Below are positions 1-64,000 of a DNA stretch of 64,000 nucleotides, in pieces. Under the pieces are notes generated by a model. The model was given only the letters and a program-made list of their open reading frames with translations. It was not told where the DNA came from and did no database searches. The position numbers were made by a program, and so were the translations under genes. Every line of letters begins with the position of its first letter. Position 1 is the first letter of the stretch. This stretch comes from Niallia taxi (GTDB lineage Bacteria > Bacillota > Bacilli > Bacillales > Cytobacillaceae). The stretch is taken from NCBI RefSeq assembly GCF_032818155.1, contig NZ_CP102589.1:1722001-1786000 (forward strand), in the 5' to 3' direction.

Positions 1-1773
1 GCAGAGCTTGGAGAAACAGTAACAGAGAAGATTAGCTGTCTGAAGGATATAACAAAAACAAAAGATACCCTGAATGCTATTGCCTTGAGCTTAACAGAAG
101 TAAATGAGCTCAGTGCTGAAATAGGAGAGGTTTTTGGTGAGAATGAAACGCTGATGCCATTATCACCTGAAACTTATATTCGTCAATTTAGCGATAGCCT
201 AGAGAAGGTTCATATTAGCTCCTCTGCTTTTGATCAAGAAAAGACTTCAAGGTTACTAAAAGACGGTAAGAACTATGCAAAGCTGTCTTTCCTTGAAAAA
301 GAAATAGAAGCATGGCGAGAGCTGAAACTTCCAAATGAAGCGGAAAGAGTACTGAAGCAGCTTGAAAAGGAATGGCTGATGGCCCATGCTGTAATATCCC
401 AAAAAGATTATCAGGATACGTTTTTGCAGGGATTTTACGATGCAGCAGACAAGCTTAGTGCATTTTTTAAAGGCGATATCGATGATAACTGGTTGCAAGA
501 AAGGGAAAGAAAACAGTCTGTCTTTCTCGTACTTCCTTCTGCTTTACCAAAAACGAGCTTACCGCTAGTGAAAAAAGGAAGCAAGAAAAAGATTCTCCTT
601 CTTTCTTGGGAATATCCGCCTAATATAATTGGAGGACTTGGAACACATGTAGCTGGGTTGGCAGAAACGTTAGCAAGACAGTATGAAGTCCATGTTATTA
701 CAGCACAGGATATGAATAAAAATCCAGCAGATGAATCCGTGCATGATTCGCTGTTTGTGTATAGAGTTAAGCCTTTGCATCATAGGGAAAAAAACTTCCT
801 CACTTGGATTGGTGGCTTAAATTTAAGTATTTGGGAAAAAGCAATGGAATTGGCTGCTTCTCATTCCTTTGAATTAATACAAGGCCATGATTGGTTAGTA
901 GGTGCAGCTGCTGTATCCTTAAAAGATGAGCTTGGCATACCGTTAGTTACAACAATGCATGCAACAGAGCATGGCAGAAACGGCGGGATCTTTACAGAAA
1001 TGCAGAGGTTCATTCATGAGAAGGAACGACAGCTTCTAACAGCATCTGATACAGTGATTATATGCAGCGAATATATGAAAACAGAAGTATCCTCTCTATT
1101 TTCAATAAGTGGCAGCAAGCTCCATGTCATTCCAAATGGAGTAAAGCTGGATAAAAAGCCACTGCAAAATCCAGCAGAAGAACTAGGGTTGGATCCAACA
1201 AAGAAAACAGTCTTTGCAATCGGGAGAATGGTGAAGGAGAAAGGCTTTGAAACATTGCTTGAAGCAGTGACAATGCTTAAAAGAGATGACCTTCAATTTG
1301 TCCTTGCAGGTGCAGGCCCGATGTTCAATGAATATAAACAATTTGTGTCATTACATGGCTTAGAACATAAAGTACACTTAATTGGTTATTTACCAGAAGA
1401 TAAAAAGAACGGCTTCTTTCAAGCTGCAGATATAGTTATTATCCCAAGTTATTATGAACCTTTCGGAATTGTAGCATTAGAATCACTGCTGTTTGAGAAA
1501 CCGACAATCGTTTCGAATACGGGAGGACTAAAGGGAATTGTAGAGCATGGAAAGACTGGCATGCTGATGGAGCCAGGCAATACAGGAAGCATGCTAGAGC
1601 AATTGCATTCATTATTGGAAGATCAGCTTTTGGCTGAGGAAATTGGCAGAAACGGGAGAATCCTTGTAGAGAAGCTGTTTGGCTGGAGTAGAGTCGGTGA
1701 TGAAACATCAAGGGTTTTTGAAGAAACAATCTTAAATTTGAGAATGGCTGAAAAAGCCTCTTTAAAGGAATAA
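1..1773 (+). CDS. yqgM: Glycosyltransferase family 4 protein, 5' end outside window
   Basis: The frame is open to base 1, so the gene starts upstream; 590 residues are visible. The first ~190 visible residues are a charged, probably helical region without a recognised motif. The GT-B fold begins near base 590 (KKILLLSWEYPP, then a GGLGTH glycine loop). The C-terminal nucleotide-sugar half holds the E-x7-E type motif EPFGIVALE near base 1460. Position upstream of rpmG and yqgN matches the B. subtilis glycosyltransferase yqgM, but this protein is much longer. It probably transfers a sugar from a nucleotide donor to a cell-surface or storage acceptor; the acceptor cannot be inferred. A TTG at base 85 could be called as start in this window, but coding sequence clearly precedes it. 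Confidence 0.88.
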   Translation, partial: AELGETVTEKISCLKDITKTKDTLNAIALSLTEVNELSAEIGEVFGENETLMPLSPETYIRQFSDSLEKVHISSSAFDQEKTSRLLKDGKNYAKLSFLEKEIEAWRELKLPNEAERVLKQLEKEWLMAHAVISQKDYQDTFLQGFYDAADKLSAFFKGDIDDNWLQERERKQSVFLVLPSALPKTSLPLVKKGSKKKILLLSWEYPPNIIGGLGTHVAGLAETLARQYEVHVITAQDMNKNPADESVHDSLFVYRVKPLHHREKNFLTWIGGLNLSIWEKAMELAASHSFELIQGHDWLVGAAAVSLKDELGIPLVTTMHATEHGRNGGIFTEMQRFIHEKERQLLTASDTVIICSEYMKTEVSSLFSISGSKLHVIPNGVKLDKKPLQNPAEELGLDPTKKTVFAIGRMVKEKGFETLLEAVTMLKRDDLQFVLAGAGPMFNEYKQFVSLHGLEHKVHLIGYLPEDKKNGFFQAADIVIIPSYYEPFGIVALESLLFEKPTIVSNTGGLKGIVEHGKTGMLMEPGNTGSMLEQLHSLLEDQLLAEEIGRNGRILVEKLFGWSRVGDETSRVFEETILNLRMAEKASLKE

Positions 1774-1801
1774 AAAACTTAATGAAAAAAAGGTGAGTAG
1801 G

Positions 1802-2428
1802 ATGAAAACGGAGATTTCTTTACAGTCTGATTTTCAGAATGTCGACAAAGAAATGACAAGAAGCAAGTTGGTCAGCACTCCTGGATTATGGATTAACGGC
1901 AAAATTTGCTGGCTCCAGAACGGTTATGAAAAAATACTGCCAGAATACTCAGTTTCGGTACATGTTAAAAGTGTTCAAAAGCATTCGAAGGTTCAATATA
2001 ATGAAATTTATGTGAGAAATCATTCAAAAGAGAATATTGAGGTAAAGGTGCTGCTTCTCAGTCATTTCTCCAAGTCCGATCCGAATCATCTTGCTTTTGT
2101 TTCACCGACAGATAACGTCATTTTTCATTCTGTTGAGGATCAGCTAATGCTTGTAAATGGAGAGTTTAATGGAACAAGCCTGGAGCAGAGAACGGTTCAG
2201 CCAATTTGGAATGTCCATACAGATTTAATATGGAAGAATCAAGAAAATGGCAGCCTGAAATATTTGCCGATGGGCAAGGGCGGATATGTCAGTATTTGTT
2301 CTCTTCATATGAAACTAGCTCCCCAAACCTCCAATGTGGGTAGGACATGGACAATATATGGTAACAATAAAGAAGTGATTATGGACTTAAATCATATTCT
2401 ATTGAAAAACAGTACTAGCATTTCATAA
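1802..2428 (+). CDS. Hypothetical protein, 208 aa
   Basis: I do not recognise a family. The protein is soluble-looking, with no signal peptide or membrane segment and many beta-prone stretches (VSVHVKSV, NEIYVRNH, VKVLLLSHF). It follows the glycosyltransferase by 28 bases and is probably co-transcribed with it. The ATG at 1802 is preferred to the GTG at 1793 because the AGGTGAG ribosome-binding site at 1791-1797 is correctly spaced only for the ATG. A role as partner of the upstream glycosyltransferase is suggested by adjacency alone. Confidence 0.75.
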   Translation: MKTEISLQSDFQNVDKEMTRSKLVSTPGLWINGKICWLQNGYEKILPEYSVSVHVKSVQKHSKVQYNEIYVRNHSKENIEVKVLLLSHFSKSDPNHLAFVSPTDNVIFHSVEDQLMLVNGEFNGTSLEQRTVQPIWNVHTDLIWKNQENGSLKYLPMGKGGYVSICSLHMKLAPQTSNVGRTWTIYGNNKEVIMDLNHILLKNSTSIS

Positions 2429-2496
2429 AAAAAAATGTTATCATATAAAAGTCGTATGCACGAACTAGTATAGCAATAGTTTGGAGGGAAATAACC

Positions 2497-2646
2497 ATGC
2501 GTGTCAACATTACGTTAGCTTGCACAGAATGTGGAGATCGTAACTACATTTCTAAAAAAAATAAACGAAATAATCCAGACCGTCTTGAGCTTAAGAAGTA
2601 TTGCTCAAGAGAAAAACGCACTACAACACACCGCGAAACAAAATAA
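2497..2646 (+). CDS. rpmG: 50S ribosomal protein L33
   Basis: A 49-residue protein beginning [17 protein letters not shown] and ending THRETK, the normal length and sequence of bacterial L33. A GGAGGG site at 2483-2488 precedes the ATG. Zinc-binding L33 has two CxxC pairs, and zinc-free paralogues have none. This copy has the first pair (C9, C12) and a single cysteine at residue 36 (KYCSREK), with Glu where the fourth is expected. It is therefore intermediate between the two types. Its place between the glycosyltransferase and yqgN corresponds to B. subtilis rpmGA. Confidence 0.96.
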
Positions 2647-2647
2647 G

Positions 2648-2677
2648 ACAGAGGGGGGTAACCCTTCTGTTTTTTTT
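2648..2677 (+). terminator. Rho-independent terminator after rpmG
   Basis: A G-rich 5' arm pairs with ACCCTTCTGT and is followed by eight T residues, directly after the rpmG stop codon. Confidence 0.8.
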
Positions 2678-2722
2678 GTATATAAAAAACAATACATATA
2701 ATAATAAATGGGGGAATTTGCT

Positions 2723-3301
2723 ATGACAGAAAGTAAACAGGAAATTAGAAGCAGGGTCCTTGCAGAGCTACGGGCCATCCCTAAGCCAGCATATGAGCAG
2801 CTTTCTTATGAAATAGCCCAAAATCTATATAACCATCCTCTTTTTCAAAAGGCTAGTCATGTTGGGGTGACCATTTCAAGATTTCCAGAAGTTGACACTT
2901 ATCAAATTATCAGAGCTGCTTGGGCACAAGGCAAAAAGGTAAGTATTCCGAAATGCCTGCCAAAAACACGCGCGATGGAATTTCGTATACTAGAACGCTT
3001 TGATCAGCTAGAGTCTATTTATAGTGGACTTTATGAACCAATGGAAGCAGAGACTAAATTAACAGAAGCAAATGAAATAGAGCTGCTGCTTGTCCCTGGG
3101 GTTGCTTATTCTAAGGATGGCTATCGAATTGGATTCGGAGGCGGATATTATGACCGTTTTCTGAAGAGTTTCCATGGCACGACAATCTCGCTTGCGATTG
3201 AAAGCCAATTGGAGAAGTCTTTACCGATTGAAAGCCATGACATTCCGGTCCAGCATATCATAACAAATAAAGGCGCAATGGTTGTGGGAGCAAATGATTA
3301 G
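2723..3301 (+). CDS. yqgN: 5-formyltetrahydrofolate cyclo-ligase
   Basis: This 192-residue protein catalyses the ATP-dependent conversion of 5-formyl-THF to 5,10-methenyl-THF, returning the storage form of one-carbon folate to the active pool. The family signature GFGGGYYDRFL lies near residue 135, and the length is typical. An in-frame ATG exists at 2708, but the GGGGGAA ribosome-binding site at 2710-2716 overlaps it and is properly spaced for the ATG at 2723. It overlaps the next gene by 8 bases, implying translational coupling. The same window carries the glycine cleavage genes, another part of folate metabolism, but far away. Confidence 0.93.
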   Translation: MTESKQEIRSRVLAELRAIPKPAYEQLSYEIAQNLYNHPLFQKASHVGVTISRFPEVDTYQIIRAAWAQGKKVSIPKCLPKTRAMEFRILERFDQLESIYSGLYEPMEAETKLTEANEIELLLVPGVAYSKDGYRIGFGGGYYDRFLKSFHGTTISLAIESQLEKSLPIESHDIPVQHIITNKGAMVVGAND

Positions 3302-4061
3302 TATCATCATTATCCTGCTTGCTGTCTTTTTTGCCTGGAAAGAAGGATATTTAAGCAAAAGCGGCAGTATAGCAGCCTTTTTTGTCGGAATAGGCATCCA
3401 ATTTGGCTTCCACTATCAAGGCTTTATTTTACTTGGAGTCTTTTTTCTTACGTCTAGTTTGCTGTCTAAGTTTAAAAAAGACAAAAAAACCAAGATGGAG
3501 GATATGCATGAAAAGGGTTCCACTAGAGACTATATGCAGGTGATAGCAAATGGTGGGGCTGCAGCGATTGTTAGTTTGCTTTATGGCTGGAACGGGGAAC
3601 ACGGTCTAATCGTTCTGTTTGCCGTTTTGCTTGCTGCAGCAAACTCAGATACTTGGGCATCGGAAATTGGACCATTAAGCAGAAATAAACCATTCTCTAT
3701 CAGAACCTTTAAAAAAGCAGAGGCAGGAACTTCTGGTGCCATGAGTGTTACAGGCACATTTGCCGGAATTATGGGGTCGTTGCTGATTGGACTATGTGCA
3801 TTTATGCTGTTTCCAATAAGTATTGGTGAATTTTTGTTGATTTTTGTCTTTGGCTTTATCGGTAATTTAATTGATACAATCTTAGGTGCCTTTGTACAAG
3901 CTGAGTATAAATGTACAGTTTGCGGCGCAAAAGTGGAAAAACGCATACATCATGACAGAAAAGCTAAAAAGATCAAAGGATTTACTGTATTAAATAATGA
4001 TGCAGTCAATATCCTTTCAGGTGTAATTGCTGCACTTCTTGCTTCCTTTTTTGTCTTGTAA
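3294..4061 (+). CDS. DUF92 family integral membrane protein
   Basis: A 255-residue polytopic membrane protein of the DUF92 family, which is related to plant phytyl-phosphate kinase VTE6. Features seen are an N-terminal hydrophobic run (SIIIILLAVFFAW), a middle ANSDTWASEIG motif typical of the family, several further membrane segments, and a CTVCGA cysteine pair before the last helix. By homology it may phosphorylate a prenyl alcohol phosphate; the substrate in Bacillus is unknown to me. The ATG at 3294 overlaps yqgN by 8 bases. A TTG at 3282 is possible but has no ribosome-binding site. Confidence 0.85.
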   Translation: MISIIIILLAVFFAWKEGYLSKSGSIAAFFVGIGIQFGFHYQGFILLGVFFLTSSLLSKFKKDKKTKMEDMHEKGSTRDYMQVIANGGAAAIVSLLYGWNGEHGLIVLFAVLLAAANSDTWASEIGPLSRNKPFSIRTFKKAEAGTSGAMSVTGTFAGIMGSLLIGLCAFMLFPISIGEFLLIFVFGFIGNLIDTILGAFVQAEYKCTVCGAKVEKRIHHDRKAKKIKGFTVLNNDAVNILSGVIAALLASFFVL

Positions 4062-4126
4062 TTATCTGAAAAAGTTTGGATAAAAAAAAGCAGCTTATCC
4101 CAAACTAATCAATAGGAGGGATGAAA

Positions 4127-4321
4127 ATGTCTAGAATTTTATCCATTGTATTGATTGGTATAGGTGGTTACATGCTGTTAACTAAAAGATACCGCATTTT
4201 GAACACTGTATTGAAAAGCCCGATTGTCAGACAATATTTAATAAAGATTGTTATGAATTTTCCAGGCTTGCGCAATAAAATGATGGGCAATGTATTTTCT
4301 AAGCCTACTGTGTACCAATAA
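4127..4321 (+). CDS. Small membrane-associated protein, 64 aa
   Basis: A short protein with one N-terminal hydrophobic segment (ILSIVLIGIGGYMLL) and a basic tail. An AGGAGGG site at 4114-4120 is six bases before the ATG at 4127 and directly abuts the ATG at 4121, so 4127 is the likely start. It occupies roughly the place of the small gene yqgO in B. subtilis, but I cannot confirm orthology. Function unknown. Confidence 0.78.
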   Translation: MSRILSIVLIGIGGYMLLTKRYRILNTVLKSPIVRQYLIKIVMNFPGLRNKMMGNVFSKPTVYQ

Positions 4322-4332
4322 GTAAAATGATT

Positions 4333-4363
4333 ACCCCCAATCAAAGACAGATTGGGGGTGTTT
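4333..4363. terminator. Bidirectional terminator between convergent genes
   Basis: Perfect 10-bp stem ACCCCCAATC / GATTGGGGGT (4333-4342 and 4350-4359) with a 7-base loop and GTTTT on the plus side, lying between the 64-aa gene and the convergent gene ending at 4384. Confidence 0.85.
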
Positions 4364-4383
4364 TATGTTTACAATATGCTTTC

Positions 4384-5256
4384 TCATCCAGCAGAAATTT
4401 GCTGTCTTAAAATAACAGGCTCATTATCTGCTGTTGTGAAGACGACTAGCAGATGGTCCTTAGCCAGTAAAATGACAGGAATAGTGCTTCCAATCGGTTT
4501 TGTGACAGTGCCATCCTCTTTTGTTATTCCCAGGAAATAATTTTTGTATAGTCCTTCTGTCAATTGTCCGATAATTGTTGCCGTCTGAGCCTGTGTAAAT
4601 CCAGGAAATGGTTTGTCATTATAGGCAGCAAGATCTGTTAGTAAAATTTTGTTAGGATAATCCTCTGAATTAACAGAGAAATGCTTTAATGCATCCTTTA
4701 CATGATAATTAATAACATCCTCTGTTTCTTTATCTAGTAATCCTTTCCATTCCTTTTGTGCCTCTGATTGAGGTGTGGAAAAGCTGAATGCACCTTTATC
4801 AAACTTAGAGTTAACTACATACATATGATTGGAGGAAAGCTTCTGGGAGCTAAAGATACGATCATTTTCATCATGGATTTCGGCATAATGGAAGGCGATA
4901 GCTTGAAACAGTCTGCTTTCTCTTTCTACAACAGTTTTATCCTCTGTCAGCTCCATCGTATTTTGCTTCCAAGCACCCATTGTGTTTAGCAAACGTCCGT
5001 TTGCATAGAGCAGCCCCATGTTTTGCCTTAAGTAAGCTTTTTTATTAACATTGCTCTTCGTTTCCCAAAGAACACTGTATTCGTCATATCTTTGTTTCCC
5101 AAGCTCCAAATTAGTTGCTGCTGTTGGAAAAGAGACACTTGTATCAATTGGAAAATAGGTTATGCTTTCTTTAGCAATTTGATTTTGCTGAAAAAAATAA
5201 ACAGAACTAATGATAATTACTAATGATATGGTTAAAACAATATAATCCTTCTTCAA
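4384..5256 (-). CDS. Membrane-anchored protein of unknown function, 290 aa
   Basis: Not recognised. From the TTG at 5256 the protein begins MKKDYIV, followed by one hydrophobic helix (LTISLVIIISSVYFF) and about 260 residues predicted to lie outside the membrane, so it looks like a signal-anchor or secreted protein. A GGTG-containing site lies six bases before this TTG. ATG codons at 5277 and 5307 in the same frame lack a visible ribosome-binding site. It is the only minus-strand gene in this part of the yqg cluster and sits where B. subtilis has the rhomboid protease gluP; it has no rhomboid motifs. Confidence 0.75.
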   Translation of the reverse strand: MKKDYIVLTISLVIIISSVYFFQQNQIAKESITYFPIDTSVSFPTAATNLELGKQRYDEYSVLWETKSNVNKKAYLRQNMGLLYANGRLLNTMGAWKQNTMELTEDKTVVERESRLFQAIAFHYAEIHDENDRIFSSQKLSSNHMYVVNSKFDKGAFSFSTPQSEAQKEWKGLLDKETEDVINYHVKDALKHFSVNSEDYPNKILLTDLAAYNDKPFPGFTQAQTATIIGQLTEGLYKNYFLGITKEDGTVTKPIGSTIPVILLAKDHLLVVFTTADNEPVILRQQISAG

Positions 5257-5436
5257 AATAAACACCACTTTTCCCATTGGATAAACGTAAAGGACAACCT
5301 TTTTCATTTGTTACAATATATGAAGAGAAAGGGGCAGAAATTCATTGTTTTTTTTTACGTTTATTTATTGGAGAAGTGCAAACTAGAGCAATATCTCGTT
5401 CTTGAGTAAAAACGACTTTTCAATTATACTAAAAAA

Positions 5437-5450
5437 TGAAAACGATTTAA
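5437..5450. promoter_or_regulatory. cre-like site upstream of yqgQ-glcK
   Basis: TGAAAACGATTTAA partly matches the CcpA cre consensus (TGWAANCGNTNWCA), with mismatches in the right half. Related words occur at the yqgQ start (5497-5510) and, inverted, at 7008-7021. Location before the glucokinase operon is suggestive only. Confidence 0.3.
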
Positions 5451-5495
5451 TGAGGAAGGAAATTCCCTTAACTAGGGAAGGTTTTAGGGCGCAAA

Positions 5496-5699
5496 ATGAA
5501 AACGATTTACGATGTGCAACAATTTTTAAAAAGGTTCGGAACGATCATATATGTAGGAGACAGATTAGGTGATTTGGAGCTAATGAAGGCAGAGTTAAAT
5601 GATCTCGCTCATACAGAAATAATTGAGCAACAAGAGTTTGAGATGGCTGTTTTACTATTAAATCAAGAAATACAGAAATTAAAAGAGAAGCAGAAATAG
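5496..5699 (+). CDS. yqgQ: YqgQ family protein (DUF910)
   Basis: A 67-residue protein matching the YqgQ/DUF910 family in length and order (MKTIYDVQQFLKRFG at the start, charged helical C-terminus ending LKEKQK). The family folds as a small helical bundle; its biochemical role is not established to my knowledge. It precedes the glucokinase gene by 28 bases, the same pairing as in B. subtilis, and is probably co-transcribed with it. Confidence 0.9.
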   Translation: MKTIYDVQQFLKRFGTIIYVGDRLGDLELMKAELNDLAHTEIIEQQEFEMAVLLLNQEIQKLKEKQK

Positions 5700-5727
5700 A
5701 AATAGAAATAGATTGGGGAGAATGCAA

Positions 5728-6687
5728 ATGCAGGAAAAATGGGTGGTTGGAATCGACTTAGGCGGTACGACAGTAAAAATTGCTTTCTTAACAATAGATG
5801 GTAGTATGATTGATAACTGGGAAATTCCTACTGATAATTCAAATGAAGGTGCAAATATCACTAGTGATATCGCAAAGTCTATTAATGAGAAACTAACAGA
5901 ATGGAAGCACAACAAGGAAGATGTGCTAGGCGTCGGAATGGGAGCTCCTGGTCCCTTTGATTATGAAACAGGGGTCATTTATAATACGGTTAATTTGGGC
6001 TGGCCAGATAATTTTCCACTTAAGGAAAGCCTAGAAAGAGATCTCGACTTGCCTGTAATCCTTGATAATGATGCAAACTGTGCTGCTCTTGGTGAAATGT
6101 GGAAGGGTGCTGGTGAAGGCTATAAGAATCTTGTCTGCGTAACATTAGGCACAGGAGTTGGCGGCGGTATTATTGTTGATGGAAAGATTGTACAAGGAGC
6201 AAAAGGTGCTGCTGGTGAAATCGGCCATATTACATCAATAGTGGAAAATGGCGCACCTTGCAACTGTGGAAAATCAGGCTGTTTGGAAACCATTTCTTCA
6301 GCAACAGGAATTGTTCGAATTGCAAAAGAGAAGCTTGCGGAAAATCCTAACAGCAGTATGCAGCAAATTCTCCAAGACAATGGCAGCCTTTCTGCAAAGG
6401 ATGTATTTGACCAAGCAAATGCTGGAGATGTGCTAGCAAATGATGTTGTTTCTTTTGTAGCACTTCATTTAGGTCTGGTCCTTGCTAATATTGCTAATAC
6501 ATTAAATCCAGAGAAAATAGTGCTTGGCGGCGGTGTTTCAAAAGCAGGAGATGTTTTATTAAAGCCTGTTAACGAGTACTTCAAAAAGTACTCCTTCAGT
6601 GCTGTTGCTCAGTCAACTGTAATCGATGTTGCTACATTGGGGAACGCTGCAGGTGTTATTGGGGCAGCATTGCTTGCAAAAAAATAA
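5728..6687 (+). CDS. glcK: ROK family glucokinase
   Basis: Phosphorylates glucose with ATP to glucose 6-phosphate in the cytoplasm. The 319-residue protein has the N-terminal phosphate loop DLGGTTVK and the ROK zinc motif CNCGKSGCLE near residue 175, with a second nucleotide-binding glycine stretch LGTGVGGG. Three start codons lie close together: TTG 5713, ATG 5722 and ATG 5728. The GGGGAG site at 5715-5720 is correctly spaced only for 5728. It forms an operon with yqgQ and ends at a strong terminator. Confidence 0.95.
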   Translation: MQEKWVVGIDLGGTTVKIAFLTIDGSMIDNWEIPTDNSNEGANITSDIAKSINEKLTEWKHNKEDVLGVGMGAPGPFDYETGVIYNTVNLGWPDNFPLKESLERDLDLPVILDNDANCAALGEMWKGAGEGYKNLVCVTLGTGVGGGIIVDGKIVQGAKGAAGEIGHITSIVENGAPCNCGKSGCLETISSATGIVRIAKEKLAENPNSSMQQILQDNGSLSAKDVFDQANAGDVLANDVVSFVALHLGLVLANIANTLNPEKIVLGGGVSKAGDVLLKPVNEYFKKYSFSAVAQSTVIDVATLGNAAGVIGAALLAKK

Positions 6688-6710
6688 AATAATCAGTATT
6701 GAATATTGAT

Positions 6711-6767
6711 AACCTCAAACTATTATGCGATGTAACAAATGGTTCGCGTAATGGTTTGGGGTTTTTT
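6711..6767 (+). terminator. Terminator after glcK
   Basis: Long imperfect stem CCTCAAAC...ATTATGCG against CGCGTAAT...GGTTTGGGG, followed by TTTTTT. Confidence 0.75.
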
Positions 6768-7062
6768 CCTGTTTTTCAGGGCAAACTGCTTCTCAATTAC
6801 TTTTTAGTGGAGCGGCGGACGCTCATCTCCTTGACCCTGCAGGTGAGTTAAGTATTATACGTTTCTTCAGTGAAAGGAAGCGGATTTAAAATAAGTTGAA
6901 TTATTTATTTCATGTTGTGATATAACCTATTTTTTATGCGCAGAAGGAGGTATATGTTACAATTGGAATAAATTAGGTTTTTGTTGATAATTGAAGGATA
7001 AGAAAAAGAATCGTTTTCATTCTCCCATCATAAGTATATACAGATGAAAGGAGTGTATATTT
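6768..7062. other. Intergenic region glcK-yqgT with repeat remnant
   Basis: Bases 6800-6845 (GTGGAGCGGCGGACGCTC, later CCCTGCAGG) resemble the left end of the GC-rich repeats at 59,791 and 60,071 and look like a truncated copy. An inverted cre-like word lies at 7008-7021. The ribosome-binding site of yqgT (GAAAGGAG) ends the region. No further gene is visible. Confidence 0.45.
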
Positions 7063-8250
7063 ATGGAGGTTGTGGCAAGGAATGGTGACACTCTATCGTA
7101 TTACAGCAGGCTGTTTATGATACCAATCCAGCTGCTCATTGACAGCAATTCAGCTTGCAATCCAGAAAGCCTTAATAAAGGAGATTGCATAAAAATCCCA
7201 GGGTTCCAAGCAGAAACGCTCCATTTACAGGATGGAGATGCATTATGGAAAATAGCAGGAAAAAGAAATATTTCAGTAGATAGTTTGCTTTTACTAAATC
7301 AAGCTTTAAGCATGAAGGACATTCATGCTGGAACAGCAGTAATTGCACCAAAAAGAGTAATGCAAAAATCGGTGGATGCAAGAAAGAAGTACGATTCACA
7401 AGCATTAAAAAACGACTTAGAAAAGCTAAAGGAGCATTATCCTTTTATTCAAATAAACATCTTAGGGAAAAGTGTTCTTGAAAACGATATATATGAAATT
7501 AGAATTGGCCGTGGAAGCAGAAAAGTACATATGAATGGAAGCTTCCATGCGAATGAATGGATTACTTCGGCAATCTTGATGTCGTATGTTAATGATTATC
7601 TGCTGGCTGTTACAAATGGTGGTAAAATCAATAATTTAGAAACATTTCCTATATATCAAAATGTAGATATCTCGATTGTACCAATGGTTAACCCTGATGG
7701 AGTCGATTTGGTTCTTAACGGACCCGATGAGCGTGTTTTCGATAAAGTAGTTACAATAAATGAAGGCAGCATGGACTTTACAGGATGGAAGGCAAATATA
7801 AACGGCGTGGATTTGAATAACCAATTCCCTGCGTATTGGGAAATAGAGAAGGAAAGAAAAGAACCGAAAAGCCCTGCTCCACGTGATTATCCTGGGGAGG
7901 CTCCACTTTCAGAGCCTGAAGCGAAAATCATGGCAAAGCTGGCAGAAGAACGAAATTTCAGCAGAATGATTGCTTTCCATACACAGGGGAAGGAATTCTA
8001 TTGGGGATATGAAAATTTCGAACCGTCGGAATCAGCAATGCTTGCAAATGAGTTTGCCAGACTAAGTGGCTATAAAGCAGTCCAAAATGTCGATAGTCAT
8101 GCTGGCTATAAGGATTGGTTCATTCAGGAATTTCGGCAACCAGGCTTTACCCTTGAATTGGGGAAGGGTATTAACCCGCTTCCATTATCACAATTCGATG
8201 ATATTTATAAAGACGTGCTTGGAATATTTTTGGCATCCTTGTATTTGTAA
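7063..8250 (+). CDS. yqgT: Gamma-D-glutamyl-L-diamino acid endopeptidase I, LysM + M14
   Basis: A 395-residue peptidoglycan hydrolase cleaving the gamma-D-Glu-diaminopimelate bond of cell-wall peptides. Two N-terminal LysM modules cover about residues 1-48 and 50-96, followed by an M14 zinc carboxypeptidase domain. Zinc ligands are visible as H162 and E165 (FHANEW) and H306 (AFHTQGK); the catalytic glutamate is E365 (FTLELG). There is no signal peptide, as in the B. subtilis enzyme, which acts on the spore peptidoglycan. AGATGAAAGGAG precedes the ATG. Confidence 0.92.
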   Translation: MEVVARNGDTLSYYSRLFMIPIQLLIDSNSACNPESLNKGDCIKIPGFQAETLHLQDGDALWKIAGKRNISVDSLLLLNQALSMKDIHAGTAVIAPKRVMQKSVDARKKYDSQALKNDLEKLKEHYPFIQINILGKSVLENDIYEIRIGRGSRKVHMNGSFHANEWITSAILMSYVNDYLLAVTNGGKINNLETFPIYQNVDISIVPMVNPDGVDLVLNGPDERVFDKVVTINEGSMDFTGWKANINGVDLNNQFPAYWEIEKERKEPKSPAPRDYPGEAPLSEPEAKIMAKLAEERNFSRMIAFHTQGKEFYWGYENFEPSESAMLANEFARLSGYKAVQNVDSHAGYKDWFIQEFRQPGFTLELGKGINPLPLSQFDDIYKDVLGIFLASLYL

Positions 8251-8367
8251 AATCTACTTCATAAAATAAGCGGAAATTATTAGAAATGGTCGAATATGTT
8301 CACACTTTTTATGTTAATATTCAAGGTAGTGAACTGCTAGAAAACATAATAAAAGGGTGTGAAAAGG

Positions 8368-9477
8368 ATGGTATGCCTTTCAAAGAGAAATGTGCATGGA
8401 TTATTTCTTCTCTTGCTCATTTTCACACTTGTTTTATCTGGATGCTCCCATAAACAGAAGGAAACAACGAGTAAAGAGGATGAGAAAGACAATCAAAAAA
8501 AAGAAAAAATACAAGCATTGGCATTGCCAATGCAAGCAGAAAATGGGGAACTTTTGGAAGTGTCTGGATGGCTTGATGACCATACAATTTGCTATATAAG
8601 CAAGGGCGATAGCTATTATGTTTTTAAATATGATATTTATTCAGGCAAGCATACACTTTTGTATACGAGTGCGAATGAAATATCAGCCTTGAAAATTAGT
8701 CCTGATTATTCGAAGCTGCTTGTTTTTACAAATGAAGAAAATTATCAAGGAACGATAGCAATTTTAAACAATGAGGGAAAACAGCTTTTTTCTAAGCAAC
8801 TTAAAAGCTATGAAGCAGAATTTGTCTGGAATCCTTTTGATGAAGATAAGCTGTTAGTTTCTTCCTTTACAAAGGAGTGGGCCAGCAGTTCTCATCTGCT
8901 GTCGATTCAAAAAGGAACATTGGAAGAAGTAAGTCTAGATAATCCGTTTATTGTTTGGACAGACAAAGAAACCTTCGCTTATTTAGGCTGGCAGGAGGAT
9001 ATGGCGTCTATTTCTTCACCAGTAACAAGTAAAAATATTTATACTGGGGAACAATCGGTATTAGAAAGCGACGCATACTCTATCGGAAGTAAAGGCTCTT
9101 CCGTCTTCACCATCTCAGATGATCCAGAAAATATGCAAAAGGCTCATTACACCTTTTATAATAAGCTGAAAGCAAAATCAGAGATTTCTCTGCCGCGTTT
9201 GTCTAATTTTTCGGATTGGCTTATCCCATACTATGATATTGCTGACGATAAGATGTACACCTTTTATCCCGAAGAGTCAGGAGATGCAACGACATATGCG
9301 GGAACGTATACTTTTGTCACCATTGATATGTCAAGCGGGGAAACAGAAAACGTGATAAAAAAAGACTTGGAGAACGAGCCAATCAGCATTTCACCTGATG
9401 GAAAATGGTCATTATACGGATTTTATATGGGAAATATCATAAATCTTGAAACAGGGGAGATTATTCCCCTGTTTTAA
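8368..9477 (+). CDS. yqgU: YqgU-like lipoprotein
   Basis: A 369-residue protein with a lipoprotein signal peptide: a basic N-terminus, a hydrophobic run (LFLLLLIFTLVL) and the lipobox LSGC at about residue 27, followed by a charged linker. The remainder resembles a beta-propeller-like domain with repeated short strands. GTG 8359 is in frame, but AAAGGGTG at 8352-8359 serves as ribosome-binding site for ATG 8368. Expected to be anchored on the outside of the membrane; function unknown. It has the same neighbours as in B. subtilis. Confidence 0.85.
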   Translation: MVCLSKRNVHGLFLLLLIFTLVLSGCSHKQKETTSKEDEKDNQKKEKIQALALPMQAENGELLEVSGWLDDHTICYISKGDSYYVFKYDIYSGKHTLLYTSANEISALKISPDYSKLLVFTNEENYQGTIAILNNEGKQLFSKQLKSYEAEFVWNPFDEDKLLVSSFTKEWASSSHLLSIQKGTLEEVSLDNPFIVWTDKETFAYLGWQEDMASISSPVTSKNIYTGEQSVLESDAYSIGSKGSSVFTISDDPENMQKAHYTFYNKLKAKSEISLPRLSNFSDWLIPYYDIADDKMYTFYPEESGDATTYAGTYTFVTIDMSSGETENVIKKDLENEPISISPDGKWSLYGFYMGNIINLETGEIIPLF

Positions 9478-9563
9478 TGTTTACATCGTTGATGCTTGAG
9501 ATTCGTTAAAAATTATGACATTATTAAAAATACAAAACTAAGTTACAAAAGGAGTTTTTTTTG

Positions 9564-9878
9564 ATGGCAATAGTAGATGTAACAGTGATACCAATAGGTA
9601 CAGAATCACCAAGTGTCAGTGCGTATGTAGCAGATATACAGAAGGTATTAAAATCGTACGAGGAAAAAGGGGCAATTAGATTTCAGCTGACACCAATGAA
9701 TACAATAATTGAAGGAGAATTGCCAGTCTTGTTTGAAGTGATTCAAGCAATGCACGAGGTGCCATTTTCTAAAGGATTGGTTCGTGTCGCAACAAATATC
9801 CGAATAGACGACAGACGTGATGTAAAAAGAAAGATGGAAGAAAAAGTCGACAGAGTTCTAAGCCATCTGCAAGATTAA
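9564..9878 (+). CDS. yqgV: MTH1187 family thiamine-binding protein
   Basis: A 104-residue protein of the thiamine-binding MTH1187/YkoF-like family (starts MAIVDVTVIPIG, contains YVADIQKVL and ELPVLFEVI). Ferredoxin-like fold expected. The ATG at 9564 has AAAAGGAG nine bases upstream; the TTG at 9561 is less likely. It lies 22 bases before yqgX and probably shares its transcript. What it delivers thiamine or a related ligand to is unknown. Confidence 0.88.
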   Translation: MAIVDVTVIPIGTESPSVSAYVADIQKVLKSYEEKGAIRFQLTPMNTIIEGELPVLFEVIQAMHEVPFSKGLVRVATNIRIDDRRDVKRKMEEKVDRVLSHLQD

Positions 9879-9900
9879 TTAAAGGAATGTGGTGACATAA

Positions 9901-10539
9901 ATGATTCAATATAAACAGATGCCATTAGGACCAATACAAACAAATTGCTATGTAATTTGGAATGAACAAAAAGAATGCTTGATTGTTGACCCAGGCGATA
10001 ATGGAGCGAAAATCATAAAAACGATTGGAGAAATGGGTGTGCAGCCAATTGCCATTCTGCTTACACATGCTCATTTCGACCATATAGGTGCTGTTGAAAC
10101 AGTTCGTAATGAATTTAATATTCCTGTTTTTATACATAGTAATGAAGATAATTGGCTTACAGATCCGAAGTTTAATGGTAGCTCTGCCTTTAGGCTGCCA
10201 AATCCTGTTGTTTGTGAGCCTGCAGACCATTATTTGGACGAAAATCCTGCAATGAAAATAGGCAGCTTTACTTTTGCCGTTTTGGAAACCCCTGGTCATT
10301 CGCCTGGTAGTGTGACGTTTTATTTCGCAGAAGAGGGTGTAGCTTTTTCAGGTGATGCATTGTTTTTTGAAAGCATTGGCAGAACAGATCTCGCAGGCGG
10401 AAATCAGCGTACATTGCTTAGCAGCATAAATGACAAGCTGATGACATTGCCTGAAGAAACAGTCATTTTATCAGGGCATGGTAAAAGCACAACAATTGGT
10501 CACGAAATGGATCATAATCCTTATATTAATGGGTTCTAA
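9901..10539 (+). CDS. yqgX: MBL-fold metallohydrolase (YqgX)
   Basis: A 212-residue metallo-beta-lactamase-fold hydrolase of the glyoxalase II-like group. Metal ligands are visible in THAHFDHIG (H56, H58, D60, H61), in ETPGHSPGS and in LSGHGKST. Related enzymes hydrolyse S-D-lactoyl thiols such as bacillithiol adducts; the substrate here is inferred from family. It follows yqgV closely and ends at a convergent terminator. Confidence 0.9.
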   Translation: MIQYKQMPLGPIQTNCYVIWNEQKECLIVDPGDNGAKIIKTIGEMGVQPIAILLTHAHFDHIGAVETVRNEFNIPVFIHSNEDNWLTDPKFNGSSAFRLPNPVVCEPADHYLDENPAMKIGSFTFAVLETPGHSPGSVTFYFAEEGVAFSGDALFFESIGRTDLAGGNQRTLLSSINDKLMTLPEETVILSGHGKSTTIGHEMDHNPYINGF

Positions 10540-10540
10540 A

Positions 10541-10579
10541 AAGACAAGCGGATAGGGCAGCCTATCCGCTTGTCTTTTT
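10541..10579. terminator. Bidirectional terminator
   Basis: Perfect 16-bp stem AAGACAAGCGGATAGG / CCTATCCGCTTGTCTT with loop GCAG and T runs on both strands, between convergent genes. Confidence 0.92.
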
Positions 10580-10584
10580 CATTT

Positions 10585-11304
10585 TTAGTTACTTATGTGA
10601 GCAGGTTCACATACATACGCCTTATACGCACATTGTTGACAGCCTGAAAGCATATTTTGCCGTTCTGATAAGCGGACATCTGGGAACACAGCTTCAAACA
10701 TGCCAATGAAAAACTGTTGATGCATCATGCATACCTTATCTTTATTCAGCTTCGCTGCTTCCTTGAAGGGACAGTTAAATACTTCGAAATAGATGCTAGA
10801 TTCCTCTTCATCCCATTCAAATTCAGGCTTCAATCCTGCCAATATGGCGGCATGCTTTAATAGTTGGATTTTATCTTTGTTAGATAATTCTTCGATACTG
10901 CTTGATAAGCGGTGAAGCTCTTGCCCCATCATTTCCTTGCCGAAGGAGTATCCAGTTTCATAAAGTGCTTTGCTGCCTTCTGGACCAAGCTTCTCTAATG
11001 ATTGAAGCAAAATGCTGCTTAATAGCTGGTAGTTGCGAAAAGGAAAGCTTAATTGGATAACCTCTGCTGACAGACGGTATAATTTGCTTGGCCGGCCACC
11101 TCTGCCAGTTTTTTTTGTTTCAGCATACAGCATGCGCACATCTTCGAGCTTGGAAAGATGTAGTCTTGCTACATTAGGATGAATAGAGAATTTGTCGGCT
11201 ATTTCCTGAACAGTCACATCACGATGACAGTTAGTAATATACTGATAAATATAAAATCGAGTTGGATCTGATAATACATTTGTGATTTTTAATGTATGTT
11301 CCAT
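10585..11304 (-). CDS. HTH transcriptional regulator with Cys-rich C-terminal domain
   Basis: A 239-residue regulator with an N-terminal winged helix of ArsR/DeoR type (about residues 5-80: LSDPTRFYIYQYI, VQEIADKFSIHPNVARLHL, GRGGRPSKLY wing). The C-terminal domain contains NCPF, C-x13-C, and then C-x2-C-x6-C (LSGCQQCAYKAYVC). This arrangement resembles iron-sulfur or metal-sensing regulators such as SufR, so it may sense a metal or Fe-S cluster; that is inference. A TATAAT-like -10 (minus strand, near 11,345) and GGAGG precede the ATG. Single gene next to tRNA-Gln. Confidence 0.85.
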   Translation of the reverse strand: MEHTLKITNVLSDPTRFYIYQYITNCHRDVTVQEIADKFSIHPNVARLHLSKLEDVRMLYAETKKTGRGGRPSKLYRLSAEVIQLSFPFRNYQLLSSILLQSLEKLGPEGSKALYETGYSFGKEMMGQELHRLSSSIEELSNKDKIQLLKHAAILAGLKPEFEWDEEESSIYFEVFNCPFKEAAKLNKDKVCMMHQQFFIGMFEAVFPDVRLSERQNMLSGCQQCAYKAYVCEPAHISN

Positions 11305-11482
11305 AAGTATTTACCTCCTGGAATTTCAGTATTTTTGTTCATTATAATATAGTAAATCACCATATCCACCGTACTAACTATTTGTTTTTAAAAAGTTCAC
11401 ATCTTAGAAAATAATTTTTCACAAAATAGTCACTTTTACAGCATTTGTACAATTTTCATATTGTTAACCTTTTGCCAAGGAC

Positions 11483-11514
11483 AAAAAAAGTACAAAAAGC
11501 TACGCTTTTTGTAC
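11483..11514 (-). terminator. Terminator after tRNA-Gln
   Basis: On the minus strand an 11-bp perfect stem GTACAAAAAGC / GCTTTTTGTAC with loop GTA is followed by seven T residues. Confidence 0.88.
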
Positions 11515-11518
11515 AAGA

Positions 11519-11590
11519 CTGGGCTAGCTGGATTCGAACCAACGAGTGACGGAGTCAAAGTCCGTTGCCTTACCGCTTGGCTATAGCCCA
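11519..11590 (-). tRNA. tRNA-Gln (anticodon UUG)
   Basis: On the minus strand the acceptor arms TGGGCTA and TAGCCCA pair fully, the T arm carries GGTTCGAATCC, and the anticodon arm CGGACTTTGACTCCG places TTG in the loop. The discriminator base is G. The CCA end is not encoded; the next bases are TCT. A terminator follows after a few bases. Confidence 0.95.
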
Positions 11591-11650
11591 AAATATTCAC
11601 TTTGTATTTATATTATGGATATATTGTTATTTCTTTATACCCGTCATTTT

Positions 11651-11746
11651 TTAATAAACATAAGAAGTACCGATGATGATCAAAAGAATGAACAACACAA
11701 CAAGCAATGCAAAACCTCCGCCAAATCCAAAACCTGCTTCTCCCAT
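11651..11746 (-). CDS. YjcZ family sporulation peptide, 31 aa
   Basis: A 31-residue peptide beginning MGEAGFGFGGGFALLVVLFILLIIIG and so matching the YjcZ/YnzH-type sporulation peptides: a Gly-rich start followed by one membrane helix ending in SYVY. A GGAGGTG site precedes the ATG at the correct distance. Such peptides are made in sporulating cells and associate with forespore membranes; their role is unclear. Confidence 0.85.
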   Translation of the reverse strand: MGEAGFGFGGGFALLVVLFILLIIIGTSYVY

Positions 11747-11857
11747 TTCTGTGCACCTCCACTTTTTAAAACATAATGTATCGTATGCCCTTAGTGGATG
11801 TCCTGTTTTCTAAATAGGCTCTTTCTTGGCAAAATAGACATATGCCTATATTAAAGA

Positions 11858-11877
11858 GCTGCTGAATTATCAGCAGC
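11858..11877 (-). terminator. Possible terminator of the 44-aa gene
   Basis: Perfect 8-bp stem GCTGCTGA / TCAGCAGC with loop ATTA; the T tract on the minus strand (CTCTTTAAT) is weak. Confidence 0.4.
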
Positions 11878-11885
11878 CCACAGTA

Positions 11886-12020
11886 TTATTTATCCGTTTT
11901 GTTTATCTTTACATGCTTTGGTCGTTCAGGGTAGGAAGCTTCATTAGCTTTTGGTGCGGTAAGGGTGTTTCTTTTATCCAAAACTTTTCCTGAAAACTCA
12001 ACTGGATCGCGTCTATCCAT
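11886..12020 (-). CDS. Hypothetical small protein, 44 aa
   Basis: An ORF of 44 codons starting MDRRDPVEFSGKVLDKRN, hydrophilic and rich in Lys, Arg and Pro. A strong GAGGAGGTGG ribosome-binding site lies upstream of the ATG, which is the main support that it is real. No family recognised. It is divergent from the comG operon. Confidence 0.55.
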   Translation of the reverse strand: MDRRDPVEFSGKVLDKRNTLTAPKANEASYPERPKHVKINKTDK

Positions 12021-12167
12021 TCGAAAACCACCTCCTCTTTATAGAATGGTCAATGTGGGCAACGTAATGCATTGAAAAAAGGAAAAAAAGAATGGAAAAA
12101 TGGAAAAATTAAAAAAGGAATTTAGCAAGTATTGTCGAAATTTACATATAACCAAAAAGGAAAGGAT

Positions 12168-13241
12168 GTGCAATTTTTATTGATTTCCATTGAAGCTTTA
12201 GCAAACCGACTCATAAGGGAGGCTGTTGAAGCGAATGCTACAGATATTCATATTGTCCCCAAAAAGAAAGAATCCCACTTGCAATTTCGCATTTCTCACT
12301 CCTTACATCACAGAATGACATTGCCTCAAGCTCAATGTGACAGACTTATTTCACACTTTAAATTTACTGCATCAATGGATATTGGTGAAAGAAGACGGCC
12401 GCAAAGCGGTGCTATCAGCACAAAGCTAAATGGTCAGGACATTAGCCTCAGGCTCTCCACATTACCTGCAACTCCACATGAAAGTCTTGTTATTCGTTTG
12501 CTTGCTGACAACAGCACCATCCCAATCGACAAAATTTCTTTATTTCCAAACACTTCAAAAAAACTGCTGTCACTGCTGAAATATGCACATGGTCTTGTGC
12601 TATTTACAGGACCGACTGGTTCAGGCAAAACCTCCACATTATACTCACTTCTAAACAGCAATTCCCATCTTTACAAGCGAAAGGTCATAAGCCTCGAGGA
12701 CCCCATTGAAAAACCACAGGATAATGTTCTGCAAGTGCAAGTAAATGAAAAAGCCGGAATTACGTATGCTTCTGGCCTGAGGGCTATTTTACGGCATGAT
12801 CCAGACATTATTATGGTCGGAGAAATAAGGGATGCAGATACTGCCCGGATAGCTGTAAGGGCATCGCTGACAGGACATCTTGTTCTTGCCACAATGCATA
12901 CAAGGGATGCAAAGGGAGCTATTTACAGATTGATGGAATTCGGCGTCAGTAAGGTAGATATACAGCAAACCCTTATAGCTGTCACAGCGCAAAGATTAGT
13001 GGAGCTTGTCTGTCCGTATTGCAGCACAGATTGTCCGCCTTTTTGCTTTAGCGACCAACATCGCAGCAAAAGGGCAAGTGTATTTGAAATATTGACAGGA
13101 AAGCTTATACAATCGCTTCTTGCTGAAACCTATGTTCAAAACTTACACCCCAAACCTGCATTAAAGGAGGCAATCGGCAAGGGGATTGCCTTAGGCTATG
13201 TAAAGGAGACTGAGTATGCTCGCTGGATTTATGAAGATTAA
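12168..13241 (+). CDS. comGA: ComGA, competence pseudopilus assembly ATPase
   Basis: A 357-residue cytoplasmic secretion ATPase of the PilB/GspE type that powers assembly of the competence pseudopilus for DNA uptake. Seen are the Walker A loop GPTGSGKT, a LEDPIE Asp-box region, the Walker B stretch IIMVGEIRD, the LATMHTRDA His box, and a C-terminal cysteine group (CPYCSTDC). Start at GTG 12168 gives the usual family length; AAAAAGG at 12154-12160 is 7 bases upstream. TTG 12180 is an alternative, and TTG 12132 lacks a ribosome-binding site. The TGTCGAA word at 12133-12139 matches a Spo0A box. No clear ComK box pair was seen. comGB overlaps the 3' end by 26 bases. Confidence 0.94.
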   Translation: MQFLLISIEALANRLIREAVEANATDIHIVPKKKESHLQFRISHSLHHRMTLPQAQCDRLISHFKFTASMDIGERRRPQSGAISTKLNGQDISLRLSTLPATPHESLVIRLLADNSTIPIDKISLFPNTSKKLLSLLKYAHGLVLFTGPTGSGKTSTLYSLLNSNSHLYKRKVISLEDPIEKPQDNVLQVQVNEKAGITYASGLRAILRHDPDIIMVGEIRDADTARIAVRASLTGHLVLATMHTRDAKGAIYRLMEFGVSKVDIQQTLIAVTAQRLVELVCPYCSTDCPPFCFSDQHRSKRASVFEILTGKLIQSLLAETYVQNLHPKPALKEAIGKGIALGYVKETEYARWIYED

Positions 13242-14268
13242 GAAGGACAGCTGGAGTTTACGCGAACAATCGCTGTTTTTAAAATGTATTGGCGAGCTGC
13301 TGACACAAGGCTATTCCCTTTCGGAAGGTGTCCGCTCAAGTGTTCATTATCTCCCTGCTGATAAACAGGAGGATATTATGTCGGTTCTTGGATCTTTGAA
13401 AGGAGGAAATTCCTTTTGTGATAATCTGGCAAGACTAAAATTCAATCAGCAGACGATTAGTTATGTTTATTTCGCTGAAAAACACGGAGGATTTGCGAAG
13501 GCATTTCTTGATGCCAGCAACATTATGCAAAACCGGCTGCGAACGCTCCAACAACTTAAAAAAATTCTTTATTACCCCCTCTTTCTAGTCCTTTTCACCA
13601 TCATTTTGTTCTATTTTGTCCATCAAGTTTTGTTGCCCCAGTTTTCCTCTTTATTTTTATCAATGAGTGTAGAAACAAATTTATTTATGTCCTTCATAAT
13701 AGGTGCAGGCAGAGCAATGCCTTTTGTTTTGCTGTTAATTGGTGCCTTTCTCCTGTCATTACTCTACTATTACCTTCGAATTTTCCGCAAAAAAGATTCT
13801 TTGGAAAGGCTGCGGCTTATGGCGGCTATTCCAGTCATTGGCAAGTGCTTTTCTCTTTATTACACCTATATTTTTTCCTTGCAGCTGAGCCATTTGCTGC
13901 AAGGTGGATTTTCTATCTTCGAATCTCTTAAGTTCTTTCAGGAAGCCAAAGAGAATGCTCCCTTGGCACTTGCTGGTGAGAAAGTCATAGATCATTTGAA
14001 AAAGGGAGAGAGGATGGAGCAGGCGTTTTTATGCCTTACTTTTTTAGAAAAGGAATTTTGCAGGATTTTGCAGCATGGACAAGAAAATGGCAAGCTGGAT
14101 CAGGAATTGCATTTTCTCAGCCAATTTTGTATGGATAGCTTGCAGGACATGGTAAATCGTCTTATGAAGAAAATACAGCCAGTTATATATGCCGTTATCG
14201 GCATCCTGGTTATATCTATTTACTTGGCCGTTTTACTCCCGATGTTCCAACTATTGAATGGTTTATGA
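13216..14268 (+). CDS. comGB: ComGB, competence pilus platform membrane protein
   Basis: A 350-residue polytopic membrane protein of the GspF/PilC family that forms the inner-membrane platform of the pseudopilus machine. Two GspF-type repeats are visible, with membrane segments around residues 118-140, 165-190 and at the C-terminus (IYAVIGILVISIYLAVLLPMF). AAGGAG at 13202-13207 is 8 bases before the ATG. It overlaps comGA by 26 bases and comGC starts 12 bases after the stop codon, consistent with one operon. Confidence 0.93.
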   Translation: MLAGFMKIKKDSWSLREQSLFLKCIGELLTQGYSLSEGVRSSVHYLPADKQEDIMSVLGSLKGGNSFCDNLARLKFNQQTISYVYFAEKHGGFAKAFLDASNIMQNRLRTLQQLKKILYYPLFLVLFTIILFYFVHQVLLPQFSSLFLSMSVETNLFMSFIIGAGRAMPFVLLLIGAFLLSLLYYYLRIFRKKDSLERLRLMAAIPVIGKCFSLYYTYIFSLQLSHLLQGGFSIFESLKFFQEAKENAPLALAGEKVIDHLKKGERMEQAFLCLTFLEKEFCRILQHGQENGKLDQELHFLSQFCMDSLQDMVNRLMKKIQPVIYAVIGILVISIYLAVLLPMFQLLNGL

Positions 14269-14279
14269 AAGGAGAAAAA

Positions 14280-14582
14280 ATGAGAAACGAAAAAGGCTTT
14301 ACTTTAATAGAAATGATGATCGTTTTGTTAATTATATCCGTTTTATTAATTGTAACATTACCAAATATCACAAAGCATAATTCAAAAATCAATTCGACAG
14401 GCTGTGAGGCGTTTATCAAGATGGTGGAAGCAGAGGTTCAAGCCTATTATATGGACAACAGCAGCTATCCTGACTCTACGGAGGATTTAGTTGCAGAAGG
14501 CTACTTAAAAGAAGGTCAGACGACTTGTTCTAATGGGAAGGAGTTATCGATTAATAATGGCTCGGTAGATGTGCAGCAATGA
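14280..14582 (+). CDS. comGC: ComGC, major competence pseudopilin
   Basis: A 100-residue class 3 prepilin. The short leader MRNEKG is followed by the conserved FTLIEMMIVLLIISVLL helix, with cleavage by ComC expected after the glycine and N-methylation of the phenylalanine. Two cysteines (TGCEAF and TTCSNG) could form the structural disulfide known for this protein. AAAGGAG at 14268-14274 favours the ATG at 14280 over 14265. It is the main subunit of the transformation pseudopilus and overlaps comGD by 4 bases. Confidence 0.94.
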   Translation: MRNEKGFTLIEMMIVLLIISVLLIVTLPNITKHNSKINSTGCEAFIKMVEAEVQAYYMDNSSYPDSTEDLVAEGYLKEGQTTCSNGKELSINNGSVDVQQ

Positions 14583-15025
14583 AACAAAAATTAACCGAGT
14601 CTGGTTTCACCTTGCTAGAGATGTTAACAGCTTTATCCATTCTACTTGTAATCCTGGCGGTCATTCCGATGCTGTTAAGACCACAATACGAGCTTCTTCA
14701 GGAAAGAACCTTTTTTACTCAGTTGCAGACAGATTTGTTATATGCTCAAAATTATGCTTTATCCCATCAAAAAATTATCTATGCTCAATTTAATCCGATG
14801 GAGAAAAGATATTATTTTCGTGCTGATTTGAAAACTGGGATGATTGTGGACAGGCATTATCATGAGAGCATTACAATAAATGAGGATTCAACTCCAATTA
14901 ATTTTACAATAACGCCAAGCGGGAATGTATCTAAGTTTGCTTCATACCGAATAAGTATTGGAGACAATAAATACATTTTCACGATTCAAATTGGAAGAGG
15001 GAGGTCATATGTTAAAGAACAGTAA
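14579..15025 (+). CDS. comGD: ComGD, minor pseudopilin
   Basis: A 148-residue prepilin-like protein with leader MKQKLTESG and the hydrophobic core FTLLEMLTALSILLVIL. The C-terminal part is hydrophilic. The start codon overlaps the comGC stop codon, so translation is probably coupled. It is required together with the other minor pseudopilins for pilus priming in B. subtilis. Confidence 0.92.
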   Translation: MKQKLTESGFTLLEMLTALSILLVILAVIPMLLRPQYELLQERTFFTQLQTDLLYAQNYALSHQKIIYAQFNPMEKRYYFRADLKTGMIVDRHYHESITINEDSTPINFTITPSGNVSKFASYRISIGDNKYIFTIQIGRGRSYVKEQ

Positions 15026-15326
15026 GGGGGTTATTTTGCCTGAGTTTTTTCTTGCCTTTAGCACATGGCTTGTAATTGCCTTCTTTTTTGTACCAGCTTA
15101 TATGCAGCTGCATATGCAAATGAAGGCAATCGAACATGATCTGCTGGCACATCAGCTTTTATATGAAAGCTTATTGAAATGGAAGGCAGAGGATGTATTT
15201 ATGGAGAGCCACATTATAAAGGAAGATAACATCATGTTCAGATTCAGGTGGGATGAAGGGAAGGAGGCGTGTATAGAGTATGAGGGGGTATCGGAAAAAA
15301 CAACCCAGGTTTGTGAAAACATATAA
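15009..15326 (+). CDS. comGE: ComGE, minor pseudopilin-like protein
   Basis: A 105-residue protein with one N-terminal membrane helix (FFLAFSTWLVIAFFFVPAY) preceded by KGVILPE, a degenerate prepilin motif with Glu at the +5 position. Start at ATG 15009 after a GGGAGG site; an earlier in-frame ATG at 14958 lies deep inside comGD. Position and size identify it as ComGE; sequence alone would not. Confidence 0.85.
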   Translation: MLKNSKGVILPEFFLAFSTWLVIAFFFVPAYMQLHMQMKAIEHDLLAHQLLYESLLKWKAEDVFMESHIIKEDNIMFRFRWDEGKEACIEYEGVSEKTTQVCENI

Positions 15327-15762
15327 GGGAGAGACAGGCTTTATTTTGGCAGAAATGCTTGTTGCCTTATCGTTGTTTTTAATAATATGCGCCTTTTTTC
15401 CTCTTACAATAAAACTCATTACAGACGGCAATGCGGTTTCCCACAGTCTTCGTAGTCTTGAATGGGACGTATTTATTCATCAACTCAAAAAAGAAGTTCG
15501 TTTGGCTACATCTGTGCGCGTATCAGAACAAAAGCTGAATTTAACGGTAGAAGGAGAAAATGTTCAGTATGAGAAATATGAAAACAAAATAAGACGAAGA
15601 GTGAACGGCTCTGGACATGAGGTATGTCTTCAGGAGGTAGAGAAGGTAGAATTTGAAGCAATAGAGAGTGGTGTGAGAATACTAGTGACAGATACTTCGT
15701 TGGATAAAAGAATTGCGGCAGCCCGCTCCTTTTTGAGCCTGAATGAGGCTGAGCTGAAATGA
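15280..15762 (+). CDS. comGF: ComGF, minor pseudopilin
   Basis: A 160-residue protein with a rather long leader ending TG and the prepilin core FILAEMLVALSLFLIICAFF. AAGGAGG at 15261-15267 is 12 bases upstream of the ATG, a long spacing. It overlaps comGE by 47 bases. The protein is longer than the B. subtilis ComGF as I remember it, mainly because of the N-terminal extension; a later start in the same frame would shorten it, but none has a better ribosome-binding site. Confidence 0.86.
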   Translation: MRGYRKKQPRFVKTYKGETGFILAEMLVALSLFLIICAFFPLTIKLITDGNAVSHSLRSLEWDVFIHQLKKEVRLATSVRVSEQKLNLTVEGENVQYEKYENKIRRRVNGSGHEVCLQEVEKVEFEAIESGVRILVTDTSLDKRIAAARSFLSLNEAELK

Positions 15763-16136
15763 GAAAGTGTCAAAAAGGGTTTATCTATCCCGTAACCTTA
15801 TCTATTTTTCTGCTTGTCCTCAGCTGTTTTTTGGTGATAACCAGTCTGTTTTTAACAGAAAAAAGAATGTATCACAATTCGAAGGAGCTTCTTGTTCAGG
15901 AATATTATTTTATGAGTTCAGTAAAGGCTGTCGAGAAGGAGCTACAAATGGGCGAATATGCGCAACAGGGAGCACTCCAATTAAAAAAAGGTACGGTTGA
16001 TTATTCGATTGAACAAACGACAAATACTATTTTAAAGGTAGAATACCGCCTCCGCACAAAAAATGTTGAAACCGTTGGTTACAGTTATTTTGACAGGCGT
16101 GAAAACAAAATGACAAAGTGGGTCGAGGCGAAGTAA
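15759..16136 (+). CDS. comGG: ComGG, minor pseudopilin-like protein
   Basis: A 125-residue protein, one membrane helix near the N-terminus (YPVTLSIFLLVLSCFLVITSLF) after MRKCQKGFI. The usual glutamate of prepilins is absent, as is normal for ComGG. Its ATG overlaps the comGF stop by 4 bases. Last gene of the comG set proper. Confidence 0.87.
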   Translation: MRKCQKGFIYPVTLSIFLLVLSCFLVITSLFLTEKRMYHNSKELLVQEYYFMSSVKAVEKELQMGEYAQQGALQLKKGTVDYSIEQTTNTILKVEYRLRTKNVETVGYSYFDRRENKMTKWVEAK

Positions 16137-16195
16137 CGTATAAAAGAAGCAGTTACAGGAGAGACTAATATCTAAAAGGACGATGTAGGTGAATT

Positions 16196-16375
16196 ATGAA
16201 AACAAATGATTATGTAAAATATTTAACACAAACATTTGTGCAATACATGGATCAGCCGAAGGAAGAACGAAAAAAAATAAAGCAAGAAAGACGGGTAAAT
16301 AAAGAGCCTTTCATGCTTAGATGGTTCGGCATTCTTCCATATGTATTTGCCTATTTCTTTAAGAAGAAATACTGA
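16196..16375 (+). CDS. yqzE: YqzE family small protein
   Basis: A 59-residue protein (MKTNDYVKYLTQTFVQYMDQ at the start, basic middle, aromatic C-terminus FAYFFKKKY) matching YqzE, which closes the comG operon in B. subtilis. A GTAGGTG site precedes the ATG. Likely to be membrane associated through its C-terminal segment; function unknown. It ends just before a strong terminator. Confidence 0.9.
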   Translation: MKTNDYVKYLTQTFVQYMDQPKEERKKIKQERRVNKEPFMLRWFGILPYVFAYFFKKKY

Positions 16376-16380
16376 AAAGA

Positions 16381-16416
16381 AAAAGGATGAATCCTAAACT
16401 GGATTCATCCTTTTTT
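16381..16416. terminator. Bidirectional terminator comG/yqhG
   Basis: Perfect 14-bp stem AAAAGGATGAATCC / GGATTCATCCTTTT with loop TAAACT and T tails in both directions, between convergent yqzE and yqhG. Confidence 0.92.
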
Positions 16417-17212
16417 ACATTGCCTCGGAAGCGAGATAGAATAGCCCGCCATTTATAATGGAAACATTGACTTTCGGCTCATATTGCTCTTTTAATGCAA
16501 GTCTTTCCATTTCAAGGCTCTCAATAAGCTCCTCCTCTGCATCCTCATAAAAATGCTCCAGCAGATTTAAGTCCTTCGCCCATCTTTCCCTTGCATCTGC
16601 AGCCCATTGATGATCTTCCTGCAAAACAGCTTGTCTAATTGTGTTTTCGATCCGAATCATTCCACTTTTTGGCATGATCAGTGGGGAAAGTGTAAAGCAA
16701 TAGTCCGGGATTTTGGCAGAAAGATTAAACTTCTGGACTGTTTCATGAAAATTATCAACAAGCTGACCGTTGATAAGCTGTAATCCAATCGACCGGAAAA
16801 CATCTCGTTTGCGGTCACATTGATAGGAAATCTTCACATTCATGGAAAGCCAAGGCTTCAACGCTACATGTTTACTCATTTGTCCCGGAATATTTTCATA
16901 TAAACGAATATAACCAGACAGCTTTTTGGCACAAGCAAATAGTTGATGCAATCTAGGTGAACCAAAATGAATTAACTCGCCCTTTAAATCCTTTGGTGCA
17001 TGATTAGGATCTGTAATCAATGTAAGTCTGGCAGGATTGGGAACCCCGCCAGTTTTTTCTAAATAATGCCAATAAAAAGGGCGATTCATCAGCTCTTTAT
17101 CTAAATCAATGGTTAATTGCACAATCATATAGCCTTGTTGGTCTTCAACAAGCTCACAATCATTAGCTAGAAAAAAACGTTTAAGAAATTGATGAATTTC
17201 CTGCTGCTTCAT
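16415..17212 (-). CDS. yqhG: YqhG family protein
   Basis: A 265-residue soluble protein of the YqhG family, function unknown. Starting at the ATG at 17212 (MKQQEIHQFLKRFF) gives the family's usual length. An upstream in-frame ATG at 17224 also exists. The end of yqhH overlaps the start of this gene by 32 bases, so the two are translated from one message and probably work together. The C-terminal third is acidic and helical (EDAEEELIESLEMERL). Confidence 0.9.
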   Translation of the reverse strand: MKQQEIHQFLKRFFLANDCELVEDQQGYMIVQLTIDLDKELMNRPFYWHYLEKTGGVPNPARLTLITDPNHAPKDLKGELIHFGSPRLHQLFACAKKLSGYIRLYENIPGQMSKHVALKPWLSMNVKISYQCDRKRDVFRSIGLQLINGQLVDNFHETVQKFNLSAKIPDYCFTLSPLIMPKSGMIRIENTIRQAVLQEDHQWAADARERWAKDLNLLEHFYEDAEEELIESLEMERLALKEQYEPKVNVSIINGGLFYLASEAM

Positions 17213-18890
17213 AACTATCACCATCCTTGAGATTTTGGGCAAATTCAATCATGCTAGTCAGGTTATCCATTTTGATTCTCATTTCGCCTTCTGAGTTGGA
17301 ATTAACAAAAATATCGTTCATATAATCATCCATATTGCCGAAATCAAGCTTTGTCAGAATATCATCTAAGTCTCCGATAACTTTTTCAAACAAGTGAATT
17401 TTTTCATAGAGCAATTTAAGAATATGATCTTCTACAGTGTCTTTAATGGCGAAATTATAAATCATAACATCCTTTTTTTGTCCAAGTCTGTGAATCCGGC
17501 CGATTCGCTGTTCAAGCCGCATTGGATTCCACGGAAGATCGAAGTTAATAATATGGTTGCAAAATTGCAGGTTAATCCCTTCACCGCCAGCCTCTGTTGC
17601 AATTAGTACTTGAGCATGGTTTTGGAATAAATCCCGCATCCAGTCCTTTTTGCCGCGTTTGAACCCGCCTCTAAACGGAACAGAAGTAATGCCATGCTGT
17701 TTTAAATACCATTGAAGATATAATTGAGTCGCTCTGTATTCTGTAAAGATAATTACTTTATCATCTGCCCTTTTTATGATTTCAAGGGCTTTTTCAGCCT
17801 TGGAATTTTTTGTAATAGCATTGATTTTGCTTGTTAACAGATTTATCGTATCCTGAAATTCCTGAGAAGGATTTTCGGTTTTTTTCATCATGTTTTGTAT
17901 AGTATAATAGACGGATTCTCTGCTGCTGCAAGCTTCCCTTTGTAAGGTAATCATAGAAAAAGGACTCCTTGTTCGAGCGGCATTGTCATCTGCCTCATAG
18001 CCTTTAAGCGACTCTATCGTGTCATAAAGAGCTCTTTCCTCCTCTGTAAATTCGATTGTGACAGCCTCAACAACTCGTTTCGTCCATTCGATGCCAGTAT
18101 CACTTCTTCTGTTTCGAATCATTACTTTATTTACAAGCTCTTTTAAATGCTCATCATCATTAACAGAACGGGAATCCTTTTTATATTTTTCATAGAAGGC
18201 CGTCTCACTCCCTAAATGTCCAGGCTTCAATAAGGAAACAAGGTTGAAGATTTCACTTACCCTGTTTTGAATAGGGGTAGCAGTTAGTAATAGACAGAAT
18301 TTCTTTTTTAGATTTTGGACAAATTCATAGTTTTTTGTCTTATTATTTTTTAGTTTATGTGCTTCATCTATAATGACAAGGTCGTAGTCGAGGCTATTAA
18401 TTATTTCCCGGTGTGGAGCTCTTTTAGCTGTATCAATAGAAGATACGACAATATCACATTGCTCCCAAACATAGCTTTTCCGTTGTGATACTGCAGGGAT
18501 AAAAAACTTAGTATTTAGCTCTATTGCCCATTGCGTAACAAGGGAAGCAGGAACAAGAATCAATACCTTTTTCACCAAACCACGAATCATGTATTCCTTT
18601 AAAATAAGCCCTGCTTCAATTGTTTTTCCAAGTCCTACTTCATCAGCCAAAATAGCCTTTCCGTTCATATCCTCAATAACCTTTTTCGCAACCTCAAGCT
18701 GATGTGGCAATGGGGTTAAATCAGACAGGTGTTTCGGTGCCTGCAAGCCTTCGAATTCAGGAATGATTGTATGCTGCTCTACTTCTAATGCTAATTGGTA
18801 AAGTTCCCAATTTGCCCATGGTCCATCATCATTCATACGTTTCGGCAATTCTTCATTCCATAATTGATCAAAGTTGATTTGGATTGTCAT
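17181..18890 (-). CDS. yqhH: SNF2-family DEAD/DEAH ATPase YqhH
   Basis: A 569-residue Swi2/Snf2-type ATPase. N-terminal RecA-like lobe: ATP loop DEVGLGKT, motif II DEAHKLK, motif III LLTATPIQNR. C-terminal lobe: IIFTEYRATQ, ATEAGGEGINLQ, and motif VI QRIGRIHRLGQ. Such enzymes translocate on double-stranded DNA and remodel protein-DNA complexes, for example RapA on RNA polymerase; the partner here is unknown. It lacks extra DNA-binding or nuclease domains. The ATG at 18890 has AAGAAAGG upstream; 18899 is an alternative. Co-transcribed with yqhG. Confidence 0.93.
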   Translation of the reverse strand: MTIQINFDQLWNEELPKRMNDDGPWANWELYQLALEVEQHTIIPEFEGLQAPKHLSDLTPLPHQLEVAKKVIEDMNGKAILADEVGLGKTIEAGLILKEYMIRGLVKKVLILVPASLVTQWAIELNTKFFIPAVSQRKSYVWEQCDIVVSSIDTAKRAPHREIINSLDYDLVIIDEAHKLKNNKTKNYEFVQNLKKKFCLLLTATPIQNRVSEIFNLVSLLKPGHLGSETAFYEKYKKDSRSVNDDEHLKELVNKVMIRNRRSDTGIEWTKRVVEAVTIEFTEEERALYDTIESLKGYEADDNAARTRSPFSMITLQREACSSRESVYYTIQNMMKKTENPSQEFQDTINLLTSKINAITKNSKAEKALEIIKRADDKVIIFTEYRATQLYLQWYLKQHGITSVPFRGGFKRGKKDWMRDLFQNHAQVLIATEAGGEGINLQFCNHIINFDLPWNPMRLEQRIGRIHRLGQKKDVMIYNFAIKDTVEDHILKLLYEKIHLFEKVIGDLDDILTKLDFGNMDDYMNDIFVNSNSEGEMRIKMDNLTSMIEFAQNLKDGDSYEAAGNSSIS

Positions 18891-19276
18891 ATGCTGCATC
18901 CTTTCTTGTTTGTTAAGGAAAAAGATAAAGCCAAGCAAGTTGGCTGAATTATTGAAAAATATTTAAAAATCATAAAAAAGTTATTGCCTTGATATGATTG
19001 CAAATGTTAGGATGAAGGTGTAAAACGTTTTCTGTTTTGTAGTGATTTTTAATTTTTTATATGCAAAACATGAACGAAATTAATAATAATATATATAAAT
19101 AATCGTCTTTATTTGGCATAAAGCCTATAAAGATTTTTTCATAGTTACATATTAGTATGGCCATATTGCAGCAATCTATCCATTTACAAGAAGAAATGCT
19201 TCAAAAAAGCCAACAAGAAACTGGCACATTTACCGTATATTTTATAAATACATATAAATATAGCGGATGATAAATA
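18891..19276. other. AT-rich intergenic region upstream of the glycine riboswitch
   Basis: Divergent promoter region between yqhH and gcvT. Very AT-rich with many possible -10 words (for example near 19,240). It must contain the gcv promoter, but I cannot choose one with confidence. No gene seen. Confidence 0.4.
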
Positions 19277-19476
19277 GGGGAGAGACTACGTATGTAGCGC
19301 CGAAGGAGCAAGCAAAATTTTGTGAATCTCTCAGGCAAAAGAACTCTATTTTGACGCAGCTCTGGAGAGTGCTGGGATTTCGATACTAATCTGAAATCAG
19401 CTGAAGTAATTTTGCGCATACTTCTGCCAGCCACCAAAGGGGACACCCGATTCATTCGGCAAACTTTCAGGTGCAA
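19277..19476 (+). promoter_or_regulatory. Tandem glycine riboswitch
   Basis: The first aptamer shows GGGGAGAG, the core GCCGAAGGAGCAAG, and GAATCTCTCAGGCAAAAGAAC, closed by CTCTGGAGAG. The second shows GCCACCAAAGGGG near 19,430 and AAACTTTCAGGTGCAAGGAC near 19,461. This is the standard two-aptamer layout. It lies 160 bases upstream of the glycine-cleavage operon and just before a terminator. Known members switch the operon on when glycine is abundant. Confidence 0.95.
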
Positions 19477-19528
19477 GGACAGAGACCTTTCTTTATCCAA
19501 GGATAAAGGGGAGGTTCTGTCCTTTTTT
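19477..19528 (+). terminator. Riboswitch-controlled terminator upstream of gcvT
   Basis: Long stem from GGACAGAGACCT to AGGTTCTGTCC with TTTATCC / GGATAAA at its top, followed by six T residues. Its 5' arm begins within the end of the second aptamer, so glycine binding can compete with terminator formation. Confidence 0.9.
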
Positions 19529-19637
19529 GCGTACACTTTTTTTATAAGTACACATTCCTTCCTTGGATAAAACTTTAGCGTAGTCATAAATGTTCTATAT
19601 GCTTTCAACAAATTCATTTGGAAATGGGGATGAAAGG

Positions 19638-20738
19638 ATGAATGAATTAAAACAAACCCCTTTGTATGATTTATACAAGGAGTATGATGGCAAAACAATA
19701 GATTTTGGGGGATGGGCGCTGCCTGTACAGTTTTCGAGCATAAAGGAAGAGCATGAAGCAGTTCGTACGAAGGCTGGATTATTCGATGTTTCCCATATGG
19801 GAGAGATTGAGGTGAAAGGCAAAAACAGTTTGGACTTTCTCCAAAAAATGCTTACAAACGACGTTTCTAAAATACAGGCTGGTAAAGCGCAATACTCAGC
19901 AATGTGCTATGAAAACGGCGGAACGGTTGATGACCTACTTACATATAAGCTTGGTGAAGATCATTATTTATTGGTTGTGAATGCATCCAATATTGAAAAG
20001 GACTTTGCATGGCTTGCAAGTCATGTGGAAGGAGAAGTGGAGCTTTCAAATCTTTCTGGTGACTATGCTCAATTGGCATTGCAAGGCCCGCTGGCAGAAG
20101 AGACGCTAAAAAAACTTGCTGCTGAAAATATAGAGGATATTGGTTATTTTCAATTCCGGCATACAGCCATAGCAGGTAAGGATGTCCTTTTATCGAGAAC
20201 AGGATATACAGGAGAGGATGGCTTTGAGATTTATTGCAGCAATGATGATGCTGTGCACCTGTGGAAGGAAATATTGCACGTAGGCAAGGATTCTGGTGTG
20301 CTTCCATGCGGTCTTGGCTCAAGAGATACTTTAAGATTTGAAGCAACTCTAGCATTATATGGTCAAGAGTTGACAAAGGATATTTCACCATTGGAGGCTG
20401 GCATTGGGTTTGCTGTTAAATTGAACAAGGAAGCAGACTTTATCGGAAAAGCGGCTTTATTAAAGCAAAAGGAATCTGGTTTGCAAAGGAAGCTTGTTGG
20501 AATTGAAATGGTCGACAGAGGAATTCCACGCCATGGCTATAAAGTTTATAACAATGGCCAAGTGATAGGGGAAGTGACAACAGGTACACAGTCACCTACT
20601 TTAAACAAAGCAATCGGGTTAGCCTTGATTAGAAGTTCTTTTGCTGAAGCAGGCAAAGAGGTACAGGTAGAAATTAGAGGGAAGCTTGTAAAAGCGAAAG
20701 TAACAGCTACTCCATTTTATAAAAGGAATAAAGCTTGA
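19638..20738 (+). CDS. gcvT: Glycine cleavage system aminomethyltransferase (T protein)
   Basis: A 366-residue enzyme that transfers the methylene group from aminomethylated H protein to tetrahydrofolate, releasing ammonia. Sequence landmarks are [13 protein letters not shown] at the start, DVSHMGE, and [12 protein letters not shown] in the middle. GGGG about 7 bases upstream supports the ATG at 19638; an earlier ATG at 19590 lacks a site. First gene of the gcvT-gcvPA-gcvPB operon under the glycine riboswitch. The H protein gene is not in this window. Confidence 0.95.
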
Positions 20739-20758
20739 ACATGACAGGAGGAAAAACG

Positions 20759-22105
20759 ATGAAACACCGCTATTTGCCAATGACTGAAGAAGACAGAAAT
20801 GCCATGCTTAAAGCGATTGGGGCAGCTTCTGTGGAAGAGCTGTTTTCTGATATTCCAGAAAGTGTTCGTTTTAAAGGGGAATACAATATTAAGAACGCAA
20901 AAAGCGAATCTGCACTCTTAAAGGAATTAAGTAAGCTTGCTTTGAAAAATGCAGACAGTAAATCCAATGTTTCCTTTTTAGGTGCAGGTGTATATGATCA
21001 TTACGCACCAGTAATTGTTGATCATGTCATTTCAAGATCTGAGTTCTACACAGCTTACACTCCATATCAGCCAGAGATCTCTCAAGGAGAACTACAGGCA
21101 ATTTTTGAATTTCAGACAATGATTTGTGAATTAACAGGCATGGATGTTGCCAATTCCTCCATGTATGATGGCGCAACATCTTTAGCTGAGGCAGGCAGCT
21201 TAAGTGCTGGTGTAACGAAAAGAAAAAAAATTCTCATGTCTAGCTGTGTCCACCCTGAAGCAAAGGAAGTAGTGAAAACATATGCAAAGGGTCAATACAT
21301 TGAAGTGATCGAGGTGCCGCATAAGGATGGTGTTACTGATACAGAAGCGTTGAAGCAGTATATGGGTGACGATGTTGCCGCTGTTATGGTGCAATATCCT
21401 AATTTCTTTGGCAGAATCGAACCGCTCAAGGAGCTCGAGGGAATTATTCATGCTCATAAGGCGATGTTCGTTGTTTCAAGCAATCCTCTTGCTCTTGGTG
21501 CCTTAACTCCTCCAGGCGCATTTAAAGCAGATATTGTTGTTGGTGATGCTCAGCCTTTCGGTATACCAGCCGCATTTGGCGGACCGCATTGTGGCTATTT
21601 TGCTGTTACCTCTAAGTTAATGAGAAAGGTACCAGGCAGACTAGTAGGACAGACGGTTGATGAAAATGGTGCAGTTGGATTTGTTTTAACCCTTCAGGCA
21701 CGGGAGCAGCATATCAGACGTGATAAAGCGACTTCTAATATTTGCTCCAACCAAGCATTAAATGCATTAGCTGCCTCTGTAGCTATGACTGCATTAGGCA
21801 AAAATGGTGTGAAGGAGATGGCTTTGGCGAATATTCAAAAGGCATATTACGCTAAGCTGAAATTCAAAGCAGCTGGTTTTGACATACGCTTCGAAGGTCC
21901 ATCCTTTAATGAATTTATAGTAGAATGCAAGTCTTCGGTTTCTTCCATTAATAAGGCATTGTTGAAAAAAGGGATTATAGGTGGCTATGACCTCGGCAGA
22001 GATTATGAAGGATATGATCAATGTATGCTTGTTGCGGTGACAGAGCTGCGCACAAAAGAAGAAATAGACGAACTTGTCAAAGAATTGGAGGATTATCATG
22101 CATAA
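20759..22105 (+). CDS. gcvPA: Glycine dehydrogenase (decarboxylating) subunit 1
   Basis: The N-terminal half of P protein as a separate 448-residue subunit, the usual arrangement in Bacillus. It pairs with GcvPB to decarboxylate glycine and load the aminomethyl group on the H protein. AGGAGG at 20746-20751 sets the start at ATG 20759 ([13 protein letters not shown]) rather than 20735. Conserved pieces include [15 protein letters not shown] and [10 protein letters not shown]. It overlaps gcvPB by 8 bases. Confidence 0.95.
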
Positions 22106-23555
22106 ACATCAACCGCTCATTTTTGAAAACAGCACAACTGGACGAATTGGCTACAGTCTGCCTGAAATGGATATTTCAGAGCTTGATGTTAGTGAGCTTA
22201 TTCCTGCTGATTATATCCGATCTGAACCTGCTGAGCTTCCAGAAGTATCTGAATTGGACATTATGCGTCATTACACAGCATTGTCCAAAAGAAATCATGG
22301 CTTAGATTCCGGTTTTTATCCACTCGGTTCATGTACGATGAAATATAATCCAAAAATAAATGAAAATGTGGCTAGATTTAATGGATTTGCCCATATTCAT
22401 CCGTTGCAGGACGAAAGCTCAGTACAGGGAGCTTTGGAGTTGATGTATGACCTTCAGCAGCATTTAATAGAAATTACAGGAATGGATGAAGTAACGCTGC
22501 AGCCTGCAGCAGGTGCACATGGAGAATGGACTGGATTGATGATGATCCGTGCCTTCCATGAAGCGAATGGGGATGTTAACAGGTCAAAGGTCATTGTTCC
22601 AGACTCTGCACATGGTACAAATCCAGCTTCTGCAACGGTAGCAGGATTTGAAACGATTACAGTCAAGTCAGATGAGAATGGTCTTGTGGATTTAGAAGAT
22701 TTGCGCAGAGTGGTGGGGGAGGATACAGCAGCATTAATGCTGACAAACCCGAACACACTTGGTCTTTTTGAAGAGAATATTTTGGAAATGGCTAAAATTG
22801 TCCATGATGCTGGCGGGAAATTATATTATGACGGTGCCAACCTAAATGCCGTTCTTTCAAAAGCAAGACCTGGTGATATGGGCTTTGATGTTGTTCATTT
22901 AAACCTCCATAAAACATTTACCGGCCCGCATGGAGGGGGTGGACCTGGTTCAGGTCCAGTTGGAGTTAAAACTGATTTAATCCCGTATCTTCCGAAGCCA
23001 GTTATAACGAAGATTGGAGAGGAATATGTATTTGATTATGACCGCCCATTATCGATTGGCAGGGTGAAACCGTACTACGGAAACTTTGGAATTAATGTGC
23101 GTGCATACACTTATATTAGATCAATGGGTCCTGATGGATTGAAGGCAGTGACGGAAAATGCTGTTCTTAACGCGAATTATATGATGAGAAGATTAGCGGA
23201 ATATTATGATTTACCTTTTGACAGACATTGTAAGCATGAATTTGTATTAAGCGGCAGACGTCAAAAGAAATTAGGTGTGCGCACATTGGATATTGCAAAA
23301 AGGCTGCTAGACTTTGGCTATCACCCACCGACAATCTACTTCCCGCTTAATGTAGAAGAGTGCATCATGATAGAGCCAACGGAAACAGAATCGAAGGAAA
23401 CGCTCGACCAATTTATTGATGCCATGATTCAAATAGCGAAAGAGGCAGAGGAAACTCCAGAAATCGTGCAAGAGGCTCCACATACTACAGTAATCGGTCG
23501 TCTTGACGAAACGCTCGCTGCAAGAAAGCCAGTTCTTCGCTATATAAAAGCATAA
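22098..23555 (+). CDS. gcvPB: Glycine dehydrogenase (decarboxylating) subunit 2
   Basis: A 485-residue PLP-dependent subunit. The PLP lysine is in [16 protein letters not shown] near residue 273. Other conserved features are [12 protein letters not shown] near residue 82 and [15 protein letters not shown] at 22087-22091 precedes ATG 22098, within the end of gcvPA, so translation is coupled. Together with gcvPA and gcvT it oxidises glycine to CO2, ammonia and methylene-THF. Confidence 0.95.
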
Positions 23556-23566
23556 TAAACAGATGC

Positions 23567-23593
23567 GCCCATTGCCTTAGCAATGGGTTTTTT
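23567..23593 (+). terminator. Terminator of the gcv operon
   Basis: Stem CCCATTGC / GCAATGGG with loop CTTA and TTTTTT immediately after gcvPB. Confidence 0.9.
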
Positions 23594-23660
23594 AATAAAG
23601 GCTCGACCATATTTATTTGGTGATTTTATATTCATGTTAATGAAAAAAGGAGGTTATTCT

Positions 23661-24341
23661 TTGTTAGATTATATTTGGATTGATGACAGGTCACCTATAT
23701 TAAAACAACTTCCGAGCAACTTTAAATCCGCAGCCATATTACTCCACCCTTTTATCCAAATGCCTTCAGGATGGGAGGTGATTAAGAGGGAAAACACTTG
23801 CCAACACATTTATCCAAGTAATGAAGAGGCCTCTACTATTGGAAATCCTGTTTCTTGGCGGCAAATAATGTCTTATAGTGGGCTAGAGTCTTACAGAGCG
23901 CTTGCATTAGCCTTATTAACCTCAATCTGTGCTTTAAAAAAAGATTATAAAAGAGAGGACTTGTCTAATAAGTTAAATTCAAGCCTAAAACCAGACCTTT
24001 ATTATCCAACAGATGATAGTACCACTGTATTTTTATTAGATAGATTACTGAAAGTCCTTAGCTCAAAAGGGGCTTGCAGGCTATATTATTTAGATCCGAT
24101 CTTGGATAACTGTGGGGAATTAAATATAAATGAAACTACTGCTTTGGATATAAGTAATCTATTGTATAAAGAGATAATTGTGACTGATGAAAATAGGGAT
24201 TTCGCTTTTATGAGTTTGTATGAATCCTTTACAACCTTATTATTTGCAAGAGACAAAAATATAGAACATATTGTTCGATCGATGAATTGTGAAGCAATTA
24301 TATGTGACGAAACAACGTTTATTAACTGGTATTTTAAATAA
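23661..24341 (+). CDS. Hypothetical protein, possibly DUF2711 family
   Basis: A 226-residue soluble protein. The likely start is TTG 23661 (MLDYIWIDDRSPILKQLP), eight bases after a strong AAAGGAGG. Starting further upstream would begin inside the gcv terminator. The sequence HPFIQMPSGWE and general layout remind me of the DUF2711 family of Bacillus, but this is from memory and weak. It is more AT-rich than its neighbours and sits between gcvPB and yqhL, where B. subtilis has no such gene in my recollection; it may be a later insertion. Confidence 0.7.
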   Translation: MLDYIWIDDRSPILKQLPSNFKSAAILLHPFIQMPSGWEVIKRENTCQHIYPSNEEASTIGNPVSWRQIMSYSGLESYRALALALLTSICALKKDYKREDLSNKLNSSLKPDLYYPTDDSTTVFLLDRLLKVLSSKGACRLYYLDPILDNCGELNINETTALDISNLLYKEIIVTDENRDFAFMSLYESFTTLLFARDKNIEHIVRSMNCEAIICDETTFINWYFK

Positions 24342-24375
24342 GGAACTTCTAATGTAGCTGTTTATGGTTTAAATA

Positions 24376-24403
24376 AAAAAGGACACTCATTAAAGTGTCC
24401 TTT
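24376..24403. terminator. Bidirectional terminator
   Basis: Stem AAAGGACACT / AGTGTCCTTT (24378-24387 and 24394-24403) with A and T flanks, between the convergent 226-aa gene and yqhL. Confidence 0.85.
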
Positions 24404-24410
24404 CGTTCAT

Positions 24411-24797
24411 TTATGAATTTTTTGTTTTCACTTTTCCAGACCATTTTTTGAAACCGCCTTGAAGTTGTGACAGCTGTCTGTAGCCTTTGCGGTGTAAAAA
24501 TTGAGCCGCTCTTCCACTTCTCATGCCATTTTGGCAATATAAGTAGACAGGCTTGTCTGAACGGATTTCCCCTTTGCGCATTTTTAATTGGGAAAGTGGG
24601 ATATTTCTAGCTCCGAGTACGTGACCAGCACTGAATTCATTTGGTTCCCTAACATCAATCAGCTGGGCTTTTCTGTATCCTTGACGGAACTCATCTTCTG
24701 AAATCGTCTTAACTATCTTGCGTTGATAGAGATATACGATTATAGAATAGATAGCAAAAATGGCTATCGCGATTAATAGAGTATAAACTGCTTGCAA
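24411..24797 (-). CDS. yqhL: Membrane-anchored rhodanese-like protein YqhL
   Basis: A 128-residue protein: an N-terminal membrane helix (VYTLLIAIAIFAIYSIIVYLY) followed by a single rhodanese domain. The active-site loop is YCQNGMRSGR, with cysteine at about residue 88. DVREPNEF and GHVLGARNIPL are also typical. It probably transfers sulfane sulfur on the cytoplasmic side. The start is TTG 24797, nine bases after AAAGGAG on the minus strand. It is divergent from lipM; a link to lipoate or sulfur metabolism is only positional. Confidence 0.9.
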   Translation of the reverse strand: MQAVYTLLIAIAIFAIYSIIVYLYQRKIVKTISEDEFRQGYRKAQLIDVREPNEFSAGHVLGARNIPLSQLKMRKGEIRSDKPVYLYCQNGMRSGRAAQFLHRKGYRQLSQLQGGFKKWSGKVKTKNS

Positions 24798-24988
24798 TCT
24801 TCATTTCTCCTTTCGAATACATGATGCTCTACTTCTATTATATAAGTGAAACCTTATAGTAGTAAAGCAATAGTTTATAGGGAATGCTGGCAAGTTTTTT
24901 TATGTGCTTGTTCCTTTTCAAGCTTGTTCGTTTTTGTTAGACTTATTCACGGGTATATTTACATATTTTAACGTAAAGAGGGTTCACG

Positions 24989-25825
24989 ATGACGAAAGAA
25001 ACATGGAGATTTATTGATACTGGAAACAGTTCCCCTTCTTTTAACATGGCATTGGATGAGGCACTTTTAGATTGGCATTCGACAGGAGATTTTCCGCCAG
25101 TCATTCGTTTTTATGGCTGGAATCCAGCAACATTATCGATTGGATATTTCCAAAAAGTAGAAAAAGAAATTGACATGGATGCTGTGAAGGAATTGAACCT
25201 AGGCTTTGTCAGAAGACCAACAGGAGGAAGGGGAGTGCTGCATGAGCATGAATTGACATATAGTGTCATTGTCTCAGAGGAGCATCCTGATATGCCGAAA
25301 ACAGTGACTGAAGCCTATCGAGTCATTTCAGAAGGCATTCTGCAAGGTTTTCATTTGCTTGGTCTTGATGCTTATTTTTCTGTGCCGAAAACAGAGGAGC
25401 AAAAAGCGTCACTTAAAAACCCGCGGTCTGCTGTATGTTTTGATGCACCAAGCTGGTATGAACTAGTTGTCGAAGGCAGAAAAGTAGCCGGAAGCGCTCA
25501 AACAAGGCAAAAGGGAGTTATCTTGCAGCATGGTTCCATTCTGTTGGATTTAGATGAAGACAAGCTGTTTCGTCTTTTCAAATATTCAAATGACAGAATT
25601 AAGGAAAAAATGCAGGCTGCTTTCAAGGAAAAAGCAGTTGCGATCAATGCAATAACAGATAAGCAAATCACGATTGACATGGCGAAAAAAGCCTTTAAAG
25701 AGGGATTTGAACGTGGTCTTAATATTGAGCTGCAGGAGTATGAGCTAACCCGAGAGCAGCTTGCATATGTAGAAAAGCTTGCAAAAGAAAGATATGAAAA
25801 TGATGAATGGAATTTCAGAAGATAA
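24989..25825 (+). CDS. lipM: Octanoyltransferase LipM
   Basis: A 278-residue enzyme of the LplA/LipM family that moves octanoyl from acyl carrier protein to the GcvH lipoyl domain, the first step of lipoate synthesis. The catalytic cysteine is in [12 protein letters not shown] near residue 150, and the lysine is in [32 protein letters not shown] is the substrate-binding loop. Neighbourhood of the glycine-cleavage operon, whose H protein is the octanoylated target, fits its job. Same locus as B. subtilis yqhM. Confidence 0.94.
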
Positions 25826-25927
25826 TAAAGCGTACTGGATGGGGGAAATTCCCTGTCCTCTTTTTTATATTTTGGCAAACATTATATATTATAGTCAGAA
25901 AAATAAAAGAGAGGGCGATTTGCCGAC

Positions 25928-26953
25928 ATGAAGCCATTTGTACCACAATTAGTTTATATAGAGCCGAAAGCATTGGAATATCCGCTCGGACGTGAATTAA
26001 AAGAAAAATTTGAGAAAATGGGTGTGGAAATAAGAGAAACGACCTCCCACAATCAGGTCAGAGGAATTCCTGGTGACACAGAGCTCCAGCAATACAGGGT
26101 TGCAAAATCAACTCTTGTGGTCGGCATAAGAAAAACATTGAAGTTTGAAACCTCCAAACCTTCCGCAGAATATGCGATTCCTTTAGCAACTGGCTGTATG
26201 GGACATTGCCATTACTGTTATTTACAGACTACCCTTGGAAGTAAGCCGTATATAAGAACGTATGTCAACCTGGAAGAAATTTTTGACCAGGCACAGAAAT
26301 ACATGGATGAAAGAGGCGAACAAATAACAAGATTTGAAGCAGCCTGTACGTCTGATATTGTCGGTCTTGACCATTTGACCCATTCCTTAAAAAAGACAAT
26401 CGAATATTTTGGGAAATCCGACAAAGGTCGTCTCCGGTTTGTAACAAAATATCATCATGTCGATCATTTGCTTGATGCAGAGCACAATGGGCATACTCGA
26501 TTCCGATTCAGCGTCAATTCTCGCTATGTTATTAAAAATTTCGAGCCTGGAACTTCCACCTTTGATGAACGGCTTGAAGCGGCAAGGAAGGTTGCTAATG
26601 CAGGCTATCCGCTCGGCTTTATTGTTGCGCCAATCTATTTGCATGAGGATTGGAAGGAAGGATACTTCGAATTATTCCAAAGGCTGTCAGATAGCCTGCA
26701 AGGAGTTAATCTTTCTAATCTGACATTTGAATTGATTCAGCACCGCTTTACAAAACCAGCTAAAAGAGTAATTGCGAAAAGGTATCCGAAGACAAAGCTT
26801 GAGATGAATGAGGAAAAAAGAAAGTATAAATGGGGCAGATACGGTATTGGAAAATACGTGTATCAAGACGACGAGGCGAAAGATTTGGAAAATACAATCA
26901 GAGGATATGTAGCGCAGTTTTTCCCTGAAGCAGAGGTTGCTTACTTCACATAA
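25928..26953 (+). CDS. splB: Spore photoproduct lyase
   Basis: A 341-residue radical SAM enzyme that reverses the spore photoproduct thymine dimer during germination. The cluster motif CMGHCHYC lies at about residues 90-97. A further conserved cysteine in FEAACTSDIV, near residue 140, is the hydrogen donor in this family. GAGGGCGATTTGCCGAC precedes the ATG. It is monocistronic here, between lipM and a convergent terminator, and no splA is seen next to it. Confidence 0.95.
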   Translation: MKPFVPQLVYIEPKALEYPLGRELKEKFEKMGVEIRETTSHNQVRGIPGDTELQQYRVAKSTLVVGIRKTLKFETSKPSAEYAIPLATGCMGHCHYCYLQTTLGSKPYIRTYVNLEEIFDQAQKYMDERGEQITRFEAACTSDIVGLDHLTHSLKKTIEYFGKSDKGRLRFVTKYHHVDHLLDAEHNGHTRFRFSVNSRYVIKNFEPGTSTFDERLEAARKVANAGYPLGFIVAPIYLHEDWKEGYFELFQRLSDSLQGVNLSNLTFELIQHRFTKPAKRVIAKRYPKTKLEMNEEKRKYKWGRYGIGKYVYQDDEAKDLENTIRGYVAQFFPEAEVAYFT

Positions 26954-26966
26954 TGTATAAATTGGA

Positions 26967-26996
26967 GGGCGCATAAACTTAGTTTATGCGCCCCAT
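26967..26996. terminator. Bidirectional terminator
   Basis: Perfect 12-bp stem GGGCGCATAAAC / GTTTATGCGCCC with loop TTA between convergent splB and the Gly-rich gene. Confidence 0.85.
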
Positions 26997-27000
26997 TTCA

Positions 27001-27204
27001 TTAATAATAATATCCACCGTATGGATAACCAAAGCCTCCATATGGAGGATAGCTATATCCACCGTATATTGCAGGACCAAGAAGTGCTCCTGTTGCAAGC
27101 CCGCCAAGTACACCTAGCCCAAATCCTGCACCTCCGAATCCAGGTCTTCCATAACCAAAACCAGGTCTGCCAAATCCAATTGGTCTTCGCACATTATGAT
27201 TCAT
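27001..27204 (-). CDS. Glycine- and tyrosine-rich small protein, 67 aa
   Basis: Low-complexity protein: MNHNVRRPIGFGRPGFGYGR at the start, then a Gly/Leu/Ala hydrophobic stretch (GLGVLGGLATGALLGPAI) and a Tyr-Pro-Gly tail ending GGYYY. AGGAGGT precedes the ATG at 27204. Composition resembles spore-coat or spore-surface peptides of Bacillus, which is inference from composition and its place beside splB. No family recognised. Confidence 0.75.
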   Translation of the reverse strand: MNHNVRRPIGFGRPGFGYGRPGFGGAGFGLGVLGGLATGALLGPAIYGGYSYPPYGGFGYPYGGYYY

Positions 27205-27405
27205 GATGCTTACCTCCTGCATTTTCTAATTCTGTTCATCATAATATATGTGCATTAGTCTACCTGCGATTGGATGAACGTCACGACTGTAAAAAAATCA
27301 ATGGTGTGTTGTGGATTTATTAAATAAATGGCTTGCCTGCTGTACTATTTTTCTGATTTGAAGATTAAAGTGTATCAATGCTGCAATAAAAGGGGAGAAG
27401 GCATT

Positions 27406-28290
27406 ATGCACATTGATGGCGTTTTTTCAGGAGGAGGCATAAAAGGTCTTGCCTTAATAGGGGCATACGAAGTGTTGGAGGAAAAGGGTTTTACGTTTGA
27501 GAGAGTAGCAGGGACAAGTGCTGGTTCCATTGTGGCTGCTTTTGTGGCCGCTAAATATACTGGTAAAGAAATAGCCGGGATGCTCGAGCAGCTTGACTTG
27601 TCCACATTATTGGACGAAAGAAAGCTTCTCATTCCTTTTCCTTTTACGAAATGGCTGTTTTTGTATTGGCGACTTGGTTTATATAAAGGCATTGCCTTAG
27701 AGAAATGGCTGGAGGAAAAGCTAGCAGATAAGGGAATCAGGACATTTTCAGACCTACCGAAGGATTCTTTAAGAGTAATTGCTTCTGATATTACAAATGG
27801 AGTCATGCTAGTGCTTCCAGATGATCTGCCTAAATATGGGATAGAACCAGCCAGTTTCTCTGTAGCAAAAGCAATTAGAATGAGCTGCAGTTTGCCGTTC
27901 TTTTTTGAGCCTGTAGCCCTTGGCACAAAGCAAAACAAAAGCATTATTGTGGATGGCGGAGTTCTCAGTAATTTTCCGATGTGGCTGTTTGATAAAGAGA
28001 ATGTTAAGAAGATAAGACCAGTAATTGGGATAAGGCTTAGCCATAAGCAGTCAGAACACCCGAAGCATATGATTAAAAATGCCTTTCATTTGTTTGGTGC
28101 GATGTTTGAGACAATGAAGGATGCACATGATTCCAGATATATTTCGAGAAAGCATGAAAAAAATATTATATTTATCCCGTCAGAAGGAGTCATGACGACA
28201 GAGTTTACTTTAACGAAAGAAAAGCAAGGAGAAATAATTCAGTTTGGAAGGGATTATGCGAAGAAATTCCTGCGAACATGGACGTACTAA
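27406..28290 (+). CDS. yqhO: Patatin-like phospholipase family protein YqhO
   Basis: A 294-residue serine lipase of the patatin family. The oxyanion-hole loop GGGIKG is at residues 9-14, the nucleophile elbow GTSAGS follows near residue 40, and the catalytic aspartate is in VDGGVLSNFP. It probably hydrolyses acyl esters of phospholipids; the substrate is unknown. The ATG at 27406 has AGGGGAG upstream; an in-frame ATG at 27328 lacks one. Single-gene unit ended by a terminator. Confidence 0.9.
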   Translation: MHIDGVFSGGGIKGLALIGAYEVLEEKGFTFERVAGTSAGSIVAAFVAAKYTGKEIAGMLEQLDLSTLLDERKLLIPFPFTKWLFLYWRLGLYKGIALEKWLEEKLADKGIRTFSDLPKDSLRVIASDITNGVMLVLPDDLPKYGIEPASFSVAKAIRMSCSLPFFFEPVALGTKQNKSIIVDGGVLSNFPMWLFDKENVKKIRPVIGIRLSHKQSEHPKHMIKNAFHLFGAMFETMKDAHDSRYISRKHEKNIIFIPSEGVMTTEFTLTKEKQGEIIQFGRDYAKKFLRTWTY

Positions 28291-28292
28291 AA

Positions 28293-28334
28293 AAAAAAAT
28301 CGAGCCTGCCCATTGGAGTAGGTCGATTTTTTTA
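28293..28334 (+). terminator. Terminator after yqhO
   Basis: AAATCGAGCCT pairs with AGGTCGATTT, leaving one bulge, followed by seven T residues. Confidence 0.75.
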
Positions 28335-28413
28335 CGGCACTTGGCTTATTTTGAAATTAGAAGCATTTATATTAGGCAAAAAGGATGCAGGGATTTGCCT
28401 TCTTTAAAACAGG

Positions 28414-28791
28414 TCAAAATGTTGCCCGGTTTTTCTTTTTGCTCTTTTTTCCTTCGATAACAGTCAAGTGTGCACTGCTTGCGCTTCTTTTTTTGCCCTT
28501 GAAGGTTGCTGTTTTTGCTTGAGCACCTTGTTTAGGCAATATTTTTCCTTTTGTGTGCTGTTGTCTTTTCTTTGATCTTTTTGCCGCTTTAACAAAAGCC
28601 TTTTGCTCTTTTCTTTCAGGGCTAGCTTTGTAAAATCGTCTAACAATAAACCAGATGAGTAGTCCAATAACAACTAATGAAAGTATGTTTTGCATAAACC
28701 CAACAGGATTGGAAACGACTGATGATACTAATCCTATTAAAGCTAATAAGCAGACAATCCCAATAACAAGAAAAGGAATTCGATTCTTCAA
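28414..28791 (-). CDS. yqhP: SA1362 family protein YqhP
   Basis: A 125-residue protein with two membrane helices (IPFLVIGIVCLLALIGLVSSVV and NILSLVVIGLLIWFIV) and a very basic Lys-rich cytoplasmic tail. Matches YqhP in size and place. Start at TTG 28791 is six bases after a strong GGGAGGTGG site on the minus strand; the upstream ATG codons at 28824 and 28815 lack one. Function unknown. Confidence 0.85.
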   Translation of the reverse strand: MKNRIPFLVIGIVCLLALIGLVSSVVSNPVGFMQNILSLVVIGLLIWFIVRRFYKASPERKEQKAFVKAAKRSKKRQQHTKGKILPKQGAQAKTATFKGKKRSASSAHLTVIEGKKSKKKNRATF

Positions 28792-28956
28792 GAAAAGCCA
28801 CCTCCCTAAAAGCATGATGAGCATTTTTTACAACTTTTAAACTTCTATTAAAAAAAGTTTATTCACATCATATAAATTTGTTGCTTTAATGAAGCGCTAG
28901 ACAAAAGATTTTTTTAAAAGCCTTTTGTTAAGTTATATCCCCTGATTTTAGCGGTG

Positions 28957-29895
28957 TTAATCCGCTGCAAGAATGGCTTTTTCCGATTCTTCTTCTCTGC
29001 GCTTTAATTCCTTAAAGGAATAGATGGCTACTTCCACCTGATCGTCAGTCGGCTCTTTTGTTGTTAAAAGCTGCAGCCAAAGACCTGGCAAGCCTAAATA
29101 TTTCAATACAGGAATATCGCGAAGTTTATTGGTTAATTGAAGAACTTCAAACGAAATACCAAGGACAACAGGAATTAAAGCAATTCTGCTTAATATCCGT
29201 TCTATAAAGGAGTCTGTTGGGAAAAGTAAATACAGAAACAGACCAACAAATACAGTGAACAATATAAAGCTGCTTCCACAACGATAATGAAGTCTTGACT
29301 GTGCTTGCACATTTTCTACTGTAATGTCTTTGCCATTTTCAAATGCATTTATAACCTTATGCTCAGCTCCGTGATATTGAAATACGCGTTTAATAAGAGG
29401 AGTCAGTGAAACAAAGTAAATATAACCAAGTAAAAGAAGCAGCTTAAAGAAGCTTTCGAGTAATATTTGAGCAACGTGTCCGCTGATAACAGGCTTAAAA
29501 AATTCCGCCAAAAAGGCAGGCACTAATGTAAAGATGAATTTGCCAAACAGGAAGGAAAGGATTCCAATTGCTGCAACTCCTAAAATCATCGTCATTTTGG
29601 ATGGTTCTTTTTCTTCCAGCTGGACGTCTTCGCTTGGGTCGACATCATAGCGGTCTGTTGAGAAGTTTAAATGCTTTGTCCCATTCCCGCTTGATTCAAT
29701 AATAGCGACAATCCCTCTTATGAAGGGGATTTTTTTTAGTTTGGTCAGCTTCGGATTGTGTTTTCTCGGCAAATGAAAATAATCAATGGATTGATCCTTG
29801 CGTCTTATTGCAGTCACGTAATGATTTTTGCCGCCAAACATGACGCCCTCAACTACTGCCTGTCCTCCGAATACTGGTTTTTGCTCATTTGACAT
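28957..29895 (-). CDS. yqhQ: DUF1385 membrane protein YqhQ
   Basis: A 312-residue protein of the DUF1385 family, beginning with the signature FGGQAVVEGVMFGG. The family motif YHGAEHK is near residue 175 and HYRCGSSF near 205; both contain potential metal ligands. Four or so membrane helices occupy residues 100-270. Function is unknown. Divergent from yqhR, as in B. subtilis. Confidence 0.92.
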   Translation of the reverse strand: MSNEQKPVFGGQAVVEGVMFGGKNHYVTAIRRKDQSIDYFHLPRKHNPKLTKLKKIPFIRGIVAIIESSGNGTKHLNFSTDRYDVDPSEDVQLEEKEPSKMTMILGVAAIGILSFLFGKFIFTLVPAFLAEFFKPVISGHVAQILLESFFKLLLLLGYIYFVSLTPLIKRVFQYHGAEHKVINAFENGKDITVENVQAQSRLHYRCGSSFILFTVFVGLFLYLLFPTDSFIERILSRIALIPVVLGISFEVLQLTNKLRDIPVLKYLGLPGLWLQLLTTKEPTDDQVEVAIYSFKELKRREEESEKAILAAD

Positions 29896-30111
29896 GAATA
29901 TTTACACCAACCTCAGGTTAAATTAGGGTGGAAAAGCAAATGATTAATTGTTTTCTCTGTTGGATGGATATGTTGTTCCATCACTATAATTCCCCTATTT
30001 ACATATTACTAAAAATTTAGAGAAACAACTAGCCTAACGAATTTTAAGTAATTTATAGGTCTTGTTAACAGAGAAGAAAGATAAAATATTCATAGCGGGA
30101 GGCATATGGAA

Positions 30112-30654
30112 ATGACAAAGGAAAAAGAAGCGGAAAATCACAGTGGAATAGCAAAAGAGCCATCTATGCATTTCATTACACTTGTTATATGGACAGGGCT
30201 ATTTGGGGGGATATTTTGGTCCTTCATGGGATTTCTCGCTTATTATTTCAATATGACGGAAATAAGACCAAATGTCATATTGGAGCCGTGGGCAATCGGA
30301 AGCTGGAAAACTGGTTGGCTTGGAACACTTATTAGTATTGGTGCAATCGGATTTTTTTCATTAATGGCAGCATTTGGGTATTATCTTTTACTTAGAAAAT
30401 TTAAGTCCTTTTATATTGGCGTCGGTTTTGGAATAATGGTATTTGGCGTTGTTTTCATCATCTTAAATCCAATTTTTCCGAGCATCAAGCCATTTATGCA
30501 GCTTAGTTTAAATACGATAATCACTTCTATATGTCTTTATGTGCTTTGGGGAGTATTTGTCGGCTATACGATTTCTTATGAAGAAAGTGAAATTAGGACG
30601 AAAAAACAAAAAGAAAACAAACGTGAGGCGAACATTTCGGGTAGTGAAGGATAA
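30112..30654 (+). CDS. yqhR: YqhR family membrane protein
   Basis: A 180-residue protein with four predicted membrane helices (for example LVIWTGLFGGIFWSFMGFLAYY) between a charged N-terminus and a Lys-rich C-terminus. GGGAGG at 30097-30102 is 9 bases before ATG 30112 and only 3 before ATG 30106, so I take the second. Identity rests on position between yqhQ and papA and on layout. Function unknown. Confidence 0.85.
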   Translation: MTKEKEAENHSGIAKEPSMHFITLVIWTGLFGGIFWSFMGFLAYYFNMTEIRPNVILEPWAIGSWKTGWLGTLISIGAIGFFSLMAAFGYYLLLRKFKSFYIGVGFGIMVFGVVFIILNPIFPSIKPFMQLSLNTIITSICLYVLWGVFVGYTISYEESEIRTKKQKENKREANISGSEG

Positions 30655-30667
30655 TTAATCTATGATA

Positions 30668-30696
30668 GAATGTTCTACATGAGCATTCTTTTTTTA
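30668..30696 (+). terminator. Terminator after yqhR
   Basis: Stem GAATGTTC / GAGCATTC with loop TACAT, then eight T residues. Confidence 0.8.
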
Positions 30697-30788
30697 TCAT
30701 TGCCAATGTTCAGAAGCTTTTACATAAATTCTATCTTTTTAGTGGAATAAAATTTTAGTAAATAATTAGTATCGGGGAGAGAACCTTA

Positions 30789-31850
30789 ATGGAGAAATTA
30801 ACGAAATTACGGGAAGCTTTAGCAACTGCTGGTGTGGATGGCATTGTTATTGCCAGCAATTATAACCGCCGCTATATCAGTAACTTTACAGGTTCTGCTG
30901 GTGTGGTGTTAATCAGTGGAGAGGGAGCTAAATTCATTACAGACTTCCGCTATACAGAACAGGCTGCAAGTCAATGTGTTGGTTTTGACATTGTAAAGCA
31001 CAGCGGTCCTATTCAAAAGGAAGTGGCAGAGCAGGCAGAAAAACTAGGGATCAAGAAGCTTGGTTTTGAACAGGATTACTTGACATTTACGGAATACAGA
31101 CTGTATGAAGCTGTATTTAAAGGCGAACTAGTTCCTGTTTCTGGTCTTGTGGAAAAGTTACGCTTGATTAAGAGTAGGGAAGAGATTAAGATATTAAAGG
31201 AAGCAGCGGAGATCGCAGATGCCGCTTTTGCCCATATCCTTGAGTTCATTAAGGTTGGGAAGACTGAACTGGAAGTATCGAATGAATTAGAGTTTTTTAT
31301 GAGAAAAGCAGGTGCGGTATCATCGTCCTTTGACACGATTGTTGCTTCTGGAACTAGATCTGCATTGCCACATGGTGTGGCATCAGAAAAGTTAATCGAA
31401 GCAGGCGATTTTGTGACAATGGATTTCGGGGCATATTATAAAGGATATGTGTCTGATATTACGAGAACAGTTGCCGTTGGCAAACCAGACGAAAAGCTAA
31501 AGGAAATATATGATATTGTCCTCCAAGCTCAGTTAAAAGGAATGGCAGGAATTAAACCGGGACTTACTGGCATTCAGGCTGATGCATTGACGCGCGATTA
31601 CATAAGTGCACATGGATATGGTGAATATTTTGGCCACTCTACAGGTCATGGAATCGGTTTAGAGGTCCATGAAGGACCAGGACTTTCTTCTAAATCGGAG
31701 ACAGTTCTTGAGTCAGGCATGGTTGTAACGGTTGAACCAGGCATCTATATTCCAGGTCTGGGCGGGGTTCGCATTGAGGATGATACTATCATAACAGATG
31801 ATCATAATGAAGCTTTAACCCATTCACCAAAAGAATTGATTATTTTATAG
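30789..31850 (+). CDS. papA: Xaa-Pro aminopeptidase (M24B)
   Basis: A 353-residue metallopeptidase removing N-terminal residues that precede proline. The creatinase-like N-terminal domain (1-125) is followed by the pita-bread domain with metal ligands in [16 protein letters not shown] (two Asp), [13 protein letters not shown] (His), VEPGIY (Glu) and RIEDD (Glu). GGGGAG at 30775-30780 precedes the ATG. It is directly upstream of efp, which fits a shared interest in proline-rich sequences. The aroQ gene that B. subtilis has between yqhR and this gene is not here. Confidence 0.94.
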
Positions 31851-31870
31851 GATTAACAGGAGGATCATTT

Positions 31871-32428
31871 ATGATTTCAGTAAACGATTTTAAAACAGGT
31901 TTAACAATTGAAGTGGATAACGGAATTTGGCGTGTATTGGATTTCCAACATGTTAAACCAGGAAAAGGCGCTGCATTCGTACGTTCTAAATTAAAAAACC
32001 TTCGTACAGGAGCAGTTCAAGAAAAAACGTTCAGAGCAGGCGAGAAGGTTGCGAAAGCACAAATTGATAACCGTAAAATGCAATACTTGTATGCAAGCGG
32101 TGACCAACATGTGTTCATGGACCAAGAATCTTATGACCAAATTGAGCTTTCTGCAGATGCAATTGAATATGAATTGAAGTTCTTGCAAGAAAATATGGAA
32201 GTTTATATCATGATGTACCAAACAGAAACACTTGGTGTTGAGCTTCCAAATACAGTAGTGCTTGAAGTAACAGAAACAGAGCCTGGTATTAAAGGTGACA
32301 CTGCTTCTGGCGGTACTAAGCCTGCGATTTTAGAAACTGGCCTTTCTGTGCAAGTTCCTTTCTTCATCAACCAAGGCGACAAATTGATTATCAATACAGC
32401 TGAAGCGAGCTATGTATCTCGCGCGTAA
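31871..32428 (+). CDS. efp: Translation elongation factor P
   Basis: A 185-residue factor that relieves ribosome stalling at polyproline. KOW-like domain I carries the modified lysine K32 in the loop KPGKGAAF, as in B. subtilis, where it bears 5-aminopentanol. Two OB-fold domains follow; [22 protein letters not shown] is the family signature. AGGAGG precedes the ATG. Follows papA by 20 bases and is probably co-transcribed. Confidence 0.97.
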
Positions 32429-32451
32429 TTTCAGTTTACGGTTTTTACCAT

Positions 32452-32480
32452 TTGCGTTTCATGTATGGATGCTGTATTAT
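32452..32480 (+). promoter_or_regulatory. Candidate sigma-A promoter after efp
   Basis: TTGCGT (32452-32457), a 17-base spacer and TATTAT (32475-32480) match a vegetative promoter. It would start transcription near 32,487 toward the terminator at 32,679-32,707 with no clear ORF in between. Confidence 0.5.
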
Positions 32481-32486
32481 ATAAAT

Positions 32487-32707
32487 ATAATCGCTGCGTT
32501 GTACGTTATCGTATGAAGTTTCAACCTTTATCGTTAATTAGGGAGTTCTATATTAAAGAAGGATCAGCATGCCTTATGATTAGCTCATTAGGACATATGA
32601 AGAAATCTTTTGCGAACACCCACCTGGTGGAGCAGGTTTTGAAACTCCATACACCTAAGCGGCAAATGCGGCAAAAAAGAAGAGAACATTGTTCTCTTCT
32701 TTTTTTT
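32487..32707 (+). ncRNA. Candidate small RNA between efp and the M23 gene
   Basis: About 220 bases bounded by the promoter at 32,452-32,480 and a strong terminator (GAAGAGAAC / GTTCTCTTC, T7-8). The 3' half contains compact hairpins (CCACC / GGTGG near 32,620; GGAG ... CTCC near 32,630-32,650). Reading frames through it are short and lack ribosome-binding sites. The terminator could instead serve efp read-through and, on the other strand, the M23 gene. I do not recognise an RNA family. Confidence 0.4.
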
Positions 32708-32731
32708 GTGGAAATTAAATTATTTATGCAG

Positions 32732-33316
32732 TTAGCTTTCCGGTATGATAAGCTTTTGACCTGCATAAATTTGGTTTATATTTTGAATATTATTCGCTTC
32801 AGCAAGAGCAGAAACCGAGACACCGTATCGCTGGCTTATTGCTGACAGTGTATCACCGGCTGCAATCGTATAAGATTTAGCAGGTTTGCTTGGAGCAGTG
32901 CTTTGCTGGTTTTGGTTTTCATCTAAATAAGGAATTGGATTGACTGCATTTGATTTAGCGCTATTCCATCTTCCACGATGAAGTTCAAAATGCAGATGCT
33001 GTCCTGTCGATTGGCCAGTGTTGCCCATGACACCGATAGTTTGTCCAGCTTTGACTCTTTCACCAACAGAAACCCTTCTTGAACCAGAACGCAAGTGAGC
33101 ATAAACAGTTTCCCAAACCTGCCCACCAACCTGATGGACAATCATGATGCACTCCCCATAGCTTGAGGAAACATAGGAGCGAGAAACAGTCCCATCAGCT
33201 GCAGCTGCAATCGGGTTTGTGCCAGACTTCGCAAAGTCGACTCCAAAGTGCTTGTTAGAACCAGTAGTTCGGAAAGGGTTGCTGAGATTGGTAACGGATG
33301 TTGGTCGCCTAAACAT
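32732..33316 (-). CDS. M23 peptidase with C-terminal LysM, no signal peptide
   Basis: A 194-residue peptidoglycan endopeptidase. The M23/LytM domain has HFGVDFA (His and Asp zinc ligands) near residue 23 and HLHFEL (catalytic and zinc His) near residue 105. A linker rich in Gln, Ser and Pro leads to one LysM module (YTIAAGDTLSAISQRYGVS). The ATG at 33316 follows GGAGGTGA closely. The N-terminus (MFRRPTSVTNLSNPF) is not a signal peptide, so it resembles mother-cell or phage-type wall hydrolases. It stands near the spoIIIA operon, but a sporulation role is not shown. Confidence 0.88.
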   Translation of the reverse strand: MFRRPTSVTNLSNPFRTTGSNKHFGVDFAKSGTNPIAAAADGTVSRSYVSSSYGECIMIVHQVGGQVWETVYAHLRSGSRRVSVGERVKAGQTIGVMGNTGQSTGQHLHFELHRGRWNSAKSNAVNPIPYLDENQNQQSTAPSKPAKSYTIAAGDTLSAISQRYGVSVSALAEANNIQNINQIYAGQKLIIPES

Positions 33317-33384
33317 GGAAATCACCTCCAAGATATGTTATGTACAAAAGAGGAGGGAAGCTTGGACACTAATTCTTTTTAAAA

Positions 33385-33417
33385 AGAAAAAGGCACAGCC
33401 TAAGGTTGCTGTACCTT
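33385..33417 (-). terminator. Terminator after the alkaline phosphatase gene
   Basis: On the minus strand AAAGGTACAGC pairs with GCTGTGCCTTT (one G-T pair) and runs into a T tract. Confidence 0.75.
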
Positions 33418-33427
33418 TTGTACATGC

Positions 33428-34798
33428 TTAATTTCCAAAGTCATAGCCTTTCATATTAGCAATAATCTTTGAAATATCTGTATTATCAATGACTCCATGG
33501 AACTTTTCTGCACCTTTTCCATAAGCAAATAAAGCAATCATATTACCTGTATGACCTCCCGTTGTTCTGCTAAGCTGCTGTGTAGTGCCATCCAGTATGC
33601 CAGCATGATAATGCCTGGCAATGATTCTTCCTATTTCTCTGCCGACCTTTTGCTCCGGATAAATACTTCCATCCTGCTTTTTTATTCTTTCCTTAAATTG
33701 CGCCAACTCTTCTTTTGTTAGCTTAATATTTGCGTATTTTTGAAACAACTCCATAATACTTTCCGTTGTATAATCTTTTGTATTTGCTGCCTTCGTTAAT
33801 TTTTGTGCCATTAATTCTGGTGTTATTTGAATGTTTTTTAATGCCTTTATGTCCATCGGCTCTGTCACCGAAATCCCCATTGTTTCATGATCTGCTACAA
33901 CAATCACTAAAGTGTCCTTCCGTTTTTGCGCCCATTCCACACAGTATTTGACTGCTTTATCAAATTCAATTGTTTCTTTCCATATACTCGGAATATCAGT
34001 TGAGTGAGCTGCGTGATCAATTCTCGCTCCTTCTATAACTGCAAAGAATCCATTATTACCGTTTGCAAGTGTTTCAATTGTTTTACCAGCCATTTCTGTC
34101 AATGTTGGCTCCGTGCTTTTTAGCTCCTTTCGATCTTGTTTAAAGGAAAGGTGCTTGCTAGCGAAAAGACCTAGTATTTTGTCACCATTTGATGAGGCAA
34201 GCTCTTTTTCTGATGTGACAAACGTGTATCCTCGATCTTTGTATGCTTCTATTAACTCCCTATTTTTCCCGAAGTACATCGCTCCGCCGCCCATTACGAC
34301 GTCAATGTTGTTTTTCAATTGCTGTCTCGCAATTTCCTCCTGATCTGCCCATCTATCCTTAACACTAGCTGTAAAGCTTGCTGGAGTGGCATCTGTCACA
34401 CTATTAGTCGAAACAATTGCCGTCTTATTTCCATTAGCCTTAAATACATCCAGAATACTTGGAGAGTCCTTGCCATCCTTCGTCATGCCAATCATGCCAT
34501 TGTTTGTTTTTTTCCCAATAGCGATGGCAGTTCCTCCTGCTGCAGAATCCGTCACATTATTATTTGCAGAGTACGTTTTGACAAGGGCGGTGTACGGCAG
34601 TGTTTGCAAAAATAACCTGCCTTCTTTTCCATGCTCAAATAGGCTCGCAATTTCCATTTGGCCAAGACCCATTCCGTCTCCAATCAGAAGAATGACATTT
34701 TTCGGACCATTAGCTGCTTTAGCAGCATAAGGCAAGCCTCCAAAAGCCATACAAATAGCGAGAAGCAGACAGATACAGTGAACTAATTTTGTTTTCAT
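33428..34798 (-). CDS. Secreted alkaline phosphatase
   Basis: A 456-residue enzyme with a Sec signal peptide (basic start, hydrophobic core LLLAICMAFGGLPY, likely cleavage after AKA). The catalytic serine is in VTDSAAGGTA near residue 84. Metal ligands are seen in LIGDGMG, in IEGARIDHAAH and in VADHETMG, with the final histidine in TTGGHTGN. It releases phosphate from organic esters outside the cell. I saw no convincing Pho box, but did not examine this systematically. Corresponds to PhoA/PhoB of B. subtilis by family, not by location. Confidence 0.93.
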   Translation of the reverse strand: MKTKLVHCICLLLAICMAFGGLPYAAKAANGPKNVILLIGDGMGLGQMEIASLFEHGKEGRLFLQTLPYTALVKTYSANNNVTDSAAGGTAIAIGKKTNNGMIGMTKDGKDSPSILDVFKANGNKTAIVSTNSVTDATPASFTASVKDRWADQEEIARQQLKNNIDVVMGGGAMYFGKNRELIEAYKDRGYTFVTSEKELASSNGDKILGLFASKHLSFKQDRKELKSTEPTLTEMAGKTIETLANGNNGFFAVIEGARIDHAAHSTDIPSIWKETIEFDKAVKYCVEWAQKRKDTLVIVVADHETMGISVTEPMDIKALKNIQITPELMAQKLTKAANTKDYTTESIMELFQKYANIKLTKEELAQFKERIKKQDGSIYPEQKVGREIGRIIARHYHAGILDGTTQQLSRTTGGHTGNMIALFAYGKGAEKFHGVIDNTDISKIIANMKGYDFGN

Positions 34799-34897
34799 TC
34801 AAAAGACTCCTTTTTAAGTAAATGTTTCTTATAGCTTTTGGAATCTGCGAGCTTTTTAGTCGTATTTATAAAACTGCTAAAGAACGAGAACAGGCAG

Positions 34898-34925
34898 TCA
34901 TAATATTGTTCTTCGTGCATACATT
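34898..34925 (+). promoter_or_regulatory. Sigma-E promoter of the spoIIIA operon
   Basis: GTCATAAT-type -35 (ATA at 34,900-34,902) and CATACATT -10 (34,918-34,925) with 15 bases between fit the sigma-E consensus. It is about 70 bases upstream of spoIIIAA, the operon known to be sigma-E dependent. Confidence 0.75.
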
Positions 34926-34994
34926 TTAATAAGTCGCATTATAAGCCAGTGATTTTAGTTGAGTTGGACAACCTTAAAAAAGGAGAAAAGCGCT

Positions 34995-35918
34995 GTGAAC
35001 ACATTCTATTCATTCTTGCCCAAAAAAATAGCTGATCAACTACTCACACTCTCTCCTGATGAAAGAGAGCGAATAGAAGAAATCAGAATCCGTATTGGGA
35101 GACCATTGGAAATATCTCTACATGACGGTGTTCGATTTATCGATATGGAAATGACGAAGGAGGATGCCGTTCAGTTTCTTAATAAACTCAGTCATTACTC
35201 TGTTTATACAATGGATGAAGAGCTGAAGAGGGGCTACATCACCGTCGAAGGCGGCCACCGCGTTGGTCTTGCAGGTAAAGTTATCTTAGAGGAAAGTTCA
35301 GTCAAGGCGATTAGGGATATTGCTTCCTTTAATGTGCGAATAGCAAAGGAGAAAATTGGCTCTGCAGAACCATTCGCACCGTTTCTCTATAACGGGGCGA
35401 AATGGCTGCATACGATGATTATTGGGCCACCGCAAACAGGAAAAACAACGATATTACGAGATTTAGCGAGAATTGCTTCAACAGGAAATGCAAAGCACAA
35501 AATCCCAGCCCTTAAGGTCGGGATTGTCGACGAAAGGTCTGAAATAGCTGGATGCTTGGATGGCATTCCTCAAATGACATTTGGAACACGGGTAGATGTT
35601 CTTGATTCCTGTCCAAAGGCAGAAGGAATGATGATGATGATCCGTTCTATGAGTCCAAATGTCCTTGTTGTCGATGAGGTTGGCCGCAAGGAGGATGGAG
35701 AGGCGATATTAGAAGCTGTAAATGCAGGCATTCAGCTAATTATGACTACACATGGGACTTCATTTGAGGAAATTAAAAACAGACCAACACTTAAACCGAT
35801 TATTGAATCGGGAATTTTTGAAAGATATGTAGAGCTGAATAGGGCAAACGGCCCTGGGACTGTTAGTGCTATTAGAAATGGCAATGGACAGATCTTAAGG
35901 GAAATGAAGGTGATGTAA
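34995..35918 (+). CDS. spoIIIAA: Stage III sporulation protein AA, ATPase
   Basis: A 307-residue AAA-type secretion ATPase of the channel that joins mother cell and forespore. The Walker A loop is GPPQTGKTT near residue 145 and the Walker B stretch is NVLVVDEVG. The GTG at 34995 has AGGAG nine bases upstream and gives the family's standard length; TTG 34959 lacks a site. First gene of the eight-gene operon. It probably energises SpoIIIA-SpoIIQ channel assembly or transport. Confidence 0.95.
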   Translation: MNTFYSFLPKKIADQLLTLSPDERERIEEIRIRIGRPLEISLHDGVRFIDMEMTKEDAVQFLNKLSHYSVYTMDEELKRGYITVEGGHRVGLAGKVILEESSVKAIRDIASFNVRIAKEKIGSAEPFAPFLYNGAKWLHTMIIGPPQTGKTTILRDLARIASTGNAKHKIPALKVGIVDERSEIAGCLDGIPQMTFGTRVDVLDSCPKAEGMMMMIRSMSPNVLVVDEVGRKEDGEAILEAVNAGIQLIMTTHGTSFEEIKNRPTLKPIIESGIFERYVELNRANGPGTVSAIRNGNGQILREMKVM

Positions 35919-36434
35919 ATGATGAAAATAATTGGTGCAATCATCATTTTAGCCACCACAAGCCTTGGCGGAATGGAAATAGCAAAATCATTTAGTGAAA
36001 GACCGAAGCAGCTTAGGCAATTGAAATCGGCTTTGCAGTCTTTAGAAGCAGAAATCATGTACGGTCATACACCACTGCATGAAGCGGCCAGACGTTTATC
36101 GGAGCAGCTCCATCAGCCCTTAAGCACTTTTTTCGAAAATTTTTCGCAAAAGCTCATGACAGAAGAAACAACGGTAAGGGATGCTTGGACAACCTGTCTT
36201 GATGACATTTGGAAAAGGACGGCAATGAAAAAGCCTGAATTGGAAATTATGAAGCAGTTCGGTGAAACGCTCGGCAGACATGACAGGGCTTCCCAGCAAA
36301 AACAAATTATGCTGACACTAACGCATATTGAAAGAGAAGAGCAAGAGGCAAGAGACCATCAATTGAGATATGAAAAAATGTTTAAAAGCTTAGGCGTGCT
36401 TTCAGGGCTATTGATTGTCATTTTATTGATGTAG
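35919..36434 (+). CDS. spoIIIAB: Stage III sporulation protein AB
   Basis: A 171-residue protein with an N-terminal hydrophobic segment, a long charged helical middle and a C-terminal membrane helix (LGVLSGLLIVILLM). It is related in layout to GspF-type platform proteins. It begins directly after the spoIIIAA stop codon, with GGTG as ribosome-binding site. Part of the forespore feeding channel. Confidence 0.93.
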   Translation: MMKIIGAIIILATTSLGGMEIAKSFSERPKQLRQLKSALQSLEAEIMYGHTPLHEAARRLSEQLHQPLSTFFENFSQKLMTEETTVRDAWTTCLDDIWKRTAMKKPELEIMKQFGETLGRHDRASQQKQIMLTLTHIEREEQEARDHQLRYEKMFKSLGVLSGLLIVILLM

Positions 36435-36451
36435 GTTTAGGAGGAGACATA

Positions 36452-36658
36452 ATGGGTTTAGAGGTGGATATTATCTTCAAGATAGCTGGTGTCGGCATTG
36501 TTGTAGCTTTTTTGCACACGATACTAGACCAGGTTGGAAAAAAAGAGTATGCACAGTGGGTAACATTATTTGGCTTTATCTATATTTTATTTATGGTCGC
36601 CAACATCGTAGATGACTTATTCCAAAAAATCAAATCGGTTTTCTTATTTCAGGGATAA
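36452..36658 (+). CDS. spoIIIAC: Stage III sporulation protein AC
   Basis: A 68-residue membrane protein with two helices (VDIIFKIAGVGIVVAFLHTIL and YAQWVTLFGFIYILFMV). Standard length and sequence for SpoIIIAC. AGGAGG precedes the ATG. Probable membrane subunit of the SpoIIIA complex. Confidence 0.95.
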   Translation: MGLEVDIIFKIAGVGIVVAFLHTILDQVGKKEYAQWVTLFGFIYILFMVANIVDDLFQKIKSVFLFQG

Positions 36659-36672
36659 AGGGGGATACGATC

Positions 36673-37062
36673 ATTGAGATTCTTCAAATAGTCGGAATTG
36701 CCCTTATTTCGACCTTTTTAGCCTTAATCATAAAAGAGCAAAAACCCAATATCGCCTTTTTGCTTGTTGTTTTTGTCGGCTGTGTCATTTTTCTTTTTCT
36801 CGTTGATCAAATTGCTTCCATCATTGAAATGGTGGAAAGAATCGCTCTTAATGCGAAAGTGAATACCGTATATGTAGAAACAATCTTAAAGATTATCGGA
36901 ATTGCTTATATTGCTGAATTTGCTGTTCAAATAACAAAGGATGCTGGACAAGGTGCAATAGCATCCAAAATTGAATTGGCGGGGAAAATTTTAATCCTGG
37001 CAATGGCTGTGCCAATCCTAACAGTCCTTGTAGAAACAATCATTAATATGATTCCGAATTAA
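36673..37062 (+). CDS. spoIIIAD: Stage III sporulation protein AD, non-canonical start codon
   Basis: A membrane protein of about 129 residues with four hydrophobic helices. Clear homology extends upstream of the first ATG-like start (36,760) through EILQIVGIALISTFLALIIKEQKPN. Yet no ATG, GTG or TTG lies in this frame between the end of spoIIIAC and 36,760. The ribosome-binding site AAAGGGGG at 36,657-36,664 is eight bases before ATT 36,673 and five before ATC 36,670, so one of these is the probable initiator. Position and coding content identify SpoIIIAD with confidence; only the start is unusual. Confidence 0.87.
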   Translation: MEILQIVGIALISTFLALIIKEQKPNIAFLLVVFVGCVIFLFLVDQIASIIEMVERIALNAKVNTVYVETILKIIGIAYIAEFAVQITKDAGQGAIASKIELAGKILILAMAVPILTVLVETIINMIPN

Positions 37063-37091
37063 TGTAAGATGTTTAATCTTGAGGTGAACTA

Positions 37092-38306
37092 ATGAAAACG
37101 AAACTAAAAATTGTACTATTATTCCTATTCACATTCTTTTTATTCATTAATCCAGTTGTACAAGCAGAATCTCCTCAAGAAGATACAGAAGAAGCAGCAA
37201 CTAGTCAGGCATTTAGCCCGGAAGAGGTCGTTCAATCCCAAATAGACAGTCTTGATTTAACAGAGCTGAAAGGCTTTTGGGAAAGCATTACGAATGAGTA
37301 TGGAGGCTATCTGCCAGAGATTCAAAAGGGAAGTCTCTATGACTTTATCAAAGGCGAAAAGGATTTTGACTTCAGTATGTTTTTTTCTGGCTTAACGAAG
37401 TTTATCTTTCATGAAATTGTCGTGAATGGCAAGCTGCTCGGATCGCTCATTCTATTGACTGTTTTCAGCATGCTGCTACAGATGCTGCAAAACTCCTTTG
37501 AAAACAGCTCCATTAGTAAGGTAGCCTATTCTATTGTGTTTATGGTTTTGATTATTTTAGCACTAAATAGCTTTCACGTCGCGATTACCTATGCCAATGA
37601 GGCGATCACAACCATGACAAGCTTCATTTTGGCGCTCGTGCCGCTGCTGCTTGCATTGATGGCAGCATCAGGAGGTGCGATATCGGCAGCGTTTTTCCAT
37701 CCCGTTATTCTGTTCCTAATGAACACTAGCGGGATGCTGATTTCCTACGTCGTATTACCATTATTGTTTTTGTCCACATTGCTGCATATTGTCAGCAGCT
37801 TATCAAGTCAGTATAAAGTGACGCAGCTAGGTAATTTGCTTCGCAATATCAGCATTGGCATTCTTGGCATATTTTTGACAATCTTCTTAGGCGTCTTATC
37901 TGTTCAAGGAATATCGACTGCTGTTACAGATGGAATTACATTGCGTACAGCTAAATTCGTAGCAGGAAATTTTATTCCAGTAATAGGCAGGATGTTCACA
38001 GATACGGCTGATACTGTTATTAGTGCCTCGCTTTTGCTGAAAAACACGGTCGGGATTGCCGGTGTTGCCATTCTTTTGATAATTGTTGCTTTTCCGGCAT
38101 TGAAAATTTTAGTAATCTCAATTATTTATAAATTTGCGGCAGCCTTGCTTCAGCCGCTTGGAGGCGGCCCTGTTATCAACTGTTTAGACATTATCAGCAA
38201 AAGCGTTTTATATGTTTTTGCAGCCTTGGCTATCGTTTCTCTCATGTTCTTTTTAAGTCTTACCGTTATCATCGCCGCAAGCAATGTGACGATGATGATG
38301 AAATAA
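37092..38306 (+). CDS. spoIIIAE: Stage III sporulation protein AE
   Basis: A 404-residue polytopic protein with an N-terminal signal peptide (LKIVLLFLFTFFLFINPVVQA, cleavage likely after QAE or VQA). An extracytoplasmic segment follows, then eight or so membrane helices. It resembles transporter-like subunits and is thought to form part of the SpoIIIA conduit. GAGGTGA precedes the ATG. Standard size and position. Confidence 0.95.
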   Translation: MKTKLKIVLLFLFTFFLFINPVVQAESPQEDTEEAATSQAFSPEEVVQSQIDSLDLTELKGFWESITNEYGGYLPEIQKGSLYDFIKGEKDFDFSMFFSGLTKFIFHEIVVNGKLLGSLILLTVFSMLLQMLQNSFENSSISKVAYSIVFMVLIILALNSFHVAITYANEAITTMTSFILALVPLLLALMAASGGAISAAFFHPVILFLMNTSGMLISYVVLPLLFLSTLLHIVSSLSSQYKVTQLGNLLRNISIGILGIFLTIFLGVLSVQGISTAVTDGITLRTAKFVAGNFIPVIGRMFTDTADTVISASLLLKNTVGIAGVAILLIIVAFPALKILVISIIYKFAAALLQPLGGGPVINCLDIISKSVLYVFAALAIVSLMFFLSLTVIIAASNVTMMMK

Positions 38307-38320
38307 GGTAGGTGATTAAT

Positions 38321-38941
38321 ATGAGCTATATAACAGAATGGGTTACTAATATCATTCTATTTGTTTTGCTGGCTACAGTGATTGATATGCTGCTGCCGAA
38401 TTCTACATTTCAAAAATATGCAAAGCTCGTTTGTGGTCTTTTGCTGATCACCGTTATCCTGACACCAGTGTTTAAGCTTGTTTCAGGTGATTTTGAGAAA
38501 GTGCTTGAGGCGGCTACTACAAATCTTCCAGAAGAAAAAAATATAGAAAATTCGATAGAATCGCAAAAAAAAGAAATACAAGCATCACTTGATGAATATA
38601 CATTAGAAAAAATGGCTGTCCAACTGAAGGAGGATGCCAACAAGGAGTTGATAGCAGATTACGGTGTCGAAATAGATTCCATTAAACTATCGTTAAATGA
38701 TCAATCAAAAGAAAGCTTTCCAGACAATTTAGACAGACTTGTCCTAGTCCTGAAGGAGGCGGATGAGGAGTCACAGGGGGCAGTGGAAGCAGTCAGTCCT
38801 GTATCCATTGATACACAGCAACCCCTTCCAGAAAGCAGTGACAAAGAACAAGTGGATACAGCTAATATTGTTTCATTTCTATCAGGTAAATGGGATGTGC
38901 CAGAAGGTGACATCGCCATACTAGCTAAAGGAGGGGAGTAG
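38321..38941 (+). CDS. spoIIIAF: Stage III sporulation protein AF
   Basis: A 206-residue protein with two N-terminal membrane helices (WVTNIILFVLLATVIDMLL and VCGLLLITVILTPVF) and a soluble ring-building-motif domain. GGTG at 38311-38314 is 6 bases before ATG 38321, and this start gives the family length; GTG 38312 is overlapped by that site. The C-terminus ends GKWDVPEGDIAILAKGGE. Part of the feeding channel. Confidence 0.93.
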   Translation: MSYITEWVTNIILFVLLATVIDMLLPNSTFQKYAKLVCGLLLITVILTPVFKLVSGDFEKVLEAATTNLPEEKNIENSIESQKKEIQASLDEYTLEKMAVQLKEDANKELIADYGVEIDSIKLSLNDQSKESFPDNLDRLVLVLKEADEESQGAVEAVSPVSIDTQQPLPESSDKEQVDTANIVSFLSGKWDVPEGDIAILAKGGE

Positions 38942-38948
38942 TGCAGAC

Positions 38949-39641
38949 ATGGAAAAAGACAATGACAAGGATAAGGATAAGACCAAGACCAAGGACAAGG
39001 ACAATCCACAGGGTCCAATCACTTTTCTGAAAAAAATGCTGTCTGGCAACAACAACAAAAAGCAGGGGAAGGCCCAGTATTTAATTATCGTTGTATTGTT
39101 CGGGGCTGCCATAATGCTGTTAAGCAATATGTTCTTTAAAGATGGTAACGCAGATGTCTCGGCATTCAGTCAAAACGAGACAGCAAGCACAGACCAGGCA
39201 GAAGAGGTATTTGGTCAAAAATCAGGCAAGTCAACAGATATTACTGATTACGAAAAGCTCTACACAGAACAGATAAAAGAGGCAATCAACGCTATGGCTG
39301 GCGTGAAGGACGCAGTTGTTTATGTCAATATTGATGGCTCTGAGACGAAGGTGTATGAGAAGAATAAGACCAATTCAAGCCAGACAACACAAGAAGAGGA
39401 TCCTCAGGGCGGAAAACGAACTGTCGAAGAGAACTCCTCAGAAGAGAGTTTGGTAACAGTGCCAAATGGAGATAAGCAAGTTCCGATTGTGGTGGAAACA
39501 AAGAAGCCGACAATTAGAGGTGTTCTTGTCATTGCAAAAGGAGCTGAAAATATAAAAGTGAAAAGCATGATAGTCGAGGCAGTTACAAGGGCATTGGATG
39601 TCCCAAGCCACCGGGTATCTGTTCAAGCAAAACAAAATTAA
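38949..39641 (+). CDS. spoIIIAG: Stage III sporulation protein AG
   Basis: A 230-residue protein whose soluble domain forms the large intermembrane ring of the channel in B. subtilis. The cytoplasmic N-terminus is an unusual Asp-Lys repeat (DNDKDKDKTKTKDKDN). One membrane helix follows (YLIIVVLFGAAIMLL), then the ring-building motif with KDAVVYVNIDG and VTRALDVPSHRVSV. GAGGGGAG lies 10 bases upstream. Confidence 0.94.
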   Translation: MEKDNDKDKDKTKTKDKDNPQGPITFLKKMLSGNNNKKQGKAQYLIIVVLFGAAIMLLSNMFFKDGNADVSAFSQNETASTDQAEEVFGQKSGKSTDITDYEKLYTEQIKEAINAMAGVKDAVVYVNIDGSETKVYEKNKTNSSQTTQEEDPQGGKRTVEENSSEESLVTVPNGDKQVPIVVETKKPTIRGVLVIAKGAENIKVKSMIVEAVTRALDVPSHRVSVQAKQN

Positions 39642-39654
39642 GGGGGATTCATAA

Positions 39655-40233
39655 ATGTTATTGAAAAAGCAAACGGTATGGTTATTGACAATGTTAAGCT
39701 TAGTGGTTGTATTGACAGTGTATTACACAACTTCACCAGAACAGACAAATGAATTTGCGGCAACAGAAGATGCAGCAAAGGAAAATACAGCAAAGGAAAA
39801 TACAGCAAAGGAAGAAGCAGCTACTGAAAATGCTAAAGGAGAGCAAGCGGCAGAAGATGGTAGCTCTGTATCAACTATTGCCTCAGATGAAGTATTTGAA
39901 GAAATGAGATTACAATTGGATGAACAGCGTAGTAAAGAAGAAGAGCAGCTGACTGAAACAATGTCAGAAGCAAAGACAGCTGAGGAAAAAAGCGCGGCTC
40001 AAGACAAAATTGAGGAGCTGCAAAAGCTGTCTGATAATGAAAAAATGATGGAAACGCTTATTAAAGCGGAAAATTATGATGATGTTCTTGTCCGTGCTGT
40101 TGACGGAAAAGTGAATGTGACTGTAAAAGCTGGCGAGCTATCTGCTGAAGCAGCTAATGATATCGTCCAATTAGTTAGAGAAAACTTAAATCAGCCAAAT
40201 GCCTTTGTTGCAGTAAAAATCGATCCAAAATAA
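39655..40233 (+). CDS. spoIIIAH: Stage III sporulation protein AH
   Basis: A 192-residue protein with one N-terminal membrane helix (TVWLLTMLSLVVVLTVYY), an Ala/Glu/Lys-rich linker containing a three-fold repeat, and a C-terminal YscJ/FliF-like domain that binds forespore SpoIIQ across the intermembrane space. Last gene of the operon, ended by a strong terminator. Confidence 0.95.
   Translation: MLLKKQTVWLLTMLSLVVVLTVYYTTSPEQTNEFAATEDAAKENTAKENTAKEEAATENAKGEQAAEDGSSVSTIASDEVFEEMRLQLDEQRSKEEEQLTETMSEAKTAEEKSAAQDKIEELQKLSDNEKMMETLIKAENYDDVLVRAVDGKVNVTVKAGELSAEAANDIVQLVRENLNQPNAFVAVKIDPK
39775..39819 (+). repeat. 15-bp tandem repeat inside spoIIIAH
   Basis: The unit GCAAAGGAAAATACA occurs twice exactly and a third time as GCAAAGGAAGAAGCA, encoding AKENT-AKENT-AKEEA in the linker. 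In-frame, so copy number could vary without breaking the gene. Confidence 0.9.
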
Positions 40234-40236
40234 GAA

Positions 40237-40280
40237 AAAAGGCAAAAAGGGAAGACAGCTTTCCTTTTTGCCTTTTTTTT
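40237..40280 (+). terminator. Terminator of the spoIIIA operon
   Basis: Stem AAAAGGCAAAAAGG / CCTTTTTGCCTTTT with a 12-base loop and a T tract. Confidence 0.9.
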
Positions 40281-40470
40281 ATATTTGTCAGAAGAAAAAA
40301 GGATGTGAATAGTTATTTTCTGCAGAAAATGGTATGATAATTTAGCAGAAGGAATAAAAAACTGCAAGAAAAATGATACTGAATGATAGAAGTGGTTGAA
40401 CTATTAGAAGGTCTTATCGTATGATATTAGTATCTAGTCATAAAGAATTGTAATGAAGGAGTGCAAAAGC

Positions 40471-40947
40471 ATGTTAAAAATAGAAGAAATCAAGGATCTG
40501 ATTAACCTTATCAACGATTCAAACATTAGCGACTTCGTATATGAAAATGAAGGAGCAAAAGTAGAAATCAAAAAAAATCGTCCTGAAGTTCAAGCAATCG
40601 CAGCTGTAAGTGCACCTGCACAGCAAGTTCAAGCAGTTCAGCCGCAAGCAGCACAAGTAGTCCAAGAAGAAGTGGCTCAAGCTCCTGCGGTAAGCTCAAA
40701 TGAGAACTTACATAAAGTAACTTCGCCAATGGTAGGAACTTTCTATCAATCTGCAACACCTGATGCAGCTGCATATGTGTCTGTTGGAGATAAAGTGTCA
40801 AAAGATACAGTAGTATGTATTGTAGAGGCAATGAAGCTATTCAACGAAATCACGGCAGAGGTTGAAGGGGAGATTGTTGAAATTCTTGTCAAAGACGGCG
40901 AGCTAGTAGAATACGGTGAACCTTTATTTTTAGTGAAGGCTCTGTAA
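40471..40947 (+). CDS. accB: Biotin carboxyl carrier protein of acetyl-CoA carboxylase
   Basis: A 158-residue carrier. The N-terminal segment [16 protein letters not shown] is followed by an Ala/Pro/Gln/Val-rich flexible linker (about residues 40-80) and a biotinyl domain with the biotinylated lysine in [16 protein letters not shown] at 40456-40461 is nine bases before ATG 40471; ATG 40453 overlaps this site and is unlikely. It is co-transcribed with accC, 16 bases downstream, and supplies malonyl-CoA for fatty-acid synthesis. Confidence 0.96.
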
Positions 40948-40963
40948 AGAGAGGGTTTAACAT

Positions 40964-42322
40964 ATGATTAAGAAGCTATTAATCGCAAACAGAGGAGAAA
41001 TAGCGGTACGGATTATCAGAGCGTGCCGTGAATTGAATATTGAAACGGTAGCAGTATTTTCAGAGGCGGACAGAGAAGCCCTTCATGTTCAGCTCGCAGA
41101 TGAAGCTATTTGCATCGGGCCGACTTCCTCTAAGGAAAGCTACTTGAACTTTACAAATATTATCAGTGCAGCAATGCTGACTGGCAGTGATGCCATCCAT
41201 CCTGGTTATGGATTTTTGGCAGAAAATGCAGACTTCGCAGAGCTTTGCCGTGATTGCAACATAACTTTTGTGGGACCAAGTCCAGAAGCTATTAATAAAA
41301 TGGGAACAAAAGACGTTGCGAGAGAAACAATGCGCGAAGCTGGCGTTCCGATTGTGCCAGGATCTCAAGGCATCATTAAAGATGTTGAGGAAGGCATTAG
41401 TCTTGCAAAGGAAATTGGCTATCCTGTTATCATTAAAGCAACTGCAGGCGGAGGCGGTAAAGGTATCCGTGTTGCGAGAACAGAAGAAGAGCTTATCAAT
41501 GGAATTAACATCACTCAGCAGGAAGCTTTAACAGCTTTCGGTAATGCTGGTGTTTATTTAGAGAAGTTCATTGAAGATTTCCGCCATGTTGAACTGCAAG
41601 TACTTGCAGATAACTATGGCCAAGTAATTCATTTAGGTGAAAGAGACTGTTCTATCCAAAGAAGATTGCAAAAGCTTTTGGAAGAGACGCCATCTCCAGT
41701 ATTGACAGAGGAAATTCGTGAAAGAATGGGTGCAGCTGCAGTTAAGGCAGCAGAAGCTGTGAAATACAGCGGTGCAGGCACGGTTGAATTTATTTACGAT
41801 TACCAAAATCAACAGTTCTACTTCATGGAAATGAACACTCGTATTCAAGTAGAACACCCTGTTACAGAAATGGTCACAGGTATTGATTTAATAAAAGAGC
41901 AAATACTAGTAGCATCTGGAAAACCATTGGCTGTAACACAAAAGGATGTTGAATTTAATGGATGGGCGATTGAATGCCGTATCAATGCTGAAAATCCTGC
42001 AAAGAACTTCATGCCATCAGCTGGAAAAATCAATATGTATCTTCCTCCGGGCGGTTTAGGTGTTCGTGTTGATTCAGCAGCATATCCAGGCTACACAATC
42101 CCGCCATACTATGACAGTATGATCGCGAAGGTGATTACATATGGCGCGACAAGAAATGAAGCAATCGCACGTATGAAGCGCGCACTTAGTGAATTCGTTA
42201 TTGAAGGCGTTCATACAACAATTCCGTTTCACTTGAAACTCCTTAATCATGAAAAATTTGTGGAAGGAAACTTCAACACAAAGTTTTTAGAGATGTATGA
42301 TTTGATGAAATCTGAAGATTAA
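40964..42322 (+). CDS. accC: Acetyl-CoA carboxylase biotin carboxylase subunit
   Basis: A 452-residue ATP-grasp enzyme that carboxylates the biotin on AccB. Visible are the start [21 protein letters not shown], the glycine-rich ATP loop [11 protein letters not shown], the catalytic stretch [20 protein letters not shown], and the C-terminal domain. Standard length. Middle gene of accB-accC-yqhY. Confidence 0.97.
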
Positions 42323-42336
42323 AGGGAGGAACCAAA

Positions 42337-42744
42337 ATGAGCGAATCAACTATTTTAGATATGAACCAGGAATACACTGGCTTGGGGAAAGTGGAAATTG
42401 CTCCTGAAGTCATCGAAGTAATCGCTGGGATTGCAGCATCTGAAGTGGAGGGTGTAGCCCAAATGAGAGGAAACTTTGCTTCTGGAGTTGTGGAAAAGCT
42501 TGGTAAAAAGCTGCACAACAAAGGAGTTAAAGTGGAGCTCGCTGAAGATGGCATAAAGGTGGATGTCTACTGTGTAATGAACTTTGGCATTTCCATCCCG
42601 CAAGTCGCACAGCAAATACAAGATAATATTCGCCAAACACTGCTCAATATGACAGCGTTAGTGGCAGAAGAAATTAATATACATGTGGTTGGCGTTCAGT
42701 TTGAGAATGCTAAACAAGATACAGAAACACAGCAAGAGATGTAA
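42337..42744 (+). CDS. yqhY: Asp23/Gls24 family protein YqhY
   Basis: A 135-residue member of the Asp23/Gls24 (DUF322) family. GKVEIAPEVIEVIAGIAASEVEGV is the conserved beginning of the fold, and NIRQTLLNMTALVAEEINIHVVGV its end. It is nearly always linked to accBC, and in B. subtilis its loss selects suppressors in accBC, so it is believed to affect acetyl-CoA carboxylase activity. GGGAGG precedes the ATG; 14 bases after accC. Confidence 0.94.
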   Translation: MSESTILDMNQEYTGLGKVEIAPEVIEVIAGIAASEVEGVAQMRGNFASGVVEKLGKKLHNKGVKVELAEDGIKVDVYCVMNFGISIPQVAQQIQDNIRQTLLNMTALVAEEINIHVVGVQFENAKQDTETQQEM

Positions 42745-42774
42745 ATAAATAAGCTGCTTTGAGGATATGCTTAA

Positions 42775-42841
42775 CTTTTTCTACATATAGCGTTCCAAGC
42801 TATGTGTAGAAAAAGCTGCAATGGCTCTTGGCAGCTTTTTT
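42775..42841 (+). terminator. Two overlapping hairpins after yqhY
   Basis: Hairpin 1: a 17-bp stem CTTTTTCTACATATAGC / GCTATGTGTAGAAAAAG (42,775-42,791 and 42,799-42,815), one G-T pair. Hairpin 2: AAAGCTGC / GCAGCTTT (42,812-42,819 and 42,831-42,838) with a T tract, a normal terminator. The 3' arm of the first overlaps the 5' arm of the second. A further AAGCTGC at 42,751-42,757 could pair with the same GCAGCTT. Confidence 0.75.
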
Positions 42842-43039
42842 AGTGCGGAAAGTTTCCAAAAGTTTAATGGCGAATAGAAGTTTCTGTCTATATATGCTAT
42901 TATCTTTTTAGCATGTTAAGATGGTAATATGGAAATGGCCGTATGACATAATGATAAAGAGTCCAAGACATGGATTCTTTAAAAGAATAATGGACAAGCA
43001 TGTTTTAATCATGCAAGTGTTTAAAGGAGCATAAAGGAA

Positions 43040-43429
43040 ATGAAAAGAAGAACGGCAAGAGAAAAGGCGCTTCAAGCGTTATTTCAAATTGACCTAAGTG
43101 AAATAGACAAGAATGAAGCAATCATCCATGCACTTGATGGCGAAAAACCGGATGTATATCTGTCTGCACTTGTTAATGGAGTGCTAGACCACCAAATATC
43201 AATTGATGAGCAAATAAGCAAGCATTTGGAAAATTGGACAATCGACAGAATTGCCAATGTAGACAGAAATCTATTAAGAATTGCTGTTTATGAACTAGTG
43301 TATGGCTCAGAAGAAGTGCCGGCAAATGTTGTCATTGATGAAGCGGTAGAAATTGCAAAAGCATATGGTGACGACAAGTCCAGCAAGTTTGTTAACGGAC
43401 TGCTTTCTAAAATCAAAAACAGTTTGTAA
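43040..43429 (+). CDS. nusB: Transcription antitermination factor NusB
   Basis: A 129-residue helical protein that with NusE/S10 binds boxA RNA in rRNA antitermination. KRRTAREKALQALFQIDLS is the conserved RNA-binding start, and VINEAVEIAK-like VIDEAVEIAKAYG is the C-terminal signature. GGAGC and AAAGG precede the ATG. The 200 bases upstream contain small palindromes (ATTCTTTAAAAGAAT, GCATG...CATGC) of unknown meaning. Confidence 0.95.
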   Translation: MKRRTAREKALQALFQIDLSEIDKNEAIIHALDGEKPDVYLSALVNGVLDHQISIDEQISKHLENWTIDRIANVDRNLLRIAVYELVYGSEEVPANVVIDEAVEIAKAYGDDKSSKFVNGLLSKIKNSL

Positions 43430-43485
43430 AGCTTATGTAGAGGGAAATAGAAAGAATCGTTGACAAATAGAGATACGCGAACACA

Positions 43486-43522
43486 AAAAAGGGAAAGCAG
43501 ATACACTGCCATTCCCTTTTAT
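43486..43522 (+). terminator. Hairpin between nusB and xseA
   Basis: AAAAGGGAA / TTCCCTTTT with an inner GCAG / CTGC stem. The following T run is short (TTTTAT), so it may be a partial terminator or processing site. The folD gene that lies between nusB and xseA in B. subtilis is absent. Confidence 0.55.
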
Positions 43523-43542
43523 CCTGTAAGGGAGCGTTTAAA

Positions 43543-44886
43543 ATGGAAAATAGGTATTTATCAATACAAGCTTTAACGAAATACATAAAAAGAAAATTCG
43601 ACGCCGACCCCCATTTGCAGCATGTCCATGTTAAGGGAGAAATATCAAATTTCAAACAGCATAGCAGTGGGCATATGTACTTCACCTTAAAGGACGATAA
43701 GGCAAGAATCCTTGCTGTCATGTTTGCCAGAAGTGCCCAAGGAATGAAATTCAAGCCGGAAAACGGCATGAAGGTCCTTGTGAAGGCTTCTGTTACTGTG
43801 TATGAGCAAAGCGGCCAATATCAAATGTATGTCCAAGAAATGAGACCAGACGGTATCGGCGACCTGTATTTGGCTTATGAGCAGCTTAAGAAGAAATTGG
43901 AGGCAGATGGACTGTTTTCTGCTGCCCATAAAAAACCTATCCCTAAATATCCTGATACGATTGGGATTATCACTTCTCCAACAGGTGCAGCTATCAGGGA
44001 CATACTTATCACCATCAAAAGGCGATATCCAATTGCCAAAATTATCATTTTTCCCGCCCTTGTGCAAGGAGAAGCAGCAGCACCATCTATCGTGAAAGCT
44101 ATCAACAAGGCTAACAGCATGGAAACCCCACATATCGATGTATTGATTGTCGGTAGAGGTGGAGGATCCATTGAAGAACTTTGGGCATTCAATGAGGAAA
44201 CGGTAGCAAACGCGATTTTTGCCTCTTCAATCCCTATTATTTCTGCTGTTGGCCATGAAACAGACTTTACAATTGCTGACTTTGTAGCAGACCTAAGAGC
44301 CCCGACACCAACAGGAGCAGCCGAAATGGCAGCCCCACATATGGAGGAGCTTATGGAAAGGGTGCTAACAAGAAAAGCAAGATTAATTCGGGCAACAAAG
44401 GAAAGGGTCGATAAGGAAAAGCACAGGCTCGGAAAAATGGAAAAATCCTACGCTTTTCGCTATCCGAAATTGCTGCTTGACCAAAAAATGGAGCAATTGG
44501 ACAGACAAAATGAATTATTACAGCGCAATATAAATAAACTGTTTTTGCTTAAAGAAGAAAAGCATGAGTTAATCATGAGACGTCTTAGCAGAAGTCATCC
44601 GCAAGAGCTGCTGCATAATGCAGAAAAAGACAGAGTTAATTTGGAAAAAAACCTCGTACGAAACATGAATCTAATACACCAGAAAAAATCACATATGTTC
44701 CAATCGATTATTGGGAAAATGGATGCGTTAAGCCCGCTGAAAATTATGGAAAGAGGCTATAATCTGGCTTATTCTCCTGAGGGGAAATTGATTTCGAGCA
44801 TCAAGCAGGTAAAAGAGGATGAACAAATTGAACTGCGTCTATCTGATGGAACAGTGGAGGCACGTGTAACATCTATTAAGGAGTGA
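43543..44886 (+). CDS. xseA: Exodeoxyribonuclease VII large subunit
   Basis: A 447-residue subunit of the single-strand-specific exonuclease. The N-terminal OB fold ([23 protein letters not shown]) is followed by the catalytic domain with [29 protein letters not shown] and [28 protein letters not shown] motifs, and a long coiled region. GGGAG precedes the ATG. xseB starts 7 bases after the stop. Confidence 0.95.
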
Positions 44887-44893
44887 AAGAACG

Positions 44894-45124
44894 ATGGCTA
44901 AAAATGGATTATCTTTTGAAGAAGCGATGGAAGAGCTAGAGAAAATCGTAGAAAAGCTTGAAGAGGGAGATGTTCCTCTAGAAGAAGCAATTAATACATA
45001 CAAAAGAGGCATGGAACTGTCTAAGTTTTGTCATGATAAATTAAAAAATGTGGAAGAACAGCTTGCAGAAATTGTTTTAGACAATGGGCAAAAAGAAGCT
45101 TTCTCCATAAACGAGGAGGAATAA
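44894..45124 (+). CDS. xseB: Exodeoxyribonuclease VII small subunit
   Basis: A 76-residue helical-hairpin subunit ([27 protein letters not shown]) that binds the coiled region of XseA. Standard length. AAGGAG lies at the xseA stop codon. Confidence 0.95.
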
Positions 45125-45128
45125 GCGA

Positions 45129-46013
45129 TTGTCTGGTCTCTCTTTAACAGCTTTTACGGAAAAATATAAAAAACTTGTAGAACAGGAACTGAAACACAGC
45201 GTATCACAGCTGGCAGCGCCAGAAATCATCTTGGACTCGATGCATTATTCGCTTTCTGCTGGAGGGAAAAGAATTCGTCCATTGCTAACCTTTGCGACGA
45301 TGTCTGCATTCGGAAAAGATCCGGAAACGGGTATGCTTCCTGCAGCAGCAATTGAAATGATTCATACATATTCATTGATTCACGACGATTTACCAAGCAT
45401 GGATGATGATGATTTGCGAAGAGGCATTCCAACTAATCATAAGGTTTACGGAGAAGCAATTGCCATATTAGCTGGTGATGCTCTTTTAACATATGCTTTT
45501 CAGCTAGTAACCGCAATGAAATTTGATGCGGAAACAAAGATAAAAGTGCTCGAAATTATCGCTAAAGCTGCAGGTGCAGAAGGAATGGTTGGCGGACAGG
45601 TTGGAGATATAGAGGGCGAAGGAAAAAATCTTTCTAAAGAAGACCTTGAATATATTCACGTCCACAAAACCGGGAAAATGCTTGAAGCAAGCATCCTGAT
45701 AGGCGCAGTCCTTGCAGGTGCGGATAAGGAACAAATGGAGCTTTTGACAAGCTTTGCCTACCACTTAGGTCTTGCTTTCCAAATAAGAGATGATATCTTG
45801 GATGTTGAAGGTGATGAAGAACTGATTGGCAAACCGCTTGGTAGTGATGTGCATAATCATAAGAGTACATACCCTGCACTTTTAACGATGGACGGTGCTA
45901 AGAAAGAGCTGACATACCACTTAAGTGCTGCTAAAGAAAAACTTAATCAGCTATCACTTAAAACGGGGCTTTTGGAGGAAATGACAGATTTAGTCGGAAA
46001 TCGCAACAGCTGA
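45129..46013 (+). CDS. ispA: Farnesyl diphosphate synthase
   Basis: A 294-residue prenyl synthase making C15 farnesyl diphosphate. The first aspartate-rich motif is DDLPSMDDDD, the second is DDILD, and KTGKMLEASI lies between. The start is TTG 45129 after GAGGAGGAAT. It follows xseB by 4 bases. Its C5 substrates come from the pathway headed by dxs, the next gene on the same strand. Confidence 0.94.
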   Translation: MSGLSLTAFTEKYKKLVEQELKHSVSQLAAPEIILDSMHYSLSAGGKRIRPLLTFATMSAFGKDPETGMLPAAAIEMIHTYSLIHDDLPSMDDDDLRRGIPTNHKVYGEAIAILAGDALLTYAFQLVTAMKFDAETKIKVLEIIAKAAGAEGMVGGQVGDIEGEGKNLSKEDLEYIHVHKTGKMLEASILIGAVLAGADKEQMELLTSFAYHLGLAFQIRDDILDVEGDEELIGKPLGSDVHNHKSTYPALLTMDGAKKELTYHLSAAKEKLNQLSLKTGLLEEMTDLVGNRNS

Positions 46014-46426
46014 CTGTGTTTAATACAGGAAGAATAAGGGTATATAGTGAGGAAGAAACCGCTTTATACAAGACGATTTAACCTTATACATGAAGAATAT
46101 GCTGATATATGGCCGTTATCACTTTGTGTTAGCGGTTATTTTTAGGAGCTTTATGTTAAAATAAACTTATATGTACTATTGACGCGAAAACGGTTCGAAA
46201 TGATTAATTGCAGCAACCTATTCTTTAACCACATAGTAAGACCTATATAGAATTACTTCCTATTAAGGTTGGTTGAATGGTATAATACATATTTAACATG
46301 TATAGCTACTAATAACACAAAAGATTATGCTTAGCATACATAACAATAAACTAATTACGTGAAAAGTAAAAATAAGCAAAAGTTCATAATATAAGGTTTA
46401 AATTGAATGAAAGAGAGTTGTTAACG
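46014..46426. other. Intergenic region ispA-dxs with candidate extended -10 promoter
   Basis: TGGTATAAT at 46,278-46,286 is an extended -10 element, without a good -35, about 140 bases before dxs. Bases 46,100-46,150 could form a weak hairpin around GGCCGTTATCAC...GTTAGCGGTTATTTTT, which may terminate the ispA transcript. AT-rich; no ORF supported. Confidence 0.45.
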
Positions 46427-48319
46427 ATGGATTTATTGTCAATAAAGAATCCAGCCTTTCTAAAAGACTTATCGGTGGAAGAACTCGAGAAGTTGAGTGA
46501 AGATGTTCGTACGTTTTTAATAAATACACTGTCGACGAAAGGCGGACATATCGGCCCGAATCTTGGTGTTGTCGAATTGACAATTGCTTTGCATAAGTGC
46601 TTTGACAGTCCGAAGGATAAATTTATTTGGGATGTTGGCCACCAAGCTTATGTCCACAAAATTTTGACTGGTAGAACGAAGGATTTCGATACATTAAGAC
46701 AGTACAAAGGGATGTCTGGTTTCCCAAAAATGAATGAGAGTGAGCATGATGTATGGGAAACTGGCCATAGCTCCACTTCATTGTCAGCAGCAATGGGCAT
46801 GGCTGTCGCAAGAGATTTAAAGAAGGAAGATTCTTTTGTTGTGCCAATTATCGGTGATGGTGCACTGACTGGCGGAATGGCTTTAGAGGCCCTGAACCAT
46901 ATTGGTGATGAAAAAACAAACATGATTGTCATTCTTAATGACAATGAAATGAGTATCGCACCAAATGTTGGTGCATTACATCATGTACTCGGTCGATTAA
47001 GAACTGCCGGTAAATACCAATGGGTAAAAGATGAGCTCGAAATGCTGTTGAAGAAAATTCCAGCAGTTGGCGGTAAGATGGCAGCAACAGCAGAAAGAAT
47101 TAAGGATAGCTTAAAATATCTGCTTGTTTCAGGTGTGTTTTTTGAAGAGCTTGGATTTACTTACTTAGGTCCAGTGGACGGCCATAACTATGAAGATTTA
47201 ATCGAGCATTTAAATTATGCTAAAAAAACAGAAGGACCAGTTCTTTTGCATGTTTTAACGAAAAAAGGTAAAGGTTATTCTCCTGCTGAAGAGGATAAAG
47301 TTGGAACATGGCATGGAACAGGACCTTATAAAATTGAAACAGGTGCAATTGTGAAGCCTGTTAATACTGCACCTGCTTGGAGCAAGCTTGTCAGCGATAC
47401 TGTGCTGAAGCTTGCGAGGAAGGATGAAAGAATTGTTGCTATAACTCCTGCGATGCCTGTAGGCTCTAAACTGGAAAGCTTTGCAGCAGAGTTCCCAAAC
47501 AGAATGCTCGACGTTGGGATTGCTGAACAGCATGCTGTTACTTTGGCAGCAGGACTTGCCACACAAAAAATGAAACCATTTTTAGCGATTTACTCCACAT
47601 TCCTGCAAAGAGCGTATGATCAAATGCTTCACGATGTGTGCAGGCAAAACCTAAATGTCTTTATCGGGATTGACCGTGCAGGTCTTGTAGGAGCAGATGG
47701 TGAGACACATCAAGGTGTATATGATATTTCATTCTTGCGTCATATGCCGAATTTAGTGCTAATGATGCCTAAGGATGAAAACGAAGGGCAGCATATGGTA
47801 AATACGGCAATTTCATATGATGCTGGTCCGATTGCAATGCGTTTCCCACGTGGTAATGGACTCGGTGTCCCTATGGATGAGGAATTAAAGTGTATCCCGA
47901 TTGGGTCATGGGAAGTTCTTAGAGAGGGAAGCGACGCAGCAATTTTGACCTTCGGAACGACAATTGGTATGGCAATGAGTGCGGCGGAAATTTTAGAAAA
48001 GCAAGGAACATCTGTGAAGGTTATAAATGCAAGATTTATTAAACCATTAGATGAAGCAATGCTTACAGAATTGTTCAAGCAGCAAATGCCAATATTAACG
48101 ATAGAAGAAGCAGTTCTTCAAGGTGGATTTGGAAGCTATGTGCTTGAATATGCACAAGAAGCTGGCTTTGGGTCCACTGTGATTGACAGAATGGGAATTC
48201 CTGATCAGTTTGTTGAGCATGGTGATGTAGATTCCTTATTAGCAGAAATTCATTTAACAACAGAAGAAGCAGTTAAAAGAATTAACTCGATTGCGAGAAA
48301 AAAACAAAAAAGGGCTTAG
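46427..48319 (+). CDS. dxs: 1-deoxy-D-xylulose-5-phosphate synthase
   Basis: A 630-residue thiamine-diphosphate enzyme condensing pyruvate and glyceraldehyde 3-phosphate, the first step of the MEP isoprenoid pathway. TPP-binding [17 protein letters not shown] and [12 protein letters not shown] are visible, as is the pyrimidine-domain [23 protein letters not shown] nine bases upstream supports ATG 46427; TTG 46403 would add eight residues. tlyA follows 7 bases after the stop. Confidence 0.95.
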
Positions 48320-48326
48320 ATAATAA

Positions 48327-49145
48327 ATGAAGAAAGAACGCATAGATGTTTTATTGGTGGAGCAAGGATTATTTGAAACGAGAGAAAAAGCAAAAAGAGC
48401 GATTATGGCTGGAATCGTCTATTGCGACGAAGAGAGATTGGATAAACCGGGAGAAAAAATCGCCGTGGAATCCAAGCTCACAGTAAAAGGTAAAACACTT
48501 AAATATGTAAGCCGCGGTGGCTTGAAGCTAGAAAAAGCACTTGAGGTGTTTGATCTAACTGCAAAAGACAAAGTATTGCTGGACATTGGCGCTTCAACAG
48601 GCGGTTTTACAGATTGTGCCTTGCAAAACGGTGCAAAATTGTCCTATGCATTAGATGTCGGTTATAATCAGCTGGCTTGGAAGTTAAGACAGGATGAAAG
48701 AGTTATTGTAATGGAACGCACGAATTTCCGGTATGTAACTCCTGCAGACTTGGAAGGAGAAATGCCAAACTTTGCATCGATAGATGTGTCGTTCATTTCA
48801 TTAAAGCTGATTCTTCCTGTTTTAAAAACCTTACTTGCCTCAGGCAGTGATATTATTGCATTAGTGAAGCCGCAATTTGAAGCAGGCAGAGAGCAAGTTG
48901 GTAAAAAAGGAATTGTCAGGGATAAGAAGGTGCATGCAGATGTTCTGGAACGAATCATTGCATTTTCCAAAGAAGAAGGCTATCAAATCAAAAACCTTTC
49001 CTTCTCACCGATTACAGGCGGAGATGGGAATATTGAATTTCTTCTTCATCTTCACTGGTCAGAACTTGGCGGCGAAGACACTTTAGTTGATGTAAATGCA
49101 GTGGTTGATAGTGCGCATGAGGAATTGAAGAAAGCAAAGCAATAA
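48327..49145 (+). CDS. tlyA: TlyA family rRNA 2'-O-methyltransferase
   Basis: A 272-residue protein: an N-terminal S4 RNA-binding domain (MKKERIDVLLVEQGLFETREKAK), YVSRGGLKLEKAL, then a Rossmann methyltransferase with DIGASTGGFTDC as SAM site and ALVKPQFEAGRE. Related TlyA proteins methylate 16S and 23S rRNA; they are also annotated as hemolysins, mainly for historical reasons. Equivalent to B. subtilis yqxC. Confidence 0.92.
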   Translation: MKKERIDVLLVEQGLFETREKAKRAIMAGIVYCDEERLDKPGEKIAVESKLTVKGKTLKYVSRGGLKLEKALEVFDLTAKDKVLLDIGASTGGFTDCALQNGAKLSYALDVGYNQLAWKLRQDERVIVMERTNFRYVTPADLEGEMPNFASIDVSFISLKLILPVLKTLLASGSDIIALVKPQFEAGREQVGKKGIVRDKKVHADVLERIIAFSKEEGYQIKNLSFSPITGGDGNIEFLLHLHWSELGGEDTLVDVNAVVDSAHEELKKAKQ

Positions 49146-49163
49146 GTTAATAAGGACTCTTCC

Positions 49164-49193
49164 AAAGGAATAAGTTCAACTTATTCCTTTTTG
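49164..49193 (+). terminator. Terminator after tlyA
   Basis: Stem AAAGGAATAAGT / ACTTATTCCTTT with a three-base loop and T tract. Confidence 0.85.
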
Positions 49194-49358
49194 GATTGCA
49201 AAAGAATACATACAAATTATAGAATAAAGATACAATGAAATTACAAGGATATAGCAGTTTTTTGTCGAAATATAGGAATACAGCCTAAATGCCATTATTA
49301 TAATAGGCTTATTAAAAGGGTAGACACCAAGCTTGCTTTACAAATCTAAAAAAACCAG

Positions 49359-49373
49359 TGGACATAATGTCCA
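49359..49373. promoter_or_regulatory. Palindrome before the ahrC ribosome-binding site
   Basis: TGGACATAATGTCCA, a perfect 6-bp inverted repeat with a 3-base centre, lies two bases before the AAAGGA site of ahrC. It does not resemble the usual ARG box. Possible operator or RNA hairpin. Confidence 0.4.
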
Positions 49374-49390
49374 TTAAAGGAATGATAGTA

Positions 49391-49840
49391 ATGAATAAAG
49401 GACAAAGGCATATTAAAATTAGGGATATTATCTCCAATAATGAAATAGAAACACAGGACGACCTTGTCGATGAGCTGAAAAATGCTGGATATAATGTAAC
49501 ACAAGCAACGGTTTCCAGAGATATTAAGGAGTTGCATCTTGTGAAGGTACCTCTGCAGGACGGACGATATAAATACAGCCTTCCAGCAGATCAGCGTTTC
49601 AACCCGCTGCAGAAATTAAAAAGGACACTAATGGATGCATTTGTAAAAATTGATTCTGCCGGCAATTTACTTGTATTAAAATCATTGCCAGGAAATGCCC
49701 AAGCTATTGGCGCATTAATTGATAATTTAGATTGGGATGAAATACTAGGAACTATTTGCGGTGATGACACATGTCTAATTATTTGTCGCACAGCAGAGGA
49801 TGGCCAAATAATTACAGATCGTTTTCTTGATATGCTGTAA
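49391..49840 (+). CDS. ahrC: Arginine repressor/activator ArgR (AhrC)
   Basis: A 149-residue regulator of arginine biosynthesis and catabolism. The N-terminal winged helix ([38 protein letters not shown]) is followed by the C-terminal hexamerisation and arginine-binding domain ([14 protein letters not shown]). AAAGGA nine bases upstream selects ATG 49391 over 49358 and 49382. A Spo0A-box-like TGTCGAA lies at 49,263-49,269. Confidence 0.95.
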
Positions 49841-49855
49841 AAGAGGTGACATATT

Positions 49856-51544
49856 TTGCTTAATGAATTATCTATCAAAAACTTTGCCATTATTGAATCG
49901 CTTGCCGTCTCTTTCCGTAAAGGATTAACGGTTCTGACAGGGGAAACAGGTGCTGGGAAATCAATTATAATTGATGCGATTAACCTGCTTGTTGGCGGAA
50001 GAGGCTCCGCGGAATTTGTTCGTCATGGAGAGGAAAAAGCAGAAATTGAAGGGCTGTTTTATATTGAAAATGGACATCCTTGCTTTTTGAAAATGCAGGA
50101 ATTTGGTATAGATATTGAAGAGGGTACGATTATCCTTAGAAGAGATATTTCCGTTTCCGGTAAAAGTGTTTGCCGCATTAACGGAAAGCTTATTACTATC
50201 TCCACATTAAGAGAGATAGGCTCAAGTCTTATTGATATACATGGTCAGCATGAGCATCAGGAATTGATGGATGAAACAAAGCATCTCATGCTTCTTGATA
50301 CGTATGCAGCTTCAGAGCTTGCGCCAGTGTTTAAGGAATATGAAGGTTTATATCGTACGTATACCCAAACACAAAAAAAACTGATGAATTTGACTGAAAA
50401 TGAACAGCAAATGGCGCATCGTCTCGACTTACTAACATTTCAGCACCAGGAAATCATCAATGCAAACTTACAGAAAAATGAAGATGACGAATTGCTGGAG
50501 GAAAAAAAGCGCCTCGGCAACTTTGAAAGAATTTTCGAAAGCATCCAAACAGGATACACAGCCTTAAAGGGTGAGCAAAAAGGGCTTGACTGGCTTGGTG
50601 AAGTGATGGGGCATATGGAAGAAGCTGCAAGTCTTGACCCGGAATATGCAGATATTTCCGAGTCTGTGTCTAACAGCTTTTATATTCTTGAGGATGTTGC
50701 AAGCAGGTTGAGAAACAGCCTTGATTATCTCGAATATGATCCTGCACGGCTTAATAGTATTGAAGCAAGGTTGAATGAAATTAATTCACTTAAGAGAAAA
50801 TATGGAAAATCTGTTGATGAAATACTAGAATATGCTGCTAAAATTGAGGAAGAGCTAGAAACACTTCAAAATAAAGAAACACATATTGATATGCTCGAAA
50901 AAGAATTATTAAGCATAAAAAAGGATTTGCTTGTTGAAGCAAATGAACTTAGCTCCCTTCGCAAAAAAGCAGCTATTCGATTAACAGACGATATTCATCA
51001 TGAATTGAAAGAGCTTTATATGGAGAAAACCATCTTTGAGGTAAGATTTAACTCAGACGAGGATAATATCTCCAAAGCAGGGATGGATAATGTGGAATTT
51101 TATATATCTACAAATCCAGGCGAACCGCTTAAGCCTTTGTCTAAAATAGTCTCAGGTGGAGAGCTGTCGAGGATGATGCTCGCGTTAAAGAGCATTTTCT
51201 CGAAGCATCAAGGTGTCACTTCCATCATTTTTGATGAGGTGGATACAGGCGTAAGCGGCAGAGTCGCACAGGCAATTGCAGAAAAAATTTCAAGTGTCTC
51301 AGCTGGCTCTCAAGTGCTTTGTATTTCCCATATGCCTCAAGTAGCGGCAATGTCTGATACACATCTTTACATTGCAAAAGCAATTCATGATGGACGGACA
51401 TCTGCAACAGTTACTCCATTGGAAACACAGGATAAAATAAAGGAAATTGCGAGAATGATTTCCGGAACTGAAATAACGGATTTAACAAAAAAACATGCAA
51501 AAGAGCTGTTAAAATTGGCCCAAAAGGTCAAGAATAAAAGATAG
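49856..51544 (+). CDS. recN: DNA repair protein RecN
   Basis: A 562-residue SMC-like ATPase for double-strand-break repair. Walker A is GETGAGKS near residue 30. Coiled-coil arms occupy the middle, and the C-terminus carries IVSGGELSRMMLALK (signature) and IIFDEVDTGVSG (Walker B). Start is TTG 49856 after GAGGTGAC. It follows ahrC by 15 bases, the usual pairing in Firmicutes. Confidence 0.95.
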   Translation: MLNELSIKNFAIIESLAVSFRKGLTVLTGETGAGKSIIIDAINLLVGGRGSAEFVRHGEEKAEIEGLFYIENGHPCFLKMQEFGIDIEEGTIILRRDISVSGKSVCRINGKLITISTLREIGSSLIDIHGQHEHQELMDETKHLMLLDTYAASELAPVFKEYEGLYRTYTQTQKKLMNLTENEQQMAHRLDLLTFQHQEIINANLQKNEDDELLEEKKRLGNFERIFESIQTGYTALKGEQKGLDWLGEVMGHMEEAASLDPEYADISESVSNSFYILEDVASRLRNSLDYLEYDPARLNSIEARLNEINSLKRKYGKSVDEILEYAAKIEEELETLQNKETHIDMLEKELLSIKKDLLVEANELSSLRKKAAIRLTDDIHHELKELYMEKTIFEVRFNSDEDNISKAGMDNVEFYISTNPGEPLKPLSKIVSGGELSRMMLALKSIFSKHQGVTSIIFDEVDTGVSGRVAQAIAEKISSVSAGSQVLCISHMPQVAAMSDTHLYIAKAIHDGRTSATVTPLETQDKIKEIARMISGTEITDLTKKHAKELLKLAQKVKNKR

Positions 51545-51554
51545 AACAAGGAAT

Positions 51555-51578
51555 CCCCTGTTTAACAGGGGTTTTTAT
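51555..51578 (+). terminator. Terminator after recN
   Basis: CCCCTGT / ACAGGGG with a short loop and TTTTTATTTTT. Confidence 0.85.
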
Positions 51579-51784
51579 TTTTAATAGGAAAAAATTGTAT
51601 GAGATCATAACTACTAAAATAAATTGCATTTTGCTTAATTCGTTATTCACGTTTTACAAAATTGCTATTACTAACCAAAGTGTGCAGGTTTTTTATAGTT
51701 TTTACAGTAATAAATGATCACCATGCAGGCAAACTTATATATAAGCCAAGAATTTGGTGATTAGAAGCGAGGAGAGTGAATGAT

Positions 51785-53077
51785 ATGAAAATGGATTTCC
51801 TAAGAAAAATAATTGGTGGAATTCTCCTTGTTTCATTAATTTCTATATGCTTTAACAAACCCTTTCAAGAATATCTTCATATCCCAAAAAGCGTCACTAT
51901 CTTTGAAGGCCAGAATACAGTGATAAGCAGTTCATCCATACCCGCATCAAGCATGGTTACGGAGGATAACTCAGTCGTTGCCCTAAGTCAAGATGAAGGG
52001 GAGTATTCGCTGCATGGTGAAGAGAATGGTAAAAACGAGATGGTTTTAGAGCTGGCAGGCTTTCCGATTAAAAAGGTTGATGTGAATGTTTTAAAGGACT
52101 TTAAAGTTATCCCTGGCGGACAATCTATCGGGGTGAAGCTAAATTCAGTTGGCGTACTGATTGTTGGACATCATCAGGTGAATACAGTGGAAGGCAAGGC
52201 ATCACCAGGTGAAAAGGCTGGCATTAAAGTAGGAGATATGATTACAGAAATCAATGGCAAAAAAATTGAAAAGATGGCAGATGTGGCACCATTTGTCCAA
52301 AGTGCAGGAGAAACAGGAGAGCCGCTTAACTTAACAATATTGCGTGAAAAAGACACAATTAAAACTAAATTAGAACCTTTAAAGGAAAAAGGTTCCAACA
52401 CATTTAAATTAGGCTTATATATTAGAGATTCAGCAGCTGGCATTGGAACGATGACGTTCTATCATCCTGAATCAAAAAAATATGGAGCTTTAGGTCATGT
52501 TATTTCTGATATGGATACAAAAAAACCAATTGTCGTGGATGACGGTGAAATTTTACGTTCAACTGTCACTAGCATTGAAAAAGGTGAAAATGGCAACCCA
52601 GGTGAAAAGCTGGCACGCTTCTCCTCTGACAAAGAAGTAATCGGCAATATTACCACAAACAGCCCATTTGGAATTTTCGGTGAACTGAATAGAGGAATGA
52701 CAAATGGAATCATGGATAAGGCTATGCCAATCACATTATCAGATCAGGTGAAAGAGGGACCAGCCCAAATTCTAACTGTTGTTGATAATGATGTAGTGAA
52801 GCTATTTGATATTGAAGTGGTCAGCTCTGTACCGCAAAAGTTCCCAGCAACAAAAGGAATGGTAATCAAGGTTACAGACAAAGAGCTTCTCAAGAAAACA
52901 GGGGGCATTGTTCAAGGGATGAGCGGAAGCCCAATCATTCAAGATGGTAAGTTGATTGGTGCCGTTACCCATGTGTTCGTAAATGACCCGACAAGCGGAT
53001 ATGGTGTCCATATTGAATGGATGCTGAATGAAGCAGGAATTGACATATATGAAAAAGGAAAGCAAAAAGCTTCCTAA
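51785..53077 (+). CDS. spoIVB: SpoIVB peptidase (S55)
   Basis: A 430-residue serine peptidase secreted from the forespore that triggers sigma-K activation. N-terminal signal-anchor ([15 protein letters not shown]), a PDZ domain at about residues 110-200 ([20 protein letters not shown]), and the catalytic domain with the histidine in [10 protein letters not shown] and the serine in [25 protein letters not shown] ten bases upstream supports ATG 51785. In B. subtilis it is directly followed by spo0A; here menA lies between. Confidence 0.95.
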
Positions 53078-53080
53078 ATA

Positions 53081-53113
53081 AGTAAAAGCGCACCATTACG
53101 GTGCGCTTTTACT
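53081..53113. terminator. Bidirectional terminator spoIVB/menA
   Basis: 14-bp stem AGTAAAAGCGCACC / GGTGCGCTTTTACT, touching the menA stop codon. Confidence 0.88.
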
Positions 53114-54030
53114 TATAGGTTTGAAAAGATAAAATCAAGCAAGATGCCGATTCCTAAAAACAACCCAAAAAATGTATTTGTTTGTGCCGTTGATTTCATC
53201 GCAATTGGAGTTTCACTGCGACTTCCTTTAAAGCCTTTAATTGCTTGAATCGGTTTTTTAATGCTAAGAAACACAATTAATAACCACGGACTGCTGATAC
53301 CAAATATCACAAGGCCAAGTACCCAAATATAAGAGATAATAAACAATGCAGCAAGAAGCTGAACAGCTTTTTCAAATCCCATTAAAATGGCAATTGTTTT
53401 TCGGCCGCCAAGTGTATCTTCCTCAATATCTCTTATATTGTTAGACAAGTTGATGCATCCGATTAAAATCGCAATTGGCACTGATATTAAAATGCTTTGT
53501 TCATTAACAAAACCTGTTTGAATATAGAAGGAAATCAAAATGAAGATCGTTCCCATGCAAATACCTGAAAATAATTCACCAAATGGTGTATATGCAATAG
53601 GAAGCGGCCCACCTGTGTAAAGATAGCCAATAGCCATTCCTAACACCCCAACAAGGGCAATCCACCAGCTTGTGCTCATGCAGATATACACACCAAGTAA
53701 TAGGGAAGCAGTATATAAGGCAATCGCCAAGTTCATCACTGTTTTTGGCTTCATGCCATGCCTTACGATAGCTCCTCCAATTCCTACTGATTCAGCTGTA
53801 TCTAATCCTCTAATGAAATCATAGTATTCATTGAACAAATTAGTAGCTATTTGAATGAACAAGCAAGCAAATAGCATGGCTAAAAACAAGCCAGTATGAA
53901 TCTGTTCATATTGTAATGCTAAAACTGTCCCAATAAAAACGGGAACAAAAGAAGCAGTTAACGTGTGTGGTCTCGTCAGCTGCCACAATACTTTATGTGT
54001 AGGCTGATCGTTCTTTGCAACATTTTCCAT
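53113..54030 (-). CDS. menA: 1,4-dihydroxy-2-naphthoate polyprenyltransferase
   Basis: A 305-residue UbiA-family membrane enzyme attaching the polyprenyl chain in menaquinone synthesis. The first aspartate motif is NLFNEYYDFIRGLD and the second is NNIRDIEED; about eight membrane helices. On the minus strand AAAGAAAGGA is eight bases before ATG 54030; an upstream in-frame ATG at 54132 lacks a site. The DTAESVGIGGAIVRHG stretch is typical of MenA. Its position between spoIVB and spo0A is unusual compared with B. subtilis. Confidence 0.92.
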   Translation of the reverse strand: MENVAKNDQPTHKVLWQLTRPHTLTASFVPVFIGTVLALQYEQIHTGLFLAMLFACLFIQIATNLFNEYYDFIRGLDTAESVGIGGAIVRHGMKPKTVMNLAIALYTASLLLGVYICMSTSWWIALVGVLGMAIGYLYTGGPLPIAYTPFGELFSGICMGTIFILISFYIQTGFVNEQSILISVPIAILIGCINLSNNIRDIEEDTLGGRKTIAILMGFEKAVQLLAALFIISYIWVLGLVIFGISSPWLLIVFLSIKKPIQAIKGFKGSRSETPIAMKSTAQTNTFFGLFLGIGILLDFIFSNL

Positions 54031-54223
54031 AAAAAAAATCCTTTCTTTAAAACCATTTCTAAAAGTACAATATGTGAAAGTCCACCTTATATAATAACTT
54101 AAATTTCCTATCAGCAACAAGAGCGTATTCATAAAATCGCCATCTTTTTTTAGTTATAAAAATCTAAAATGTGCTGTTTTCTTTTATATTCTTTAAAATA
54201 TAGCGTGTTTATTAATTAATTCT

Positions 54224-54275
54224 TTATTATTACCATATATAGGGTGTATAATAAATCTATAAAGATTTTTCGACA
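54224..54275 (+). promoter_or_regulatory. Candidate vegetative promoter Pv and 0A box upstream of spo0A
   Basis: TATAAT at 54,247-54,252 with TTATTA 17 bases upstream could be the vegetative promoter. TTCGACA at 54,269-54,275 is the reverse complement of the Spo0A box TGTCGAA, just downstream of it. Confidence 0.55.
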
Positions 54276-54368
54276 AATGTTCATCTAGGGATGTAAAATG
54301 GCGAATGAGGTCGAAAATGAGAGAATTCATGAGAAAAAACGAGTTTTTCTATATTTTTTTATAAAATC

Positions 54369-54397
54369 AAAGGAATTTTAGTTACTTTGTCGAAATT
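54369..54397 (+). promoter_or_regulatory. Candidate sigma-H promoter Ps with overlapping 0A box
   Basis: AAAGGAATTTT (54,369-54,379) and GTCGAAATT (54,389-54,397), 11 bases after AGGAATT, fit a sigma-H promoter. TGTCGAA at 54,388-54,394 is an exact 0A box overlapping the -10. The two-promoter layout with 0A boxes parallels the known autoregulated spo0A promoter. Confidence 0.65.
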
Positions 54398-54453
54398 GTC
54401 ATTTAGAATAAAGAATAAATAGAGAGATATGGATATTGAGGAGGAAACTATCA

Positions 54454-55248
54454 TTGAAGAAAATACAAGTATGTGTCGTCGATGACAATAGAGAGCTTGT
54501 TGGATTGCTTGAGGAGTACATAAATTCTCAAGAGGATATGGAAGTTGTCGGTATTGCTCATAACGGACAGGAATGTTTGGAATTATTGGAAGACATTCAG
54601 CCTGATGTAATGCTTTTGGATATCATTATGCCTCATTTGGATGGTCTGGCGGTTTTGGAAAGAATGAAGCAGCTGAATATTCCTTCGATGCCAAACGTTA
54701 TTATGCTCACAGCCTTCGGACAAGAGGATGTTACGAAAAAAGCTGTTGATCTTGGCGCATCCTACTTTATACTTAAACCATTTGATATGGATTATTTAGC
54801 TAGTCATATCCGCCAAGTAAGCGGCAAGTCGAATAGTTTTGCTCGCAAAAGCACAACATCCACTTCTTATAGATCACAACAAGAGCAAAAACCAAGAAAT
54901 CTTGATGCAAGCATCACAAGCATTATCCATGAAATCGGCGTACCAGCACATATTAAAGGATACCTTTATTTAAGGGAAGCAATCTCCATGGTATACAACG
55001 ATATCGAATTGTTAGGATCCATCACAAAAGTACTTTACCCTGACATCGCTAAAAAATACAATACAACTGCAAGCCGTGTAGAGCGGGCTATTCGTCATGC
55101 TATTGAAGTCGCTTGGAGCAGAGGCAATATCGATTCCATCTCCACCTTGTTCGGCTACACTGTCAGCATGTCCAAAGCAAAGCCGACGAACTCAGAATTT
55201 ATCGCAATTGTGGCAGATAAGCTGAGATTGGAGCATAAGGCTTCTTAA
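54454..55248 (+). CDS. spo0A: Sporulation master regulator Spo0A
   Basis: A 264-residue response regulator. The receiver domain has D10, D11 and the phosphorylated aspartate at residue 56 ([12 protein letters not shown]), the same number as in B. subtilis, supporting the TTG start at 54454. AGGAGG is nine bases upstream. The C-terminal effector domain (about 145-264) contains the DNA-recognition helix region [19 protein letters not shown]. It controls entry into sporulation. TTG 54436 is in frame but lies before the ribosome-binding site. Confidence 0.97.
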
Positions 55249-55301
55249 AGAAGTGGCCCTGTTTCTGACTAAGTTTTGTTTTAATTAGTTTTATTATTTG
55301 T

Positions 55302-55364
55302 AAAAGTACTTCCTGGTTATTGAGTTTATAATGAACTTAATAAACAGGAAGTGCTTTTTTCTTT
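55302..55364 (+). terminator. Terminator after spo0A
   Basis: Long stem from AAGTACTTCCTG to CAGGAAGTGCTT with an AAGTT/AACTT-like upper part, then TTTTTT. Confidence 0.85.
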
Positions 55365-55445
55365 AAAATTAGTTATATTTTTCGGATTAAAATAGCAACC
55401 AATACATTTGCAGTATTGGGTAAATGCACTAACTTTCCATTCCAT

Positions 55446-55473
55446 AAAAAAAAACGGCTTTAATAGCCGTTAA
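55446..55473 (-). terminator. Terminator of the 97-aa gene
   Basis: On the minus strand AACGGCT pairs with AGCCGTT (loop ATTAA) and runs into a T8-9 tract. Confidence 0.85.
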
Positions 55474-55493
55474 TTGTAGTAACCGTATTAATA

Positions 55494-55787
55494 TCATTTA
55501 CTTAACGCAGGTAAATATTTTTTATCCATTTTAACGGCAATAATGGCTAGAAACTTCTGTACAGTCATACTTTCCTCTGCTTTTGTGTACCAAGATAACT
55601 TGGAGCCATAATCTTCCCCATCATAATTTACGCTGCGGGGCGTATAGCTTTTCAGTTTAGATGTTTCGGTGTAATCAAAATCAATAATTAAAAACTTGCC
55701 GTCTTGTGTTTCCATTTTAACAACATATCTAGGACGTGCGTAGTCAGGTTTGTACTTTGTCCCTATAATTTTAGCTTTAGTTCTCAT
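55494..55787 (-). CDS. Hypothetical protein, 97 aa
   Basis: A small basic protein starting MRTKAKIIGTKYKPDYARPRY, with beta-prone segments (YVVKMETQDGKFLIIDFDY) and a helical C-terminus. The ATG at 55787 is preceded by AAAGGAG at good spacing; 55814 lacks one. It has its own terminator. No family recognised; the first half could fold as a small SH3-like or OB-like barrel, which is a guess. Confidence 0.72.
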   Translation of the reverse strand: MRTKAKIIGTKYKPDYARPRYVVKMETQDGKFLIIDFDYTETSKLKSYTPRSVNYDGEDYGSKLSWYTKAEESMTVQKFLAIIAVKMDKKYLPALSK

Positions 55788-55814
55788 AATGATCTCCTTT
55801 ATCGGGATTAACAC

Positions 55815-56213
55815 CTACCACAAGTAATAGTAGAGAAACAAGAAATTTACTAAAATTATTTAAAGTGCTTATTGACAAGCATACCACAGTAAATTAAATA
55901 AGTATATGTAAGGCGAACAATGGCTCTTGTTAGTAAAGTAATTATTACTATACATATAGTAGATCTTTTACCCATTCATAAATAGAAAGTATAAAACGAA
56001 TAGGAGAAGCTTTAAAAGTCACTTTCCGTTTTTTTAAGCGATTTTAAGCATTTATGCTTCCTAAAATAAGATCGAGAAATCTCTTTGCTTTCATTAGCAA
56101 GGAGGTTTTTTTTTGACAAAACAACGCAATATTCAGCCGGAAAATACTTATGTAAGTAAAAAAAGTAAAAAAAGAGACCGTGGTTTGAAACGGTCTTTCA
56201 AGCTGGGCTGGAA
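55815..56213. other. Gene-poor region with a possible small RNA
   Basis: TTGTTA (55,927-55,932), 16 bases, TATACA (55,949-55,954) could be a promoter. A hairpin CTTTGC...GCAAGGAG followed by eight T (56,082-56,111) could end a transcript of about 150 bases. AAGCATTTATGCTT is another small hairpin. A second terminator (56,166-56,198) belongs to the HxlR gene on the minus strand. No supported ORF. Confidence 0.3.
56166..56198 (-). terminator. Terminator of the HxlR gene
   Basis: On the minus strand GAAAGACCGTTT pairs with ACGGTCTC-type arm and is followed by seven T residues. Confidence 0.75.
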
Positions 56214-56534
56214 TCACATCCATTTTTTTGCCCATAATTCTACTACATCCAATGCTTTGCCTAGTTCATGGCCTTTTTTTGTTAAGGAATATTCGGTGCG
56301 TATCGGTCTTTCTGTAATAACATTGCGAATGACGATGCCGTGATGCTCTAGGTCCTTAATTCGTTCATTAAGCATACGTTTGCTGAGATCTGGAATAAAG
56401 CTGTGAATTTCGCTGAATCGCTTCGGCTCATCCATCAGTGCATGGATAATAAGGCCAGTCCATTTCTTGCTGATGAATTGGTACAGCTTCTCCACCTTTT
56501 CACTTAAATTGCGCGGAGTCTTTTCTTCGCTCAT
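56214..56534 (-). CDS. HxlR family transcriptional regulator
   Basis: A 106-residue winged-helix regulator of the HxlR/MarR-like type (KKWTGLIIHALMDEPKRFSEI, LSKRMLNERIKDLEHHGIV, TEYSLTKKGHEL). The ATG at 56534 is chosen because AGGA lies eight bases upstream; earlier ATGs are at 56543 and 56549. No redox cysteine is present. It is divergent from the malic enzyme gene and may regulate it, an inference from orientation. A palindrome (56,557-56,571) lies just upstream. Confidence 0.88.
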   Translation of the reverse strand: MSEEKTPRNLSEKVEKLYQFISKKWTGLIIHALMDEPKRFSEIHSFIPDLSKRMLNERIKDLEHHGIVIRNVITERPIRTEYSLTKKGHELGKALDVVELWAKKWM

Positions 56535-56556
56535 TTCATTCATCCTCATTTTTTTA

Positions 56557-56571
56557 GTTATTAATGATAAC
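56557..56571. promoter_or_regulatory. Palindrome upstream of the HxlR gene
   Basis: GTTATTAATGATAAC: 5-bp inverted arms GTTAT / ATAAC around TAATG, 22 bases before the HxlR start. Candidate autoregulatory operator in the divergent region. Confidence 0.35.
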
Positions 56572-56774
56572 CAATATATTATAAATAACATAGTTAAATA
56601 ATTAAAAAAATCACCCTTACTTACATAATATCATATAAAGCGGTTTCATTAAATTGGTTTGTGACAATTCTGTGGCAGTGACCGTTGACGAAGAAAAAAT
56701 AGGGGAGTAATATCTGTAACGTAAATTAACCAGTTAACTTTAAGTAACCAAGTTGAAGGAAGAAGGAATAGAAG

Positions 56775-58472
56775 ATGAGCAAAGTTATTTTCTTAGAAAA
56801 AGACGGTTCCATTCATACAGCATTAAAAGGTAAAGATGTTTTAGCAAATCCATTGCTGAACAAAGGAGTTGCCTTTACAGAAAAAGAAAGAGAGGAGCTT
56901 GGCCTAAACGGTATCTTGCCTCCGGCAGTGTTGACTCTTGAAGAGCAAGTGCAAAGAGCGTATGAGCAATTCACATCAAAGTCGACTAATTTAGAGAAAA
57001 ACAATTCATTAAATGATTTGTTTAACCGTAATGTCGTTTTATATTACAGACTGTTGACAGATCATTTAAGTGAAATGCTGCCAATCGTTTACACACCAAC
57101 TGTTGGTCAATCTATCCAAGAATACAGCCATGAATACCATCGTCCAGGTGGAGTTTACCTGTCTATTAATGATTTAGACGGTATTGAGCAAGCTCTTGCA
57201 AATACAGGTGCTTCTTCAGATGATATTGATTTAATCGTAGCAACTGACTCTGAGAGCATTTTGGGTATTGGTGACTGGGGTGTTGGCGGTATCAATATTG
57301 CAATCGGAAAATTAGCTGTTTATACTGCTGCAGCTGGTATCCATCCTAAACGTGTATTACCAGTAGTGCTTGATGCAGGTACAAATAATGAAAAACTAAT
57401 TAACGACCCATTATATATCGGTAACCGTCATGAAAGAATTCGCGGTGAAAAATATAATCAGTTCATTGATGCATATATCGAAAAATCCCTTGAAATGTTC
57501 CCGAATGCATTGCTGCACTGGGAGGATTTCGGTAATGTAAATGCGCGTCATATTATTGAAAAATATAAAGATAAAGTTTTAACATTCAATGATGATATTC
57601 AAGGTACAGGTGCTGTTACATTGGCAGGTATTCTTTCTGGTCTTAAAATCAAAAATGAATCATTGAAGGACCAACGCATATTAGTGTTTGGACCAGGAGC
57701 TGCAGGTATTGGGAACGCAGATCAAATGAAAGATACGATGGTTCTTGAAGGTTTGACAGAGGAAGAAGCATGTGCAAGATTCTGGGCTGTAGATCACAGA
57801 GGTCTTTTAACAGATGGAATGGATGGAATTTTAAGCTTCCAAAAACCATATGTACGCCCTGAAGCAGAAGTTGCTGACTGGGAAAGAGAAAATGGCATCA
57901 TTACATTGATGGAAACAGTTAAACATGTGAAGCCAACTATTTTAATTGGTACGTCAGGTGTTGCTGGTGCATTCACAGAAGCAATCGTGAAAGAAATGGC
58001 TAAACATGTGGAGCGTCCAATTATCATGCCAATGTCCAATCCAACTCATCTTGCAGAAGCAGTTCCTGCAGATTTGATTGAATGGACAGACGGTAAAGCG
58101 CTAATCGCAACTGGAAGCCCATTTGAACCTGTTGAATATAAAGGTGTAAGCTACGAAATTGGTCAATCCAATAATGCTTTCGTATTCCCAGGTCTTGGTC
58201 TTGGTTCTATTGTAGTTAAATCAAAATTAATCACAGACAGCATGTTTATTGCTTCTGCTGATGCAGTTGCGAAGCTTTGCGATACAAATAAAGAAGGAGC
58301 TTCCTTGCTTCCAAGCATTTCTCAGCTTCGTGAAGTGTCCTATGAAGTAGCGGTTGCTGTTGCTAAAGCAGCAATTGCAGACGGTGTCGCACAAAGCATA
58401 CCTGCAAATGTAGAGGAAGCAGTGAAGGATGCTATGTGGTATCCAGTATATAAAGATATCGAAGTACTATAA
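56775..58472 (+). CDS. NAD-dependent malic enzyme
   Basis: A 565-residue enzyme converting malate to pyruvate and CO2 with NAD. Landmarks are [16 protein letters not shown] at the start, [17 protein letters not shown], the divalent-metal region [10 protein letters not shown] and [16 protein letters not shown], and the NAD loop [15 protein letters not shown]. The TPTVGQ form favours malic enzyme over malolactic enzyme, in which I recall DPTIAD. Same class as B. subtilis MalS/MaeA. The downstream permease probably supplies malate. Confidence 0.9.
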
Positions 58473-58502
58473 GGATAAAGTTTTCAAGAAATAAGGCTTT
58501 AA

Positions 58503-58556
58503 AAAGGCGGCTTTTAATCATAGATAATTGATTAAAAGTCGAGCTTATTGCCTTTT
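58503..58556 (+). terminator. Hairpin after the malic enzyme gene
   Basis: AAGGCGGCTTTTAATCA pairs with TGATTAAAAGTCG...GCCTT; T tract short (TTTTAG), so termination may be partial. Confidence 0.6.
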
Positions 58557-58627
58557 AGAGCAGTCTCACTTATTTTTTGAAGTGAATAAAAACCTACTTA
58601 GATAATAGGTGGAGTAATAGTTTAATG

Positions 58628-58646
58628 AGCGTGTTTTAAACACGCT
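58628..58646. promoter_or_regulatory. Palindrome upstream of the AEC permease gene
   Basis: AGCGTGTTT-T-AAACACGCT, 9-bp perfect arms, 22 bases before the start codon. A TTGAAG / GATAAT pair (about 58,576 to 58,605) may be a promoter just upstream, in which case this could be an operator; as RNA it would be a hairpin near the ribosome-binding site. Confidence 0.45.
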
Positions 58647-58667
58647 ATATTTTGGGGGATTTGAATT

Positions 58668-59624
58668 ATGGGTATAGGTCAAATATTTATTATATTAATA
58701 CCAATTTTCTTTGTCATTATTTTAGGATACTTGGCAGGATATTTTAAGAAGTTTGATGCAGCATCATCTAAAGGTTTGAACACACTTGTGACTAAGTTTG
58801 CGTTGCCTGCGCATTTATTTGTCGGGATTACAACAACTTCTAAACAAACTTTAATTGATAAATGGCCGTTCTTTGTAACGATGTTCATTGGAATTATCGG
58901 CTTCTATGTTGTACTTTTACTGATTTCACGTTTCGTATTTAAAACATCTACAACTCCTGCATCTATGTTTTCGTTAAATTCTACGCAGCCATCATTTGCA
59001 TTTATGGGTATCCCTGTATTAGGGAGCATCTTTGGTGCAGATGCAGTTGCGATTCCTATTGCGATTACTGGTGTAGTAGTTAATGCGCTTCTTGATCCTT
59101 TGGCTAGTATTATCGGTACAATTGGCCAGTCAAGTGCCAATGCGAAGGAAAAGGGACAAAGCTTGTGGAAAGTAACGATTTCTTCTATCTTGCATGGATT
59201 GTCTGAACCACTTGCATGTGTACCGTTGCTTGGTGTCGTTTTAATTCTTTGCGGTTTCCATTCACCAGACATATTGGCAGACAGCTTAGACGAAATTGGT
59301 TCCATCACTTCAGGTGCTGCTTTGTTTGCAATTGGTGTAACAATCGGTATCCGTAATATTAAGTTTAGTAAAATTGCCATCGGTATTGCTTTCATTAAAG
59401 CAATCATTCATCCACTAGCGATGGTTCTGATTGCTCTTATGATGGGATTATCTAAAACAGATATGACAAATGCAATCCTATTGGTTGCTTTCCCAGGATC
59501 AGCAGTTGCTGCCATGATTGCAACTAGATTTGAGACATTGGAAGCTGAAACAGCATCCTCCTTTGTCCTGAGTGCTATCCTGTCCTTAATTACATTACCA
59601 ATCTTCTTGTCCTGGTTAATGTGA
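58668..59624 (+). CDS. AEC family transporter, probable malate permease
   Basis: A 318-residue membrane protein with about ten helices of the auxin efflux carrier family. The family half-repeats are visible: an N-terminal [14 protein letters not shown] segment and [20 protein letters not shown], which resembles the NxxxxGxP region. Some AEC members (MleP) carry malate, and the malic enzyme gene is directly upstream, so malate uptake is likely. Own start after GGGGGA. Confidence 0.85.
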
Positions 59625-59672
59625 CGAAAAGACAAAAGATGGCTTGGGCATTAGTGTATAAGCTCTAAGTCG

Positions 59673-60024
59673 AAGAGGCTAGGACATAAGTAAGTGAACC
59701 AGCGTATAGACCGAACTACTTAATCAACTATTGATTAAGTAGTTCGGTTTTTTGTTTCTAGTTTAAATACAAAAAATCAGAAATTTTAGTGGAATGGAGC
59801 GGAGGCCACTCGACTCGGGGGAAATAGAGGAAAGGATGAGACCCCGCAGGCGAAGACGAGGAGGCTCCATACCTCCCCGCGGAAAGCGAGTGGGTGCAGC
59901 GCAATGAAACGAACTAACTTTAACTCAAAATTCTATTTAGACACAACCTTCATTTTCCAAACTTAGATGTAATTTCTATTATTCGTGTTTAGAAAGCTTA
60001 TCTTTTGTTTTGTCCCAGCCTCTT
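59673..60024. repeat. MITE-like element with terminal inverted repeats
   Basis: Ends AAGAGGCTAGGACATAA (59,673-59,689) and, inverted, AAGAGGCTGGGACAAAA (60,008-60,024) match at 15 of 17 positions. Inside are a strong hairpin terminator (59,711-59,753) and a GC-rich module 59,791-59,914 (GGAGCGGAGGCCACTCGACT ... CCCCGCGGAAAGCGAGTGGG). No ORF or transposase. The GC content is far above the surroundings. Confidence 0.7.
59711..59753 (+). terminator. Strong terminator after the AEC gene
   Basis: Perfect 16-bp stem CCGAACTACTTAATCA / TGATTAAGTAGTTCGG, five-base loop, TTTTTT. Confidence 0.92.
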
Positions 60025-60070
60025 TTTTATTTACTATGCTTTGTTTAAACCAATAATAGAACATCTTACT

Positions 60071-60302
60071 GAAAGGGAGCGGAGACCACTCGAATCCAGT
60101 GGGGGAAATAAGACGATTTAGACCGCGCAGGCTAAGAAGGAGGAGGCTACATTCCTCCCTGCGGACTCCTCGAGGGCGTGCGCTCTATGAACCGAACAAA
60201 GTTTCAAGGGTTACATTATTTATAAACAAACGGTCCTATGTTTATTAGATGAAATTATTATTCGTATTGAGATAGGAGAATTTTATTTTATCTTAGCCTC
60301 TT
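60071..60302. repeat. Second, diverged copy of the GC-rich repeat
   Basis: 60,071-60,197 aligns with 59,791-59,914: both have GGGAGCGGAG-CCACTCGA, GGGGGAAATA, GCGCAGGC / CCGCAGGC, GAGGAGGCT, CCTCCC-GCGGA and end ACCGAAC / AACGAAC. Its right end TTTATCTTAGCCTCTT (60,287-60,302) resembles the terminal repeat of the first element. Sequence identity is moderate, so this copy is older. Confidence 0.65.
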
Positions 60303-60378
60303 GTTATCGATTTTTTATAGCTAATTTGATTAAAAATGTAAATTTTTTTAAGCTTTTTGTAAACTTTGGTGGAAAAGT

Positions 60379-60407
60379 TTGCTTTCGGATGTTTAACCTG
60401 TTACTAT
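60379..60407 (+). promoter_or_regulatory. Sigma-A promoter of the cold-shock gene
   Basis: TTGCTT, 17-base spacer, TACTAT. Predicted transcription start near 60,414 leaves a 5' leader of about 105 bases, a length typical of cold-shock mRNAs. Confidence 0.6.
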
Positions 60408-60517
60408 AAAGGAGACTTATTTTTGTTCGAAGTATATAGTTAGGAAAACATTCTTTATTATTATGTAGAGCAAGGATAGTAATACATAGTGTGTGAAACA
60501 CTTAGGAGGAAACAAAA

Positions 60518-60718
60518 ATGGCTACAGGTAAAGTAAAATGGTTCAACGCTGAAAAAGGATTTGGTTTCATCGAAACTTCAGAAGGACAAGATGTATTCGT
60601 ACATTTCAGTGCAATTCAATCTGAAGGTTTCAAAACTTTGGATGAAGGACAAGAAGTTTCTTTTGACATAGAAGAAGGACAACGTGGCCCACAAGCTGCT
60701 AACGTTACTAAAGCTTAA
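60518..60718 (+). CDS. Cold-shock protein
   Basis: A 66-residue single CSD-fold RNA chaperone with RNP1 KGFGFIE and RNP2 VFVHF and flanking aromatic residues (KWFNAEKGF). AGGAGG precedes the ATG. It binds single-stranded RNA and DNA and helps translation at low temperature. Belongs to the CspB/CspD group; the paralogue cannot be assigned. Confidence 0.96.
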
Positions 60719-60733
60719 TTAACTTCAACAAAA

Positions 60734-60764
60734 AAAGACTCTAACTTCTGTTAGAGTCTTTTTT
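60734..60764 (+). terminator. Terminator after the cold-shock gene
   Basis: Perfect 12-bp stem AAAGACTCTAAC / GTTAGAGTCTTT with loop TTCT and a T tract. Confidence 0.93.
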
Positions 60765-60809
60765 ACTACAATTTGAGTCTATATTATTCTAGTTTAGGAG
60801 TGTGTACCC

Positions 60810-61532
60810 ATGACATTGATATTCGCCCATAGAGGTTATTCTGCGCGTTTTCCTGAAAATACAATGAGAGCGTTTATAGAGGCAGAAGGGACTTTAGCAA
60901 ACGGGATAGAATTGGATGTTCAACTGACAAAGGACGGCGAGATAGTCGTTATTCATGATGAAACAGTGGATCGTACGACAAATGGAACTGGATATGTAGT
61001 AGACTATAATTATTCTGATTTAAGAAAATTACAAGCTTCCTATAAATTCACAGAAAATAATGTGCAAATACCCTCATTAAAAGAGGTGTTTGAATGGATG
61101 CAAAGCAACAACTTATTATGCAATATTGAATTTAAAAATAATAATGTCCCTTATGAAGGTCTGGAAGAGAAAACAATCGCACTTATAAGAGAATATGGGT
61201 TAAGTGACAGAATCATTTTTTCATCCTTTAATCATTATAGTATGGTGCACAGCTACCGAATTGCACCTGACATAGAGACAGCGGTACTTATGTCTGACAG
61301 GATATATCAGCCGTGGATTTACGCGGGGGCAATTAAAGCAAAAGGAATCCATCCAAATTATAAAAGGATTACTCTTTCTATGGTTGAGCAGGCTGAAAAA
61401 AATGGCATACATGTTAGACCATATACAGTGAACGATCCTAAAAAGATGAAAGAATTCATTCAAGCAGGCATTTCAGCAATCATTACAGATGAACCGATAG
61501 AAGCCAGGAAAATACTCGAAGCCCGTTTATAA
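60810..61532 (+). CDS. yqiK: Glycerophosphodiester phosphodiesterase
   Basis: A 240-residue GDPD-family TIM-barrel enzyme hydrolysing glycerophosphodiesters to glycerol 3-phosphate and alcohol. Seen are AHRGYSARFPENT (general acid-base His), ELDVQLTKDGEIVVIHDE (metal ligands and second His) and NIEFKN. No signal peptide, so cytoplasmic. Matches yqiK, which also lies between spo0A and the bkd genes in B. subtilis. Confidence 0.93.
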   Translation: MTLIFAHRGYSARFPENTMRAFIEAEGTLANGIELDVQLTKDGEIVVIHDETVDRTTNGTGYVVDYNYSDLRKLQASYKFTENNVQIPSLKEVFEWMQSNNLLCNIEFKNNNVPYEGLEEKTIALIREYGLSDRIIFSSFNHYSMVHSYRIAPDIETAVLMSDRIYQPWIYAGAIKAKGIHPNYKRITLSMVEQAEKNGIHVRPYTVNDPKKMKEFIQAGISAIITDEPIEARKILEARL

Positions 61533-61538
61533 AAGTGC

Positions 61539-61568
61539 GAACCTGTAAAAAATTGCAGGTTCTTTTTA
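61539..61568 (+). terminator. Terminator after the GDPD gene
   Basis: GAACCTG / CAGGTTC with a ten-base loop and TTTTTATTTTT. Confidence 0.85.
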
Positions 61569-61631
61569 TTTTTATTAATGTAAGCGTTCTATACAGAGTA
61601 GTTGTCTGAATAAATAAATATTAAGAAAAAA

Positions 61632-61661
61632 TTTGCATGGATTTGCAAAAGTGTTTATAGT
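61632..61661 (+). promoter_or_regulatory. Sigma-A promoter with inverted repeat, upstream of the BkdR-like gene
   Basis: TTGCAT (61,633-61,638), 17-base spacer and TATAGT (61,656-61,661). The inverted repeat TTTGCA-N6-TGCAAA (61,632-61,649) overlaps the -35 and spacer. No -24/-12 sigma-54 promoter was seen. Confidence 0.6.
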
Positions 61662-61700
61662 ATAGATATGAAATAAATTGCACGGTAGAAAATATGATGA

Positions 61701-61721
61701 TGCAAAAAGTGAGGTTTTGCA
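61701..61721. promoter_or_regulatory. Inverted repeat enclosing the ribosome-binding site
   Basis: TGCAAAA-AGTGAGG-TTTTGCA, 7-bp perfect arms ending at the base before the ATG. It shares the TTTGCA/TGCAAA half-sites of the repeat at 61,632-61,649. As RNA it would hold the GTGAGG site in a loop. Confidence 0.55.
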
Positions 61722-63359
61722 ATGGATCTGTCTTATCAATCAATAGAGCAATCCATCTTTCAGGAATTAAAAGAAGCTGTCATCCTGATTGATAAACACG
61801 GAAAAATCGTTTGCTATAACCAACAGGCTAAAGTTGTTGCTCAAAGTCAGCACAGCCGGGAATTATCTATGCATGCACATATTCTTGACGTATTTCCAAA
61901 AAGTGAACTGATGAGAGTTCTGCAGACAAAAAAGGCAGAAATAAGAAAGTTGTTTCGTCTAAATGACACACTGTCTGTTCACGTATCCCGTTTTCCGCTT
62001 TTAGATAATGCAGGGGAACTACTCGGAGCAGCCGCTATCATTCAACAGGACGGAGCTTCTGCAGAAAATAACTGGCAGATCGATGAATACATACAAGAAG
62101 GCATGCAGACAGTTTTGCAAAATACATCACAGGCTTTTGTAATTTTGAATGAGCACGGATTTACTATTTTGCAAAATCCTGCACACGAGAAATTTTTGCT
62201 CACGCTGCAAAAAGACAGTGCCGCAGAAGCTGTTTGGAAACAGAAGCTAGAAGAGGTGTGTAAGAAGACACTTCAAACAAGACGAATGGTCGAAGAGAAG
62301 ATTAGGGGCGAATCAATGGAAGGCAGTGTTAAATGTCTTCCTAACTTAATAGATGGTGTGCTGAAGGGCTGTATTCTGTTCATTGACCACAATATGGAGC
62401 AAGCGGAGCTGAGGAAGAAACTAGAGCAATCAAGAAGGATTATTCGCGCACTGGAAACGCAAAGCCGGTTCAAGGATTTTACGATAAACTCTGCGAGAAT
62501 GAAAATGGCAGTCCAGCAAGGGAAAATTGCTGCAGATATGGATTATCCCGTTTTTTTGAGAGGGGCTGCAGGAACTGGCAAGAAGATGCTTGCAAATGCC
62601 ATTCATAATGACGGGAAAAGAAGATATCAAGCATTTACTGTTGTTGATTGTTTGAAGGATGAGGGAAAGCTTGCAGACTATTTGGGCAGGATGAGTAGTA
62701 AGGATATTTCCAGTCATCCGCAAGGAACCGTATATTTTAAAAATATTACAGCATTACCCTTGAACCAACAAATGCAGCTGCATCAAATTGCTCTTAACAG
62801 TCAGGGAAATGCAGCTGTCTACCGTTTGATTGTTTCCTCTGATGTAAATGTAGAAACAGCTATGATAGAAGGCGCCTTCCAGAAAGAGCTTTATTATGAC
62901 CTGTTGCAAACAAGCATCCATATGCCAGCATTAAAAGAAAGAAAAGAAGACATCGCTCCACTTGTGGAAGAGTGGATTCAGATTGGCAATGAGGAATATG
63001 GTAGCTGTATAACGTCCATTGACCCAGCAGCAATGGAAGTGCTGCAAAATTTCCCATACAATAATAATTTCAAAGAATTGCGGGCAAGTTTAGAGCATTC
63101 ACTTGCAAAATTAGATAGAGGGACAACTACATTAAGTGTTAGTCATCTTGCTTTTTTTGCCAATGCTAAGAACAACCAAGAAGAAAGTAATCCTGATACT
63201 GGGGATAAGCCTCTTTCTGAGCTGGTTGAAGAATATGAAAAGGTCATTATAAAAAAGACAATGGCGGAGCTTGATGGTAATAAGACACTTACTGCAAAAA
63301 AATTAGGCTTATCCGTTCGGAATTTATATTATAAATTGGAAAAATACCAATTGAACTAG
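61722..63359 (+). CDS. bkdR: BkdR-like regulator with degenerate sigma-54 activator domain
   Basis: A 545-residue protein laid out as a sigma-54-dependent activator: PAS-like N-terminus (about 1-110), a second sensor region (115-225), an AAA+ domain (about 265-430), and a Fis-type helix-turn-helix end ([23 protein letters not shown]). The Walker A loop GAAGTGKK is present. The GAFTGA loop that contacts sigma-54 is missing, together with the surrounding segment, between [16 protein letters not shown] and HPQGTVYF. The Walker B position normally reading FLDEI is YFKNI, without acidic residues. [10 protein letters not shown] is kept. It probably regulates without sigma-54 and ATP hydrolysis. Its place before a buk-like gene corresponds to bkdR of branched-chain keto-acid catabolism. 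Confidence 0.88.
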
Positions 63360-63388
63360 CTGCTAATAAAAGGGGAGGATTGTCAAAG

Positions 63389-64000
63389 ATGAAGAAAAAA
63401 CATCGCATATTAATCATAAATCCGAAAGCGGATGCAACTGCTATTGCATTATATGAGAATGAAGTACCCATCTTTGAACAATCTATCATACAGGAGGATA
63501 CAAAAGGTTATTCTGCTGTCTCGCTTCAAGCACCAGCTCGGACCAAAAAAATTCTTGATTTTCTTTTGTCAGAAGGCATTAACCTATCCAAAATTAATGC
63601 TGTTGCCGGAAGAGGCGGGCTGCTAAAGCCGATTAAAGGCGGTACATACATGGTTAACGACGAGATGCTAGAAGACCTGAGAGCTGGTGAAAGAGGAGAG
63701 CACGCCTCCAATTTAGGAGGAATTATTGCTGCAGACATTGCTAGTGGATTGAATATCCCTGCATTTATTGTTGACCCTGTTGTCGTTGATGAGCTAGATG
63801 ATGTAGCAAGGATATCAGGCTATCCACTCATCTCAAGAAAAAGTGTATTTCATGCACTGAATCATAAAGCATGCGGAAGAAGAGCTGCCATGGAGCTTGG
63901 CAAGCGCTATGAGGACTGTCATTTTATTGTGGCACATCTTGGCGATGGGATTACGATAGGGGCGCACAAGCAAGGCAAGGTCATTGACGTGAATAATGGT
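63389..64000 (+). CDS. buk: Butyrate kinase-like protein, degenerate, 3' end outside window
   Basis: 204 codons are visible from ATG 63389, after GGGGAGGA. The sequence clearly belongs to the acetate/butyrate kinase family: HRILIINP at the start, [58 protein letters not shown] and [14 protein letters not shown]. However, the family signature NPGSTSTK reads NPKADATA, and the second glycine loop, normally LGGGIS, reads LGDGIT. It may therefore be inactive as a kinase. It follows the BkdR-like gene by 29 bases; ptb and bcd, expected between them in B. subtilis order, are missing. Confidence 0.88.

Follow-up and report, generated by a model that had tools for sequence, protein, structure and literature searches.

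How does a regulator of a sigma-54 activator family work in a genome that lacks sigma-54? The question is raised by a gene in the window, the whole stretch of DNA analysed here: 64,000 nucleotides of Niallia taxi contig NZ_CP102589.1, from a genome of 5.29 Mb in 3 contigs (G000 below). The sequence-only reading had described the gene product as a BkdR-like regulator with the GAFTGA segment deleted and the Walker B acidic pair replaced, and had proposed that it acts as a repressor or activator in a sigma-A context. The gene and the relevant parts of its product are located as follows.

61722..63359, + strand: BkdR orthologue, sigma-54-uncoupled; 545 aa, in the order two PAS-like units, degenerate AAA+, lid, Fis HTH
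62562..62582, + strand: Walker A GAAGTGK, residues 281-287, kept
62676..62720, + strand: expected place of the GAFTGA loop 1, from alignment; loop deleted
62733..62747, + strand: former Walker B, YFKNI for FLDEI, from alignment
62877..62903, + strand: former arginine-finger segment, FQKELYYDL for FREDLYYRL, from alignment
63225..63347, + strand: Fis-type HTH (HTH_8), near invariant within the genus

By gene order the protein is the BkdR orthologue of this Niallia genome. It lies immediately before the bkd genes, a position found at 21 loci, and both its recognition HTH and an operator of the TGAAA-N4-TTGCA type are conserved, bearing out the BkdR-like assignment. An N. taxi entry was 97% identical to it. 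The best NCBIfam match was named 'sigma-54 dependent transcriptional regulator PrdR' (167.9 bits against a cut-off of 795), and such proteins are easily taken for sigma-54 activators. A structure model contained two PAS-like units, of which the first fell under the Pfam cut-off and the second was unreported. Alignment confirmed that the GAFTGA segment is deleted and that YFKNI replaces the Walker B pair. The protein also lacks both arginines of FREDLYYRL, which we take, from PspF, to be the arginine fingers, and an N-terminal Rossmann-like domain present in both canonical BkdR proteins scanned (L024, L041).

The degenerate protein is under purifying selection. The bkdR gene is present in all 13 same-genus genomes and GAFTGA is lost in all 13. 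Whole-protein dN/dS (NG86) was 0.09-0.17 in nine same-genus pairs, not near 1: 0.09 for G000/G002, 0.098 for G000/G006, 0.09 for G002/G006, 0.154 for G011/G005, 0.129 for G000/G005, 0.116 for G000/G011, 0.172 for G012/G007, 0.149 for G001/G008 and 0.137 for G001/G009. Values for the HTH were 0.018-0.152 in the eight of nine pairs that gave one, and the highest for any single domain was 0.367 (lid, G011/G005). The degenerate AAA+ domain is still constrained, since its dN/dS was 0.09-0.198. The proposed check for a clade-wide deletion kept by selection thus came out in favour of the rewired role. A pseudogene or assembly error was rejected on the motif alignment, the near-invariant HTH and the dN/dS values.

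Whether the genome has sigL at all, a check proposed with the first description, was answered in the negative. Profile searches of G000 found neither Sigma54_DBD nor Sigma54_CBD, the second domain searched. Sigma54_DBD was missing from 11/13 same-genus genomes and present in 85/88 other relatives. With gene names assigned by reading, rpoN lies between clpP and cggR-gapA-pgk in G015, G021 and G090, and adjoins cggR in G024. The clpP-cggR interval of G000, G001, G005 and G007 contained no rpoN and no ORF longer than 164 aa. A hidden sigma-54 in G000 was rejected, both domains being negative and the usual site empty.

Only two rpoN genes were found among the 13 same-genus genomes, in G005 (L090 18632-19987) and G007 (L092 11795-13117). 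The former belongs to a polysaccharide/mannose-PTS island, with a LevR-like activator that has GAFTGA about 15 kb away; the latter is 2 kb from another bEBP, one with the motif GSFTGS. Three genomes of two genera, G040, G049 and G056, carry a second rpoN copy, and the G007 protein grouped with these copies in an RpoN tree (100/100), where the G005 protein was a long branch of unsure placement. Both genes, away from cggR, look like acquired private sigma-54 modules. BkdR is degenerate in these two rpoN-carrying genomes as well.

The surroundings of bkdR in the window contain these features.

61539..61562, + strand: hairpin resembling an intrinsic terminator, after the preceding gene, which reads as GDPD-like (1 found, 0.1 expected)
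61624..61637, + strand: second operator-like site AGAAAAAATTTGCA, over the -35 hexamer, 45 bp from the first site
61633..61638, + strand: -35 hexamer TTGCAT of a predicted sigma-A-type promoter with a 17-nt spacer, present in 13/13 same-genus upstream regions
61656..61661, + strand: -10 hexamer TATAGT, from the conserved block and a promoter scan
61668..61682, + strand: putative BkdR-type operator ATGAAATAAATTGCA, its TGAAA starting 7 nt beyond the -10 box
63389..64000, + strand: buk (butyrate kinase), by butyr_kinase match, 29 nt after bkdR and continuing beyond the window end

A GDPD-like gene of about 240 aa stands upstream of bkdR in most loci, and in the window the terminator-like hairpin would separate it from the bkdR transcript. 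After buk come lpdV, bkdAA, bkdAB and bkdB, named from translations read by eye. At the canonical loci examined, and in the sigma-54-less G073 and G078, two ORFs stand between bkdR and the genes from buk onward, the first encoding about 300 aa and the second about 364-379 aa; L102, L104, L105 and L107 differ in that at least one of the two was short, merged or uncalled. The first reads as ptb, confirmed by TIGR02706 in G019, and the second we take, from Bacillus, to be bcd. Both are missing from 11/13 same-genus loci, and G003 and G004 also lack buk. No same-genus genome reached the TIGR02706 cut-off (0/13; best 53-60 bits against 410.5). G138 (399 bits) and G144 (379 bits) fell narrowly short of it.

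The region upstream of bkdR is conserved across the genus. All 13 same-genus upstream regions read TTGCAT-N17-TATAGT and then ATGAAA-N4-TTGCA, and the 45-bp spacing of the two operator-like sites recurred in the 12 other genomes. A mechanical scan gave TTTGCA, with an 18-nt spacer, as the -35 hexamer. Taken alone, the window promoter match does not exceed what shuffles give (1 found, 1.4 expected). Under a fixed sigma-A rule (mostly TTGTCA-N17) the same-genus TTGCAT, with 3/6 matches, falls below threshold, and only G010 of the 13 was tallied, through another promoter reading. The promoter case for the genus therefore rests on the conserved block, because TTGCAT is too weak for the fixed rule. 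Across the wider set described below, this rule called a promoter and operator pair in 54/76 GAFTGA-positive and 25/49 GAFTGA-negative genomes, and the operator lay 0-20 nt past the -10 box in 52/54 and 24/25 of these, respectively.

The operator was scored as TGAAA-N4-TTGCA or its reverse complement with at most one mismatch, so that TGCAA-N4-TTGCA counts, a pattern defined after the sequences were read. Upstream of bkdR it occurred in 63/81 rpoN-positive (1.5 expected from base-composition shuffles) and 40/44 rpoN-negative genomes (0.8 expected). Just behind bkdR it occurred in 70/81 rpoN-positive (1.0 expected) versus 7/44 rpoN-negative genomes (0.6 expected). The exact pattern was found 10 times in G000, against 2 for a reversed control, and by eye only the bkdR copy adjoins such a promoter. 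A cre-like site for CcpA was considered for the control region and dropped; the window upstream region has none even at two mismatches. Elsewhere, cre-like sites with one mismatch were found upstream in 7/49 GAFTGA-negative genomes (0.5 expected) and behind the gene in 5/76 GAFTGA-positive genomes (0.3 expected).

We then compared GAFTGA, the sigma-54 promoter and rpoN across the order. Sigma54_DBD was found in 348/397 genomes, with the best 9 candidates per genome scored; 29 of the 49 rpoN-negative genomes were identified by absence among the positives listed. A BkdR alignment was used to search 47 genomes, 46 rpoN-negative plus G343, whose sole match was marginal (E 4.7e-4). Of these, 32 matched and 30 gave a locus, leaving out 17 (15 without a match, and G120 and G136 without a locus). 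Joined to 95 of 101 relatives (G067, G074, G076, G081, G095 and G097 had a weak, broken or unfetched match), they gave a set of 125 genomes with one BkdR-type protein each. A Sigma54_CBD search of 51 genomes was positive in six (G005, G007, G061, G090, G096 and G099), all positive earlier; a recheck of all 44 genomes counted as rpoN-negative found none positive.

With GAFTGA taken as G[AGSTC][FY][TS]G[AS], the motif GAF[TS]GA was kept in 75/81 rpoN-positive versus 1/44 rpoN-negative genomes. A -24/-12 promoter, called at 9 or more of 11 scored positions with GG and GC obligatory and no more than 450 nt behind bkdR, was likewise present in 75/81 versus 1/44, and shuffles passed in 2.2% of trials. 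The two features agreed in 125/125 genomes, 76 with both and 49 with neither, because the exceptions to rpoN are the same genomes for each. Six of these carry rpoN and lack both features (G005, G007, G024, G090, G092 and G099). The seventh, G033, has both whilst rpoN was not found; this is probably an assembly gap (94% complete, 220 contigs). Orthology is weak in five rpoN-negative rows (G118, G151, G178, G211 and G313, scores 143-323 versus 515-806 in the other rpoN-negative rows).

The agreement between GAFTGA and promoter is strong by count, and independent events are few. A quick BkdR tree (90/125 rows, motif columns removed) is rough, with long branches; mapping the GAFTGA label onto it takes 6 changes, and starred branches force 4 of these. 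An independent-pair test of rpoN against GAFTGA on starred branches gave 7 pairs, with 1-3 changing the same way, 0 opposite and 4-6 showing no difference, and was not significant. For GAFTGA against the promoter, 4 pairs changed the same way and 0 opposite (p 0.125).

Among the exceptions, G024 and G090 keep rpoN beside cggR whilst their BkdR lacks GAFTGA and its promoter; in G092 and G099 rpoN is located elsewhere than the cggR site. These genomes suggest, short of proof, that rpoN loss can come after BkdR has parted from sigma-54. A PutR-like regulator of G024 is also without GAFTGA. The rpoN of G090 (L278 3870-5141) lies beside cggR on a branch of length 2.19, in a genome whose BkdR has no sigma-54 promoter; perhaps this is sigma-54 on its way out.

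The decay of the ATPase is nested. With Walker B counted as D followed by E or D, 76/76 GAFTGA-positive proteins kept Walker B and both arginines. Among the 49 GAFTGA-negative proteins, 10 kept all of these, 4 had lost one arginine, 18 had lost both arginines and kept Walker B, and 17 had lost both together with Walker B; in 0/49 was Walker B lost with an arginine left. These counts are inflated by related genomes, family f40 alone supplying 12 rows. GxxxxGK of Walker A was kept in 125/125. GAFTGA thus goes before the arginine fingers and these before Walker B, and Walker A is never lost. In G445 (L210), a sigma-54-less genome of another family, an in-frame TAA splits bkdR.

Taken together, the sequences indicate that BkdR has probably been turned from a sigma-54 activator into a ligand-relieved repressor at a sigma-A promoter. 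Ancestrally, an operator past the -10 box of its own sigma-A promoter would have served autorepression, whilst from a second site near the -24/-12 promoter BkdR would have acted as the ATP-hydrolysing activator of ptb-bcd-buk-lpdV-bkdAA-AB-B. The lineage would then have lost sigma-54, the second operator, the -24/-12 promoter, ptb and bcd, bringing buk to 29 nt behind bkdR; a single deletion could have taken all but the first of these together. We infer this order of losses and the switch from the sequences compared. The whole operon would presumably now be transcribed from the bkdR promoter at 61633-61661. BkdR may bind the kept operator at 61668-61682, and perhaps also 61624-61637 over the -35 hexamer, blocking transcription until it is released by a signal that its PAS-like units sense. 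As parts needed only for ATP hydrolysis and sigma-54 remodelling, GAFTGA, the arginine fingers and Walker B would have decayed, and Walker A was probably retained so that bound nucleotide can set assembly or DNA affinity. An ancestral autorepressor whose sigma-A promoter now drives the whole operon would fit, because the operator position just past the -10 box is kept with and without sigma-54.

The earlier proposal of a repressor or activator in a sigma-A context is supported by the absence of sigma-54, the clade-wide loss of GAFTGA under purifying selection, and the predicted sigma-A-type promoter and operator-like site upstream. The choice narrows to a repressor because the operator lies just past the -10 box. 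An activator like Rhodobacter capsulatus NtrC, contacting the housekeeping polymerase from the -35 site with ATP bound and unhydrolysed, is the main alternative, unlikely but deserving weight: the operator-like site over the -35 hexamer occurs in 13/13 same-genus genomes at 45 bp from the main site, TTGCAT is further from consensus than the order-common TTGTCA, as an activated promoter might be, and Walker A is kept in 125/125. The R. capsulatus protein is itself reported to activate at sigma-70 without GAFTGA, requiring ATP binding and not hydrolysis (PMC10274813). However, the best-conserved operator is in a repressing position, and it occupies that position also in lineages whose BkdR has kept a sigma-54 promoter as its target.

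We consider it very improbable that the protein is a relic that has lost most of its function and is on its way out while the operon is constitutive. Its motifs and N-terminal domain have been progressively lost and a stop interrupts bkdR in G445 of another family, but the dN/dS values of the whole protein (0.09-0.17) and of the HTH (0.018-0.152, 8/9 pairs), the near-invariant HTH and operator, and the persistence of the gene in 13/13 same-genus genomes argue against decay. That a missed or divergent sigma-54 is present, with which the protein works in an unusual way, is scarcely credible. The rpoN genes of G005 and G007 (2/13 same-genus genomes) might favour it, but each lies away from the usual locus and near an activator of its own (about 15 kb off in G005, 2 kb in G007), BkdR is degenerate in both genomes, and the G007 gene clusters with the second copies found in G040, G049 and G056. 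In G000 two sigma-54 domains are negative, the usual locus is empty and there is no -24/-12 promoter.

The ligand-relieved repressor may be one outcome of a broader pattern, to which we give about an even chance. Sigma-54 would be discarded by a repeatable route, in which the operon fuses to the regulator's autorepressed sigma-A promoter, the motor is shed in a set sequence, first GAFTGA, next the arginine fingers and last Walker B, and a nucleotide-binding, ligand-relieved repressor survives, in several independent branches and sometimes before rpoN loss. If so, the BkdR route may help to make rpoN dispensable.

The B. thuringiensis bkd promoter is reported to depend on sigma-54 and BkdR (HD73_4469) (PMC4428206). 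The Niallia protein resembles Bacillus BkdR (B. thuringiensis HD73_4469, B. subtilis) in its place before the bkd genes and its order of PAS-like units, AAA+ and HTH, with the HTH and operator type of canonical genomes of the order. Unlike BkdR in canonical members of the order, it lacks GAFTGA, Walker B, the arginine fingers and the Rossmann-like domain, and its locus lacks the second operator, the -24/-12 promoter, ptb and bcd, in a genome without rpoN.

The nearest described behaviours are those of Caulobacter NtrC, an autorepressor, and R. capsulatus NtrC, which needs ATP binding and not hydrolysis (PMC10274813). The Caulobacter protein has no GAFTGA and reportedly represses its own operon (PMC10274813; also PMC12421884). 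Both, like the Niallia protein, are described as bEBP homologues without GAFTGA; they act at sigma-70 promoters, whilst here the promoter is predicted. As described, these NtrC proteins are response regulators, unlike BkdR. Caulobacter NtrC is reported to keep and need Walker B, which BkdR here lacks, and Caulobacter, unlike G000, to have other GAFTGA activators and sigma-54-dependent genes (PMC10274813). Vibrio cholerae VpsR binds c-di-GMP, going by the title of 7v2b, and is described as controlling polysaccharide production, not an amino acid operon.

GAFTGA-less regulators are already known as a kind, because passages of Francke et al. 2011 (PMC3162934) describe TyrR, DhaR, HupR and YplP as GAFTGA-defective EBP homologues, and suggest a move to sigma-70 for altered EBPs in Fusobacterium nucleatum and Jannaschia sp. 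CCS1, which have no sigma-54. These are single cases, and the passages contain no linked -24/-12 loss or repeated ordered decay. In the titles and abstract openings of open-licence literature we found no description of such a loss series of GAFTGA, promoter and rpoN, and the open-licence literature yielded nothing on Niallia with sigma-54. Here one orthologue was tracked over 125 genomes and its contact-loop loss coincides exactly with loss of the sigma-54 promoter. The genomes form a natural gradient of ATPase decay: the hydrolysis parts disappear in order and Walker A stays. Two questions become testable with them, how a lineage affords the loss of sigma-54 and what purpose nucleotide binding serves in a non-hydrolysing bEBP.

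BkdR is not the only altered activator in this genome. A PF25601 search found two further bEBP-like proteins in G000. The first, a PutR-like regulator (L010 2476-4149), adjoins genes for proline dehydrogenase, P5C dehydrogenase and PutP (read by eye) and has KASFTED for GAFTGA and IENI at Walker B. Ten same-genus orthologues, its own included, lack GAFTGA whilst 13 homologues from other genera keep GA[FY][TS]G; no orthologue reached threshold in G003, G004 or G010. The second, a PrpR_N-type regulator on contig 2 (L012 2111-3886), has no GAFTGA and has FIKNI at Walker B, which parallels the YFKNI of the window protein. All three bEBP-like proteins found in G000 are thus without GAFTGA, as the PutR-like, PrpR_N-type and BkdR proteins each lack it. 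A further group of regulators in G012, G009, G008 and G007 (L096, L069, L070 and L093) shows no loop 1 in the alignment and has an unusual Walker A context, IGKSGTGKK. Its one scanned member (L093) is of PrpR_N type, and the group is apparently another retired activator of the genus.
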